In this document: positions 1 through 49,602 of the stretch, in pieces
Numbering within the stretch: position 1 is the first letter of the stretch
Layout of the letters: each line of letters begins with the position of its first letter
Source: an uncultured Spirochaetia bacterium
Lineage (GTDB): Bacteria > Spirochaetota > Brachyspiria > Brachyspirales > Brachyspiraceae
Length of the DNA: 49,602 nucleotides
Reading direction: 5' to 3'
Assembly: GCA_947038115.1 (NCBI GenBank)
Contig: CAMQVF010000007.1
Coordinates: 1 to 49,602, forward strand
The notes under the pieces: model-generated
The model's input: the letters and a program-made list of their open reading frames with translations, nothing else
Databases searched by the model: none
What the model was told of the DNA's origin: nothing
Program-made: the position numbers and the translations under genes

Positions 1-1
1 C

Positions 2-523
2 GGTGGCTCTAGCAGCGGCGGTAGTTATGGTAACAGAAGTGGTGGTTCTAGCTACGGCAATAGAAGTGGTGGCGGTGGTGGTAGCAGCTATGGTGGTAAT
101 AGAAATTATAAAAATAATGATAATAGACCTAGAAATGATGCGCCTAAAAAAAGTATTGAACAACATGAAAGTGAATATATACAACGTAGAAAAAATGATG
201 ATTCTATCGTAAAACCGATATGCCCAGTATGTAGTAATGAAATATATATTACAGATGAAGCTATAAAGCATAGCACATTGGGTGGTCTTGCTCACTTTGA
301 TTGTATATTAGAAGACTTGAAGAAGTCGAACGAATTAAGTGAAAAAGAAAAAATTGTCTATTTAGGTGGTGGAACTTTTGGTATTATAGAAGAAACAGAA
401 CCTACTAAAGACTCTTCTAGTCGTTTTTTTGTTAGAAAAAGAATAAACTATGAAGATAGAAAAAATAAAAAAATAAGAGATTTAGATATTGACTTAGAAG
501 AGGAAGATTTGTTTAATGTCTAA
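2..523 (+). CDS. Gly-rich protein with zinc-knuckle-like C-terminal domain (5' end missing)
   Basis: The reading frame is open from base 2, so the gene starts before the window. The visible N-terminal part is low-complexity Gly/Ser/Asn/Arg/Tyr sequence with repeats of the SYGNRSGG and SYGGNR kind. After a charged linker comes a compact segment with CPVC followed about 30 residues later by HFDC, which could bind one zinc ion. The tail is rich in Lys and Asp/Glu. Basic Gly-rich tracts of this kind often bind RNA, but that is an inference. I recall similar CPVC/HFDC proteins in treponemes, without a known function. The last 8 bases overlap the start of argJ, so the two genes are probably co-transcribed and translationally coupled. 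Confidence 0.75.
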   Translation, partial: GGSSSGGSYGNRSGGSSYGNRSGGGGGSSYGGNRNYKNNDNRPRNDAPKKSIEQHESEYIQRRKNDDSIVKPICPVCSNEIYITDEAIKHSTLGGLAHFDCILEDLKKSNELSEKEKIVYLGGGTFGIIEETEPTKDSSSRFFVRKRINYEDRKNKKIRDLDIDLEEEDLFNV

Positions 524-1712
524 TGAAAGTGAAAACTTTCCTAAAGGCTTTGAAGTCTCTTCGGTGAAATCTGGACTCAAAAATAATGATTATGATATTG
601 CTCTTATTGTGAGCAATCCTTATGCACAAGCTGTTGGAATGTATACGAAGCATAAATTCGCAGCAGCTCCTGTGCTTTTTTCGAGAAAAAATGATAAAAA
701 TAAAATTAAAGCATTATTTATAAATAGCAAAATAGCTAATTCTGGCACAGGCCGAGAAGGTTATAAAAATGTAGTTAATTATGTTGAAAGTTTAAGCAAA
801 AAGCTAGAATGTGAATCCACAAACATTCTAGTTGCTTCGACTGGTATTATTGGCGTTCAGCTTGAAATGGATAAAATATCAAATAGCATAGATCATCTAG
901 TCAAAGACCTTGAGGCACATCCTAATAATGCACCCAGAGCTATTTGTACAAGCGATAAACATGAAAAATGTTTTAGCTTACAAGTTGAAGTCGATGGTAA
1001 AGTTGGAAGTTTCTTCGCTATGGCTAAAGGAAATTCTTCAATTCATCCAAATATGGCTACGGTGCTTTTATTTATTTTTACTGATATTAATATTGACAGA
1101 AAGACATTAAAACAATCTTTTAATTCTGCTATCAATAAAACCTTAAACAGAATTTCTATAGATAATGACACATCAACAAATGATAGTGCAATTATTATGG
1201 CAAATGCTGCTATACAAAATAAAGTTATAACTGTAAAAACAAAAAAAAATTATACAATTTTCACAAATGCATTAGAAACTATTTGCGAGAATCTTGCCAA
1301 AATGATAGTAAAAGATGGCGAGGGCTCAATCAAAATTGCAGCTATATATGTTAAATCTGCCAAAACTTCAAAAATGGCACTTGATATTGCAAAGTCGATA
1401 GCTATATCAACTATAGTAAAAATTTCATTAAGTGTTTCGAAAATAGACCCTATAAAGTTAATATCTATAGCCTCTGAGACATCAAGCCAATTCGATCCTG
1501 ATATTGCCAAAATAAAAATAAATGGCTTTTTAGCATATGATAAAAGAAAAATTATAGATAATAGCCAAAACGAAGAATTCTTAAACTCGATGAAATTAGA
1601 TGAGTATAAAATAGAAATCAATTGTGGATTCAAAACAAAATTTGACGACTATTACATATTCTCTGACCTTACCCATGAATATATTGCATTTAACAACGCT
1701 TATAATATCTAA
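516..1712 (+). CDS. argJ: Glutamate N-acetyltransferase / ornithine acetyltransferase ArgJ
   Basis: ArgJ moves the acetyl group from N-acetylornithine to glutamate (arginine synthesis, cytoplasm). The 398-residue length is normal. The self-cleavage site is readable as HPNMATVL: cleavage would fall between Ala181 and Thr182, with Thr182 as the new N-terminal nucleophile. The oxyanion-hole pair Thr109-Gly110 sits in STGIIG, and the DNDTSTNDS segment of the family is present. The C-terminal half keeps the KDGEGS and SSQFDP landmarks. The sequence is divergent: KGNSS replaces the usual KGSGM before the cleavage site. It overlaps the preceding gene by 8 bases. No other arginine gene is in the window, so pathway completeness cannot be judged here. 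Confidence 0.9.
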   Translation: MSNESENFPKGFEVSSVKSGLKNNDYDIALIVSNPYAQAVGMYTKHKFAAAPVLFSRKNDKNKIKALFINSKIANSGTGREGYKNVVNYVESLSKKLECESTNILVASTGIIGVQLEMDKISNSIDHLVKDLEAHPNNAPRAICTSDKHEKCFSLQVEVDGKVGSFFAMAKGNSSIHPNMATVLLFIFTDINIDRKTLKQSFNSAINKTLNRISIDNDTSTNDSAIIMANAAIQNKVITVKTKKNYTIFTNALETICENLAKMIVKDGEGSIKIAAIYVKSAKTSKMALDIAKSIAISTIVKISLSVSKIDPIKLISIASETSSQFDPDIAKIKINGFLAYDKRKIIDNSQNEEFLNSMKLDEYKIEINCGFKTKFDDYYIFSDLTHEYIAFNNAYNI

Positions 1713-1736
1713 CAAAATACCCAAATTAAAAATACC

Positions 1737-1764
1737 TTGATTATTAATGCAATTTTATTATACT
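1737..1764 (+). promoter_or_regulatory. Sigma-70-type promoter with almost no leader
   Basis: TTGATT at 1737-1742 and TATACT at 1759-1764 are separated by 16 bases. Only five bases (AAAGT) lie between the -10 box and the ATG at 1770. Transcription would begin at or next to the start codon, giving a leaderless mRNA. No Shine-Dalgarno sequence is present before this ATG, which fits. Confidence 0.5.
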
Positions 1765-1769
1765 AAAGT

Positions 1770-2870
1770 ATGTATAAATTTGATAGAAAAAATATAAAAT
1801 TCAAAAGTCTCTCTGAACGATATAATAAAGTAGATATATCAAAAGACTATGTTAAACTTGATACCAAAGCAAATATATCTGAAGTCAATATAAAAACAAT
1901 AAAAGACCTTGCTTGCAAAATCAAAAATGCGAGAGAACATGACAGACAAGTAATGCTTACATTCGGGGCTCATAGCATCAAAAATGGTTTATCAAATATA
2001 ATGATCGAACTTATAAAAAATAAAATGTTAACACATCTCGCTACAAATGGTGCTGGGATTATACATGATTGGGAGTTTTCATTTTTAGGCAAGTCAAGCG
2101 AAGATGTTAAAGCCAATGTTGCAAAGGGAGAATTTGGTATTTGGGAAGAGACAGGACATTTCTTAAATCTTGCTATACTTAAAGGTGCGTCTGAGAATTT
2201 AGGTTATGGTGAGTCGGTTGGTAAATTTATATCAGAAGAAGAAATATATCTAAAAACAGATGAAGAGATAATGAAAGAAATTAAGGATACTATTGATACA
2301 AACCCTGACCATGCGGCTTCCCTTCTCGATTTAATGTCAAAACTTAGAGAACTAAATATTAAAAGAGGCTTACAAAAAGTAGAGCATAATTTCAAAAAAT
2401 ATAGCATACAAAGAGAAAGCTATGAACTAAAAGTACCATTTACTGCACACCCTATGTTTGGGCATGATATAATATACACGCATCCTATGAACACAGGTGC
2501 TGCCATTGGACGAGCTGCCGAAAGAGATTTTCTATCATTTGTTGACTCAATTTCAAAACTTAAAAATGGTATTTATATTTCAATTGGTTCTGCCGTGATG
2601 AGCCCAATGATTTTCGAAAAAGCACTCTCTATGGCAAGAAATGTTGCGATAAATAATGGCGATAACATAGATAATGTTTTAATATATATTGTAGACTTAG
2701 CGGAAAATAATTGGGATTGGAGCAAAGGTGAGCCGAGTGATAAAGACCCAGAATATTATTTAAGGTATATGAAAACATTTAGCCGAATGGGATCGAATGT
2801 TCAATATATTCAGGCTAATAATACTGATTTTCTTTTATGTTTATATCAAGAGCTTCTATCTAAAAATTAA
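1770..2870 (+). CDS. Conserved protein, possibly of the deoxyhypusine-synthase-like NAD-binding fold
   Basis: This is a 366-residue soluble protein without signal peptide or membrane segments. Residues about 60-130 read as an alternating strand/helix domain with LTFGAHSIKNGL and ATNGAGIIHDWE. The C-terminal half has MNTGAAIGRAAERDF and ISIGSAVMSP. This order of a Gly-rich turn after a predicted strand, then a late G-S-A loop, reminds me of deoxyhypusine-synthase-like proteins found in bacteria that lack eIF5A. I base this on remembered patterns, not an alignment, so no reaction is assigned. It lies between argJ and a hydrolase gene on the same strand, with only 15 bases to the hydrolase, so the two probably form a transcript from the promoter at 1737. 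Confidence 0.6.
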   Translation: MYKFDRKNIKFKSLSERYNKVDISKDYVKLDTKANISEVNIKTIKDLACKIKNAREHDRQVMLTFGAHSIKNGLSNIMIELIKNKMLTHLATNGAGIIHDWEFSFLGKSSEDVKANVAKGEFGIWEETGHFLNLAILKGASENLGYGESVGKFISEEEIYLKTDEEIMKEIKDTIDTNPDHAASLLDLMSKLRELNIKRGLQKVEHNFKKYSIQRESYELKVPFTAHPMFGHDIIYTHPMNTGAAIGRAAERDFLSFVDSISKLKNGIYISIGSAVMSPMIFEKALSMARNVAINNGDNIDNVLIYIVDLAENNWDWSKGEPSDKDPEYYLRYMKTFSRMGSNVQYIQANNTDFLLCLYQELLSKN

Positions 2871-2885
2871 AATAGAGGATTTTTT

Positions 2886-3821
2886 ATGGAAATGATAAAT
2901 AAAATAATTACCGCACAAGATGGAGCAAAAATTTACTGCTACTTTTTTTACCCTGATAAAAAAGTGAAAATAAAAGCAATAGTACAAATTATTCATGGTC
3001 TTGGCGAGCATGCTGGACGTTATATAGAACTTGCAACTAAACTAACAAAAGAAGGATATATCGTCTGCGCTGAAGACCATAGAGGCTTTGGTCGCTCGGC
3101 TAAAAATGTAGAGAGCATTGGACATATCGCTGATGATAATGGACATAAACTTATTATATCCGATATTTTAATGCTTTTAGAACATACAAAAAATGACTAC
3201 TCTGAACTTCCATATTTCATATTTGGCCATAGTATGGGTTCATTTCTCGCAAGAAGTTTTATGCTTAAATATGATTATCATTTATCTGGTGCTATAATTG
3301 CTTCAACAAGAGGCACCTCCCCTATTGAAAATAATATTGAGTATTTTATATCTAAAATACAAAAAAATATTTTTGGTGGAAACAAACGAGCAAAATTAAT
3401 GCATAACCTAAGCGTTGGTGGATATAGCAATAAATATTTCAAAAATGAAAATTCAGTTAACTCATGGCTCACATCCGACAAAGAAGAGATAGAATTACTC
3501 GATAAAGACGGATACTTTGCAAAAAAACCTGCTAGCATAGAAACTTATCTACAAATGTTTCATATGATTAAAGAAATTGAGTCAAATAAATATTTTGATG
3601 AAATAAATAAAAATATACCAATATTATTACTTGCAGGTGATAAAGACCCTGTTGGTGATTTTGGTAGAAGTGTTACAAAAGTATATAATAGATATTTAGA
3701 ATCGGGGGTCAAAGATATCGAAATAAAATTATATAAAGATGGTAGACATGAATTATTAAAAGATAAAAATCGCTATGAAGTTATGGACGATATAACAAAT
3801 TGGCTTAATGATAGAATTTAA
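2886..3821 (+). CDS. Alpha/beta hydrolase, monoacylglycerol lipase/lysophospholipase-like
   Basis: This is a serine hydrolase of the S33/monoglyceride-lipase type. The oxyanion segment IIHGLGEHAGRY lies near residues 36-47. The nucleophile elbow GHSMGS puts the catalytic serine at Ser116. The acid and base are probably the Asp in AGDKDPVG and the His in DGRHELL near the C-terminus, so the triad looks complete. No signal peptide is visible, which suggests a cytoplasmic enzyme acting on glycerides, lysophospholipids or another small ester. The start is supported by AGAGGA about 7 bases upstream. It follows the DHS-like gene by 15 bases and is the last gene of its transcript before the convergent flgN. 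Confidence 0.85.
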   Translation: MEMINKIITAQDGAKIYCYFFYPDKKVKIKAIVQIIHGLGEHAGRYIELATKLTKEGYIVCAEDHRGFGRSAKNVESIGHIADDNGHKLIISDILMLLEHTKNDYSELPYFIFGHSMGSFLARSFMLKYDYHLSGAIIASTRGTSPIENNIEYFISKIQKNIFGGNKRAKLMHNLSVGGYSNKYFKNENSVNSWLTSDKEEIELLDKDGYFAKKPASIETYLQMFHMIKEIESNKYFDEINKNIPILLLAGDKDPVGDFGRSVTKVYNRYLESGVKDIEIKLYKDGRHELLKDKNRYEVMDDITNWLNDRI

Positions 3822-3849
3822 TCATCAAGCCAACTTTAAGATTTATAAA

Positions 3850-4359
3850 TTAAACGCTTTTATTTATAAGTAAAGACAATTTTTTGTTAACAATATGTTC
3901 TTTACCTCTGTTATCATATCCAGTTTTTTTACTCTCTTGTAATAGATCTTTAACTTTTCCAAAAACATCTAATGCTTGTTCAAATAATTTTGGAGAAAGT
4001 TTATTTAATTGCTTAAGTCTCGCCATAATAGTTACAAGCTCAAGTCTTAAAGACGCAAGTCTTGCTGTTTTATTCAAAGGTATTTTTTTTATAATATATG
4101 CTAAAGTAGCTTCATCGGCTAGATGAGGAAATTTATTTAAGACAATTAAGTCGATACATCTCTCTCTAATTTCTCTAAGCTCATTAGCTCTTTTCATTTG
4201 TTTATGTTGAAACTCGCAATATAGATTGACATCTTGAAGGTCTGTAGCTATTATTGCTAAAACTTTTTTCTCTTCAGTATCAATAAGGACATTGTATATC
4301 TCTATTTCTTTTGAAAGCAATATTTCCAATTTTGTAAGTTCATTATGTAAATCAAACAT
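3850..4359 (-). CDS. flgN: FlgN-like flagellar export chaperone
   Basis: The 169-residue protein is almost wholly helical. Its order matches FlgN: an N-terminal LxxLLxxE-type amphipathic helix, a long middle hairpin, and a tail with many Lys, Asp and Ser. FlgN binds the hook-filament junction proteins FlgK and FlgL in the cytoplasm and delivers them to the flagellar export gate. Sequence similarity in this family is weak, but a sigma-28-like promoter directly upstream (4411-4437) supports a late flagellar role. The ATG at 4359 is preceded by GAGGAC at a spacing of about 9 bases. No other flagellar gene is in the window. Confidence 0.65.
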   Translation of the reverse strand: MFDLHNELTKLEILLSKEIEIYNVLIDTEEKKVLAIIATDLQDVNLYCEFQHKQMKRANELREIRERCIDLIVLNKFPHLADEATLAYIIKKIPLNKTARLASLRLELVTIMARLKQLNKLSPKLFEQALDVFGKVKDLLQESKKTGYDNRGKEHIVNKKLSLLINKSV

Positions 4360-4410
4360 ATATTCAAGTCCTCTTTTATAAAAAGTTTTTTATTCCATCA
4401 CTTGAATTTA

Positions 4411-4437
4411 GTATCGTACGGAATAAAAATTACTTTA
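4411..4437 (-). promoter_or_regulatory. Sigma-28 (FliA)-type promoter for flgN
   Basis: On the minus strand, TAAAGTAA (4430-4437) and TACGATAC (4411-4418) are 11 bases apart. The FliA consensus is TAAAGTTT-N11-GCCGATAA. The -35 box matches 6 of 8 bases and the -10 box keeps the CGATA core, and the spacing is exact. Transcription would start about 45 bases before the flgN ATG. Confidence 0.55.
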
Positions 4438-4488
4438 CATAATTTTAACTTAATGTATAAAAAAGAAGTTGAATGCTTATATAAATAT

Positions 4489-4800
4489 CTATTTAAGCAA
4501 CATATTAAACAAAGCAGTAATAGCCCGAGGAAGTATTGTATAAAGAAGGAATAAAAAAACTAATGGAGACAAGTCCATATTCCCTACAACAAATTTTTCT
4601 CTAAATCTTCCAAAAACTTTATCTATAACACCATCAGTAATAGAATAGAGTATTTGTATTAATTGATTATAATAATTAATACGAACAACACCAAATGTAT
4701 TAAGCCAACTCATTACAATCCAAATAAACCAAACAAAAGAATATATTCTTATAAGTTGCATAAGAACTTTATATACAAACAATAAAACAGAAGTAGACAT
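4489..4800 (-). CDS. YggT-family membrane protein
   Basis: This 103-residue protein has two hydrophobic segments (about residues 10-32 and 79-100) flanking a loop. The loop and second helix carry the family pattern: a proline-less NYYNQLIQILYSITDGVID segment, then NMDLSPLVFLFLL, equivalent to the usual (I/L)DxSPIVxxxxL. YggT proteins sit in the inner membrane and have been linked to osmotic tolerance, cell division and SepF-like loci, without an agreed biochemical role. The gene begins 19 bases after the STAS gene ends on the same strand, so the two are probably co-transcribed. Confidence 0.85.
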   Translation of the reverse strand: MSTSVLLFVYKVLMQLIRIYSFVWFIWIVMSWLNTFGVVRINYYNQLIQILYSITDGVIDKVFGRFREKFVVGNMDLSPLVFLFLLYTILPRAITALFNMLLK

Positions 4801-4819
4801 AAAATAACCTTAATAAAAC

Positions 4820-5152
4820 TTATTTACACTCAGCCAAAGCCTCTTCTACAGTATTAGCAGTGCTAACTATAGATAAAAACTTGGTAGCTTCAAATAACAT
4901 TTTTAATTTATCACTCATTGAACAAAAATAGACTTTAGCAGCATCATCAGCGCTTAGTCTTAATGTTTGAGCAATAATACCCAATGCCGATGAACATATA
5001 TATTCGATATTATGAAAGTCAAATATATATATATTGACATTATTATCTTTAGCATAGTTTACTTTAGACTCTAACAAATTCACATTTTCAGAAATAATAT
5101 TCTTTTCAATGTGTATAACAGCTATATTCTCATCTATTAAGGCTCTAACCAT
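4820..5152 (-). CDS. STAS-domain anti-anti-sigma-factor-like protein
   Basis: This 110-residue protein is a single STAS domain of the SpoIIAA/RsbV type. The order is an N-terminal strand pair (IAVIHIEKNI), an amphipathic helix, the strand IYIFDFHNI, and the loop YICSSALGII. That loop corresponds to the D-S-S-G phosphorylation site, with Cys replacing Asp but the serine kept. In partner switching the unphosphorylated form binds an HATPase kinase and frees its target. A candidate kinase is encoded at 42462-43010, far away, so the pairing is only inferred. A GGAGG ribosome site precedes the ATG, and TATAAT about 20 bases further upstream is a possible -10 box. Confidence 0.85.
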   Translation of the reverse strand: MVRALIDENIAVIHIEKNIISENVNLLESKVNYAKDNNVNIYIFDFHNIEYICSSALGIIAQTLRLSADDAAKVYFCSMSDKLKMLFEATKFLSIVSTANTVEEALAECK

Positions 5153-5240
5153 AATTCCTCCAAATGTATTAAAATTATACTGACATGAAGTCTATATAAA
5201 ATTAATTAAAAAATCAAGTGTTTTATATTTTTATATAAAT

Positions 5241-5268
5241 TTGACTAAAACTTCATCATTTATAGTAT
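5241..5268 (+). promoter_or_regulatory. Sigma-70-type promoter of the 5361 gene
   Basis: TTGACT at 5241-5246 and TAGTAT at 5263-5268 have a 16-base spacer. The predicted leader is about 85 bases, A/T-rich and without an obvious stem-loop. Confidence 0.55.
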
Positions 5269-5360
5269 TTTAAAACTTTCTTTTTATTTAATTTTAGTAT
5301 ATCATTTCAGATAAAATAAAATAAAAATATGCAGCCTGTTCTGTGTTCTGGAGTATAAAA

Positions 5361-6887
5361 ATGGATTCTATAAGTTTAATAGATTATATAAAGTATAACG
5401 TATTAAAGGTGAGAACTCCTGAATTAATTGAAAAAATAAATATTAGTAATTTAATCGAAAAGCTTAAAAAAAATAAATACCAGTTTGTAGATTTCAAAAT
5501 AAAAGGGCTTAGTTCCGACTGTGCAAGCTATATTTATGATATTTATAAACTTTTAGCTCCATTAATTGGATATCTCAAAGAAGATTTTAAACTAAGAGAC
5601 GGAAAAGAATTTGCTAATTATATTATCGAAACAAGTTTAAACCAATCGGAAACAGAATTAAGAACAAACTTTACTATAGAAAGTATACAAGAAGAGCTTA
5701 AAAATAATAATAGCCCAGCTGTTGTATTTAAAGGTGCTAAGACTTCATTCCTTAAATTTAAAGACTCTTTTAAAAGTGAAAAAATTAAAAACTATAACTT
5801 AATGTATTCAGCTTTTTATGACTTCGTACAAATTATAGACTTCGATTTTTATTTATTCTTAAAATCATTTTCACCTAGTATGATTGAAGGTTTTAGCGAA
5901 AAAGATCCTGTATTCCGTTCGATAAAAAGTATTCAAGCTGTTGATGACTTAATAAAATTAGACTGTGCAGTACAAGCGATATCGATAAGAAAAGAACTGA
6001 TAACTACTATAGAAAAATATTGCGAGTTTAAAGATATATCTAGTTTACCAGAGAAGAAAATAAAATTATTATTGTCAAAAATAAGATATTTACAAAGCAG
6101 CAATATTCTAACAGATACAATAGTTTTATTACTGAACGACTTCAGTTATAGACCATCTGTCTCACTTTCTGAATCTAATATTTTCTTAAAATACATGACA
6201 GATATTACTCAAACATTTAAAGATGATATAGATAGTATTGCTGCAAGTATTAAAAGTCAAAAGATAAATTCTGTACAAGATAAAATTTTTGCTAATATTG
6301 AAATATCTAAATTAGTAAATTTTAATGAAGAACTTAATGAATTACTAGAAAAGAGTGATTGTCTTACTTTCTGTTTTATCGATGCTTTACAATATATAAA
6401 AACATTCAAAGTAGCAATATTTGATAAGCTCTATAAAGGGCCAATAAATGAATTACTTTTAGCATTAGAGTTTAAAGATAAAGATAGAAGTGCACAGGCT
6501 TTTGACGCATTTTATTATATATCTGGATCATATGATAATATATTAAAACTTGATGAAAAACTTGAAGCTAATACAGAAAATGGAAAGAAGTTGAGAGGAT
6601 GGCTTGCATCTAAAAACAAGGCAGCAGCAAATAGAGACTTCATAGAAAGCTTAGTTAAGAAATTTAACGAAGAAGGCATGGCAATTGTTATAGATGTTTA
6701 TAATTCAATTATCGACCTTACTACAATAATAAAAAATATAGAAGAAGATGCTAAAACTGGGTCTAAAAATGAAATTCTAAATGCTGGTAAAATAAAAACA
6801 CTTCATTCGTATAATATTGAGCTTGGTGAAAAGCTTCAAGCAGATTTTGATATACTTATTTTATTGCTCAAAAATTTTATCAGATAA
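5361..6887 (+). CDS. Large helical spirochaete-type protein of unknown function (DUF5312-like?)
   Basis: The ATG at 5361 is preferred over a GTG 18 bases upstream because TCTGGAG lies 8 bases before it. The product is about 508 residues, soluble, with no signal peptide. It is predicted to be almost entirely helical, with many Lys/Glu/Asp and regular Leu/Ile spacing. No catalytic motif is visible. The opening (short helix, then a Lys-rich stretch, then FxDFKIKGLS) reminds me of the DUF5312 family of spirochaetes, but this is memory only. It is followed 10 bases later by the UPF0104 membrane protein gene, so they share a transcript. A structural or scaffold role is possible but not shown. Confidence 0.7.
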   Translation: MDSISLIDYIKYNVLKVRTPELIEKINISNLIEKLKKNKYQFVDFKIKGLSSDCASYIYDIYKLLAPLIGYLKEDFKLRDGKEFANYIIETSLNQSETELRTNFTIESIQEELKNNNSPAVVFKGAKTSFLKFKDSFKSEKIKNYNLMYSAFYDFVQIIDFDFYLFLKSFSPSMIEGFSEKDPVFRSIKSIQAVDDLIKLDCAVQAISIRKELITTIEKYCEFKDISSLPEKKIKLLLSKIRYLQSSNILTDTIVLLLNDFSYRPSVSLSESNIFLKYMTDITQTFKDDIDSIAASIKSQKINSVQDKIFANIEISKLVNFNEELNELLEKSDCLTFCFIDALQYIKTFKVAIFDKLYKGPINELLLALEFKDKDRSAQAFDAFYYISGSYDNILKLDEKLEANTENGKKLRGWLASKNKAAANRDFIESLVKKFNEEGMAIVIDVYNSIIDLTTIIKNIEEDAKTGSKNEILNAGKIKTLHSYNIELGEKLQADFDILILLLKNFIR

Positions 6888-6897
6888 CGGATATAAA

Positions 6898-7902
6898 ATG
6901 AAAAAACAATATAAAAAAATTATTTCGATAATTATAGGGATTATTATTAGCATTGTATCTTTATACTTTGCTTTTAGAGGAATAGATTTAAAAGAATCTT
7001 TAAAAATAATAAAAGAAGTTAATATAAAATATGTAACAATTGCTGTTATTATATCTAATGTGGTTATAGCACTCAGAGCATTGCGATGGGGATGCTTTAT
7101 TCCAATAGAGAAAAAAATAAAAAAGTCGAACTTAATTGCCTCTGTTTATATTGGCTATATGGCTAATAATATATTTCCTGCCAAGTTAGGTGAGGTCATA
7201 AGAGCTTATGTGCTTGGTGCTAAAGAGAATATAAGTAAAACTACAGTTATTGCTAGTGTTGTAACAGAGCGTTTGTTTGACCTCATTACGGGTGTTATAA
7301 TGCTCGCACTATCGATAATATTTATACCTTCCCTACCAATCACTGTTATATATGGAGCTTTGGCACTTTTTGCAATATCTGTAATTGCTGTGCTTGGGCT
7401 TATGTTTATCACTATGAAAAGAGAACTTGCATTTGCTATATTAAATAAAATATTATCGATTTTACCTGAAAAAATTAAAATTAAAATTAATGAAATTGCT
7501 CATAAATTTATCGATGGGATAGGCTTTAAGAAAGACAAAAAAAGTATATTTTTAATCTTTTTTTATACCATAACATATTGGAGTGGACAATCGCTAGCAT
7601 GTTTTATTATGCTAAAAGCTTTTAATATTGAAGCCACAATGGGTTTATCATTATTTGTAATTGCTGCCAGTGGATTTGGTTTCGCAATACCTTCAGCACC
7701 CGCAGGCGTTGGCCCTTTTGAATGGGTGATTATATTTGCTTTAACTCTAGTCGGCATAAATAAAACTCTAGCCGCATCATTCGCGATAGTATATCACATG
7801 ATGGGCGTATTTCCTATAATCATAATTGGAATAATTGCTACATTATTTTTAGGTGTGAACTTAAAATCGGCAGCTCAACAACCAGATGAAAATATAAAAT
7901 AG
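6898..7902 (+). CDS. UPF0104 / lysylphosphatidylglycerol-synthase-type transmembrane protein
   Basis: The 334-residue product is a polytopic inner-membrane protein with about eight hydrophobic helices. Two signatures of the MprF-flippase/AglD-like family are clear: PAKLGEVIRAYVLG near residue 93, and PSAPAGVGPFEWVII near residue 264. Proteins with only this domain are thought to move or attach lipids and lipid-linked groups across membranes, but the substrate is unknown here. The ATG at 6898 fits the first helix well; an in-frame upstream start would lie inside the previous gene. It is the second gene of the 5361 transcript and is convergent with the small gene at 7935. Confidence 0.85.
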   Translation: MKKQYKKIISIIIGIIISIVSLYFAFRGIDLKESLKIIKEVNIKYVTIAVIISNVVIALRALRWGCFIPIEKKIKKSNLIASVYIGYMANNIFPAKLGEVIRAYVLGAKENISKTTVIASVVTERLFDLITGVIMLALSIIFIPSLPITVIYGALALFAISVIAVLGLMFITMKRELAFAILNKILSILPEKIKIKINEIAHKFIDGIGFKKDKKSIFLIFFYTITYWSGQSLACFIMLKAFNIEATMGLSLFVIAASGFGFAIPSAPAGVGPFEWVIIFALTLVGINKTLAASFAIVYHMMGVFPIIIIGIIATLFLGVNLKSAAQQPDENIK

Positions 7903-7913
7903 TTTGTGAGTAT

Positions 7914-7957
7914 TTGTAAAAGAATTCGTATTTTTTAGTCTACAAATTCTTTTACAA
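7914..7957. repeat. Perfect 13-bp inverted repeat between convergent genes
   Basis: The arm TTGTAAAAGAATT at 7914-7926 is exactly complementary to 7945-7957, with an 18-base loop. It lies between the UPF0104 gene and a convergent small gene, and the right arm overlaps the small gene's 3' end. There is no T-run after either arm, so it is not a standard intrinsic terminator. It could still protect or end transcripts. Confidence 0.45.
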
Positions 7958-8063
7958 TCTCGCTCGCTATTTCGTTTATAGCTTTTTCCATATACCCTTT
8001 ATCTTTGAGCCTTTTTTTATATAGATCAATTTTTTTCGGGTCGATTTTTACTGCTTTCTTCAT
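7935..8063 (-). CDS. 42-residue basic/helical protein
   Basis: A short frame of 42 codons plus stop follows yraN by 8 bases on the same strand. AGGATC lies 6-10 bases before the ATG, inside the end of yraN, which is typical of coupled genes. The peptide starts MKKAVKIDPKKIDLYKKRL and ends EIASEIVKEFVD; it is rich in Lys and predicted to be helical. I recall similar tiny proteins in treponemes but know no function. The good ribosome site, the position in the operon and the protein-like composition argue that it is real. Confidence 0.65.
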   Translation of the reverse strand: MKKAVKIDPKKIDLYKKRLKDKGYMEKAINEIASEIVKEFVD

Positions 8064-8071
8064 AATTGATC

Positions 8072-8446
8072 CTAAATAAAAATATTTTCAATAAAAGATA
8101 TACTACGGCTATCATTATAGTCGTCTATTAATACGGCTGAAAATAAACAGTCGATATTTAAATTATACCCTTTTGTAACTAGATATTCATTGGCCGTGTC
8201 ATACAGCCTAGATTTTTTGCGCTCATCAATTGATTGTGAGGCGAATCCAAAACATCCTTGTCTTCTATATTTAACTTCAACGAACACAATAACAACTCCT
8301 TTTGTCATTATGATATCTATTTCGCCCGAGCCAAACCTGCCCGAACGCCAATTTCTATCAATCAAAACATAACCAAGACCTTCAAGATACTTAACGGCAA
8401 TATTCTCTCCTACATTACCAATTTCTTTGCTACTCTTTTTTTTCAT
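8072..8446 (-). CDS. yraN: YraN/UPF0102 family nuclease-fold protein
   Basis: The 124-residue protein shows the UPF0102 order: GNVGENIAVKYLEGLGY, then NWRSGRFGSGEIDII, then VIVFVEVKYRR, then a helix with DERKKSRLY. GEIDII and VEVKYR carry the Glu, Asp and Glu-x-Lys of a restriction-endonuclease-like core, so the metal site looks intact. The family is widespread and often sits beside rnhB, as here (1.3 kb away). Its substrate is unsettled; Holliday-junction or RNA-DNA roles have been proposed. It begins 11 bases after the HD-GYP gene and is probably on the same transcript. Confidence 0.9.
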   Translation of the reverse strand: MKKKSSKEIGNVGENIAVKYLEGLGYVLIDRNWRSGRFGSGEIDIIMTKGVVIVFVEVKYRRQGCFGFASQSIDERKKSRLYDTANEYLVTKGYNLNIDCLFSAVLIDDYNDSRSISFIENIFI

Positions 8447-8457
8447 AAATCTCTAAC

Positions 8458-9621
8458 TTATTTAGTTTCAAAAATCGTATTCTGAATATCTGTTAAATAA
8501 GTCGAGTCACTTTCTACATTAGTAATATAAATATCCTTTTTATTTAATAAATCTATCGTCTCACCATTTGATATATATTTACCCTCATCATTAGAAATAA
8601 CTTTAACAACGGGTCTTATAGGAAAATTTTTATGAAGCCTGAAGACTAGTGCATGTCTAGAATCATTTAACACTACAACACTACCTACAGGATAAACACC
8701 TAAAATAGAAACAAAAACTTTAACAATACTCGGATCAAACTTCGTACTCGCTTCTTTCATAATTTCTTTCATCGCAGCCGATAAACTCATTTTATCTTTA
8801 AAGTAGGCTGTATGATTTTTAAGCATTCCATCTATTGCTTGTGCTATAGCTACAATTTTAGAATAAATATGTATTTGATCTCCTGAAAGAGCCCGAGGAT
8901 ATCCTTTTCCATTATAATATTCATGATGCGTTAAAGCTATGGTGGCAACATCATTTTCTAATCTCAAAATATGTTTCATTATTCTATAGCCATAAACAGT
9001 ATGTTTTTGCATAGTTCTAAATTCTTCTTCATTATATTTTCCGAATTTATTCAATATCTGTTTAGGTACATTAATCATACCAATATCATAAAGAAGACCA
9101 CCTAGCCCTATTTTTTTTATTGCCTCTTCTGGAATTTTCAGAGCTACTCCTATAAGCATAGAAAGTAATGATACATTCACAAGCCTAGCATACAAACTAG
9201 TAGCTTTATCATAAGTTTGAACATTTAATATATTTAATACACTGGAAGAATCGCTACTTACTATATAAAATAATTCATCAACAATTTTTTGAAGCTCTGA
9301 CGTCATAATAAAATTTGTTTTCTCGAAGCCTTGAATTATAACTCTTGTATTATCAACGCACTTAAAATAAACTTTAGAAAATAATTTGTAATGATCTATA
9401 AATGTATCAAAGCTATAATTCTCTTCTTCCTTTTCTGTGGAAGATGTTGCAGTCGTTAGATACAACTCGGAAATATCTAATTCTATCAAATTATCTATAT
9501 ATTCTTTAGTTATTGGTAAATATTTACTTCGACTCAAAGTACCAGACTCATCAAGGTATATATCAGCACCCAATGAACCCACTACTAAATCATCTATTTT
9601 AACTAATCTAAGTGTCGACAT
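8458..9621 (-). CDS. HD-GYP domain protein with altered metal-binding motif
   Basis: The 387-residue protein has an N-terminal region of about 130 residues with DUF3391-like character (VKIDDLVVGSLGADIY) and an HD-GYP domain from about residue 140 to 300. HD-GYP proteins usually hydrolyse cyclic di-GMP. HHEYYNGKGYP (232-242) and His207 are kept, but three key places differ: the first His is Arg146, the HD pair is Tyr178-Asp179, and the Lys after it is Met182. A catalytically impaired sensor or a changed metal site is therefore likely. A C-terminal beta segment (PVGSVVVLND) follows. It heads the yraN operon. Confidence 0.88.
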   Translation of the reverse strand: MSTLRLVKIDDLVVGSLGADIYLDESGTLSRSKYLPITKEYIDNLIELDISELYLTTATSSTEKEEENYSFDTFIDHYKLFSKVYFKCVDNTRVIIQGFEKTNFIMTSELQKIVDELFYIVSSDSSSVLNILNVQTYDKATSLYARLVNVSLLSMLIGVALKIPEEAIKKIGLGGLLYDIGMINVPKQILNKFGKYNEEEFRTMQKHTVYGYRIMKHILRLENDVATIALTHHEYYNGKGYPRALSGDQIHIYSKIVAIAQAIDGMLKNHTAYFKDKMSLSAAMKEIMKEASTKFDPSIVKVFVSILGVYPVGSVVVLNDSRHALVFRLHKNFPIRPVVKVISNDEGKYISNGETIDLLNKKDIYITNVESDSTYLTDIQNTIFETK

Positions 9622-9642
9622 ATTTTTTCTTTGCCTTTATCA

Positions 9643-9671
9643 TATATAGTATCTTAAATACCTTACATCAA
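9643..9671 (-). promoter_or_regulatory. Sigma-70-type promoter of the HD-GYP/yraN operon
   Basis: On the minus strand, TTGATG (9666-9671) and TATATA (9643-9648) are 17 bases apart. The ATG at 9621 would follow a leader of about 15 bases. Confidence 0.4.
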
Positions 9672-9718
9672 TTTCGGATTTTTTAAGATTTTAGTTATAG
9701 ATTTTTAATCATATATTA

Positions 9719-10351
9719 TTAAAATAAAGTGTTAATATATTTATACTTTAATGGTGCAAATGTTTTTCTGTGTTCTTCCGTTTCGCCATACTTTTCTAAA
9801 GCATCGATATGTGCTTTTGTTCCATAGCCTTTGTTTTTTTCTAAATTATAAAATGGGTATTTTTTAGCAATATCGATAATATAATTATCTCTCACAACTT
9901 TTGCAATAATACTCGCAGATGCTATCGAATATGACTTACTATCCCCTTTTATAATAGGCAGATTTTCAATGCCAATATCAAGCTTCATCGCATCAATTAA
10001 AACAAAGTCAGCCTTGACACTCATATTATTTATAGCATTAGTCATCGCAAGTTTTGTAGCATTATATATATTTATTTCATCTATTATGGATGGCTCTATA
10101 AAACAAACTGAATATGATATAGAGCGTTCTATTATCTCTTTATATAAAATATTTCTTTTTTTTTCGCTAAGTTTTTTCGAGTCATTAATGCCTTCAATAA
10201 TCGATTCTTCATCAAATGGCATTATTACACTTGCTGAAACCAATGGCCCAAATAAACAACCTCGTCCAACCTCATCAACCCCACATATAAATTTATAACC
10301 AAGGTCTTTATATTTATTTTCATAAGCAAACATATCATTATTATTATTCAT
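9719..10351 (-). CDS. rnhB: Ribonuclease HII
   Basis: RNase HII cuts RNA in RNA-DNA hybrids and starts ribonucleotide excision repair. The DExGRG motif is at residues 26-31 (CGVDEVGRG). The next acidic site is in LIDAMKL, and the KGDSKSYSIASASIIAKV segment carries the Lys-Gly-Asp and helix of the family. The C-terminus ends with EEHRKTFAPLK as expected. I chose the ATG at 10351 (210 residues); an upstream TTG would add a hydrophobic stretch that does not belong to this family, and an ATG at 10333 is also possible. No strong ribosome site is visible at any of them. Confidence 0.92.
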   Translation of the reverse strand: MNNNNDMFAYENKYKDLGYKFICGVDEVGRGCLFGPLVSASVIMPFDEESIIEGINDSKKLSEKKRNILYKEIIERSISYSVCFIEPSIIDEINIYNATKLAMTNAINNMSVKADFVLIDAMKLDIGIENLPIIKGDSKSYSIASASIIAKVVRDNYIIDIAKKYPFYNLEKNKGYGTKAHIDALEKYGETEEHRKTFAPLKYKYINTLF

Positions 10352-10416
10352 GTTATTAATTATATATATAAAAATAAAATTGTAAAATATATAAATCAAT
10401 ATAGAATATCTTATCC

Positions 10417-10445
10417 TTTACATAAAAATTAAAATATGGTTTAAT
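10417..10445 (+). promoter_or_regulatory. Possible promoter of lptC-lptA
   Basis: TTTACA at 10417-10422 and TTTAAT at 10440-10445 have a 17-base spacer, 30 bases before the lptC ATG. Confidence 0.35.
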
Positions 10446-10475
10446 GATTGTATAACTTTTATAAAAGATTTAATA

Positions 10476-11033
10476 ATGAATAAAAAAACTATAATATTAA
10501 TTGCGATACTGCAATTATTTTTAATATCTTGCACTCAATTCGATGTAGAGCTTATAAAACCAGATACTAATTTTGTAAAGCCACCTGATATGGAATTTTT
10601 TGGATTTAAAAGAGAAAGCTATATAACAAACTTTAAACAACTCGATTTATTTGCAACAAATGCCAAAATTTATGAAAGTAGAAATATGATGGAATTATAT
10701 AGCAATCAAGCATTTACCTACGAAGCAGACGGAAAAGTCTCTGCTAGTATTTTATCTGAGCTTTCATTAATTAATCAAGAAACTATGTTTGTTCAATTTT
10801 ATACAAATGTCATAGTAAAATTTTCAAATGACTCGACACTTTATACAGAATATTTAGAATGGCATGATACTAATAAAAAGTTTAAAACCCCAGAGGCTGT
10901 TAGGCTTGAACAAGATAATGGCAGTTGGCTCACGGGTGTTGGAATGGAAGGTGATTTAGACTTAGAAGCTGTAACAATTTATAATGAAGTAGATGAAGGT
11001 GATGAATTTGGAGTTCAAGTTGAAGAGCAATAA
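10476..11033 (+). CDS. lptC: LptC-like LPS export lipoprotein
   Basis: The N-terminus is a lipoprotein signal (short basic start, hydrophobic core, LISC with Cys19 as the lipid site). The rest is a beta-rich domain with the LptC repeat pattern: ATNAKIYESRNMMELYSNQAF, then YTNVIVKFSNDSTLYTEYLEW, then TGVGMEGDLDLEAV. LptC normally links the LptBFG transporter to LptA in the periplasm. E. coli LptC has a membrane helix; a lipidated form fits spirochaetal habits. It overlaps the next gene, an LptA-like protein, which supports the assignment. Length 185 residues matches the family. Confidence 0.85.
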   Translation: MNKKTIILIAILQLFLISCTQFDVELIKPDTNFVKPPDMEFFGFKRESYITNFKQLDLFATNAKIYESRNMMELYSNQAFTYEADGKVSASILSELSLINQETMFVQFYTNVIVKFSNDSTLYTEYLEWHDTNKKFKTPEAVRLEQDNGSWLTGVGMEGDLDLEAVTIYNEVDEGDEFGVQVEEQ

Positions 11034-12360
11034 AATTATATTTCTAACACTTCTAATTATATTTATTTTTAGTTCCATGATATTTGCCAAGTCAAGACGT
11101 AGTGCTAATAAACTTGTATATGATAATAGAGTTAAAATATTTACATACACTGGCAATTCAAAGTTAGAAGACAAAGATACAATTATCACTAGCTATTTAA
11201 TGAAATTCTTTCGTGATACAGAAGTCGCAACATTTAATAGTAATGTAAAACTTTTAAACAAAAAAGATAAAACTACTATAACATCAGGCTATATGCGATA
11301 TGACGGTGTCACTAGATTTGCTCAAGCAACAAAAAAACCTGTATTAATATCGAAAACAAATGATATAACTATAAAAAGTGATTATATGCAAAGAGATTTC
11401 AACACTCCTTATGCACGAGCACTAACTAATGTAACACTAAAACATGTCGACAGAGAAAATGATGATAAAGTAACAGATGGTTTTGCTAATGAAATTTTAT
11501 ATAATATGGATAATCAAATTGCATTACTTATAGGTGAGCCCAAATTAATTCAAGATAATAATACTATCAGAGGTGAGATAATTGAGTATAATTCTGACCT
11601 AGCCACTGCTAACATAATGGGTAGTGCTAATGCTTATCTTTTAGAAACAAATACAGTTACAAATGAGAATAATATAATTGAAGTTCAAACTAATTATAAT
11701 GTTATTACAGCGGATCGATTTTTTATAGAAGAAAACTCCACTAAATATAGTAATTCAAATGTTCTTTATGCTTATGGTAATGTTAAGGCTATGTTTTATG
11801 AAGCGAATATGATATTAAAAGGAAATTATATTATATATAATATGGATGCTGACCACATGTTTGTATATGATGAGCCTTCTGTTCGAATACCAGACAAGGG
11901 GATTGTCGCATTTGGTGAGTGGATAGAATATAAAAAAGATACAAATAATTTCAAAGATATAATATTTCATAATGATGTTGTAATGATTGACTATGCTGAT
12001 GGATTATTAATCGAAGGCGAATTGCTCCATTTAGACCCTGACACAAAAATAGCCACTGCAAGTGAAAAACCTTATGCTTATTTAGAAGACAGAAAATATA
12101 AAATTGATTCTATAACAATACAAATGTTTAATACTCAAGAAAAACTTAGAGCAAATGGAGATGTTAAAGTATTCAGTAAAGATATAAACTCTGAAAGTGC
12201 ATGGCTTATATTTTATGATAAAAGTAAAAAAATAAAGTTATGGGGTGGAAATCCAACTATAGAACAAGAGAAAAATACTATTAAAGCACGTCAAATTATG
12301 TACGATATAAAAAGAAATCGAGTTGAAGCTAATATAGTATCAGGTGAAATGCCTGACTAA
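10993..12360 (+). CDS. lptA: LptA/OstA-like periplasmic LPS transport protein
   Basis: After a signal peptide (cleavage probably after SSMIFA) comes a long run of beta strands in OstA repeats, for example FNSNVKLLNKKDKTTITSGY, GNVKAMFYEANMILKGNYI and ANGDVKVFSKDINSE. At about 450 residues it is longer than E. coli LptA (about 185) and shorter than LptD, and it has at least two OstA domains, so it is an extended bridge-type LptA. The ATG at 10993 overlaps lptC by 41 bases. A TTG at 11020 with GGAG six bases before it gives an equally good signal peptide and may be the true start. It is convergent with the M23 gene, with 9 bases between them. Confidence 0.8.
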   Translation: MKVMNLEFKLKSNKIIFLTLLIIFIFSSMIFAKSRRSANKLVYDNRVKIFTYTGNSKLEDKDTIITSYLMKFFRDTEVATFNSNVKLLNKKDKTTITSGYMRYDGVTRFAQATKKPVLISKTNDITIKSDYMQRDFNTPYARALTNVTLKHVDRENDDKVTDGFANEILYNMDNQIALLIGEPKLIQDNNTIRGEIIEYNSDLATANIMGSANAYLLETNTVTNENNIIEVQTNYNVITADRFFIEENSTKYSNSNVLYAYGNVKAMFYEANMILKGNYIIYNMDADHMFVYDEPSVRIPDKGIVAFGEWIEYKKDTNNFKDIIFHNDVVMIDYADGLLIEGELLHLDPDTKIATASEKPYAYLEDRKYKIDSITIQMFNTQEKLRANGDVKVFSKDINSESAWLIFYDKSKKIKLWGGNPTIEQEKNTIKARQIMYDIKRNRVEANIVSGEMPD

Positions 12361-12369
12361 ATATATAAT

Positions 12370-13497
12370 TTAATATAATCTTACTCCAATATAAGAAGAA
12401 GGGTTTACAGCACGATTGTCAACTCTAACTTCGAAATGAGAGTGAATGCCCGTTGTACGTCCAGTATTACCCATCAAGGCGATTTCTTGCCCACGTTTTA
12501 CTTTTTGACCAACAGAAACTGTCAACTTCGAATTATGACCATATAAAGTTTGATACCCATTAGCATGATTAATCATAACAAGCCAGCCATAACCACCTCG
12601 CCATCCAGAGAAACCAACGACACCGTCACCCACTGCTAGAATTGGGCTTGCATAAGCACCAGCAATATCCATACCATAGTGAAATGATTCTTGAGCTTTA
12701 GTAAATGGATTCAATCTAGGGCCATAACCACTTGTAATTCTAGTCGTGCCAGTAACAGGCCAGCCCAGTGGTATAGTTTTTTTTATTCTAGCATTGGCAT
12801 TAAAGTATCCATCTATAAATTTTATACTATTTACAGAACTTTCCTGAATGCTATTAATATCATTAAAACTATTATCAATTGGCACTTTATTATGATTAAG
12901 AGAATATGCTAGATTTTTAACTTCACTATCATAATCTTGTGCTATAATCGCAAACTTAGCCATTGAGTCTTTATAGTCTTTAGCCAAAGTATATATTGCC
13001 TGATCCTCAACAGAAAGAGAGTCATAGAATACTTTGTCATTTTTATGTTGAGCATAAGCGTCGATACCTGTGTAAGTTAAAGCTGCAAGAACAAATAAGA
13101 AAAAAAACACCGTAGCATTATTTATAGGAAGTCTTAAAGCATTTTTCTCTTCATTCACAAAAATTAAAATACTTCTTTCACTGCTCAATTTTTTATATAT
13201 TGGTCTAGTAATATTCTTAAAAAAGATTGATAAAGCATTCGCAATATTACTAATAAATTTACTTATTTTTTTTAGAAAATCTCTAAAGTGTCTCTTCTTA
13301 AATTTTATATTTTTACTGCTATATGTCGGCACATCTCTTTTTTTGCTAGATATACTAAAAAAAGATTTATTAGATTGCTTTTTATTTCTTTTATTAAGAG
13401 AACTAGTTAATTTACTAGACTTTAATTCTTTACTGTTATTTTCATTTTTTTTTACAGATTTACTAGAATCAAAATTTGAAAAAATATCTTTATTCAT
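12370..13497 (-). CDS. Membrane-anchored M23 (LytM-type) peptidoglycan endopeptidase
   Basis: A basic, Ser/Lys-rich cytoplasmic stretch of about 125 residues is followed by one membrane helix (ATVFFFLFVLAALTYTGI), a short helical stalk, and an M23 domain in the last 130 residues. Zinc ligands are visible: HYGMD (His and Asp) and HSHFE (His-x-His). GYQTLYGHNSKL matches the strand that carries the other catalytic His. It would cut peptide cross-links in the periplasm. The usual LHFE is SHFE, a small change. ATG 13497 is preceded by GAGGGG at 11 bases; a TTG two codons earlier is an alternative. It is the last gene after sdaAB-sdaAA-ruvB. Confidence 0.9.
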   Translation of the reverse strand: MNKDIFSNFDSSKSVKKNENNSKELKSSKLTSSLNKRNKKQSNKSFFSISSKKRDVPTYSSKNIKFKKRHFRDFLKKISKFISNIANALSIFFKNITRPIYKKLSSERSILIFVNEEKNALRLPINNATVFFFLFVLAALTYTGIDAYAQHKNDKVFYDSLSVEDQAIYTLAKDYKDSMAKFAIIAQDYDSEVKNLAYSLNHNKVPIDNSFNDINSIQESSVNSIKFIDGYFNANARIKKTIPLGWPVTGTTRITSGYGPRLNPFTKAQESFHYGMDIAGAYASPILAVGDGVVGFSGWRGGYGWLVMINHANGYQTLYGHNSKLTVSVGQKVKRGQEIALMGNTGRTTGIHSHFEVRVDNRAVNPSSYIGVRLY

Positions 13498-13523
13498 AAA
13501 CAAGAAAACCCCTCTATATATAA

Positions 13524-14555
13524 CTAGTCAAATAAACTAGTACCAAAATAATCATCTACAACTATATTCGAATACTCATATGCTTTACGTGTGGCGACTC
13601 TTCCTTTCGAAGTTCGCTTTATAAAACCCTTTTGAATTAAATAAGGCTCAATAACATCCTCTATAGTTTCCGACTGCTCTGAAAGCGACACAGAGAGCGT
13701 CTCAACGCCAACAGGACCGCCATTATAATTTTTTATAATAATATCCAAATAAAGTTTATCAAGTGCCTCAAAGCCATTCTCATCGACACCAAGCCTACTC
13801 AATGCTTTATCGGCAAATTTTCCATCGATAACTGAAATATCATCAACAACCGCAAAGTCATAAACACGTCTTACAAGCCTGTTAACAATACGAGGAGTTC
13901 CACGTGATCTTTTAGCTATAGACATACAAGCGTCAGAATTAATTTCAATATTTAAAACCTGTCCTGTTCTTTTGGCAATCAGACTTAAGTCGGCATCAGT
14001 ATAAAAATCAAGCCTCTCGACAATTCCAAAACGTTCATAAAGAGGCGTGCTTAAAAGTCCACTACGAGTTGTAGCCCCTATTAATGTAAACTTAGGAAGT
14101 GGCACTCTAAAACTCTTGGCACTAACTCCTTCACCAACTTTCACATCGACAAAAAAATCTTCCATTGCTGAATATAAAACCTCTTCAACAACAGTTCTAA
14201 GTCTATGTATTTCATCTATAAATAAAATATCTTTTTCATTTAAAGTTGTAAGTATCGAAGCCAAATCCCCAGGACGCTCAATTATTGGTGCAGAAGTTGC
14301 TTTAATATTAGAAGATAATTCATTCGCTATAATTTGTGATAATGTAGTTTTTCCAAGCCCCGGAGGGCCTGAAAATAAAATATGGTCAAGTGCCACATCT
14401 CTCTTTTTAGCAGATTCTATAAATACAGAAAGCTTCGATTTCACATTCTCTTGACCGATAAAATCTTTAAAGAGTAAAGGACGCAAACTTATTTCATTGG
14501 AAGAGCCATCCTCCTCAATATCATTGGGGTTTATAATACTTTTCCTTTCATCCAT
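13524..14555 (-). CDS. ruvB: Holliday junction branch migration helicase RuvB
   Basis: RuvB is the hexameric AAA+ motor that drives Holliday junctions with RuvA. The 343-residue length is normal. Walker A is GPPGLGKTT at residues 63-71, and Walker B is LFIDEIH with Asp114-Glu115. Sensor [19 protein letters not shown] follows, then the [18 protein letters not shown] segment with the arginine of sensor 2. The C-terminal winged helix ([24 protein letters not shown]) is present. It starts three bases after sdaAA, and no ruvA or ruvC is in the window. Confidence 0.97.
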
Positions 14556-14558
14556 ATA

Positions 14559-15437
14559 TTAACTATTTTTTCCGAGCAAACGCTCTGATATTTCTAAGCC
14601 AGTTGGTGTAGTCGCAAGCCCACCTAATGATGTTTCTTTAAATCTAGAACACATATTATCACCAACATCTTTCATCGCCAAAATAACCTCATCGGCAGGT
14701 ATAACACTTTTTACACCAGCAAGACTGAGTTCGGCAAATGTAGCCGCAAGAACAGCACCTAAAACATTTTTATTCATACAAGGCACTTCAACATAACCAG
14801 CAACAGGATCACATACTAAACCTAAAACACTTGAAAGCGTTAAAGCAAAACCATGAGCCGCTTGATCAGGAGTTCCACCCATAGCCTCAACCATAGCTGC
14901 TGTCGCCATAGCCGCTGCCGATCCACACTCAGCCTGACATCCACCACCAGCACCTGCGAAGGTTGCTAATTGTGCTATCATATCGGCAAAGCCAGCTGCT
15001 GTAAACATTGAAAGAACAACGTCTTCTCTTTTAATTCCATTCTCTTCTAAAAATACTAAAATGGCAGGCATAATTCCACAACTACCTGCAGTTGGTGCTG
15101 CTATTATACGCCCCATGCAAGCATTATATCCGCTAACAGCCATTGCTGCAGTTACTATACTACCAAATTTTGAACCCAATATACTTTTATTTGAATTGAA
15201 ATAATTATCAGCTATTGCAACTACATCATTTTGCAAGCCTGTCTTAAATTTAAATTCTGCTTTTTTACCCAACTCAACCGATTCTATCATTACTTGATAG
15301 TATGAATCCATTCTTGCAATTATTTCTTTTTTATCCAAATTCTCTTTTTCAGCTTGCATTTCTACAATCAAAGAGCTTACTTTCGTTTTTTTATTATTAG
15401 CCTCTTCAACCAAAGATGCTATCGATTTTATTGTCAT
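14559..15437 (-). CDS. sdaAA: L-serine dehydratase, iron-sulfur dependent, alpha subunit
   Basis: This subunit carries the [4Fe-4S] cluster that deaminates L-serine to pyruvate and ammonia. Cluster-type cysteines are seen in APTAGSCGIMPA, CDPVAGYVEVPC and near the C-terminus (MCSRF). The 292-residue length and the AAGFADMIAQLATFAGAGGGCQAE segment are typical. It follows sdaAB by 25 bases and precedes ruvB by three. The cluster is oxygen-sensitive, in line with an anaerobe. Pyruvate formed here could feed the ferredoxin oxidoreductase encoded at 31.7-35.0 kb. Confidence 0.96.
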   Translation of the reverse strand: MTIKSIASLVEEANNKKTKVSSLIVEMQAEKENLDKKEIIARMDSYYQVMIESVELGKKAEFKFKTGLQNDVVAIADNYFNSNKSILGSKFGSIVTAAMAVSGYNACMGRIIAAPTAGSCGIMPAILVFLEENGIKREDVVLSMFTAAGFADMIAQLATFAGAGGGCQAECGSAAAMATAAMVEAMGGTPDQAAHGFALTLSSVLGLVCDPVAGYVEVPCMNKNVLGAVLAATFAELSLAGVKSVIPADEVILAMKDVGDNMCSRFKETSLGGLATTPTGLEISERLLGKNS

Positions 15438-15462
15438 TCTTTTACCTGCTTTTAATTTAATT

Positions 15463-16140
15463 CTAATAAAGTTTATTTAAGAAAATTGTTTCAACAACAT
15501 TCTCTAATAATCGAATTTCTTCGATAGTCTCATCATCTAAACTTGTCTCTGTTCCAATGACAGTAACAGCACAAAGTTCATCACCAACTTTCATAAGACT
15601 TGGAGTGATACTCATAGTTTCTATATTAACACCCTTTTCAGATATTTTAGTAGTAACATAAGCGGCAACCCCAGGAGTATCTCTATTCACTATAACAAGA
15701 GTAGGATATTCACCTTCATAGTGAACCTCAATACCATTAACTTTATCGAGAATAATCATACCACCACCGATGGATGAAGCTAAAATATTAATATTTCTAG
15801 TCTTGCCCCATACTTCGATATGTATTGAATTCGGATGAAATGCATCTTCTAACTCGGTTGGTATAAACTCATACTCAAGCCCATCTTTGTCAGCAAGAGC
15901 ATAGCTATCTCTTATTCGAGGATCATCTGTTGCATAACCAAGTAAGCCAGCAAGCAAAGCTTTATCTGTACCATGTCCTTGCCATGTTAAACCAAATGAG
16001 CCATGAAGCTTCATTACAGCTTTTTTTACATCTTCTCTTAAAATCTGCTTAGCCAAATTACCCATTCTTACTGCACCCGCTGTATGCGAGCTTGAAGGAC
16101 CTATCATTACAGGGCCTATAATGTCAAATATATCTGCCAT
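15463..16140 (-). CDS. sdaAB: L-serine dehydratase, iron-sulfur dependent, beta subunit
   Basis: The N-terminal domain starts DIIGPVMIGPSSSHTAGAVRMG, the serine-dehydratase beta signature, and includes HGSFGLTWQGHGTD. The last 80 residues form an ACT domain (YPTLVIVNRDTPGVAAYVTTKISEKGVNIETMSI), which usually senses or binds the amino acid. The protein pairs with the sdaAA product. AGGAAG lies close before the ATG, and the operon promoter is at 16173-16200. Confidence 0.96.
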   Translation of the reverse strand: MADIFDIIGPVMIGPSSSHTAGAVRMGNLAKQILREDVKKAVMKLHGSFGLTWQGHGTDKALLAGLLGYATDDPRIRDSYALADKDGLEYEFIPTELEDAFHPNSIHIEVWGKTRNINILASSIGGGMIILDKVNGIEVHYEGEYPTLVIVNRDTPGVAAYVTTKISEKGVNIETMSITPSLMKVGDELCAVTVIGTETSLDDETIEEIRLLENVVETIFLNKLY

Positions 16141-16172
16141 AAAACTTCCTATTATTTAAAATCGTATTCCAT

Positions 16173-16200
16173 ATTATATTAAATAATCAATATTAGTCAA
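16173..16200 (-). promoter_or_regulatory. Promoter of sdaAB-sdaAA-ruvB-M23
   Basis: On the minus strand, TTGACT (16195-16200) and TATAAT (16173-16178) are 16 bases apart. The start codon is 33 bases downstream. Confidence 0.65.
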
Positions 16201-16288
16201 ATTCTAAAATAAAAAAATTAACTTAAACTTAAAAAATACTATCCGAAATAGAGCATAGCAACTTAAATTTTTTGGACTTTTACTATTT

Positions 16289-17536
16289 ATGATTAAATAT
16301 TTTTTATACACATTCTTTATAGCTTTAACAATATCGATTAATTTGTTTTCAGAAGGCTATAAAATAATATCTCAACACGGCGATATATCAATTACTGTCG
16401 ATGAAAATAATTCAAACTTTGATGTGAAAAACTATTTACCAACAAATTATTTTAAATTAGAAACCGAATCTACTTCATATATAATTTTAGAAAAAGAAAA
16501 TAAATCGATGATATTAATGCCAAATTCTAAAATGAGTGTGATATCTAATAATATAATTCTTGAAGAAGGCTATTTATATGCAAAAAGTAATGATACAAAT
16601 AATATAATTATAAATATTGGAAATAATAAAAATCAATATAAAATCGATGGGCATTCATTTTCTATTGTTGCTAGCGATAATAAACTTAAAGCTTTAACAT
16701 ATAAAAATTCTATAAAGCTAACATCAAGTATAAATTCATCATTAAATTATTACTTAGAGCCATATAATCACACCCAAATATTTCCATTATTAACGAACCC
16801 GAGAACTCTGACACAAAATGAAAAAGGACTTATTGAAAGTGTATCGAGACAGCTTGAAACTGAAGTTGCTAATAATTTAAATAAATCAGTAGAAAGATAT
16901 AGTTTTAAGATTTTTGAAAAGACCAGAAATGAAACTGAAATTTATAGAGTTATAAGCCCAAATAAAGGGCCTAATATATTTTTAATTGTCCCGCATGGAA
17001 ATGAAAGAACAGGAACAGATGTCGCCATCGAAAGGGTTCAAATGCCAATAAAAAAGGGAAGCCTTACTATTGTGCCTATTGCCTCAGCTTATTCATATAA
17101 AATAAACTCAAGATATTTGGATGGTGAAGATATTAATAATAAATTCTTTAAAAGAAAAAAAGATAAAAATGATGTTGAAAAGTTAGCAACTAGATATATG
17201 AAAATGCTTGATGAATATGAAATAGATGTTGTTATTACACTTCATGAAGGAAATGGATTTCAAGAATTTTTTGGTGACTCTATTGTCTATGATACAAGAC
17301 GGCTTGACAATACTGTTAAACATATTTTAGGAAAAATTAATGCTCGCATTGAGCCTTATGAATATAAGTTCAAGCAAATGTATTACCCAATGCCTGAGAC
17401 AATAACATATTATGCAATGAAACAAGGCATCAATGCTTATGGCATAGAACTTACAAGAAATTTGCCCCATGAAAATAAGAGAGTAATAATGCATGCTATT
17501 GTTGATGAATTTTTACGAGTCTATGGCTTAATCTAA
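16289..17536 (+). CDS. Secreted protein: FecR-like N-terminal domain fused to an M14/AstE-like zinc amidohydrolase
   Basis: A signal peptide (about residues 1-20) is followed by about 150 residues of beta strands with the FecR-like phrases GDISITVDENNS, SMILMPNSKMSV and EEGYLYAKSN. From about residue 200 comes an M14-type domain of the succinylglutamate desuccinylase/aspartoacylase kind: HGNE (His and Glu zinc ligands), LHEG (third ligand His) and YGIELTRN with the catalytic Glu. The enzyme part looks complete, so it probably cuts an amide or peptide in the periplasm, perhaps peptidoglycan-derived. The last 9 bases overlap the convergent Fpg-like gene. Confidence 0.72.
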   Translation: MIKYFLYTFFIALTISINLFSEGYKIISQHGDISITVDENNSNFDVKNYLPTNYFKLETESTSYIILEKENKSMILMPNSKMSVISNNIILEEGYLYAKSNDTNNIIINIGNNKNQYKIDGHSFSIVASDNKLKALTYKNSIKLTSSINSSLNYYLEPYNHTQIFPLLTNPRTLTQNEKGLIESVSRQLETEVANNLNKSVERYSFKIFEKTRNETEIYRVISPNKGPNIFLIVPHGNERTGTDVAIERVQMPIKKGSLTIVPIASAYSYKINSRYLDGEDINNKFFKRKKDKNDVEKLATRYMKMLDEYEIDVVITLHEGNGFQEFFGDSIVYDTRRLDNTVKHILGKINARIEPYEYKFKQMYYPMPETITYYAMKQGINAYGIELTRNLPHENKRVIMHAIVDEFLRVYGLI

Positions 17537-18169
17537 TTCATCATCAGCAAACTCATCATCACTAACAATTATAGCCTCACGCAAAAGTTTTTTAATAGAA
17601 TCATAAACTTTACGCACATCACTTTTATCGATGTCTTTAGTTTTAGTGCTAGGGTTCATTTTACAATGTGCTAAAATATCTTTTGTATATTGCTCGCCTA
17701 TTCCAGCTATTATTTTTTGATCGCCAATCATCTCTTCAATTGTACCATCATAATTTTCAAGCAAAACACAAAATAAATTATAATTAAATTGTTTAGTTAA
17801 AGGGTCATATCCAACTTGTGGCATAACTGTTACATCTTTCCATACGGGGATAATATCAGTCTCGCCAGTTGGGTCTATTATAAATAAATTAGTTTTATCT
17901 GTATAAAAACCTATCATTGCATTTTCATAAGTTTCGTCTTCTGTACAAACAAAAGCACCTTCTTTACCTAATGCTACAAGCATTGTATCTTCAGACATTT
18001 GGAATTGAATATAAGAGCCGTATCGAGGAATATCGATTATTTTTTGCCCTTTAAATTCTTCAAGTCCTAAGTATTTTTCATCGAATGCTAAAACCTTGTC
18101 TATATAAGCATAACATATCTCTTCTTTAAGCGCCTTTATCATAGCAATTAAATAAGGTAGTTCTCTCAT
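17528..18169 (-). CDS. Fpg/Nei-family protein lacking the N-terminal proline and zinc finger
   Basis: The start MRELPYLIAMIK parallels the MPELPEVETI of formamidopyrimidine-DNA glycosylase, and DQKIIAGIGEQYTKDILAHCKMNP is the helix-two-turns-helix region. The protein is 213 residues instead of about 270 and stops before the usual zinc finger. The catalytic Pro after Met is Arg2, Glu3 is kept, and the lysine in RRGKYL is Ser (PRYGSYIQF). It may bind DNA without lyase chemistry. An acidic tail (DDEFADDELD) ends it. It is divergent from the GG-terminal protein, and its 3' end overlaps the M14-like gene. Confidence 0.72.
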   Translation of the reverse strand: MRELPYLIAMIKALKEEICYAYIDKVLAFDEKYLGLEEFKGQKIIDIPRYGSYIQFQMSEDTMLVALGKEGAFVCTEDETYENAMIGFYTDKTNLFIIDPTGETDIIPVWKDVTVMPQVGYDPLTKQFNYNLFCVLLENYDGTIEEMIGDQKIIAGIGEQYTKDILAHCKMNPSTKTKDIDKSDVRKVYDSIKKLLREAIIVSDDEFADDELD

Positions 18170-18229
18170 TAAAAATCCTTGAATTATTTATTAATTGATT
18201 ATTTTCTCAAACTAATTAATTATGTAACC

Positions 18230-18258
18230 ATAATAACAACAAAATATAAAAAAGTCAA
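18230..18258 (-). promoter_or_regulatory. Promoter of the Fpg-like gene
   Basis: On the minus strand, TTGACT (18253-18258) and TATTAT (18230-18235) are 17 bases apart. Its -35 box directly abuts the -35 box of the opposite promoter at 18259. Confidence 0.6.
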
Positions 18259-18287
18259 TTTACATAATTGTCTAAAATGTCTATTAT
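18259..18287 (+). promoter_or_regulatory. Promoter of the GG-terminal beta-grasp gene
   Basis: TTTACA at 18259-18264 and TATTAT at 18282-18287 have a 17-base spacer. The leader is about 55 bases and ends with AAGGA, seven bases before the ATG at 18349. Confidence 0.55.
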
Positions 18288-18348
18288 ATTTGTTTTTTTA
18301 TTCATTCTTTGATATTATTAACTCTAGTTCTTAAATTAAGGAAATACC

Positions 18349-18708
18349 ATGAAGTTAAAAATTAAAGATGAAACTTTTTCTAAAAAAATAATAAATGAAA
18401 TAGACATAGATTTAGAGACAGAAATTATAACTATAAAAGATATAATAAAACTTAGAATAAAAAAAGAAATAGAAAATAACGATTTAAAAAGCCGATTAAT
18501 CGACCCAGAAGACATTGAAAAAATATTAAATAATACAAAAAAAATTGACTATAATAAACAAGTAGAAATAGCATTAAAAGCATTTACTGACAATTCATAT
18601 TTTATTTTAATAGACAGCATTCAAGCTGAAAGTCTCGAGCAAGTTGTTATTATAAATAAAGATACAAAAATAAGTTTTATGAAATTAACACCTTTGATAG
18701 GCGGTTAA
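18349..18708 (+). CDS. Ubiquitin/MoaD-like beta-grasp protein ending in Gly-Gly
   Basis: The 119-residue protein begins with a strand-turn-strand-helix (KLKIKDETF, NEIDIDLE, then TIKDIIKLRIKKEIEN), the beta-grasp opening. A helical middle of about 45 residues follows. The end reads SYFILIDSIQAESLEQVV, then DTKISFMKLTPLIGG. This matches the last strands of MoaD/ThiS/ubiquitin-like proteins, with a Gly118-Gly119 C-terminus. I recall uncharacterised bacterial proteins with the same outline ending in LVPLVGG. No E1-like, JAB-protease or molybdopterin gene lies nearby. It overlaps the giant envelope gene by 4 bases, tail to tail. Function unknown; a carrier or conjugated modifier is only a hypothesis. 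Confidence 0.8.
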   Translation: MKLKIKDETFSKKIINEIDIDLETEIITIKDIIKLRIKKEIENNDLKSRLIDPEDIEKILNNTKKIDYNKQVEIALKAFTDNSYFILIDSIQAESLEQVVIINKDTKISFMKLTPLIGG

Positions 18709-21700
18709 AGTTTAATTGTTAAAGAAAATAAAAAATTAAAACCCATATCAATGTCATATCTATTCATGTTTTTATACTCACTTGATGTTTTAAAATATTT
18801 TGTAAGAACAATAGGTAAGTCCAAAACAGAATTAAATGACATATATTTTTGAGAATAAACTGTGAAAATATACGAAGGTTCGATAATAAAAAATTCACTC
18901 TCTTTATCTAAAGTGTTATTTGCATTTTGACTATCAAAGTAATCGGATGAAGTCGAATTTATTATATTATTAACATTATATATATTTTCATTATCAAAAT
19001 ACTCGAAAATAAAAAATGGTATATTCATTCTAAACGTGTGGCTAAAGTCAATATTATTTTTAATAAATCTCACCAATGCCCCAGTGCTTATAGAGTGAGA
19101 ATATGTATAAGAAATGTCGAATCGAAACAAATGCCTCGCTTCACTTAATATAACAGCCGTCATATAATTTAGCATATCTTCATATTTACTATTATTATAA
19201 TTAGTTCCATACTCATCCCCCATGCCCATATAATTACCATCATTAAAATTCATATGCTGATTTATAGCCGAATACTCATAACCAAATCTGAATCGCATAT
19301 CATGAGAACCAATTGGAATATATGTATAACTATTGAATATAAAAGAATTTTCAACTGTTTTGTCTTTATAATTTTTACTTAGAATATATTCAATATCATA
19401 TGCCAATAGTATTATATTTAAAATGTTATTCTTACTCAATTTTATAATATCAGAAATTTTAATATCTCTTTCAGCCAAAACAGAAATATCCTCAATTTGT
19501 TCAAAATAAATACTAGAATCTCTGCTTGTATTCATAGAGTGAGTATATATAAATGAATTAGGAATAATCCAATTGATATAACTTATATACTTAAAATTAA
19601 ACTCCAAGCTATATTCTTCATACAAAGTCATATCCAGATAATAATCACTATGATGATAATATTTATTTTCGTTAAAGTCATACACATCATATAATTGATT
19701 AAAAGCCTTATGCCTACGAGCTTTATCTTTATTGCCACTTCCAGATATAATATTTCTAAAAGAATTTTCAAAAGGTAAATCAATATAAGCAAAAGGATAA
19801 TTAAAAACTATTGGAAAAAGAGTATCAGCATATCGAGCCACACTAAAGTCCCCATTATCAAAAACATCACTTTCAGCCATTGATGCATCTCTGATATAAT
19901 ATACATTTATATTATTCAAAAATGGCGAATCGATAAAATCGCTAAACTCAAGAGAAAAAGATAAATCAACTGCTAAAAACGAATAAGTATCTTTAAAGTC
20001 TGCATAAACTTCATCTTCGTTAAAAGAATAATTTTTTGTCTCGTCATATTTAAAATCGCTTTCGCTATAAGATTCATACATATTAATTTCTACCGACCCT
20101 AGAAATGGAATATACCCAGTCGAAATACTTTGTTGTGTGTTGTAACCCCTGTTATTTAAATACTCATTTATACGATTTCCATTATCATCCAATTCATCAA
20201 ATAATTTATTATTCCATAAAGTTGCGAATGTACTAAAATAATCACTGTCATATTTATCATTAAAATAATCGCTGAAGAAATTATCATATTCACTGCTATA
20301 ATTAATATTTTCTGCTATAGAAAAAGATACGCTAAGTATATCGATAAAAATTATATTTAAACTTCCTCCCTGCTCTCTTGAAAATAAATAGCGAGCATCA
20401 TGCAGTTCCTCATCATAGCTTTTATCATTATTAAAAATATTATCATCTTCTTTTAGAAACCCGTCATAAGCATCAAAATAAATTTCATCTTCAGATATAT
20501 TTTCGACACTCCTGTTATACCGCTTCTCGATGTTCGCATTAATATAATAGTCTTGATACATATATAAATTTTCTATGCCAAAAATATTTTTAATCTCATA
20601 AACTTCTCGAATATCAAAAGCCCTCGAATAGCTACTATAACTCTGTAAATAAATTGAGTCATCCTCTTTAAGTACCAAATTATTTTTTTCATTAAACGAA
20701 CTTAAATAGCTATGATAAAGTTTTGGCGAATACTTGCTTGGAAAAACTAAAGAAAGAGAAAAATTAAAATCTTTGATAAATTTATAAATATAATCATCAG
20801 AATATAAATCATTATACTCATACCCCATTAAATTATCATCGCTATAACCAAAACCAGCAGAGACTCCTAAAACACCAAGTAAAATTGCAGAGGTGTTTAT
20901 ATAATCGAAGTTTAATTCATATTGCGAAGGTGTGTCATCGATATAAGCAAAACCTTGACCGACTTCCTTATGTTCATAAATAATATTAAAATTTGAAACT
21001 ATCGAGAAGTTATTAATTTCAAAACCTTTATATAAAAAGTCGCCACCAATATTCCAAGCCATCCCATGTTTTAATATATCATCACTTGCATAAGCTTCAT
21101 TAATCCATAAAGTGCCCGCAGAATAATTAGCACCCAAATTTTTCTCTTCCAAAACACCAAAGCCAAACATTTTTATTCTATTTAAAGATACATGCCCAGT
21201 TGATGCAATATCAAAAAAACACTTATATCCATCAATTATTATACTGTCATTATTTTTATATTTATCCCCATTGTTTATTGAAATACTGATAGCTTCGGTC
21301 TTGCTTAAATCATCAAAGTGAATAGTAACTTTATTCCACTTGTTTTTATTATTCTCTCTCCGATTAAGTAATTTCATATCAAATTTAATTTCATAATATC
21401 GATTTGTACTTTCACCAAATCTTATAATAAATTTTTCACTTTTAGAAATCGATTCAAGTTCTTTATAAATAAAAAAATTAAGCTCTTTGTAACTCGATAA
21501 ATTATAAAATTCGCTATCATTAGGATAAATATATATTAGTGCTTCTTTTGCGTCTTTTTTATTATTTTTATATTCCCTGCCATTAATTTTATATTCAAGC
21601 CTCAAAGACGATTCTGAAAATTCATCCAATTTATCTTTTTTAATTTTGCCATGTAAATCATTATATATTTTTATCCACTCGCTATCATCAATAAGTCTAT

Positions 21701-24677
21701 TTTCATTTTGAGAATTATAAATACTATCATAGTCTGAATTTATAATTGACGCATTAAACAAATTATTATTTTCAGTTTTTATATTATCAATAAAAATATC
21801 TGTTATGCTTATCTTTCTAAAAGTCAAATGAGAAAGAATAAACCGACCAGTAAGCTCTTTTTTTTGACTACTTTCTGAATATAAACTTACTCTAAGTGCT
21901 TTCGAATTTTTAATTATACTTTTATCTTTTAAGTCTAAAAAATTTTGTATTTTTATTTTAATCTTAAAAAAATTACCTCCAATATGCTCAATGCTATAAT
22001 TTTCACTGCTGGCAAAATCATTCTTATTTTTATTATAATAATCTAAACTCGGTATAATTATCGACTTTCTACTTTTTACACTACGAGTAAGAGCCACAGT
22101 ATTATCAGTATCATAAAAAATATCATCATCATTTAAATCTTCAGAATCTCTAATTCCATTGCCATTTTCGATTTCGTCTGAAGTTGACCCACGTCTACCC
22201 TGCCCCATTTTTGTTATTTTTTCATATCTTGATTGTTCTTTATAATTAAATAATAATCCATTTGCATCAGCCTCTGAAGACTCGCTATCAAAAATACCAT
22301 CACCATCAAAATCTTCTGTTGGGCTTCCTGCTTCAATCATTAAATTTATTTTGTCTGGAGAAGAATTGTTATCACTGCCACCTAACGAGCATATAATTTC
22401 AAGTTCGTTAAATGAGCTAATGTCATATCCATTGTTAATATCAAAGCCCTGCACTACTGATACATATTTTGATTTTGTAGCACTCGAAAATTCATAATCG
22501 AAAATTAATGCCGAACTATTTTCTTTGTTAAGCCCAATTTTATGTCCGCCTGAGTCTGAATAATAAGCACCAACTTTTGACTTAAATGATTTTATTTGAT
22601 CGGGTGACTCTCTTTTTATTTTATCAATTTCATTTAAATTATAAAAACTATATTGCTGTGTAATGTTATTATATTTTCTTAAATCTATATAATATAAAAA
22701 TCCAAGGCTTAACCCTTCGTTTTCGAGCACTGGATTTCTTGTGAAGTATAATTTTCTGCTTTCACTAATATCAAGCGATAAACTCTCGCCATAAGTCGAC
22801 ATATCAAATATAAATGCTTTATTCTTTGTGTTCTCATTATAAATTGAATATGCATAAGAGGCTTGAATGTTAAATTCTATATTATCATTTTGAATATTAA
22901 AAAGAGATGGAATGCTTAAAGAAGTGTCAGCCATCAGTAATAAATTTGCCGACGAGTTATTATTAATATCTATTGTGCTTGAGTCTAAAAAATTACCGCC
23001 ATAAACAGCCGATAAACCAATATCATTTTTATCATTAAAATTATATGAAAATCTTGAACCAACATTATAACCAAATAAACCTGAGCCAGAATCTTTATAT
23101 TTATATGATACAACAATTTCATCATTAAAATTTACAATAAATGAGTCATCAAATTTAAGAATACCAGCTTCATAATCAACTTCATAATTATCTTCTCTTA
23201 TCGTTTTATTATTTATTTTCACAACCACACTATCAATTACAATACCTGATCTAAGATAAAAACTATCTGTCTTTTTAGTTTTATATTTATACTCAAACAA
23301 ATATTTACTAATTTCATCTCTATTATTTTCTATATAATTATTATCAAATTCATAAATATACTCATTTTTTATTTCTGTATTTTTATTATTAAATGGATAA
23401 ATATTTTCAAATTCAATATAACTCTCTGAAAAATTTATATAAAAATTACCTGTATTATTAAAAGAGCCATTATCATTATAAAAATGTTCATTTTCGTTTT
23501 TGATTATAGAATTATCTGAATGCATCAGTTTAATAACTAAAGAATTATTATCTATATTATCAGGAATCGGGTAGTAATTTCTAAGCTCCCATGGGTTTTT
23601 TATATTTTCATAGGCGGTGTCGGTAAGAACAATAAAATTATTATACATCTCGCCACTTAAACCAATAATATTTTCCGAATTCATATTCGTAAGCATTGTA
23701 TAACCCAAATTATCAAGCCGATTAAAAGGTTTATCAGCCGAGCTATTTATAGGCACTCCTTCCCCACTTTTCGAAAAGAATAAAATTGTCTTCTTGCCCA
23801 AAGTTGTATTTACTTTGAGTATTCCTTTTTCATTGTCGAATCGATATAAACTACTATCCAATTTAATAAATCTATTTGTAATTATAGCACTTCTACCAGT
23901 CGTTGTTTTATAGGGGGTAATTATTTCGATGTCATATAAATAATCGCTATTTTCAATTTCTCTAAAAATCTCTATTTTATCTAAAGTCTTAGTCTTCAAA
24001 TCATAAAATTGATATTTATAATAATCAACATCGTGAATGCTAATTGTCTCTTCAGATGAATATCCATTAAAAACTTTCTCTTCTCTTTTAGCTAAGTCGA
24101 TATTGACAAAACTATCAATCTGAAAATTATGAAACTTATTTTTTATTTTTATACCCAAAACATCATTTTTAGAATTATTCTCATTTAAATAAATATTATG
24201 TTTGTCGAATAAAAAATATTCATTTGCGATAATTATACTATCGAAAAATTTATTACTACTAGGTGTCCAAACCGCTTTATAGTCGATTGTTTCTGTTTCA
24301 TCATTGCCGACTATAAAAGCATTAATCTCATTATTAACCCCACCGATTATTTCAAAAGAAAAATCTTGATTAAAATCGAAGCCGTCAAAAATATAATTAT
24401 TATCGCTATTTTCAAAAATAAAACCCGATGAATTATTAGACTTAAAATCATCTGACAAAAATATTTTTTTAGTCTCACCGTATTTAAAGCCTATATCATA
24501 AAAGCCTTTAATTTTTAAATATGAATTGTTGATTGGATTGAAAATTGGTATATTGGAATTATTTGTATTAGTATTATCTAAAGAAGTATTATTATTTGTA
24601 ATTGCGACGAGGCTTTCCTCACATAATAAAAACAACAAGTATACGAAATAAAAAATATACCACATATAAACACCCAT
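18705..24677 (-). CDS. Giant (1990-residue) beta-rich envelope protein, possibly SprA-like
   Basis: A hydrophobic N-terminus (MWYIFYFVYLLFLL, then LVA) suggests export. The rest is rich in Asn, Asp, Ser, Tyr and Phe with alternating patterns, as in outer-membrane barrels. Around residues 530-560, INNKTIREDNYEVDYEAG then FNDEIVVSYKYK resemble the repeat seen in SprA (type IX secretion translocon). The middle has calcium-type Asp runs: DFDGDGIFDSES, NGNGIRDSEDLND. The last 700 residues read like repeated transmembrane strands. I see no enzyme motif. The SprA link is from memory; other giant barrels are possible. It has its own promoter. An ATG at 24665 is an alternative start. Confidence 0.75.
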   Translation of the reverse strand: MGVYMWYIFYFVYLLFLLCEESLVAITNNNTSLDNTNTNNSNIPIFNPINNSYLKIKGFYDIGFKYGETKKIFLSDDFKSNNSSGFIFENSDNNYIFDGFDFNQDFSFEIIGGVNNEINAFIVGNDETETIDYKAVWTPSSNKFFDSIIIANEYFLFDKHNIYLNENNSKNDVLGIKIKNKFHNFQIDSFVNIDLAKREEKVFNGYSSEETISIHDVDYYKYQFYDLKTKTLDKIEIFREIENSDYLYDIEIITPYKTTTGRSAIITNRFIKLDSSLYRFDNEKGILKVNTTLGKKTILFFSKSGEGVPINSSADKPFNRLDNLGYTMLTNMNSENIIGLSGEMYNNFIVLTDTAYENIKNPWELRNYYPIPDNIDNNSLVIKLMHSDNSIIKNENEHFYNDNGSFNNTGNFYINFSESYIEFENIYPFNNKNTEIKNEYIYEFDNNYIENNRDEISKYLFEYKYKTKKTDSFYLRSGIVIDSVVVKINNKTIREDNYEVDYEAGILKFDDSFIVNFNDEIVVSYKYKDSGSGLFGYNVGSRFSYNFNDKNDIGLSAVYGGNFLDSSTIDINNNSSANLLLMADTSLSIPSLFNIQNDNIEFNIQASYAYSIYNENTKNKAFIFDMSTYGESLSLDISESRKLYFTRNPVLENEGLSLGFLYYIDLRKYNNITQQYSFYNLNEIDKIKRESPDQIKSFKSKVGAYYSDSGGHKIGLNKENSSALIFDYEFSSATKSKYVSVVQGFDINNGYDISSFNELEIICSLGGSDNNSSPDKINLMIEAGSPTEDFDGDGIFDSESSEADANGLLFNYKEQSRYEKITKMGQGRRGSTSDEIENGNGIRDSEDLNDDDIFYDTDNTVALTRSVKSRKSIIIPSLDYYNKNKNDFASSENYSIEHIGGNFFKIKIKIQNFLDLKDKSIIKNSKALRVSLYSESSQKKELTGRFILSHLTFRKISITDIFIDNIKTENNNLFNASIINSDYDSIYNSQNENRLIDDSEWIKIYNDLHGKIKKDKLDEFSESSLRLEYKINGREYKNNKKDAKEALIYIYPNDSEFYNLSSYKELNFFIYKELESISKSEKFIIRFGESTNRYYEIKFDMKLLNRRENNKNKWNKVTIHFDDLSKTEAISISINNGDKYKNNDSIIIDGYKCFFDIASTGHVSLNRIKMFGFGVLEEKNLGANYSAGTLWINEAYASDDILKHGMAWNIGGDFLYKGFEINNFSIVSNFNIIYEHKEVGQGFAYIDDTPSQYELNFDYINTSAILLGVLGVSAGFGYSDDNLMGYEYNDLYSDDYIYKFIKDFNFSLSLVFPSKYSPKLYHSYLSSFNEKNNLVLKEDDSIYLQSYSSYSRAFDIREVYEIKNIFGIENLYMYQDYYINANIEKRYNRSVENISEDEIYFDAYDGFLKEDDNIFNNDKSYDEELHDARYLFSREQGGSLNIIFIDILSVSFSIAENINYSSEYDNFFSDYFNDKYDSDYFSTFATLWNNKLFDELDDNGNRINEYLNNRGYNTQQSISTGYIPFLGSVEINMYESYSESDFKYDETKNYSFNEDEVYADFKDTYSFLAVDLSFSLEFSDFIDSPFLNNINVYYIRDASMAESDVFDNGDFSVARYADTLFPIVFNYPFAYIDLPFENSFRNIISGSGNKDKARRHKAFNQLYDVYDFNENKYYHHSDYYLDMTLYEEYSLEFNFKYISYINWIIPNSFIYTHSMNTSRDSSIYFEQIEDISVLAERDIKISDIIKLSKNNILNIILLAYDIEYILSKNYKDKTVENSFIFNSYTYIPIGSHDMRFRFGYEYSAINQHMNFNDGNYMGMGDEYGTNYNNSKYEDMLNYMTAVILSEARHLFRFDISYTYSHSISTGALVRFIKNNIDFSHTFRMNIPFFIFEYFDNENIYNVNNIINSTSSDYFDSQNANNTLDKESEFFIIEPSYIFTVYSQKYMSFNSVLDLPIVLTKYFKTSSEYKNMNRYDIDMGFNFLFSLTIKL

Positions 24678-24694
24678 GAAAGAACATAAAGTGA

Positions 24695-24722
24695 ATTATA
24701 TATGGTATAAAAAATCTTGCAA
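24695..24722 (-). promoter_or_regulatory. Promoter of the giant envelope gene
   Basis: On the minus strand, TTGCAA (24717-24722) and TATAAT (24695-24700) are 16 bases apart. The predicted leader is short, about 11 bases to the ATG at 24677 or 23 to the one at 24665. No clear ribosome site is seen. Confidence 0.5.
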
Positions 24723-24726
24723 TTTG

Positions 24727-24750
24727 AAAACATCAAAAAATCGATGTTTT
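24727..24750 (-). terminator. Hairpin after the DegT aminotransferase gene
   Basis: AAAACATC (24727-24734) and GATGTTTT (24743-24750) form an 8-bp stem with an 8-base loop, just after the stop codon at 24762. The T-run is short on this strand, so termination is likely partial. Confidence 0.35.
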
Positions 24751-24761
24751 TTATATAATTA

Positions 24762-25868
24762 TTATTTAACAACCTGCCTTAATGCCTCAATGACATAATC
24801 TTGTTCATCTCTAGCCATTTCATTATAAATAGGCAAAGCAAATGAATTTTTACATACATATTCAGCAACAGGCATATCCCCTTCTCTATAACCCAAATGT
24901 TTAAGAACTGGTGCTAAGTGAATTGGATTTGGATAATATAATGCAGTTGGTATCTCTTTTTCTTTTAAATAATTTCTGACCTCGTCTCTATTTTCAGACA
25001 TAACAACATACTGCGCATAAACTGATTTATTAAAACTTTCTATCTTAGGCGTTTTTACAATGTCTTTCAAATTTTCAGTATAATACTCAGCGACATTTCT
25101 TCTTAAACACATATCCTCATCAAAGCCCTTAAACTTCTCAAGAATTATACCAGCCTGCAAATTATCTAAACGTCCAGTAGTTCCAAGCATAACATGTGAC
25201 ATGCCACCTTCATCACCATGATGTCTAAGCTTTTTTAATTTTTGATAAAACTCTTCGTTATTAGTAAAAGCCATTCCGCCATCACCGAAACAACCTAGAG
25301 GCTTAGCAGGAAAAAATGAAGTAACAGAAATATCCCCTAAATTACATGACTTTTTATTTTTATAATCAGCACCAAATGACTGACAAGCATCTTCAATAAC
25401 AAGCACATTATATTTTTTTGCCATCTCATTTATTTTATCATAATCAATACATTGTCCAAATAAATTAACAGGTATAATTGCCACCGTATTTTTATTGATA
25501 AGTTTTTCAAGTAGATTCAAATCCATATTATATGTATCTTTATCAATATCACATATAACAACTTTCATACCCAAAAATGCTGGCGCTTCTGCTGTCGAGA
25601 AAAATGTTAAAGCAGGAACTATAACTTCCTTATCGCTATGATCTTCTCCTGCATTAAAGCCCAGAGCAATTAAAGCGAGTTGTAATGCTTCATGTCCGCT
25701 AGAAATACCAAGTCCATATTTTGAACCAGAATAATTAGCAAGTTTTTCTTCCAGTTCTTCTAAGTCAGAACCAAAAATAAATTGACTTCTCGATATTATA
25801 GAACTAATTCTTTCATCCATAGCTATTTTACGTTTTTCATAGCCTTTATATAAATCCATAAACTTCAT
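24762..25868 (-). CDS. DegT/DnrJ/EryC1/StrS-family sugar aminotransferase
   Basis: This is a PLP-dependent, fold-type I aminotransferase acting on nucleotide-linked keto-sugars. The opening MKFMDLYKGYEKRKIAMDERI and SSGHEALQLALIALG are typical, as is DACQSFGADY. SFFPAKPLG places the PLP lysine at Lys189. At 368 residues it has the usual length. Such enzymes make amino sugars for O-antigen, glycan or flagellin decoration; WbpE/WlbC-type enzymes are the nearest by eye, but the substrate cannot be read. No other sugar-nucleotide gene is adjacent. AGGAG lies about 9 bases before the ATG. Confidence 0.92.
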   Translation of the reverse strand: MKFMDLYKGYEKRKIAMDERISSIISRSQFIFGSDLEELEEKLANYSGSKYGLGISSGHEALQLALIALGFNAGEDHSDKEVIVPALTFFSTAEAPAFLGMKVVICDIDKDTYNMDLNLLEKLINKNTVAIIPVNLFGQCIDYDKINEMAKKYNVLVIEDACQSFGADYKNKKSCNLGDISVTSFFPAKPLGCFGDGGMAFTNNEEFYQKLKKLRHHGDEGGMSHVMLGTTGRLDNLQAGIILEKFKGFDEDMCLRRNVAEYYTENLKDIVKTPKIESFNKSVYAQYVVMSENRDEVRNYLKEKEIPTALYYPNPIHLAPVLKHLGYREGDMPVAEYVCKNSFALPIYNEMARDEQDYVIEALRQVVK

Positions 25869-25899
25869 ATTTTAGTCTCCTAATAAAAAATTCTCTTAT

Positions 25900-25927
25900 A
25901 TTATAAAAGAGTTATGAATAATGTCAA
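25900..25927 (-). promoter_or_regulatory. Consensus sigma-70 promoter of the DegT gene
   Basis: On the minus strand, TTGACA (25922-25927) and TATAAT (25900-25905), both perfect, are 16 bases apart. It is divergent from the SNF2 promoter, and the two -35 boxes lie in a 9-bp inverted repeat. Confidence 0.8.
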
Positions 25928-25952
25928 CTATATCTAGATAAAATGATAATAG

Positions 25953-25981
25953 TTGACTTTTTTGACTTAATTAAATATTAT
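25953..25981 (+). promoter_or_regulatory. Promoter of the SNF2 gene
   Basis: TTGACT at 25953-25958 and TATTAT at 25976-25981 have a 17-base spacer. Transcription would start near 25989, about 15 bases before GCAGGA and 30 bases before the ATT codon at 26019. Confidence 0.7.
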
Positions 25982-26018
25982 CTTTTCTCAAGTAAAATAA
26001 AAAGCAGGAAATACTAAA

Positions 26019-29015
26019 ATTAAGCACTCAGACGAACTCCCGTTTTTAGATGATGATGAGATTGATATTGAAAATATTACTGAACCTAAAGTTAATATAG
26101 AAAGTAAAGAATTAAGCATCAATAAAAACCCTTGGCTTTATTACACACGCTCCCCATTAATGGATGCATACAGAGACAATTTATATAGGGATAATTACGG
26201 ACTTTCTGCACTTATAATCATTAGAGGCTCAAAGAATGACATGTCTATAGGGCTTTCATTGAAAATAATGAATCATGACTTAAAAAAAGAGTTTAGAATT
26301 GTCGATCTTGAAAACTTTTTATTTTCTATAGTTGTAGGTAGCAATCAAATAATTGAAGATGAAGAATATAAACTTGAACTTGAAGACTTTAGCAAATATG
26401 ATTCAAAGTTAATAAGGTTCTTAAATATTATATTTCAAGAAGGTGAGCAAAGCCTCGAAAATGGAAAGTTATGGTTTAAAGATTATGCCCTATATAATTT
26501 GCTTGAAATATTAAAAGATATAGAATCGATTCGATTTGAAAGTAGAGTTATAACTTTTAGCGATGATATATTAAAAATAATGATAAAAGGCGAACATATA
26601 GAAGATGAAAATATGTTGCTTAGTATTGTATTTAAAGATGAAACAATAGACATTCAACGTGTTTATACATTTGGATTAAATTGTCCATATATTCTTTATA
26701 AAGCTATTTTTTATATCACAAGCCCGTCCTATCCTAAAATGCGGAAAACTCTTTTTAGAGATAAAATAAAAATTAATAAAGATTATATTAGCGATTTTTG
26801 TAGCCGAGTATTGCCAAATTTGAAAAAAGATTTTGATATCGATATGCCTGAAAATATCAAAGAAAGTGAAGATAAAGCATTTCCTGTCGAACCTTTAGTT
26901 TATTTAGATTATGATGGTGGCTCTGTTTTTGCTGCAATCAAATTTAAATACGGCCGCTTCACAGTCGACCCATATAGCAATAAATTAACAAGCACCGACA
27001 TGCTTAATTTAGATGATTCGATATATCGAGACTTTGAAAAAGAATTATTTTTATGCGATAAACTCGCTGCCAATTTAGATAAAGTTGGTGACTACACTTT
27101 TTCGACTAGTGATGATGAAAAAATATTTTATTTATGTTATAAAATTCTACCAACACTTCAAGATAAAGGCTGGACTTTTTATTATAGTGAGGCATTCAGA
27201 GCACTTAAAATTAATGTAAAGCCACCAAAAATGCAAGTAAGTTTAACCAAAGATATAAACTTTTTTGAGATTAATTTTTCATTCGATGGCGTTAAAGAAA
27301 TACATGACTTGTCTGATATAATTACCCAAGTTAAAGTTCATAATAAAGAATATATACGCCTTCAAAGTGGTTCATTCATACCAGTCGACCTAGAAATTAT
27401 AGACTATTTAGCAAAAATAATAACAGATAATTCTCTCAAACAAAGCAATGAAGGCAGTTATTTACTTCCATTATTCAGTGCCCCTTATTTTGCTGATGCA
27501 TTAGAAAAGCATGGTGGCATGAACTTAGACATAGAAGATGTTGCTATGCAAACTATTAACGACATAAAAAAAATCGACTATGAAGATGAATTACCGCATG
27601 ATCTTAAAGCTAATTTACGACCATATCAACTTGTCGGTTATAAGTGGATAAGAAAACTTGCAGATATGAACCTCAATGGAATTTTAGCCGATGATATGGG
27701 GCTTGGTAAAAGTTGCCAGACTATAGCATCAATTTTAAAAGAGAAAGAAAATAACTCCTCGTCAACATCTCTTATAGTAGCCCCCACTTCATGTGTAGCC
27801 AATTGGTATATGGAGATAAAAAAATTCGCACCGAGTATGGAAGTTATAATGCTTGTCGGTAGCTCTAAATCGAGATTAAAAAGAATAAAATCGGTTGAAA
27901 ATTATGATGTCGCAATAATATCATATTCAACATTAAGAAGAGATATAAAACTTTTAAGCGAATACATGTTTAATTATGTAATTTTAGATGAGTCGCAACA
28001 TATAAAAAATGCGAACACTCAAAATGCTAAAACAGTGAAAAGCCTTCAGTCGATGAAACGCTTGGCACTTTCAGGCACACCAATAGAAAATAGTATTAGC
28101 GAATTATGGTCAATATTCGACTTTTTAATGCCCGGTTTTTTTGGAAGACATGCCGACTTTGTTGAAAAATATGAAGCTCCCATTCTTGCCAATATCGATG
28201 GCTTTGAACATGAGGTTCTTGATGATTTAAAAACTCGAATAGCTCCGTTTATTTTACGCCGATTAAAGTCGGATGTTCTTAAAGATTTACCGCCAAAACA
28301 TACAAATATCGCATATTGTGACCCGACGAAAGATCAAAAAGAACTTTATATGTCTATACTTGAGGCAGCCCGAATTGAAATTTTTGAGACTGTAAAAAGA
28401 AAAGGGTTTAATCAATCACAAATTGAAATTTTTTCAGCACTAACTCGACTAAGACAAGTTTGTTGTCACCCAAGATTATTATCAAATGACTTACGAGGTG
28501 AAAGCCACACAAGTGGGAAATTTAATATGTTCATAGAAATGGTTCGAGAGGCAATAAGTGGTGGACATAATGTTTTAGTATTTAGTCAATTCACTAAAAT
28601 GCTACATCTAATGAGAGATGCATTTAAAAAACTAGACATAAACTTTTTATATCTAGATGGTGCAACAAAAAATAGAATGGACTTAGTAAACAGATTCAAT
28701 GCAGGAGAAGCTCCAATATTTTTACTCAGCCTTAAAGCTGCAGGCACAGGACTCACACTCACAAAGGCAGACACTGTCATGCATTATGATTTATGGTGGA
28801 ACCCCGCTGTTGAAGATCAGGCTACTGATAGAGCCTATAGAATGGGTCAAGAACGAATTGTAACTAATTATAAACTTGTTACAAGAGGCACAATAGAAGA
28901 GAAAATTTTAGCATTACAAGATAAAAAACGTGAACTTATCGACGCTGTCATTGATGGAAAAACCTTGGGCTCTGGTAAAATTAGTTGGGAGGTTGTCAAA
29001 AGTTTAATAGACTAA
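26019..29015 (+). CDS. SNF2/SWI2-family helicase-like ATPase, probable ATT start
   Basis: This is a DNA-translocating superfamily 2 ATPase of about 998 residues. Motif I (DDMGLGKS) starts near residue 558, motif II is DESQ, motif III is LSGTPIENSISELWSIFDF, motif V is LSLKAAGTGLTLTKADTV, and motif VI is DQATDRAYRMGQ. The N-terminal 500 residues are an acidic, uncharacterised region, as in bacterial SWIM/SNF2 proteins, but no CxCx-type SWIM motif was seen. The frame is open from 26001 with no ATG, GTG or TTG until 26160. AGGA at 26006-26009, 9 bases before ATT, and the promoter at 25953 support the ATT. Using 26160 removes 47 residues. Confidence 0.85.
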   Translation: MKHSDELPFLDDDEIDIENITEPKVNIESKELSINKNPWLYYTRSPLMDAYRDNLYRDNYGLSALIIIRGSKNDMSIGLSLKIMNHDLKKEFRIVDLENFLFSIVVGSNQIIEDEEYKLELEDFSKYDSKLIRFLNIIFQEGEQSLENGKLWFKDYALYNLLEILKDIESIRFESRVITFSDDILKIMIKGEHIEDENMLLSIVFKDETIDIQRVYTFGLNCPYILYKAIFYITSPSYPKMRKTLFRDKIKINKDYISDFCSRVLPNLKKDFDIDMPENIKESEDKAFPVEPLVYLDYDGGSVFAAIKFKYGRFTVDPYSNKLTSTDMLNLDDSIYRDFEKELFLCDKLAANLDKVGDYTFSTSDDEKIFYLCYKILPTLQDKGWTFYYSEAFRALKINVKPPKMQVSLTKDINFFEINFSFDGVKEIHDLSDIITQVKVHNKEYIRLQSGSFIPVDLEIIDYLAKIITDNSLKQSNEGSYLLPLFSAPYFADALEKHGGMNLDIEDVAMQTINDIKKIDYEDELPHDLKANLRPYQLVGYKWIRKLADMNLNGILADDMGLGKSCQTIASILKEKENNSSSTSLIVAPTSCVANWYMEIKKFAPSMEVIMLVGSSKSRLKRIKSVENYDVAIISYSTLRRDIKLLSEYMFNYVILDESQHIKNANTQNAKTVKSLQSMKRLALSGTPIENSISELWSIFDFLMPGFFGRHADFVEKYEAPILANIDGFEHEVLDDLKTRIAPFILRRLKSDVLKDLPPKHTNIAYCDPTKDQKELYMSILEAARIEIFETVKRKGFNQSQIEIFSALTRLRQVCCHPRLLSNDLRGESHTSGKFNMFIEMVREAISGGHNVLVFSQFTKMLHLMRDAFKKLDINFLYLDGATKNRMDLVNRFNAGEAPIFLLSLKAAGTGLTLTKADTVMHYDLWWNPAVEDQATDRAYRMGQERIVTNYKLVTRGTIEEKILALQDKKRELIDAVIDGKTLGSGKISWEVVKSLID

Positions 29016-29037
29016 AGTAATAAAATATATTTAATAC

Positions 29038-29065
29038 TTGATAATTTTCAGTTTTAAAATATAAT
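29038..29065 (+). promoter_or_regulatory. Promoter of the zinc-ribbon/panC/guaB group
   Basis: TTGATA at 29038-29043 and TATAAT at 29060-29065 are 16 bases apart. CTGGAG lies 7 bases before the ATG at 29096. Confidence 0.6.
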
Positions 29066-29095
29066 GGATTAATTAAAAAAATACTGGAGTATTAA

Positions 29096-29551
29096 ATGGC
29101 GTCAACTATAAAATGCAAAGCCTGCCACAGTCAAAATTCTAAATATTCTAAACTTTGCAAAGCTTGCGGAGTCGCCTTATACAAGGATGTTTCTTATAAA
29201 TTAGCATTTGGTGTTACATTAATTTTAGATGTATTATTTTCTATTATGTATATATTCGCCGTTGTATTATTTATCAAACAATATAATGTTCGAGGCTTTA
29301 GTCAATTTTTGACGTTTTTACCAGAAATATATTCATTTGGATATTTTATCATAATAATATTTTTTGTAATTTCTGCAATAATTAGAATTGTATTTATAGT
29401 AAATGTTTTTTCTTTTAAATCAGAATTACCGTATCATATAAGACGAGTTAGTATGTTTGTAGAATGCGTTACAATGTTTCCAGTACAAACAATATTTGCT
29501 ATTTACTTTTATAACACAGCAACAAATATCAATAGGAGACTAAACAATTAA
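29096..29551 (+). CDS. Zinc-ribbon membrane protein
   Basis: The N-terminal 30 residues carry CKAC and, 12 residues later, CKAC, a rubredoxin-knuckle pair that could bind one zinc ion. Three hydrophobic segments follow, at about 39-63, 80-107 and 120-142, so it is a small polytopic membrane protein of 151 residues. No catalytic motif is visible. It ends one base before panC begins, so the two are probably co-transcribed, but nothing shows a shared role. Confidence 0.75.
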   Translation: MASTIKCKACHSQNSKYSKLCKACGVALYKDVSYKLAFGVTLILDVLFSIMYIFAVVLFIKQYNVRGFSQFLTFLPEIYSFGYFIIIIFFVISAIIRIVFIVNVFSFKSELPYHIRRVSMFVECVTMFPVQTIFAIYFYNTATNINRRLNN

Positions 29552-30400
29552 ATGTCTTTTAAAGTTCTAACTTCGATTAAGTCGGTAGATAACTTTTTAC
29601 TTGAACATAGAAATAATAAAAAAATATCGCTCATACATACTATGGGTAATATTCATGAAGGGCATATTGCGCTTATAAAAAGAGCCATCAAAGAAACAGA
29701 TATTGTTATTGTAAGTATTTTTATAAATATAATACAATTTGATAAAACTGAAGATATAAATAATTACCCAGAGAACTTAAATAAAGATAAAAAAATCTTA
29801 AAAGAATTGGGAGTTCATGCACTTTTCGCACCCAAATTAGATACAATATATCCACAAAATTATTCAAGTTATATAATCGTTGATGGGCTTTCAGATGTAC
29901 TTTGCGGCATTACAAAACCATTGCAATGTAATGGGTTTACGACATTAATGTGTAAATTATTTAATATAGTAAAACCTCATTATTTATATTTAGGCGAAAA
30001 AGACTATCAACAATTAATTATTATTAAAAAAATGATAGATGATTTAGAATTTAATATCACTGTAAAGTCGGTGCAAACGGTGAGAGAAAAATCAGGGCTA
30101 GCATTAAGTACAAGAAATAGTTTTTTAAGCCCAAGAGAAATTATCGATGCCAACTTGTTATACAAAGCATTAAAGCATGCAAAAGATTTATTTAAGAAAG
30201 GCGAATATTCTACTAACAAATTAATTAATGCAATAGAAAATACACTCCATGAGGGAGTTACATTACAAGTTGATTATATCGCAATAGTTGACTCAGACAC
30301 TTTAAATAAATTAATGACAGCGACAAAAGGTTCGCATATAATTATAGCATGTTACTGCGGTTCAACCCGATTAATAGATAATATTTCACTTAAAGGATAA
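29552..30400 (+). CDS. panC: Pantothenate synthetase
   Basis: PanC joins pantoate and beta-alanine with ATP, the last step to vitamin B5. The 282-residue protein has the nucleotidyltransferase signature MGNIHEGH, then VSIFINIIQFD, GEKDYQQL and the LALSTRN arginine. Two family positions differ: the usual VNPTQF is INIIQF, and the PGHF-type segment before TVVxKLF is KPLQCNGFTT. The key Lys-Asp pair and Arg are kept. panB and panD are not nearby. It starts one base after the zinc-ribbon gene and ends 5 bases before guaB. Confidence 0.88.
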   Translation: MSFKVLTSIKSVDNFLLEHRNNKKISLIHTMGNIHEGHIALIKRAIKETDIVIVSIFINIIQFDKTEDINNYPENLNKDKKILKELGVHALFAPKLDTIYPQNYSSYIIVDGLSDVLCGITKPLQCNGFTTLMCKLFNIVKPHYLYLGEKDYQQLIIIKKMIDDLEFNITVKSVQTVREKSGLALSTRNSFLSPREIIDANLLYKALKHAKDLFKKGEYSTNKLINAIENTLHEGVTLQVDYIAIVDSDTLNKLMTATKGSHIIIACYCGSTRLIDNISLKG

Positions 30401-30405
30401 CAATT

Positions 30406-31527
30406 ATGAATATAGTAGAAGCACTTACTTTCGACGATGTACTTTTAATTCCTCAAGAATCTGACATTTTACCACAAGATGTAAGTCTAAAAACAAAACT
30501 TACAAGAAATATAGAAATTAATATCCCACTAATAACATCGCCTATGGATACAATAACCGAAGCAAATATGGCAATAGCTATGGCTAACTTGGGTGGAATA
30601 GGAATAATACATAAAAACTTAACAGCCGAACTACAAGCTCTTGAGGTTTCAAAAGTTAAACAAAGTATTGTTAAAGATAAAAACCTAGCAAGTTTAGATA
30701 AAAAAAATAGGCTTTTAGTTGGGGCTGCAATTGGTGTATCTGCCGACAAATATGAGAGAATCGAAAAACTTTTAGAAGCTGAAATTGATGTACTTGTTAT
30801 AGATACTGCACATGGACATTCGAAAAATGTAATTGAATCTATAAAAGAAATAAAAAAAAGATATCCTAACATCGATATAATAGCAGGCAACATTGCTACA
30901 GCAGACGGTGCTAAAGCTTTAATCGATTGTGGAGTTGATGCAATAAAAATAGGCATAGGTTCAGGCTCAATTTGTACTACAAGAATAGTATGCGGAATTG
31001 GAGTTCCTCAACTTACAGCCATAAGTGATGCAAGTAAAATAGCAAAGAAAAATGGAATTGTAAGTATCGCTGACGGTGGCATCAAGTCATCAGGGGATAT
31101 TGTGAAGGCATTAGCAATAGGTGCCGACTGTGTCATGGCTGGTGGTCTCTACGCGGGTACTGAAGAAGCCCCGGGTGAAACTATTGACTATGATGGCAAA
31201 AAACAAAAGCTATATAGAGGAATGGGTTCTATTGCTGCTATGGAACTTGGAAGTAAAGATAGATATTTTCAAGGTGGAATAACAAATTCATCAAAGTTTG
31301 TTCCTGAAGGTATTGAAGGTGTAAGCCCGTATAAAGGTTCTGTAGAATCGATAGTATATCAACTTGTGGGTGGCATAAGGTCAGGACTTGGTTATACTGG
31401 TTCTCTCAATATTGCTGAATTACAAAAACGTGCAAAATTTGTACGAATCACAAATCAAGGTTTAATAGAAAGCCATGTACATGATGTTACAATATTAAAA
31501 GAAGCACCAAATTATAGAAAAAATTAA
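30406..31527 (+). CDS. guaB: IMP dehydrogenase without CBS domains
   Basis: GuaB oxidises IMP to XMP, the committed step to GMP. The catalytic loop GSGSICTTR has Cys190, and the flap motif [10 protein letters not shown] is present. At 373 residues it is about 115 shorter than the usual 488. The Bateman (two-CBS) module is missing: [10 protein letters not shown] runs almost directly into [11 protein letters not shown]. This module normally gives ATP/GTP control, so regulation is probably simpler. Borrelia has a similarly short enzyme, as I recall. It starts 5 bases after panC and ends at a terminator at 31563. Confidence 0.93.
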
Positions 31528-31562
31528 TAATCTGTAATTGAGATTATTTTCAGATATTTTAG

Positions 31563-31604
31563 AGAGTAGGATTATTTTAATATAGTTCTACTCTTTATTT
31601 TTTT
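31563..31604 (+). terminator. Intrinsic terminator of guaB
   Basis: AGAGTAG (31563-31569) pairs with CTACTCT (31588-31594), followed by TTATTTTTTT. The loop is 18 bases. Confidence 0.65.
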
Positions 31605-31617
31605 AACCTTTAAAACT

Positions 31618-31656
31618 AAAAAGCACCTACACTTGTTTAAAGCATAGGCACTTTTT
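31618..31656 (-). terminator. Terminator-like hairpin after the fused oxoacid oxidoreductase gene
   Basis: Stem of AAAAAG/CTTTTT and CCTA/TAGG with a 2x2 internal mismatch and a 15-base loop. On the minus strand it follows the gene end at 31682 and ends in T's. Confidence 0.45.
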
Positions 31657-31681
31657 TTTATATATCAATTAGATATTTATT

Positions 31682-33946
31682 TTATAAAACATCACAAGCA
31701 TGCATAGCCTGTAAACGAGTCCAACGTCTGTCAACTTCCGTTTGGAAAGCTGCAAGAACTTCTGCATTTTTAGTCAAGTGACGGCTTTTTCCCATCATAC
31801 CTAACCATTTTTCAACAGGCTGTTTCTTATCTTTAGGATCAAAAGTTATAGTAGTTATACCTTTTTCAATCTCATAAAGTGGGAAGAAACAAGTGTCAAC
31901 TGCCGCTTGAATAACTTCACTACCCATCTCATCTGGAGTTTTCCAGTTAAGAGGACAAGCAATAAGTATCTTAACAAAAGCAAGACCTACATTTTTTGCA
32001 TACCACTGAGCTTTAGCAGCCTTTTTAATTAAGTCTAATGGTTTAGATTCAACACCAGTCGCAATATAAGGCACGTGACAAGCAGAGAAAATCTGTGCTA
32101 CGTCTTTATGCTGGAATTGTTTACCGACTTGTGCTTTACCAACATTAGAAGTCGAAGTTCTATGTCCTAATGGAGTTGAGAACGACATCTGATTACCAGT
32201 GTTCATATAACCTTCGTTATCATATTCAAGAATAATCATTTTATGGTTACGAATAGCAGCACCTATAGAAGGCCCCATACCAATATCATGTCCACCGTCA
32301 CCAGTAACCATTATAAATGTTGGGTCTGTAGGTCCAGTAATTTCACCACGTCTTTTTCTTTCATGATACATCTCGACAACACCACTTAAAGTAGCAGCAC
32401 CATTTTGGAACAAGTTGTGAATATATGTAGTTCTGTATGAACTATAAGGATAACCAGTGGTTACAACCATAGAACAACCAGTATGTACAAGTAATACAAC
32501 TTCACCTTCAATACCTTTTAAGAAAGTATTAATTCCAGAGAAAATACCACAACCATTACAAGCGCCATGACCTTGAGCATATCTATAAGCTTTACCAGTA
32601 AGTTCTCTCAAAGAAGGAACTTTAACATCAAGCTTATTAGTCTCAGGATTCATTTTCACTTCAATACCAGAAGTTTGTGCTTCTAGAGTTAGAGGCTCGA
32701 ACACAGGCTCCATTTTAGTACCGTCACCCATATACTGCTCTAAATAGTCATTTTTCTTAACACTGTTAGCTTTTTTAAGCTCATCAAGTCCTAATTGTAT
32801 TAACTCTTCAGCCTTTGTCAATGGGAATTCTGTACCACCCAAACCATATATACGGCTTAGAACTGTAGTTTTATTTTCTTTATCATTTTGTAATGCAGCT
32901 CTAATTTCAGTAGACATATTACCACCCATTCCTGAGTATGTATCTTGTCTATCACCGACTATCATAACTTTCACATTTTTTGCTAAATCTTGTAATTCAG
33001 TTTCAGGGAAAGGTCTTATTTTAGTAAGAGCAAAAGCACCTATTTTTAAGCTAGGGTCTTTCTTTTTCATTTCTTCGATAGCAAGTTCTGCAGTCTCATA
33101 AGCACTACCACAAACCATTATCGCTACATCAGCATCTTCCATACCATAAGTTTCAATTGATGTATATTTTCTACCTGAAAGTTTATAGAAATCTTCAAAC
33201 ACTTCATTAATAACTTCATGAGAATTCTCTAAAGCCTCTTGAAGTTGTAATCTATTACCAGTAAATTCGTCCTCATTCATATAAGGTCCAATTGTTACAG
33301 GTCTAGTCAAAGGCTCAACCGAAGTAATCGGCGCCACATACTCACCCAAGAAATTTCTTACATCTTCACTATTTTTGAATAGAGAAACTCTCTTCTTTTG
33401 GTGAGAAGTAAAGAAACCATCTGATGAAACTATAATTGGAAGTTGAACTCTTTTATCTTCAGCAATTTTAAGTGCTAAAATATTCAAGTCATAAACCATC
33501 TGTGTTGTATGAGCCATTAATATAACCCAACCAGTGTTTAACGCCATCATGATATCAGAGTGATCACACTTAATATCAAGAGGTCCAGAAACTGTACGGT
33601 TTACAACATTAAGTACCATAGGAAAACGAGTACCAGATTGAACTGGAAGTTGCTCCATAGCATATAATAAACCATTCGCACTAGTAGCATTGAATACACG
33701 GCCACCAGCAGTTGTCGCACCATAACAAATTCCTGCAGCACCATGTTCGCCATCACCAGGAACCATTTTTACAGTATGTTTTCCATTAGCACCCATAGCA
33801 TCTAAATATTCAGCTATTTGTGTCGATGGAGTAATAGGATAATATCCCATTACGTGATAATTAATTTGAGAAGCAGCTATAGCAGCAAGCTCATTACCAC
33901 TTTCTAAAATATCTTGTTGTTCAGCAAGTTTTATATCTTTTGCCAT
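31682..33946 (-). CDS. 2-oxoacid:ferredoxin oxidoreductase, fused alpha and beta subunits
   Basis: Residues about 1-400 are the alpha subunit: GYYPITPSTQIAEYLDA, then VPGDGEHGAAGICYGA, then the DIKCDHSDI region. Residues about 450-754 are the beta subunit, which binds thiamine diphosphate and a 4Fe-4S cluster: GACNGCGIFSGI, then MVTGDGGHDIGMG with EYDNEGYMNTG as the TPP site. Together with the next gene it forms a full enzyme that splits a 2-oxo acid, probably pyruvate, to acetyl-CoA and CO2 while reducing ferredoxin. The alpha-beta fusion is uncommon. The substrate is inferred, so no symbol is given. AAGGAG precedes the ATG. Confidence 0.9.
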   Translation of the reverse strand: MAKDIKLAEQQDILESGNELAAIAASQINYHVMGYYPITPSTQIAEYLDAMGANGKHTVKMVPGDGEHGAAGICYGATTAGGRVFNATSANGLLYAMEQLPVQSGTRFPMVLNVVNRTVSGPLDIKCDHSDIMMALNTGWVILMAHTTQMVYDLNILALKIAEDKRVQLPIIVSSDGFFTSHQKKRVSLFKNSEDVRNFLGEYVAPITSVEPLTRPVTIGPYMNEDEFTGNRLQLQEALENSHEVINEVFEDFYKLSGRKYTSIETYGMEDADVAIMVCGSAYETAELAIEEMKKKDPSLKIGAFALTKIRPFPETELQDLAKNVKVMIVGDRQDTYSGMGGNMSTEIRAALQNDKENKTTVLSRIYGLGGTEFPLTKAEELIQLGLDELKKANSVKKNDYLEQYMGDGTKMEPVFEPLTLEAQTSGIEVKMNPETNKLDVKVPSLRELTGKAYRYAQGHGACNGCGIFSGINTFLKGIEGEVVLLVHTGCSMVVTTGYPYSSYRTTYIHNLFQNGAATLSGVVEMYHERKRRGEITGPTDPTFIMVTGDGGHDIGMGPSIGAAIRNHKMIILEYDNEGYMNTGNQMSFSTPLGHRTSTSNVGKAQVGKQFQHKDVAQIFSACHVPYIATGVESKPLDLIKKAAKAQWYAKNVGLAFVKILIACPLNWKTPDEMGSEVIQAAVDTCFFPLYEIEKGITTITFDPKDKKQPVEKWLGMMGKSRHLTKNAEVLAAFQTEVDRRWTRLQAMHACDVL

Positions 33947-33963
33947 TATTTTTAACTCCTTAA

Positions 33964-35007
33964 TTACTTATCATAACGACTACAAGTTATATCAGCAACA
34001 GTGTAATTCGCCTCAATTTCATCAGTTAATGCATGAAGAGACTTGTCTTCCTTTTTAGTTGTAGGACATACAATAATACATTTTCTGCAACCTTTACAAT
34101 GCTTATAATCTATACCTTTCATATACATCTGACCATCTTTAATAGCTTTTCTCTTCTCGCCTATTTGAAGGTCACCACCTCTATGTCTATCAAAAACTAT
34201 ACACATATCAGGGCATACAATTTCACACATAGCACAATCGATACAGTTTTCATTATGATAAACAGGAATATTACCAACACGAGTAACAGTTAAATCTTTA
34301 ACTACACTGTTTCCAGCAGCAGAAATATAACCACCAACCGGTTGATTTTTTTTGCCGTATACTGGATTTGGTTTTTTGAAAGGAATATAAGGATACTTAG
34401 AGTCAGCAGCAAATACTTTGCTAGAACACTCATCATAACCACGTCTAAAAGCTCTGACATTAGATTCAATAACGTCTGGCTTACTTCTAAACTGTTCTTC
34501 GATTTTTTTCTCAAAGAAAGTCTTATCTAAGAAATCTAAATGCTTAACCATCGCACCCATCATAACTGTGTTTGTAGCAGGAAGTTTTTCCTCACTAGCT
34601 ATTTTTATAGCATCAATACAAACAACTGTACCACCATGAAGGCAAGCAAAATCACGAGCCTCTTCAGGTGTCATGCTAGTATTAAAAATAACAACAGCGT
34701 CATCTTTAACACCCATCAAAGTCATTGGGTTCTTAAGCAAGTTCATATGGAACACTGCAAGAACATGAGGTTCTTCAATAATCGAGTTCACCTTGACTTG
34801 AGTACCTGAATCACATAGTCGTACAAAAGCCTTAACTGGTGAGCCTTTCTTTTCAGAACCATAGCTTGAGAAAGCGGCTCCATTATAGCCTTGATATAAA
34901 ACGCCAATATCAGCCAGCATTTTACCCGCACTATTAGCGCCCATCCCTCCTATACTTTCAAGACGAATCTCAAAAAAGCCTAAATCATTCACTTTTGGGA
35001 GTTTCAC
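33964..35007 (-). CDS. 2-oxoacid:ferredoxin oxidoreductase, fused gamma and ferredoxin (delta) subunits
   Basis: Residues about 10-190 are the gamma subunit (GGMGANSAGKMLADIGV, then YGSEKKGSPVKAF). After a linker, residues about 250-330 hold two 4Fe-4S sites: CIDCAMCEIVCP and CKGCRKCIIVCP. It passes electrons from the fused catalytic protein to free ferredoxin. The start is GTG at 35007 with AAGGAGA six bases before it. It is the first gene of a two-gene operon; the promoter is at 35073-35100. The two genes together hold all four classical subunits in two polypeptides. Confidence 0.93.
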   Translation of the reverse strand: MKLPKVNDLGFFEIRLESIGGMGANSAGKMLADIGVLYQGYNGAAFSSYGSEKKGSPVKAFVRLCDSGTQVKVNSIIEEPHVLAVFHMNLLKNPMTLMGVKDDAVVIFNTSMTPEEARDFACLHGGTVVCIDAIKIASEEKLPATNTVMMGAMVKHLDFLDKTFFEKKIEEQFRSKPDVIESNVRAFRRGYDECSSKVFAADSKYPYIPFKKPNPVYGKKNQPVGGYISAAGNSVVKDLTVTRVGNIPVYHNENCIDCAMCEIVCPDMCIVFDRHRGGDLQIGEKRKAIKDGQMYMKGIDYKHCKGCRKCIIVCPTTKKEDKSLHALTDEIEANYTVADITCSRYDK

Positions 35008-35037
35008 AATTATCTCCTTCTATAATAAAAATTAGCT

Positions 35038-35065
35038 AAGGTGTAAAAGAAAACTTAAACACCTT
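35038..35065 (-). promoter_or_regulatory. Stem-loop at the 5' end of the oxidoreductase mRNA
   Basis: AAGGTGT (35038-35044) pairs exactly with ACACCTT (35059-35065); the 14-base loop is U-rich on the minus strand. It begins within a base or two of the predicted transcription start, so it may shield the 5' end. Confidence 0.5.
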
Positions 35066-35072
35066 GTCGCAA

Positions 35073-35100
35073 AGTATACTAGAATACATAAAAAATTCAA
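35073..35100 (-). promoter_or_regulatory. Promoter of the oxidoreductase operon
   Basis: On the minus strand, TTGAAT (35095-35100) and TATACT (35073-35078) are 16 bases apart. Confidence 0.6.
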
Positions 35101-35127
35101 GGTATTTTAAATATTAAATAAAAAATA

Positions 35128-37272
35128 TTAGAATCTTTTTCTATCTCTATTTCCATCATTTCTAGGTTTATTAAAAGCAGGTTTCTCGACATATCCTTCA
35201 GGTTTTTCTAAAAGTGCTTTTCTACTAAGTCCATATTTTCCGCCACCAGCACTTATAACCTTAACTCGAACCTTATCACCAATATTTAATACTTCTTCTA
35301 CATTGTTAACTCTGCTATATTCAAGTTCAGATATATGACAAAGCCCTTCAATTCCAGGAAGTACTTCTATAAATGCACCAAATTCTTTAATATCTTTTAC
35401 AAGCCCCTCATATATTTCGTCTAATTCAGGTTCTTTTGTAAATGCATTAATACGCTCAATAGTCGCTAACATAGCATCATTATCTGGAGCGAAAACTTTA
35501 ACAATTCCATTATCACTTATTTCAACATCACTACCAGTTTCTTCGATAATAGATTTTATATTTTTTCCACCAGGGCCTATTAATATTCTTATTTTATCAG
35601 GATTAACTTGAATACTCTTAAACTTAGGAGCATCATCAGATAAATCACTTGCATTAATAATAGTTGCATCCATTGTGTCAAGAATATGTAGTCTTGCTTT
35701 TTTAGCTTGTTCTAAAGCCTCTTTCAATATATCAACACGAATGCCAGTAAGTTTTACATCCAACTGAAATGCTGTTATTCCATTACGAGTACCAGCAACT
35801 TTAAAGTCCATATCGCCTAAATGATCTTCAACACCTTGAATATCAGTAAGAACTTTATAACCTTCTTTATATGTAGCAAGCCCCATAGCAATACCAGCAA
35901 CAGATGCTTTAATTGGCACACCTGCTGAAAGAAGTGAAAGTGTAGAAGCACAAATTGTAGCCATCGATGATGAACCATTGCTTTCTAAAATCTCAGCTAC
36001 TACTCTTATTGTATAAGGAAAATCTGCTCTGCAAGGAAGTACAGCATTAAACGAACGCTCAGCCAAGTTACCATGACCAATCTCACGGCGACCAGGAGCA
36101 CCATATCTACCAACTTCACCAACAGAATATGGAGGAAAATTATAATGAAGCATAAATGTTTTATTGCCACGTCCGTAAATATCATCCATAATTTGTGCAT
36201 CTCGCTCACTACCAAGTGTAATTACAGATAGACATTGAGTTTGTCCACGAGTAAAAAGCCCAGATCCATGAACACGAGGAAGAATATTAATTCTTGCATC
36301 AAGTTTTCTAACTTCATCTAAAGATCTTCCATCAGGACGAATACCTTGAATAACTATTGCTTCACGAACAACTTCTTCTTCAACAAGATGACAAATCGAA
36401 TACATTTGAGAAACAAGTGACTCGTCTATTTTATCAGTAAAATATTCTGTAATCTCTTTATATGCCTGCTCCATATTATCATTTCTTTTTGTCTTATCAG
36501 CATTTTGATTAGCAGCAGATATTTTATCTTTTCCGTATTCAGTTACCTTAGCAACTAAATCTTTATCAAGTTCATATACAGGCATTTCTAATTTGTCAGA
36601 CCCGCAAAGTTTTACTAATTCATCTTGCATATCGATATACTTTTGCATTTCTTTATGTGCCAAATCAATAGCACCAATAAATATATCTTCTGCAACCTCT
36701 TTTCCTTCACCTTCAATCATGAGTATCGAATCACGAGTACCCGCAACAATAATATCAAGAACGCTAGTTTCAAGTTCAGAGTTTTTAGGATTAATTAAAT
36801 ACTCACCGTCTTTATATCCAATTCTTACAGCAGCAACAGGGCCTGCAAATGGAATCCATGAAATACAAAGAGCAGCAGAAGAAGCAATTAAAGCTAAAGC
36901 ATCAGTTGGAATATCACTATCTACAGATAAAACTGTAGGCACAACTTGAACCTCATTTCTAAAGCCTTCTGGAAACAATGGACGAATAGGCCTATCGATA
37001 ATTCTTGAAATTAAAACTTCTTTATCTTTAGGCTTAGCCTCTCTTTTTAAGAAACCACCAGGTATTTTACCACCTGCATAATATTTCTCATTATAGTTTA
37101 CAGTCAAAGGGAAAAAACCAGCTTCCATTTTAGGCTCTTTTGAAGCAACAACTGTAGCTAGTATAGTAGTATTTTTCAAACGTAGTGTAACAGAACCATG
37201 TGCTTGCTTTGCAAGTAATCCAGTTTCTAAAATCAATTCTTCACCACAAAATGTAGTTTTCACTGTTATCAT
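35128..37272 (-). CDS. pnp: Polynucleotide phosphorylase
   Basis: PNPase degrades RNA from the 3' end with phosphate and can add tails. The 714 residues include two RNase PH domains: the first from the N-terminus, and the second with LPRVHGSGLFTRGQTQCLSV and GDMDFKVAGTRNGITAFQLD, which holds the catalytic Asp pair. A KH domain (GPGGKNIKSII) and an S1 domain (YEGLVKDIKEFGAFIEVLPG) follow. AAGGAG precedes the ATG. It follows rpsO on the same strand, the order also seen in E. coli. Confidence 0.98.
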   Translation of the reverse strand: MITVKTTFCGEELILETGLLAKQAHGSVTLRLKNTTILATVVASKEPKMEAGFFPLTVNYNEKYYAGGKIPGGFLKREAKPKDKEVLISRIIDRPIRPLFPEGFRNEVQVVPTVLSVDSDIPTDALALIASSAALCISWIPFAGPVAAVRIGYKDGEYLINPKNSELETSVLDIIVAGTRDSILMIEGEGKEVAEDIFIGAIDLAHKEMQKYIDMQDELVKLCGSDKLEMPVYELDKDLVAKVTEYGKDKISAANQNADKTKRNDNMEQAYKEITEYFTDKIDESLVSQMYSICHLVEEEVVREAIVIQGIRPDGRSLDEVRKLDARINILPRVHGSGLFTRGQTQCLSVITLGSERDAQIMDDIYGRGNKTFMLHYNFPPYSVGEVGRYGAPGRREIGHGNLAERSFNAVLPCRADFPYTIRVVAEILESNGSSSMATICASTLSLLSAGVPIKASVAGIAMGLATYKEGYKVLTDIQGVEDHLGDMDFKVAGTRNGITAFQLDVKLTGIRVDILKEALEQAKKARLHILDTMDATIINASDLSDDAPKFKSIQVNPDKIRILIGPGGKNIKSIIEETGSDVEISDNGIVKVFAPDNDAMLATIERINAFTKEPELDEIYEGLVKDIKEFGAFIEVLPGIEGLCHISELEYSRVNNVEEVLNIGDKVRVKVISAGGGKYGLSRKALLEKPEGYVEKPAFNKPRNDGNRDRKRF

Positions 37273-37344
37273 ATCAGCTCCTTAATTCAAATCCATATTG
37301 CAAATGCAAAACATGTAAAGTCCCATGCTATTTTTGTTATCTTA

Positions 37345-37614
37345 CTACTTTCTAAGATTGAGGCTTTGAATCAATGACTTATAAGACTCTAAATTAGTAT
37401 TTTTTAAATAACTTAAAAGCTTACGTCTTGTCGCAACCATTCTTAACAATCCTCTTCTTGAATGATTATCTTTAGTGTGCGTTCTAAAATGCCCAGTAAG
37501 ATAACTTATGCGATTTGTAAGTAAAGCTATTTGAACTTCAGTTGATCCTGTATCTTTTTCATTCCTACCGAAAGTTTTAACTATTTTTGATTTGTCCTCT
37601 GCATTAATAGACAT
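37345..37614 (-). CDS. rpsO: 30S ribosomal protein S15
   Basis: S15 binds 16S rRNA and is a primary assembly protein of the small-subunit platform. The 89 residues match the normal length, with [19 protein letters not shown], the [15 protein letters not shown] loop and the R-R-K-LLSYLK helix. AAGGAGA lies about 7 bases before the ATG. The first 34 bases overlap the end of ribF. Confidence 0.98.
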
Positions 37615-38534
37615 ACTTTTCTCCTTTTGAAAAATTTTATAGTATTTAATTCATCTTTTTTTATTATTGTTTTAAGATGTTCTATCGACTCTATTTTAAT
37701 ATTTTCTCTTTTATATTTTAAAAGAAAAACCTCAATCTCCTTCCCATATAAATCATCATCAAAATTAAGGATATGAGCCTCAAGCCTTAAACCCTTGTTT
37801 ATATTACTTGATCCCACAAAAACTAATGCTTCAAACTCGTTGGAAGGAGTGTAATTTGAATCAAAGTTTTTTATTTTCACTAACCCATAATAAACGCCTT
37901 CTTTAGGCATTAACATATACTCTGGCATATAAAGATTAGCAGTCGGATATCCAATTGTCCTACCTATTTGTTTTCCAGTCTCTACAATACCTGAAATACT
38001 GTATAACCTCGAAAGCATTTTAGATACGGTTTTCATATCACCATTAGCTAGATAATTCTTTATACTAGTTGTGGATATTTTGTCGCCATTATATCTACTA
38101 AAACCCATTATTTTACATTTAATATCATGAGTCTTAGAGTAGTCTATAATAGTATTTATATCCCCTTCTCTATTTCTACCAAATTTAAAATCTTCACCAA
38201 CTACAATATAACTCATATTATAGTATTTTACAAGGCAAGATAAAAAACTGTCTGAATCCATTTTATAGAATTTTTCTGAAAAGTCAATAACTATTACATA
38301 GTTTATTCCAAGAGATTTAATATATTCGATATTTGACTCTTCACTATATAATTTAGTCACATTTTGAGAACATATAATAGCAATAGATATTAAGTTATTT
38401 CTTTTAGCTTCTTTAGCCACATAACTTAAAAGTTTTTGATGCCCTTTATGTATGCCATCAAATTTACCCACTGTTAATATACTATTTTTTTTAATATCAA
38501 GATTAGAGAATTCTCTTATTACAAAACTATTCAT
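37581..38534 (-). CDS. ribF: Bifunctional riboflavin kinase / FMN adenylyltransferase
   Basis: RibF turns riboflavin into FMN and then FAD. The N-terminal half has the nucleotidyltransferase signature ([15 protein letters not shown]) and [14 protein letters not shown]. The C-terminal half is the kinase: [25 protein letters not shown], with the PTAN phosphate loop, and the [16 protein letters not shown] segment. The length of 317 residues is normal. The 3' end overlaps rpsO by 34 bases, so translation of the two may be coupled. Confidence 0.95.
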
Positions 38535-38555
38535 AAATTGTTTAAACCGCTAATA

Positions 38556-39581
38556 TTACCTATGATAAAATTCAGAAAATCTAAATATTCTATTAATTAT
38601 TAAAGCAAGAATATTTATCAAAAAAATCACCAATATAATAATAAAAGAAACAATAATTATATTAGAATCAACTATCAACTGTGCATTAATATTAAATAAT
38701 TTAATGCATAAACTAATACCTATTTTAATAAAAATATACAAAATAATAGTGGTTAGTAAATTATGATAAAGATGCACGGGAGAAGATAATGACATCGATA
38801 AAAAATAACAACTGACCAAAAATAAAAATAAAAGTATTAAAATCAAACCAAGCCCCATAAAACCTAATGACGAAAAAGAAAACAAATATAGAAGAGAATT
38901 AAGTATCGATAAAGACTTAAGACTAAAAATATACTCTGTCACAATATTCTTCATATTTTTATCATCAGACATTACAAGCTCTATAGAATTTTGATCTTTT
39001 GAAGTATCACCAGAATAATTTACAGAATCAAAATCACTTAGTATAATAACATCATTATCTATAACCCCAGTTTGAGACAAATACATATTATACTCATCTT
39101 TATTATCTGAAACTATAACTCCTGAATAAGTATTTTTAGTAATTTTATCCCCAGCATAAATAGAATACCCAGCGTAATCGTTAATTTTATTAGGCTCAAT
39201 GTAAAATGGCAAATTTGTTTGTGTTAAAACATTTGAATCGATAACTAAGCTATCTTTAAATGCATCCTCTGTCGAAATAATATAAGCAGGATATGCAAGC
39301 ATTAAAACGGAAAATAAAAATATTGCGATAATAGATATAACTTTACTTTTTGAACTATTCATTGCACCAAAAAACAAAACAGTCATAGTCGATGCAATTA
39401 ATATAGCAGGATAAAAATAACTTGTTACTAAAGGTAAAAAATCATTTATCAATAAATTTCTATCGCCTGATGTTAAATAATCAATTGGACGTAAAAATAG
39501 AAATATATAGAATAAAAATATAATTACCAAAAATATTAAAAAGTAAAATAATAGATTTATAATGTTCTTAACTAAACTCAT
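38556..39581 (-). CDS. Membrane protein with three helices, a soluble domain and three more helices
   Basis: Hydrophobic segments lie at about residues 8-32, 52-70 and 82-100. A soluble, beta-like, Asp/Ser/Asn-rich domain covers about 105-215. Then come three more helices, at about 228-258, 270-296 and 300-328. This 3-domain-3 layout is that of LptF/LptG, the LPS-export permeases, but the soluble part is short and no family signature was recognised. LptC and LptA-like genes elsewhere in the window make the idea reasonable. It lies between a STAS gene and ribF and shares their promoter. Confidence 0.6.
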   Translation of the reverse strand: MSLVKNIINLLFYFLIFLVIIFLFYIFLFLRPIDYLTSGDRNLLINDFLPLVTSYFYPAILIASTMTVLFFGAMNSSKSKVISIIAIFLFSVLMLAYPAYIISTEDAFKDSLVIDSNVLTQTNLPFYIEPNKINDYAGYSIYAGDKITKNTYSGVIVSDNKDEYNMYLSQTGVIDNDVIILSDFDSVNYSGDTSKDQNSIELVMSDDKNMKNIVTEYIFSLKSLSILNSLLYLFSFSSLGFMGLGLILILLFLFLVSCYFLSMSLSSPVHLYHNLLTTIILYIFIKIGISLCIKLFNINAQLIVDSNIIIVSFIIILVIFLINILALIINRIFRFSEFYHR

Positions 39582-39631
39582 ATTTAAATATTATATCTGA
39601 AAAAGTGAAAATGTAAATAGACTTTTTTATA

Positions 39632-39997
39632 TTAAAATATACATTTCGATATATTTAATATATCTTCTAAGTTGTTTATATTAGGCAGGCTTTCTTCTAA
39701 ACCCAAAAGCATGTATTCATTTTTTACAAATCCATTTACTTTTGAAATAAATAAGTCGCCACTCAATTGCTTAAGTTCATTATTTTTCTCAACCAGAAAA
39801 AACCAAACTACACTTTCCACATAATGAGTATCTGAAAAGTCTAATATAATAGTTATTTTTTTTTGACTTATAAATTCACTTATTATTGAAGAAATTGATG
39901 GAATATTACATATGCAAATCGAGCCTTTTATGCTCAAACTTGCAATGCTTGACTCGCTATTTGTCGGGGTATAATCGTTTATAATTGTACTCATCAT
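39632..39997 (-). CDS. STAS-domain protein
   Basis: The 121-residue protein reads as one STAS domain: SLSIKGSICICNI, ISEFISQKKITIILDFSDTHYVESVVWFF, then GDLFISKVNGFVKNEYMLLGLEESL. The phosphorylation-site loop is VESVVW instead of DSSG. The serine at the position phosphorylated in SpoIIAA is kept, but the following Ser-Gly is Val-Val. It could bind an HATPase kinase such as the 42462 product or act as a fixed-state partner. ATG codons at 39997 and 39994 are both possible starts. It heads the ribF/rpsO/pnp transcript. Confidence 0.7.
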   Translation of the reverse strand: MMSTIINDYTPTNSESSIASLSIKGSICICNIPSISSIISEFISQKKITIILDFSDTHYVESVVWFFLVEKNNELKQLSGDLFISKVNGFVKNEYMLLGLEESLPNINNLEDILNISKCIF

Positions 39998-40003
39998 AAA
40001 GTG

Positions 40004-40031
40004 ATTATACTATGAAAGTATTTATTGTCAA
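40004..40031 (-). promoter_or_regulatory. Consensus promoter reaching the STAS start codon (leaderless)
   Basis: On the minus strand, TTGACA (40026-40031) and TATAAT (40004-40009), both perfect, are 16 bases apart. Six bases separate the -10 box from the ATG, so the mRNA for STAS-membrane-ribF-rpsO-pnp would begin at the start codon. Confidence 0.75.
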
Positions 40032-40086
40032 TATATAATACATTTCGCCACATTATGATGCCCCATTTCTTAGAAAAATAAAAAAC

Positions 40087-40115
40087 TTGAAAAAATAAAT
40101 AAAATAAAATAGAAT
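40087..40115 (+). promoter_or_regulatory. Promoter of efp
   Basis: TTGAAA at 40087-40092 and TAGAAT at 40110-40115 have a 17-base spacer, 45 bases before the ATG. AGAGG lies 8 bases before the ATG. Confidence 0.55.
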
Positions 40116-40159
40116 GAACATGCTAAAAATATTTTATTAATTAATAGAGGTTTATTTAT

Positions 40160-40723
40160 ATGTTAGACGTAAATGATTTAAGAAAAGGCGATGCAATCGT
40201 AATTGACGGCGAGACTTATTTGGTTTTAGATGCAAGTTTCCATAGAGCTCAACAGAGAAAAGCTAATGTCAGAACAAAACTGAAAAACATGAAAAAAGGT
40301 AATGTTATCGAAAAAAGTTTTTCATCGACAGAAAGTGTTCATGAAGCTGACATCTCTTATAAAAAAGCAAAATATAGTTATCATGATGGCGACAATTATA
40401 TTTTTATGATAGTAGATAATTATGAGCAAGTATCAATTGATGAAAATTTGCTTGGTAATGATAAATTTTATATTCTCGATAATTGTGATGTTGACCTTCA
40501 ATATATCAATGATGAAATTAGTGCTGTAAGGTTTCCAATTCATATAGTTTTAGAAGTTACATATACAGAGCCTGGTTTTAAAGGCGACACTAGTGGCAAT
40601 CCACTTAAAGCAGCCGATATGGAAACTGGACTTAAAGTTGATGTTCCATTGTTTATCAATATAGGTGATAAAATTAAAGTGGATACTCGTGACAATAGTT
40701 ATGTTGAGCGTGCTAGTAAGTAA
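40160..40723 (+). CDS. efp: Elongation factor P with unusual tip loop
   Basis: EF-P enters the ribosomal E-site and rescues stalling at proline runs. The 187 residues show the three-domain EF-P plan, including NVRTKLKNMKKGNVIEKSF, the middle strand region, and GDTSGNPLKAADMETGLKVDVPLF, ending in YVERASK. The tip loop, normally KPGKG or KPGRG, is HRAQQRKA at residues 28-35. Aligned to E. coli, the modified Lys34 position is Gln32. The loop length is unchanged. The next gene starts on the following base. Confidence 0.95.
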   Translation: MLDVNDLRKGDAIVIDGETYLVLDASFHRAQQRKANVRTKLKNMKKGNVIEKSFSSTESVHEADISYKKAKYSYHDGDNYIFMIVDNYEQVSIDENLLGNDKFYILDNCDVDLQYINDEISAVRFPIHIVLEVTYTEPGFKGDTSGNPLKAADMETGLKVDVPLFINIGDKIKVDTRDNSYVERASK

Positions 40724-41320
40724 ATGCTATATGTTATTTTAGTATTTACTATAATAATTTTTATAAATTTATTTTTTTTATCGTTCAATATATCTCTAAT
40801 AGTTTTACCTTGTTTGGTATTAGCTAATGTAATTATTTCGAAATCACTAATTAAAACGCTAAAACGTGCGGTATATATTATGCCATACTTTTTAGCAGTT
40901 TTAATACTTCAAGGCATCACTTTGCGTGGTGAATATTATAATATATTTGGTATTCTCTTAGACAAAACAGGTGTCGACTTCAGTATTTATTACTTTCTTA
41001 AAATATTAAATATTCTTTATTTTTTAAGTTTTTCTTTTTTTATTATAAAAAAATTAAGATTGCCCCATAATTCGATTTTCAATGAATTTTTAAGAATAGT
41101 AATTTTTATGAAAATAGTAAGAAAATCATTTCAAAATGAATTTAAAAAAATAAAATCGAAAGAAGCTAACTTCAAAGAAAAATTTAATTTAATTTCAAAA
41201 CTTATTTATAATGTGTATAATTCGTCTTTTATATATTACCCATACGAAGAATATATATTAAAATATCGCTATCTTGAATCTATTATCAAAACGAACTCTC
41301 GCTTTTTCACATCTCTATAA
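40724..41320 (+). CDS. Membrane protein downstream of efp
   Basis: The 198-residue protein has about four hydrophobic segments in its first 110 residues (roughly 2-22, 24-42, 50-68, 88-108), followed by a basic cytoplasmic part with KKIKSKEANFKEKF. A link to EcfT-type transporter subunits is conceivable from the outline but unproven; I do not recognise a family. Its ATG follows the efp stop codon without a gap, so it is coupled to efp. Its last 52 bases overlap the convergent rsmI. Confidence 0.7.
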   Translation: MLYVILVFTIIIFINLFFLSFNISLIVLPCLVLANVIISKSLIKTLKRAVYIMPYFLAVLILQGITLRGEYYNIFGILLDKTGVDFSIYYFLKILNILYFLSFSFFIIKKLRLPHNSIFNEFLRIVIFMKIVRKSFQNEFKKIKSKEANFKEKFNLISKLIYNVYNSSFIYYPYEEYILKYRYLESIIKTNSRFFTSL

Positions 41321-41937
41321 TTTTTCTCAATATTCGACAACACCTCAACACATGTCTCTTCATCATCAGTACTTATATCCAAAGCTAAAATAGCATTTCT
41401 ATCTTTACCAAATATTTTGACTGCAGCTTGTAAAACATTTGTAAGCCTATAAGGAGTATCAAGTATAATTATTGGAATATTGAATTTTTTTAATTTAAAT
41501 AATTTATCTTCCCTTTCTTTACTACTACGTGGCAAAAGCCCAGCATAATAAAACTCACGCATAGAAAAAGGAGTGAGCATTATTGCCGATGTTATAGAAC
41601 TAGCACCGGGGATTGTCTTTACTTTAATTTTACTAGAATAACAACTTTCTATTAATGCCCTACCCGGGTCTTCTAAAAGAGCTGTTCCACAATCACTCAC
41701 TAATACAACACTATTAGCATCTTTTATTTTTTTTATTATTTCAGGAAGTTCATTTTCTTTTGTATGCTCATTCAATTCAAACATTTCTTTTTTTACTTCA
41801 AAATACTTAAGCAACTTTGAGCCTTCTTTAAAACTCTCCACCAAAATAAAATCACTTTTTATAATTTCTTCTTTCAAGCGAAATGTATTATCCAATCTAT
41901 TTCCGATATCAATACCAGCGACATATAATATAGACAT
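41269..41937 (-). CDS. rsmI: 16S rRNA 2'-O-ribose methyltransferase RsmI-like
   Basis: RsmI methylates C1402 of 16S rRNA with S-adenosylmethionine. The tetrapyrrole-methylase fold shows ILYVAGIDIGNRLDN near the start, VLVSDCGTALLEDPG, VKTIPGASSITSAIML and FYYAGLLPRSSKEREDKLFKL, all in family order. The usual SDAGTP is SDCGTA. At 222 residues it is shorter than the usual 280, because the C-terminal extension is missing; this shorter form is common. Its ATG overlaps the rfaE2 stop codon by one base. Tail-to-tail overlap with the 40724 gene is 52 bases. Confidence 0.85.
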   Translation of the reverse strand: MSILYVAGIDIGNRLDNTFRLKEEIIKSDFILVESFKEGSKLLKYFEVKKEMFELNEHTKENELPEIIKKIKDANSVVLVSDCGTALLEDPGRALIESCYSSKIKVKTIPGASSITSAIMLTPFSMREFYYAGLLPRSSKEREDKLFKLKKFNIPIIILDTPYRLTNVLQAAVKIFGKDRNAILALDISTDDEETCVEVLSNIEKNYRDVKKREFVLIIDSR

Positions 41938-42428
41938 TAATTTTTATCCGAACCCTCAATTTTTTTTATTATATTAGTGCTCGAATATCCTTCAGATAAA
42001 GATAATATAACTATCTCTCCTCCAAGCGACTCGACACATTCTTTTTCAACTACTTTCTCTAAAACAACATCGCCACCTTTAGCGTAATAATGAGGCACTA
42101 TCATTTGTATAGTATTTATAGCAGTGGTTTCTTCAAAAGATGTAACATAGTCAACCGACTCTAAAAAAGATATCAAAAGCATTCTATCATTTATATTATT
42201 AATTGGACGGCTTTCACCCTTAAGCTTTTTTACAGAAGAATCACTATTTATGGCTACAATAAGAATATCACCCAACTCTCTAGCTTGCGATAAATATAGT
42301 GCATGCCCAATATGAAGTATATCGAAACATCCATTAGTAAATACTATTTTTTTACCCAACTGCTTTTCTTTTTCTATTACCGATTGTAAATCTTCTCTTG
42401 AAAATATTTTATTATATGCTTTTCTCAT
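41937..42428 (-). CDS. rfaE2: ADP-heptose synthase, adenylyltransferase domain (RfaE2/HldE C-terminal type)
   Basis: The 163-residue protein has the nucleotidyltransferase signature TNGCFDILHIGHALYL, followed by VAINSDSSVKKLKGESRPIN, YYAKGGDVVLEKVVEKE and the GYSSTNIIKKI end. This fits the stand-alone adenylyltransferase that activates heptose-1-phosphate for the LPS inner core. Glycerol-3-phosphate cytidylyltransferases are related but lack the KGGD and SSTNII segments. The kinase half (RfaE1) is not in the window. It lies 33 bases after the RsbW-like gene. Confidence 0.9.
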   Translation of the reverse strand: MRKAYNKIFSREDLQSVIEKEKQLGKKIVFTNGCFDILHIGHALYLSQARELGDILIVAINSDSSVKKLKGESRPINNINDRMLLISFLESVDYVTSFEETTAINTIQMIVPHYYAKGGDVVLEKVVEKECVESLGGEIVILSLSEGYSSTNIIKKIEGSDKN

Positions 42429-42461
42429 AATAGTATTCTAGAATTAACTATGCCTTAAATT

Positions 42462-43010
42462 TTATTTTTCGCTTTCTCTATTTTTAATAAGTACAATACG
42501 CTTGCCATCATTTTCAAAATAAAAACTATCAGTATAAAGTGAAATTAAAAATATTCCCCGTCCATAACCTTGAAAAATATTATCTTGTGATTCAGTCAAT
42601 TTCATCATTGCAAGTGTATAATCAAAACCATCACCCTCATTTTCAATTATTATTTTAAGAGTATCTTTATTAATATCAATATCTACAAGAACTGTTTTAT
42701 CAGAATCATTATTATTACCATGATCAATCGCATTTATTAAAGACTCTTCAAATGCAATCCTCACCGATTCATGCTTCTCAAAATAATTTATATTTAAAAA
42801 ATTCAAAAAGTACCTTGATATCTTTTCTACGTAAATTTGATCACTAGGTATTTTAATTTTAACATTAGAGTTAATAAAAGCATGCATATCTGAATCTAAA
42901 TCCTGGCTAGAGTAAAACTTTATATTTTCCAAATAATTATCGGATAAAAACATGATAAACAATAGTATAGCTATGAAAAGAGGATTGTCAAATTTATTTT
43001 CAAAAAACAT
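42462..43010 (-). CDS. RsbW/SpoIIAB-like HATPase anti-sigma/serine kinase
   Basis: The GHKL ATPase core is clear: N box FEESLINAIDHGN, G1 box ENEGDGFDY and G2 box GYGRGIFLI. Such proteins bind STAS partners and phosphorylate their serine; an RsbW-like role in stress or motility control is likely. Two STAS proteins are encoded in this window (4820 and 39632). The first about 25 residues are hydrophobic, unusual for the family; a downstream ATG would remove them, but no ribosome site decides. It heads a rfaE2-rsmI transcript and is divergent from pyrG. Confidence 0.82.
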   Translation of the reverse strand: MFFENKFDNPLFIAILLFIMFLSDNYLENIKFYSSQDLDSDMHAFINSNVKIKIPSDQIYVEKISRYFLNFLNINYFEKHESVRIAFEESLINAIDHGNNNDSDKTVLVDIDINKDTLKIIIENEGDGFDYTLAMMKLTESQDNIFQGYGRGIFLISLYTDSFYFENDGKRIVLIKNRESEK

Positions 43011-43031
43011 ACTTCTAAAAGTAAGAAACTA

Positions 43032-44717
<1,686 letters not shown>

Positions 44718-44732
44718 TTATAACACAAAAAT

Positions 44733-44814
44733 GGAGAGTTAGTCCAATGGTAAGGCAGCGGCTTGGAAAGTCGCCGGGCTTAAACCCTTGTGGGTTCGAC
44801 TCCCACACTCTCCG
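44733..44814 (+). tRNA. tRNA-Ser (GGA)
   Basis: The acceptor GGAGAGT pairs with ACTCTCC. The anticodon stem-loop is GCGGC-TTGGAAA-GTCGC with anticodon GGA (codon UCC/UCU). A long variable arm (GGGCTTAAACCC) and T-arm (GTGGG-TTCGACT-CCCAC) are clear. CCA is not encoded. Confidence 0.95.
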
Positions 44815-44880
44815 AATTAATTTTTTATACGACTTATAACACTACGAAAAAAAATATTTAAAAATAATCCATTATAGCAC

Positions 44881-44909
44881 TTGAAATTTATTTTCTTTTA
44901 ATATAGAAT
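44881..44909 (+). promoter_or_regulatory. Promoter of the second tRNA-Ser
   Basis: TTGAAA at 44881-44886 and TAGAAT at 44904-44909 have a 17-base spacer. Transcription would start about 10 bases before the tRNA. Confidence 0.6.
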
Positions 44910-44926
44910 GACTGAGATATTGTAAC

Positions 44927-45009
44927 GGAGAGTTAGTCTAATTGGCAAGGCAGCGGTCTTGAAAACCGCCGGGCTTAAACCCTTGTGGGTTCGACTCCCA
45001 CACTCTCCG
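44927..45009 (+). tRNA. tRNA-Ser (UGA)
   Basis: Acceptor, variable arm and T-arm are the same as in the first tRNA-Ser. The anticodon loop is CTTGAAA with anticodon TGA, on a stem GCGGT/ACCGC. CCA is not encoded. Confidence 0.95.
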
Positions 45010-45033
45010 CATATTTTCAACACACAAGGTGTC

Positions 45034-45106
45034 GGGGCTTTAGCTCATCGGGATAGAGCACTAGTTTCCTAAACTGGGTGGGCAGGTTCGAGTCCTGTAA
45101 GCCCCA
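45034..45106 (+). tRNA. tRNA-Arg (CCU)
   Basis: GGGGCTT pairs with AAGCCCC. The anticodon arm CTAGT-TTCCTAA-ACTGG gives CCU (codon AGG). The T-arm is CAGGT-TCGAGTC-CTG-type. CCA is not encoded. The kdsC start codon lies 10 bases after its end. Confidence 0.93.
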
Positions 45107-45115
45107 CTTAAAATA

Positions 45116-45679
45116 ATGACTATAAAAAATAAAATATCCTATTTCAAGAATTCCAAAAAATTAAAAAAAATTAAATTACTAGTTTGTGATGTCGATGGCG
45201 TACTTACTGACGGTTCTATTGTTATCGATGACAATGGTATTGAAAATAAAGTATTCAGCACTAAAGACGGAATGGGCATTTATGTCGCATTAAAATTTGG
45301 TCTTAATGTCGCTGTGATAACTGGAAGCAAGTCTAGTGCTATTGTAAAAAGATTTCAAAAATTTTCTAAATTTCAAGATTTATATATTGGCAAAGAGTAT
45401 AAAATGGAATCATTAATTGAGGTTATGGCTAAATATAATCTTAATAAAGATGAAGTTATTTATGTCGGTGATGACTTGATTGACTTAGCACCTATGGAAT
45501 ATGTTGGGCTTTCTTTTTGTCCATCTGATGCTCATGACGCTGTAAAAAAAACTGCTGATATAATACTTTCTGAAGCCGCTGGTTCTGGCGCTGTTAGAGT
45601 AATAATTGATATGATATTAAAATCGCAAAATATTTACGATGAAGCAATAAAGCACTACACCGAGTATTATAAAAAATAG
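45116..45679 (+). CDS. kdsC: 3-deoxy-D-manno-octulosonate 8-phosphate phosphatase-like (KdsC)
   Basis: This HAD phosphatase has DVDGVLTDGSIV (nucleophile and acid Asp), VITGSKS, and GDDLIDLAPME with the metal-binding Asp pair, in the order of KdsC. KdsC removes phosphate from Kdo-8-phosphate in LPS core synthesis. Length 187 fits. The start is the first ATG after tRNA-Arg and has no ribosome site; after tRNA processing the mRNA would have a leader of about 9 bases. No other kds gene is in the window. Confidence 0.85.
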   Translation: MTIKNKISYFKNSKKLKKIKLLVCDVDGVLTDGSIVIDDNGIENKVFSTKDGMGIYVALKFGLNVAVITGSKSSAIVKRFQKFSKFQDLYIGKEYKMESLIEVMAKYNLNKDEVIYVGDDLIDLAPMEYVGLSFCPSDAHDAVKKTADIILSEAAGSGAVRVIIDMILKSQNIYDEAIKHYTEYYKK

Positions 45680-45699
45680 CCTTAGAAAAGGTTCTCTTT

Positions 45700-46668
45700 A
45701 TGAAAATTACAATAAAAATGACAATAAGAGAGTTATTGGATAAGTTTGAGAATGATTATAAACTTAGAGTAAATATATTAGATGTTGATATGTATAAAAA
45801 TCAAGAGGCATCTATTCTCGACATAGCAAGTCCAAAAAAAAGTATTAATTCTTCATTTACAATAAGTGAAAATAGCCGAATAGAAGACATAAAAAATATG
45901 TTTTATATTACATTTGGCATAAATATAGACATTAAAGATTTAGAAGATAATCCTATCGATTTAAAATCGACAATATCAAAAATGTTAAAATCGAGCAGAG
46001 ATTATAATTTAGTCGATGAAGAAATTCAAAATGCTGAACCTATAAAAAAAATTGAAATAGTCGAAGAAGTAAAAAAAGAAGTACCAAAAAAAATATATAC
46101 AGTTTCTGATAGAATAACTTTAATAAATGAAAAATATATCAGCTATCAAAAAACTGAAAACTATAAATCGATGAAGCAACTTTTATCTTCAATAGAAGAA
46201 GCTTTGATATCTCAACCCGAGTCATTTGAAATTAAAGAACATGTGAAAGATATTAAAAAAAAATCATATGAAGTTTCGAACCTAAGCTATAGAAAAAAAA
46301 GATTTATGATAATAGTATTTTCAGTTATTGTGTCGATGGTATTCATCGTGGGTACTTCGATATTTTTTTTAGAAATAATGAATAATAGAAAATTATACTC
46401 ACAAATAAATCAAACAAGAAGCGAGCTTAATTCAATTCGTTTTGAAAAAGCTAAATTACTTGGAAGTGGCGAGATGACTCAAGCAAGTAGCCTCGACTTA
46501 AATATCCAAGCAAAAATTGAAGAAATTAAACGGCTTAAAGAAAACTTGAAAAAAGTTGGCCCAAATATAATTTTAATAGTTTCTATAATTGGTATTTTAA
46601 TATCATGCATATTAATAGTAAAACTAAACAAATACGAAATTACATCAAATAGATTTATCAATCAATAA
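45700..46668 (+). CDS. Two-helix membrane protein with N-terminal beta-type domain, unknown function
   Basis: The first 95 residues (MKITIKMTIRELLDKFENDYKL to SKMLK) have the outline of a small alpha/beta domain seen in hypothetical proteins of Bacteroidetes and spirochaetes that start MKxxxxxxVRTLQxxFxKEFGL, as I recall. A charged linker and a short helical segment follow (about 145-195). Then comes a membrane helix (203-227), a coiled coil (NNRKLYSQINQTRSELNS to RLKENLKK) and a second helix (about 289-311). It follows kdsC by 20 bases. No function can be read; a membrane-tethered sensor or scaffold is possible. Confidence 0.7.
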   Translation: MKITIKMTIRELLDKFENDYKLRVNILDVDMYKNQEASILDIASPKKSINSSFTISENSRIEDIKNMFYITFGINIDIKDLEDNPIDLKSTISKMLKSSRDYNLVDEEIQNAEPIKKIEIVEEVKKEVPKKIYTVSDRITLINEKYISYQKTENYKSMKQLLSSIEEALISQPESFEIKEHVKDIKKKSYEVSNLSYRKKRFMIIVFSVIVSMVFIVGTSIFFLEIMNNRKLYSQINQTRSELNSIRFEKAKLLGSGEMTQASSLDLNIQAKIEEIKRLKENLKKVGPNIILIVSIIGILISCILIVKLNKYEITSNRFINQ

Positions 46669-46694
46669 GTTGTATATTTAATATAAAAAGCAAC

Positions 46695-46722
46695 TTGAAA
46701 TAAATAAATATATTGTTATAAT
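46695..46722 (+). promoter_or_regulatory. Promoter of copA
   Basis: TTGAAA at 46695-46700 and TATAAT at 46717-46722 are 16 bases apart. AAGGA lies 13 bases before the ATG. No copper-operator dyad of the CopY or CueR kind was seen. Confidence 0.6.
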
Positions 46723-46758
46723 AGTCTAACAATTTCTTTTAAGGAAAATAATAACAAT

Positions 46759-49038
46759 ATGAAAAATTTAAAAATAAAAATATCTGGAATGACTTGTGCA
46801 TCTTGCTCAAGCGCATTAGAGCGTTCTTTAAATAAACTTGATGGAATGATTAAGGCGAGTGTAAATTTAGCCACAGAATCCGCTTTAATCGACTTTGAAG
46901 ATGAAAAATTAAACTATGAAGACATTCAAAAAGCAGTGGAAAAAGTTGGTTTTAATATCGTCTCTGACAAAGAAGACATAGAAGTTAAAAAGAAAAAAGA
47001 ATTTGAAAATCAAAAAAAACGACTGATTGTTTCTTCGATATTTTCGATTCCACTTTTCTATATTACAATGGCACCGATGATTCCATTCATAAAACTGCCA
47101 TTTCCTGAAATAATATCTCATACTCAAAATCCAATGAATTTTGCGATAATCGCATTAATATTATGTATTCCCGTAATGATTTCAGGTTATAAATTTTATG
47201 CAATAGGATTTCCAGCACTTCTTCGAAGACAGCCGAATATGGACTCTCTTATCGCAATAGGCACGTCAGCTGCGTTTATATACAGCTTGTACGCCATTTA
47301 TTTAATATATTCAAAACAAGCTGATCATGCAATGAACACCTATTTTGAAACAACCGCTATAATAATAACACTTGTACAATTGGGTAAATTTTTAGAAGCT
47401 AGAAGTAAGGGTAAAACTGGCGAAGCTATAAAAAAACTTATGGCATTATCTCCTAAAAAAGCAAAAGTTCTACGTGACAATCAAGAAATTATTATTGAAA
47501 TATCTGACATAATTATCGGTGATATAGTTATAGTTCACCCGGGCGAAAAAATACCAATTGACGGTGAAATTATCGAAGGCTACAGTAGCATTGATGAGTC
47601 GATGATTACAGGTGAGAGCATGCCAGTTGATAAAAATGTTGGAGACAAAGTCATTGGTGCATCAATAAACAAGCAGGGAAGTTTTAAATTTAAGGTTACA
47701 AAAATTGGATCTGACACAATCCTATCACAAATAATAAAACTAGTCGAGGATGCTCAAGGTTCAAAAGCTCCAATAGCCCATATTGCCGATGTTGTTTCTT
47801 CTTATTTTGTTCCTATTGTTATTGTCATAGCTTGTCTAGCATCAGGCATTTGGTTTTTATCAGGGGCTAGTCTAACATTTTCTTTAACAATTTTTATATC
47901 TGTTCTTGTTATTGCTTGCCCTTGTGCATTAGGTCTTGCAACACCGACAGCAATTATGGTTGGAACTGGAAAGGGTGCTGAAATTGGTGTTCTATTTAAG
48001 AATGCTACTGCTTTAGAACAATTACATAAAGTTAATACTGTAATGTTCGATAAAACTGGTACTCTCACAAAGGGAGAACCTTCTATCACCGATATAATAT
48101 CAGACGATAAAAAACATATAATAGAAATTGCATTTGGTGCTGAAAAAATGAGTGAACATCCATTGGCATTATCTATAATAAAACATGCAAAAGAAAAAAA
48201 TATTTCTCCACTTAAAGCAGATAACTTTGAATCAATCTCTGGCTTTGGACTAAAATGTATGATTAATAATAATAATATTTTAATCGGCAGTGCTAGACTG
48301 ATGAGAGAAAATAATATCGATATAAATCATTTAGAAAGCGACATTAATAGTTTATCAGACGAAGGAAAAACTATGATATTTGTTGCTGAAAATAATAAGT
48401 CATTAGGATTAATAGCTTGCAGAGACACAATAAAAACAGAAAGTATCGAGACAATAAAAAAGCTACATGCGATGAATATAAAAACAGCCATGATTACAGG
48501 CGACAATTCTAAAACAGCTAATAGTGTGGCTAAAGAACTTGGAATCGATATCGTATTTGCTGAAGTTTTACCACAAGATAAATCAAATGAAGTTAAAAAA
48601 CTACAAGAAAAAGGTTTTAATGTCGCAATGGTTGGAGACGGAATAAATGATGCACCTGCACTTAGTCAATCAAATGTTGGTATTGCAATCGGAAGTGGAA
48701 CAGATGTTGCCATCGAAAGTGCGGATATTGTTTTGGTTAAGTCGAATACTTATGATGTTGTCAATGCGATAAGGCTTAGTCATGCGACAATGGCTAATAT
48801 TAAACAAAACTTATTTTGGGCATTTTGTTATAATATCTTAGGGATACCAGTTGCTGCTGGACTTTTATTTATATTTAGAGATAGTTTAATGAACACCCGA
48901 GTGGGAGATATTTTCCAAGTAATTCTTGGAGGAGACTTTTTACTAAACCCTATTCTTGCTAGCCTTGCTATGAGTTTAAGTTCTGTATCAGTTCTTAGTA
49001 ATGCATTAAGGCTAAACTTTTTCAAACCAAATAAATAA
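46759..49038 (+). CDS. copA: Copper-translocating P1B-type ATPase
   Basis: CopA exports copper (I) from the cytoplasm using ATP. One N-terminal heavy-metal domain has GMTCASC (10-16). The transmembrane metal site is CPC at 387-389, the phosphorylated Asp is Asp431 in DKTGTLT, and the A-domain TGES, the ATP-binding HP (SEHPLA) and GDGINDAP are all present. The length of 759 residues is normal. No copper chaperone or regulator is adjacent. It is convergent with tRNA-Leu, with 2 bases between. Confidence 0.95.
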
Positions 49039-49040
49039 TT

Positions 49041-49122
49041 TGCTCGAGACTGGACTTGAACCAGCACGATGTTACTCGACAGCACCTCAAGCTGTTGTGT
49101 CTACCAATTTCACCACCCGAGC
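49041..49122 (-). tRNA. tRNA-Leu (GAG)
   Basis: Acceptor GCTCGGG pairs with CTCGAGC (one G-T pair). The anticodon stem-loop is ACAGC-TTGAGGT-GCTGT, anticodon GAG. A long variable arm and T-arm (CTGG-TTCAAGT-CCAG) follow. CCA is not encoded. Confidence 0.95.
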
Positions 49123-49141
49123 TTATTAACTTACAAGTATC

Positions 49142-49170
49142 ATTCTATTTTAAAAAAAAGAATTTGTCAA
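49142..49170 (-). promoter_or_regulatory. Promoter of tRNA-Leu
   Basis: On the minus strand, TTGACA (49165-49170) and TAGAAT (49142-49147) are 17 bases apart, about 13 bases before the tRNA. Confidence 0.7.
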
Positions 49171-49199
49171 TAAAAAAGCCTATCAATTAAGATAGGCTT
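49171..49199 (-). terminator. Intrinsic terminator of the 49207 gene
   Basis: AAGCCTATC (49176-49184) pairs with GATAGGCTT (49191-49199) through a 6-base loop, followed on the minus strand by a T-run. It separates this gene from the tRNA-Leu promoter. Confidence 0.85.
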
Positions 49200-49206
49200 A
49201 TATTTT

Positions 49207-49602
49207 TTAATATCGTCTTGACGTAGAAGTTTGTTCTTTAAACTCCACAGTATATATAATCTCCGACTCGTTATTATAATTTATAGTAAAATCTTTAGGA
49301 GCATCACCCAATTTAAATGTGAATGAAGTATCGACTGTCGTTTTATCTAAATTAGAATTAGCAGTATCTAAAACAAAAGCCTCTTGATTTTCATCATAAA
49401 CAAATTTAATCTTCGGTGCTCCATAGTTGTTATAAGAAACCATAGTCCACTTTTCTACTAGTTCAACAAACCCTAAAGAAGAGCCATATTTTGTAACAAT
49501 AGAGTCCAACTCTAAAGTATAATTTGGCAACTCTGTACTAACCAAACTATATTCTTTAGGAAGATCACTAAAGCTTTTAGTTGCATTAGTAGCTATTATA
49601 TC
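49207..49602 (-). CDS. C-terminal part of a beta-rich protein (5' end beyond window)
   Basis: The frame is open to the window edge, so only the last 131 codons are visible. They read as beta strands: VELVEKWTMVSYNNYGAPKIKF, then FTFKLGDAPKDFTINYN, then IIYTVEFKEQTS. No signal peptide or motif can be seen in this part, and no family was recognised. A terminator follows at 49171-49199. Confidence 0.65.
   Translation of the reverse strand, partial: DIIATNATKSFSDLPKEYSLVSTELPNYTLELDSIVTKYGSSLGFVELVEKWTMVSYNNYGAPKIKFVYDENQEAFVLDTANSNLDKTTVDTSFTFKLGDAPKDFTINYNNESEIIYTVEFKEQTSTSRRY

Follow-up and report, generated by a model that had tools for sequence, protein, structure and literature searches.

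The window analysed here, a 49,602-nucleotide stretch of DNA from an uncultured Spirochaetia bacterium of the family Brachyspiraceae, contains an open reading frame that starts with ATG, encodes 119 amino acids and ends in LTPLIGG directly before the stop codon (Table 1). An earlier note on this sequence had read the product as an orphan ubiquitin- or MoaD-like protein, which raises two questions: whether this small protein, hereafter the carrier, is a beta-grasp protein, and with which other proteins it works. The open reading frame is real, and the LTPLIGG ending described in the note stands at the very C-terminus. The carrier is a member of an unnamed family spread over many phyla, and it is almost certainly a ubiquitin-like protein of the beta-grasp fold, linked in function to a large protein with the domains DUF4132 and DUF7737.

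Fold, tail and spread of the carrier family

Table 1. Coordinates of the carrier gene, its parts and the neighbouring genes in the window
Feature	Position	Strand	Basis or remark
AAGGAA, ribosome-binding-site-like	18338..18343	+	5 nt upstream of ATG; read from sequence
Ubiquitin-like (beta-grasp) protein gene, 119 aa, stop included	18349..18708	+	
Beta-1/beta-2 hairpin, residues 2-8 and 14-21	18352..18411	+	AlphaFold2 model
Alpha-1, residues 29-49	18433..18495	+	AlphaFold2 model and alignment
Helical insert, residues 50-83 (helices 53-60 and 68-80)	18496..18597	+	AlphaFold2 model and alignment
Second beta half, residues 84-112	18598..18684	+	AlphaFold2 model and alignment
C-terminal tail LTPLIGG	18685..18705	+	Alignment, tail comparison
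Peptidase_M99-like protein gene	16289..17536	+	
Formamidopyrimidine-DNA-glycosylase-like (H2TH) gene	17528..18169	-	Divergent from carrier gene
1990-aa open reading frame	18705..24677	-	Convergent with carrier gene

An AlphaFold2 model of the carrier, built from 41 aligned sequences (mean pLDDT 80.6), has the two N-terminal strands and the long helix listed in Table 1 together with strands at residues 84-88, 99-101 and 107-112; the tail is loose. This β-β-α-β-β order is the beta-grasp topology and agrees with the strand-turn-strand-helix opening and closing strands that had been read from the letters in the earlier note; the helical insert placed there between the two halves is also present, but spans about 34 residues in the model rather than about 45. 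Among PDB structures the top fold matches are ubiquitin, SUMO, NEDD8 and MoaD/MOCS2A, and nearly all of the 50 matches listed are beta-grasp proteins. The E-values are modest (best 5.7e-3, with probabilities of 0.82-0.99 for the top ten) because of the helical insert. The carrier protein alone has no significant match in Pfam or NCBIfam and none to the MoaD/ThiS profile (PF02597), and a profile search of solved structures gave nothing credible for either the carrier or its partner. Residues I33, R36 and E40 of alpha-1 are invariant in the 41 aligned relatives, as are G118 and G119 of the tail in the same 41-row alignment.

A contig scan with the single carrier sequence found nothing, and a protein search of 61 genomes found three relatives. 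A pattern search from a four-row alignment then supplied 42 family loci in Bacteroidota, Pseudomonadota, Planctomycetota, Actinomycetota, Chloroflexota, Armatimonadota, Abditibacteriota and Spirochaetota, all 42 with GG at the exact C-terminus, and 28 of them were recovered by a pattern that omits the tail. Members from Deinococcota were added from plasmid records, and profile searches of the Bacteroidota, Pseudomonadota and spirochaete sets yielded a second tail class, G-x-x-W/F. The total is 66 distinct relatives in about nine phyla, a count that includes the window's own carrier, with an exact GG end in 54 and a G-x-x-W/F end in 12. All of the latter keep the first glycine with three residues behind it, and the final W/F is conserved as well. 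Conservation of the terminal GG (42/42 and 54/66) rules out its occurrence by chance. The wider unannotated family that the earlier note had suspected from LVPLVGG ends thus exists; loss of the GG in homologues, which the note had named as evidence against its reading, is confined to the G-x-x-W/F clade, with the GG kept elsewhere. The distribution is patchy: of the genomes sampled, 11 of 396 in Bacteroidota and 4 of 399 in Pseudomonadota have a member, and no relative was found on the viral contigs searched. Matches to the carrier in Brachyspira were rejected, having partial profile coverage and no GG end and reading, by their sequence, as RsfS, the ribosome silencing factor.

A large partner protein and E1-type enzymes

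The description of the carrier as an orphan does not hold, since a gene for a DUF4132/DUF7737 protein adjoins it in 58 of the 66 distinct relatives, usually downstream and nearly touching, and an E1 gene is the third gene of the operon in four. The partner comes in two architectures, one of about 850 aa and one of about 1650-1860 aa in which DUF5724 precedes the other domains. Of 393 spirochaete genomes, seven have DUF7737, and all seven have the carrier (Fisher p 3e-14, an optimistic value because the genomes are related). G057 is the only one of these 393 with the carrier but without DUF7737; there, a 236-aa gene after the carrier (L007 8786-9496, minus strand) combines an N-terminal partner piece with a PIN-like end (PF01850, E 0.0017), and would by its sequence be either a remnant or a new fusion. 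Brachyspira (genus g3, name inferred), of the same family as the window genome, has up to 17 DUF4132 matches per genome, and neither DUF7737 nor the carrier was found in it; DUF7737, not DUF4132 alone, therefore marks the partnership. Brachyspira and E. coli DUF4132 proteins share the DUF4132 domain with the partner, but their genomes lack DUF7737, and the Brachyspira paralogues are not accompanied by a ubiquitin-like protein of the carrier family. The g3 genomes (G004, G013 and others) have a lineage-specific DUF4132 expansion without DUF7737.

Arrangements of the pair vary in a few genomes. G473 has two carrier-partner pairs on separate contigs (L112 and L113), the spirochaete G319 has the carrier and the DUF7737 gene 8.4 kb apart on the same strand (L125, 2294-2740 and 11150-13999), and upstream of the carrier in Actinomadura nitritigenes there are two or more partner genes in tandem (L075 536-6992).

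A fold search with the whole partner gave only weak helical-repeat matches, and a Pfam scan of DUF7737 matched no family other than DUF7737. An E2 (UBC) fold was considered for DUF7737 on the basis of a suggestive strand-helix order and an EPN...C motif, but gained no sequence support, with hhalign probabilities of 0.2-0.3 of 100 against five E2 sequences, one of them verified, and we do not claim it. Besides the partner and the E1 no neighbour of the cassette recurs, and no E2, JAB or other isopeptidase was found.

A ThiF/MoeB-type E1 gene directly follows the partner gene at four Bacteroidota loci, in Imperialibacter, Flavobacterium, a Chitinophagales MAG and G737, as the third gene 0-8 bp past the partner in L042, L043 and L061 and as the next gene in L111. 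The three enzymes scanned match ThiF with E-values of 1e-60 to 1e-68 and fall below the MoeB and ThiF cut-offs; the operon E1s are nearest to MoeB and ThiF. Since the genes flanking the E1 cassettes are unrelated by sequence reading (trmD/rplS, an AbiEi-like pair, a methyltransferase and an integrase), the E1 is apparently part of the cassette. E1 genes were found in the operon at these four loci only; in most cassettes there is no E1 close by. In Flavobacterium sp. 28A the three genes (L043 6290-11108) lie between trmD and rplS, which are normally adjacent in a housekeeping operon.

The system shares with MoaD/ThiS (PF02597) and MoeB/ThiF the beta-grasp fold, the terminal GG and, in some operons, a ThiF-type E1. 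In contrast to MoaD/ThiS, the carrier has no PF02597 match, a helical insert and a large DUF4132/DUF7737 partner, with no thiamine or molybdopterin genes seen around the E1 loci, the window carrier or the cassettes, and the operon E1s are without the CxxC zinc motifs that E. coli MoeB and ThiF carry. Bil, Bub and type II CBASS (operon classes in Iyer et al. 2006, PMC1779556) likewise combine a ubiquitin-like protein and an E1 in one operon, but in the carrier cassettes neither a JAB protease nor a sequence-recognisable E2 occurs, and their partner is the DUF4132/DUF7737 protein. No PADLOC model matches the carrier or the short-form partner; the E1s match generic E1-E2 models, and the Deinococcus partner weakly matches OloA (E 1e-4). 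Among the openly licensed papers listed, three mention DUF4132 and none DUF7737 or DUF5724, and a description may exist elsewhere.

Carrier tail, partner cysteine and possible chemistry

All 50 GG-tail partners have a cysteine in the DUF7737 motif YLCIV, and none of the 11 GxxW-tail partners does, these carrying N, S, P or A at that position. The window-genome partner (G000) reads YLCIVAD, the cysteine being kept together with the GG tail, and an extra tandem copy in Actinomadura (L075) has R at this position; copies with the cysteine are present at that locus too. In the tree, the Deinococcus partner, which has the long architecture, is sister to the GxxW clade (group support 100/100), yet Deinococcus keeps both the GG tail and the cysteine. 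Of the 16 columns that split GG from GxxW partners, most follow phylogeny, and the only two at which Deinococcus sides with GG are the cysteine and a W/F site. As all GxxW partners form a single clade, the covariation amounts to about one independent event, and the GG and the cysteine were probably lost jointly, once. With Deinococcus counting as one lineage, we regard the link between GG and cysteine as a strong lead, not proof.

We propose that the carrier and the large DUF4132/DUF7737 protein form a distinct ubiquitin-like system, joined in some lineages by an E1-like adenylyltransferase. The E1 would adenylate the terminal glycine of the carrier, and the activated carrier would dock by its flexible tail in the partner, where the conserved DUF7737 cysteine would take it up before it is handed on, either in conjugated form, as a modifier, or as sulfur. 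Chemical activation of the GG is likely, and the model as a whole, with E1 activation and then uptake by the partner, has our moderate confidence. The role of the cysteine as transfer site is put forward tentatively; if correct, it would define a bacterial ubiquitin-like route different from the known E1-E2-JAB operons. Similarly tentative is the view of DUF4132/DUF7737 proteins as a new class of transfer enzyme, which would stand in for E2 and E3, although no E2 domain is recognisable in them, and pass the cysteine-borne carrier to targets. Were it true, a stress-linked modification system would exist in about nine bacterial phyla, and one clade would have lost the glycine tail along with the cysteine. 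The terminal GG and the DUF7737 cysteine offer residues for testing, as does the compact three-gene Bacteroidota cassette a system. The readings discussed below are not exclusive, and our confidence in them overlaps in part with that in this model.

Deinococcus radiodurans provides a member of the family with published data. SEP068184, which is DR_A0165 (PMC9650054), belongs to the same family by profile (L083 5959-6363, tail LTALAGG), and its gene lies directly upstream of the DUF4132 gene DRA0166, like the carrier-partner pairs; the partner there has the long, DUF5724-containing architecture, unlike the form of about 850 aa. In PMC8533742 the DRA0165-DRA0166 operon is assigned to DdrO control, and DRA0166 is reported to rise after mitomycin C in an IrrE-dependent manner. 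According to PMC9650054, deletion of SEP068184 increases antioxidant activity, the protein binds thioredoxin Trx1, its predicted structure resembles molybdopterin synthase, and it is restricted to Deinococcus and lacks the regulon motif. The two papers disagree on whether DR_A0165 is a member of the DdrO regulon, and the restriction to Deinococcus is contradicted by our family search in about nine phyla. The wide family, the DUF7737 partnership, the operon E1 and the GG-cysteine link were not found in the text read of the SEP068184/DRA0165 papers. The carrier family links unannotated GG-ending small proteins, DUF4132/DUF7737/DUF5724 proteins, a DNA-damage-induced Deinococcus operon and a supposedly genus-specific stress peptide.

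The D. radiodurans locus also bears on a sulfur-carrier reading, in which the E1 would form a thiocarboxylate at the C-terminus, as happens with ThiS and MoaD, and the partner or its cysteine would receive the sulfur, making the partner a synthase, of an unspecified product, rather than a ligase. There the carrier gene is preceded by two YeeE/YedE genes (sulfur transport type) and a thioredoxin gene (L083 4302-6363), a context that fits this reading, as do the reported thioredoxin binding (PMC9650054), the proximity of the operon E1s to MoeB/ThiF and the presence of MoaD among the fold matches. However, the YeeE/YedE-thioredoxin context was not seen in D. ficus, the recurrent neighbours of the cassette include no sulfurtransferase or rhodanese, and the zinc motifs are missing from the operon E1s, and we consider a sulfur carrier rather unlikely. 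The GxxW/F clade, which retains the pair though the cysteine is gone, and the absence of an E1 beside most loci would instead suit a non-covalent regulatory beta-grasp subunit whose tail docks in the partner, with the GG serving for fit only and activation lost in many lineages. This is doubtful given the strict exact-end GG across about nine phyla, the four operons with an E1, and the Deinococcus case, in which GG tracks the cysteine and not the partner architecture.

UFM1 and Atg8 have a C-terminal pro-peptide that is removed to leave one C-terminal glycine. If the last three residues of the GxxW tails were such a pro-peptide, both clades would be activated, which would agree with the conserved first glycine and the three residues that follow it in every GxxW tail; conservation of the final W/F itself, loss of the partner cysteine in this clade and the lack of any protease recurring next to GxxW loci make it improbable. 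We continue to prefer activation of the carrier by an E1 and its uptake by the partner.

The split partner in the window genome

The partner is present in the window genome as two separate genes. The C half (DUF4132+DUF7737, 439 aa; G000:C1:26044-27363, minus strand; DUF7737 match E 5e-38) is 45% identical to residues 401-841 of the Flavobacterium partner, and the N half (316 aa; G000:C31:5914-6864, plus strand) is 27% identical to its residues 79-400, with the junction at 400/401. The carrier and the two halves are unlinked, on separate contigs, and all three genes sit well inside their contigs, so the separation is not an assembly edge. In a related species (G001) the C half likewise stands alone, on another contig than the carrier. 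By identity and tree, the carrier and the C half are closest to Bacteroidota (57% for the carrier to its Flavobacterium relative versus 42% to its Leptospirales relative), which suggests that the genes were acquired horizontally and then split and dispersed. The window genome is also a natural experiment in which the cut at residue 400/401 marks a domain boundary. The unlinked carrier of the window genus and the split partner might also hint at a decaying, functionless leftover gene that has lost its partner, which is very improbable, as the reading frames of the carrier and both halves are intact and G001 keeps the C half and a carrier with an identical tail and 59% identity to that of the window.

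As the earlier note had observed, no E1, JAB or cofactor gene adjoins the carrier within the window. The genome-wide search proposed there revealed two ThiF-type enzymes, but for JAB a single sub-threshold match that reads as RadC. One of the two, on C6 beside the genome's true ThiS, passes the ThiF equivalog cut-off and presumably serves thiamine. The other, alone on C32, has the Chitinophagales operon E1 as its best match (35%, 136 bits, compared with 86 bits to E. coli ThiF); a tree was too weak to place it, with an AU p of 0.047 against a single clade of C32 and the operon E1s. By these comparisons the C32 enzyme is the best candidate activator, unlinked to the carrier.

Around the carrier, the stop codon of the convergent 1990-aa open reading frame overlaps the end of the carrier gene; its product has no Pfam match above cut-off and is probably a surface or outer-membrane protein. 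The order of the H2TH gene and the carrier recurs in a related species (L004), and the Peptidase_M99-like gene (cell-shape carboxypeptidase family) is found upstream in that species too.
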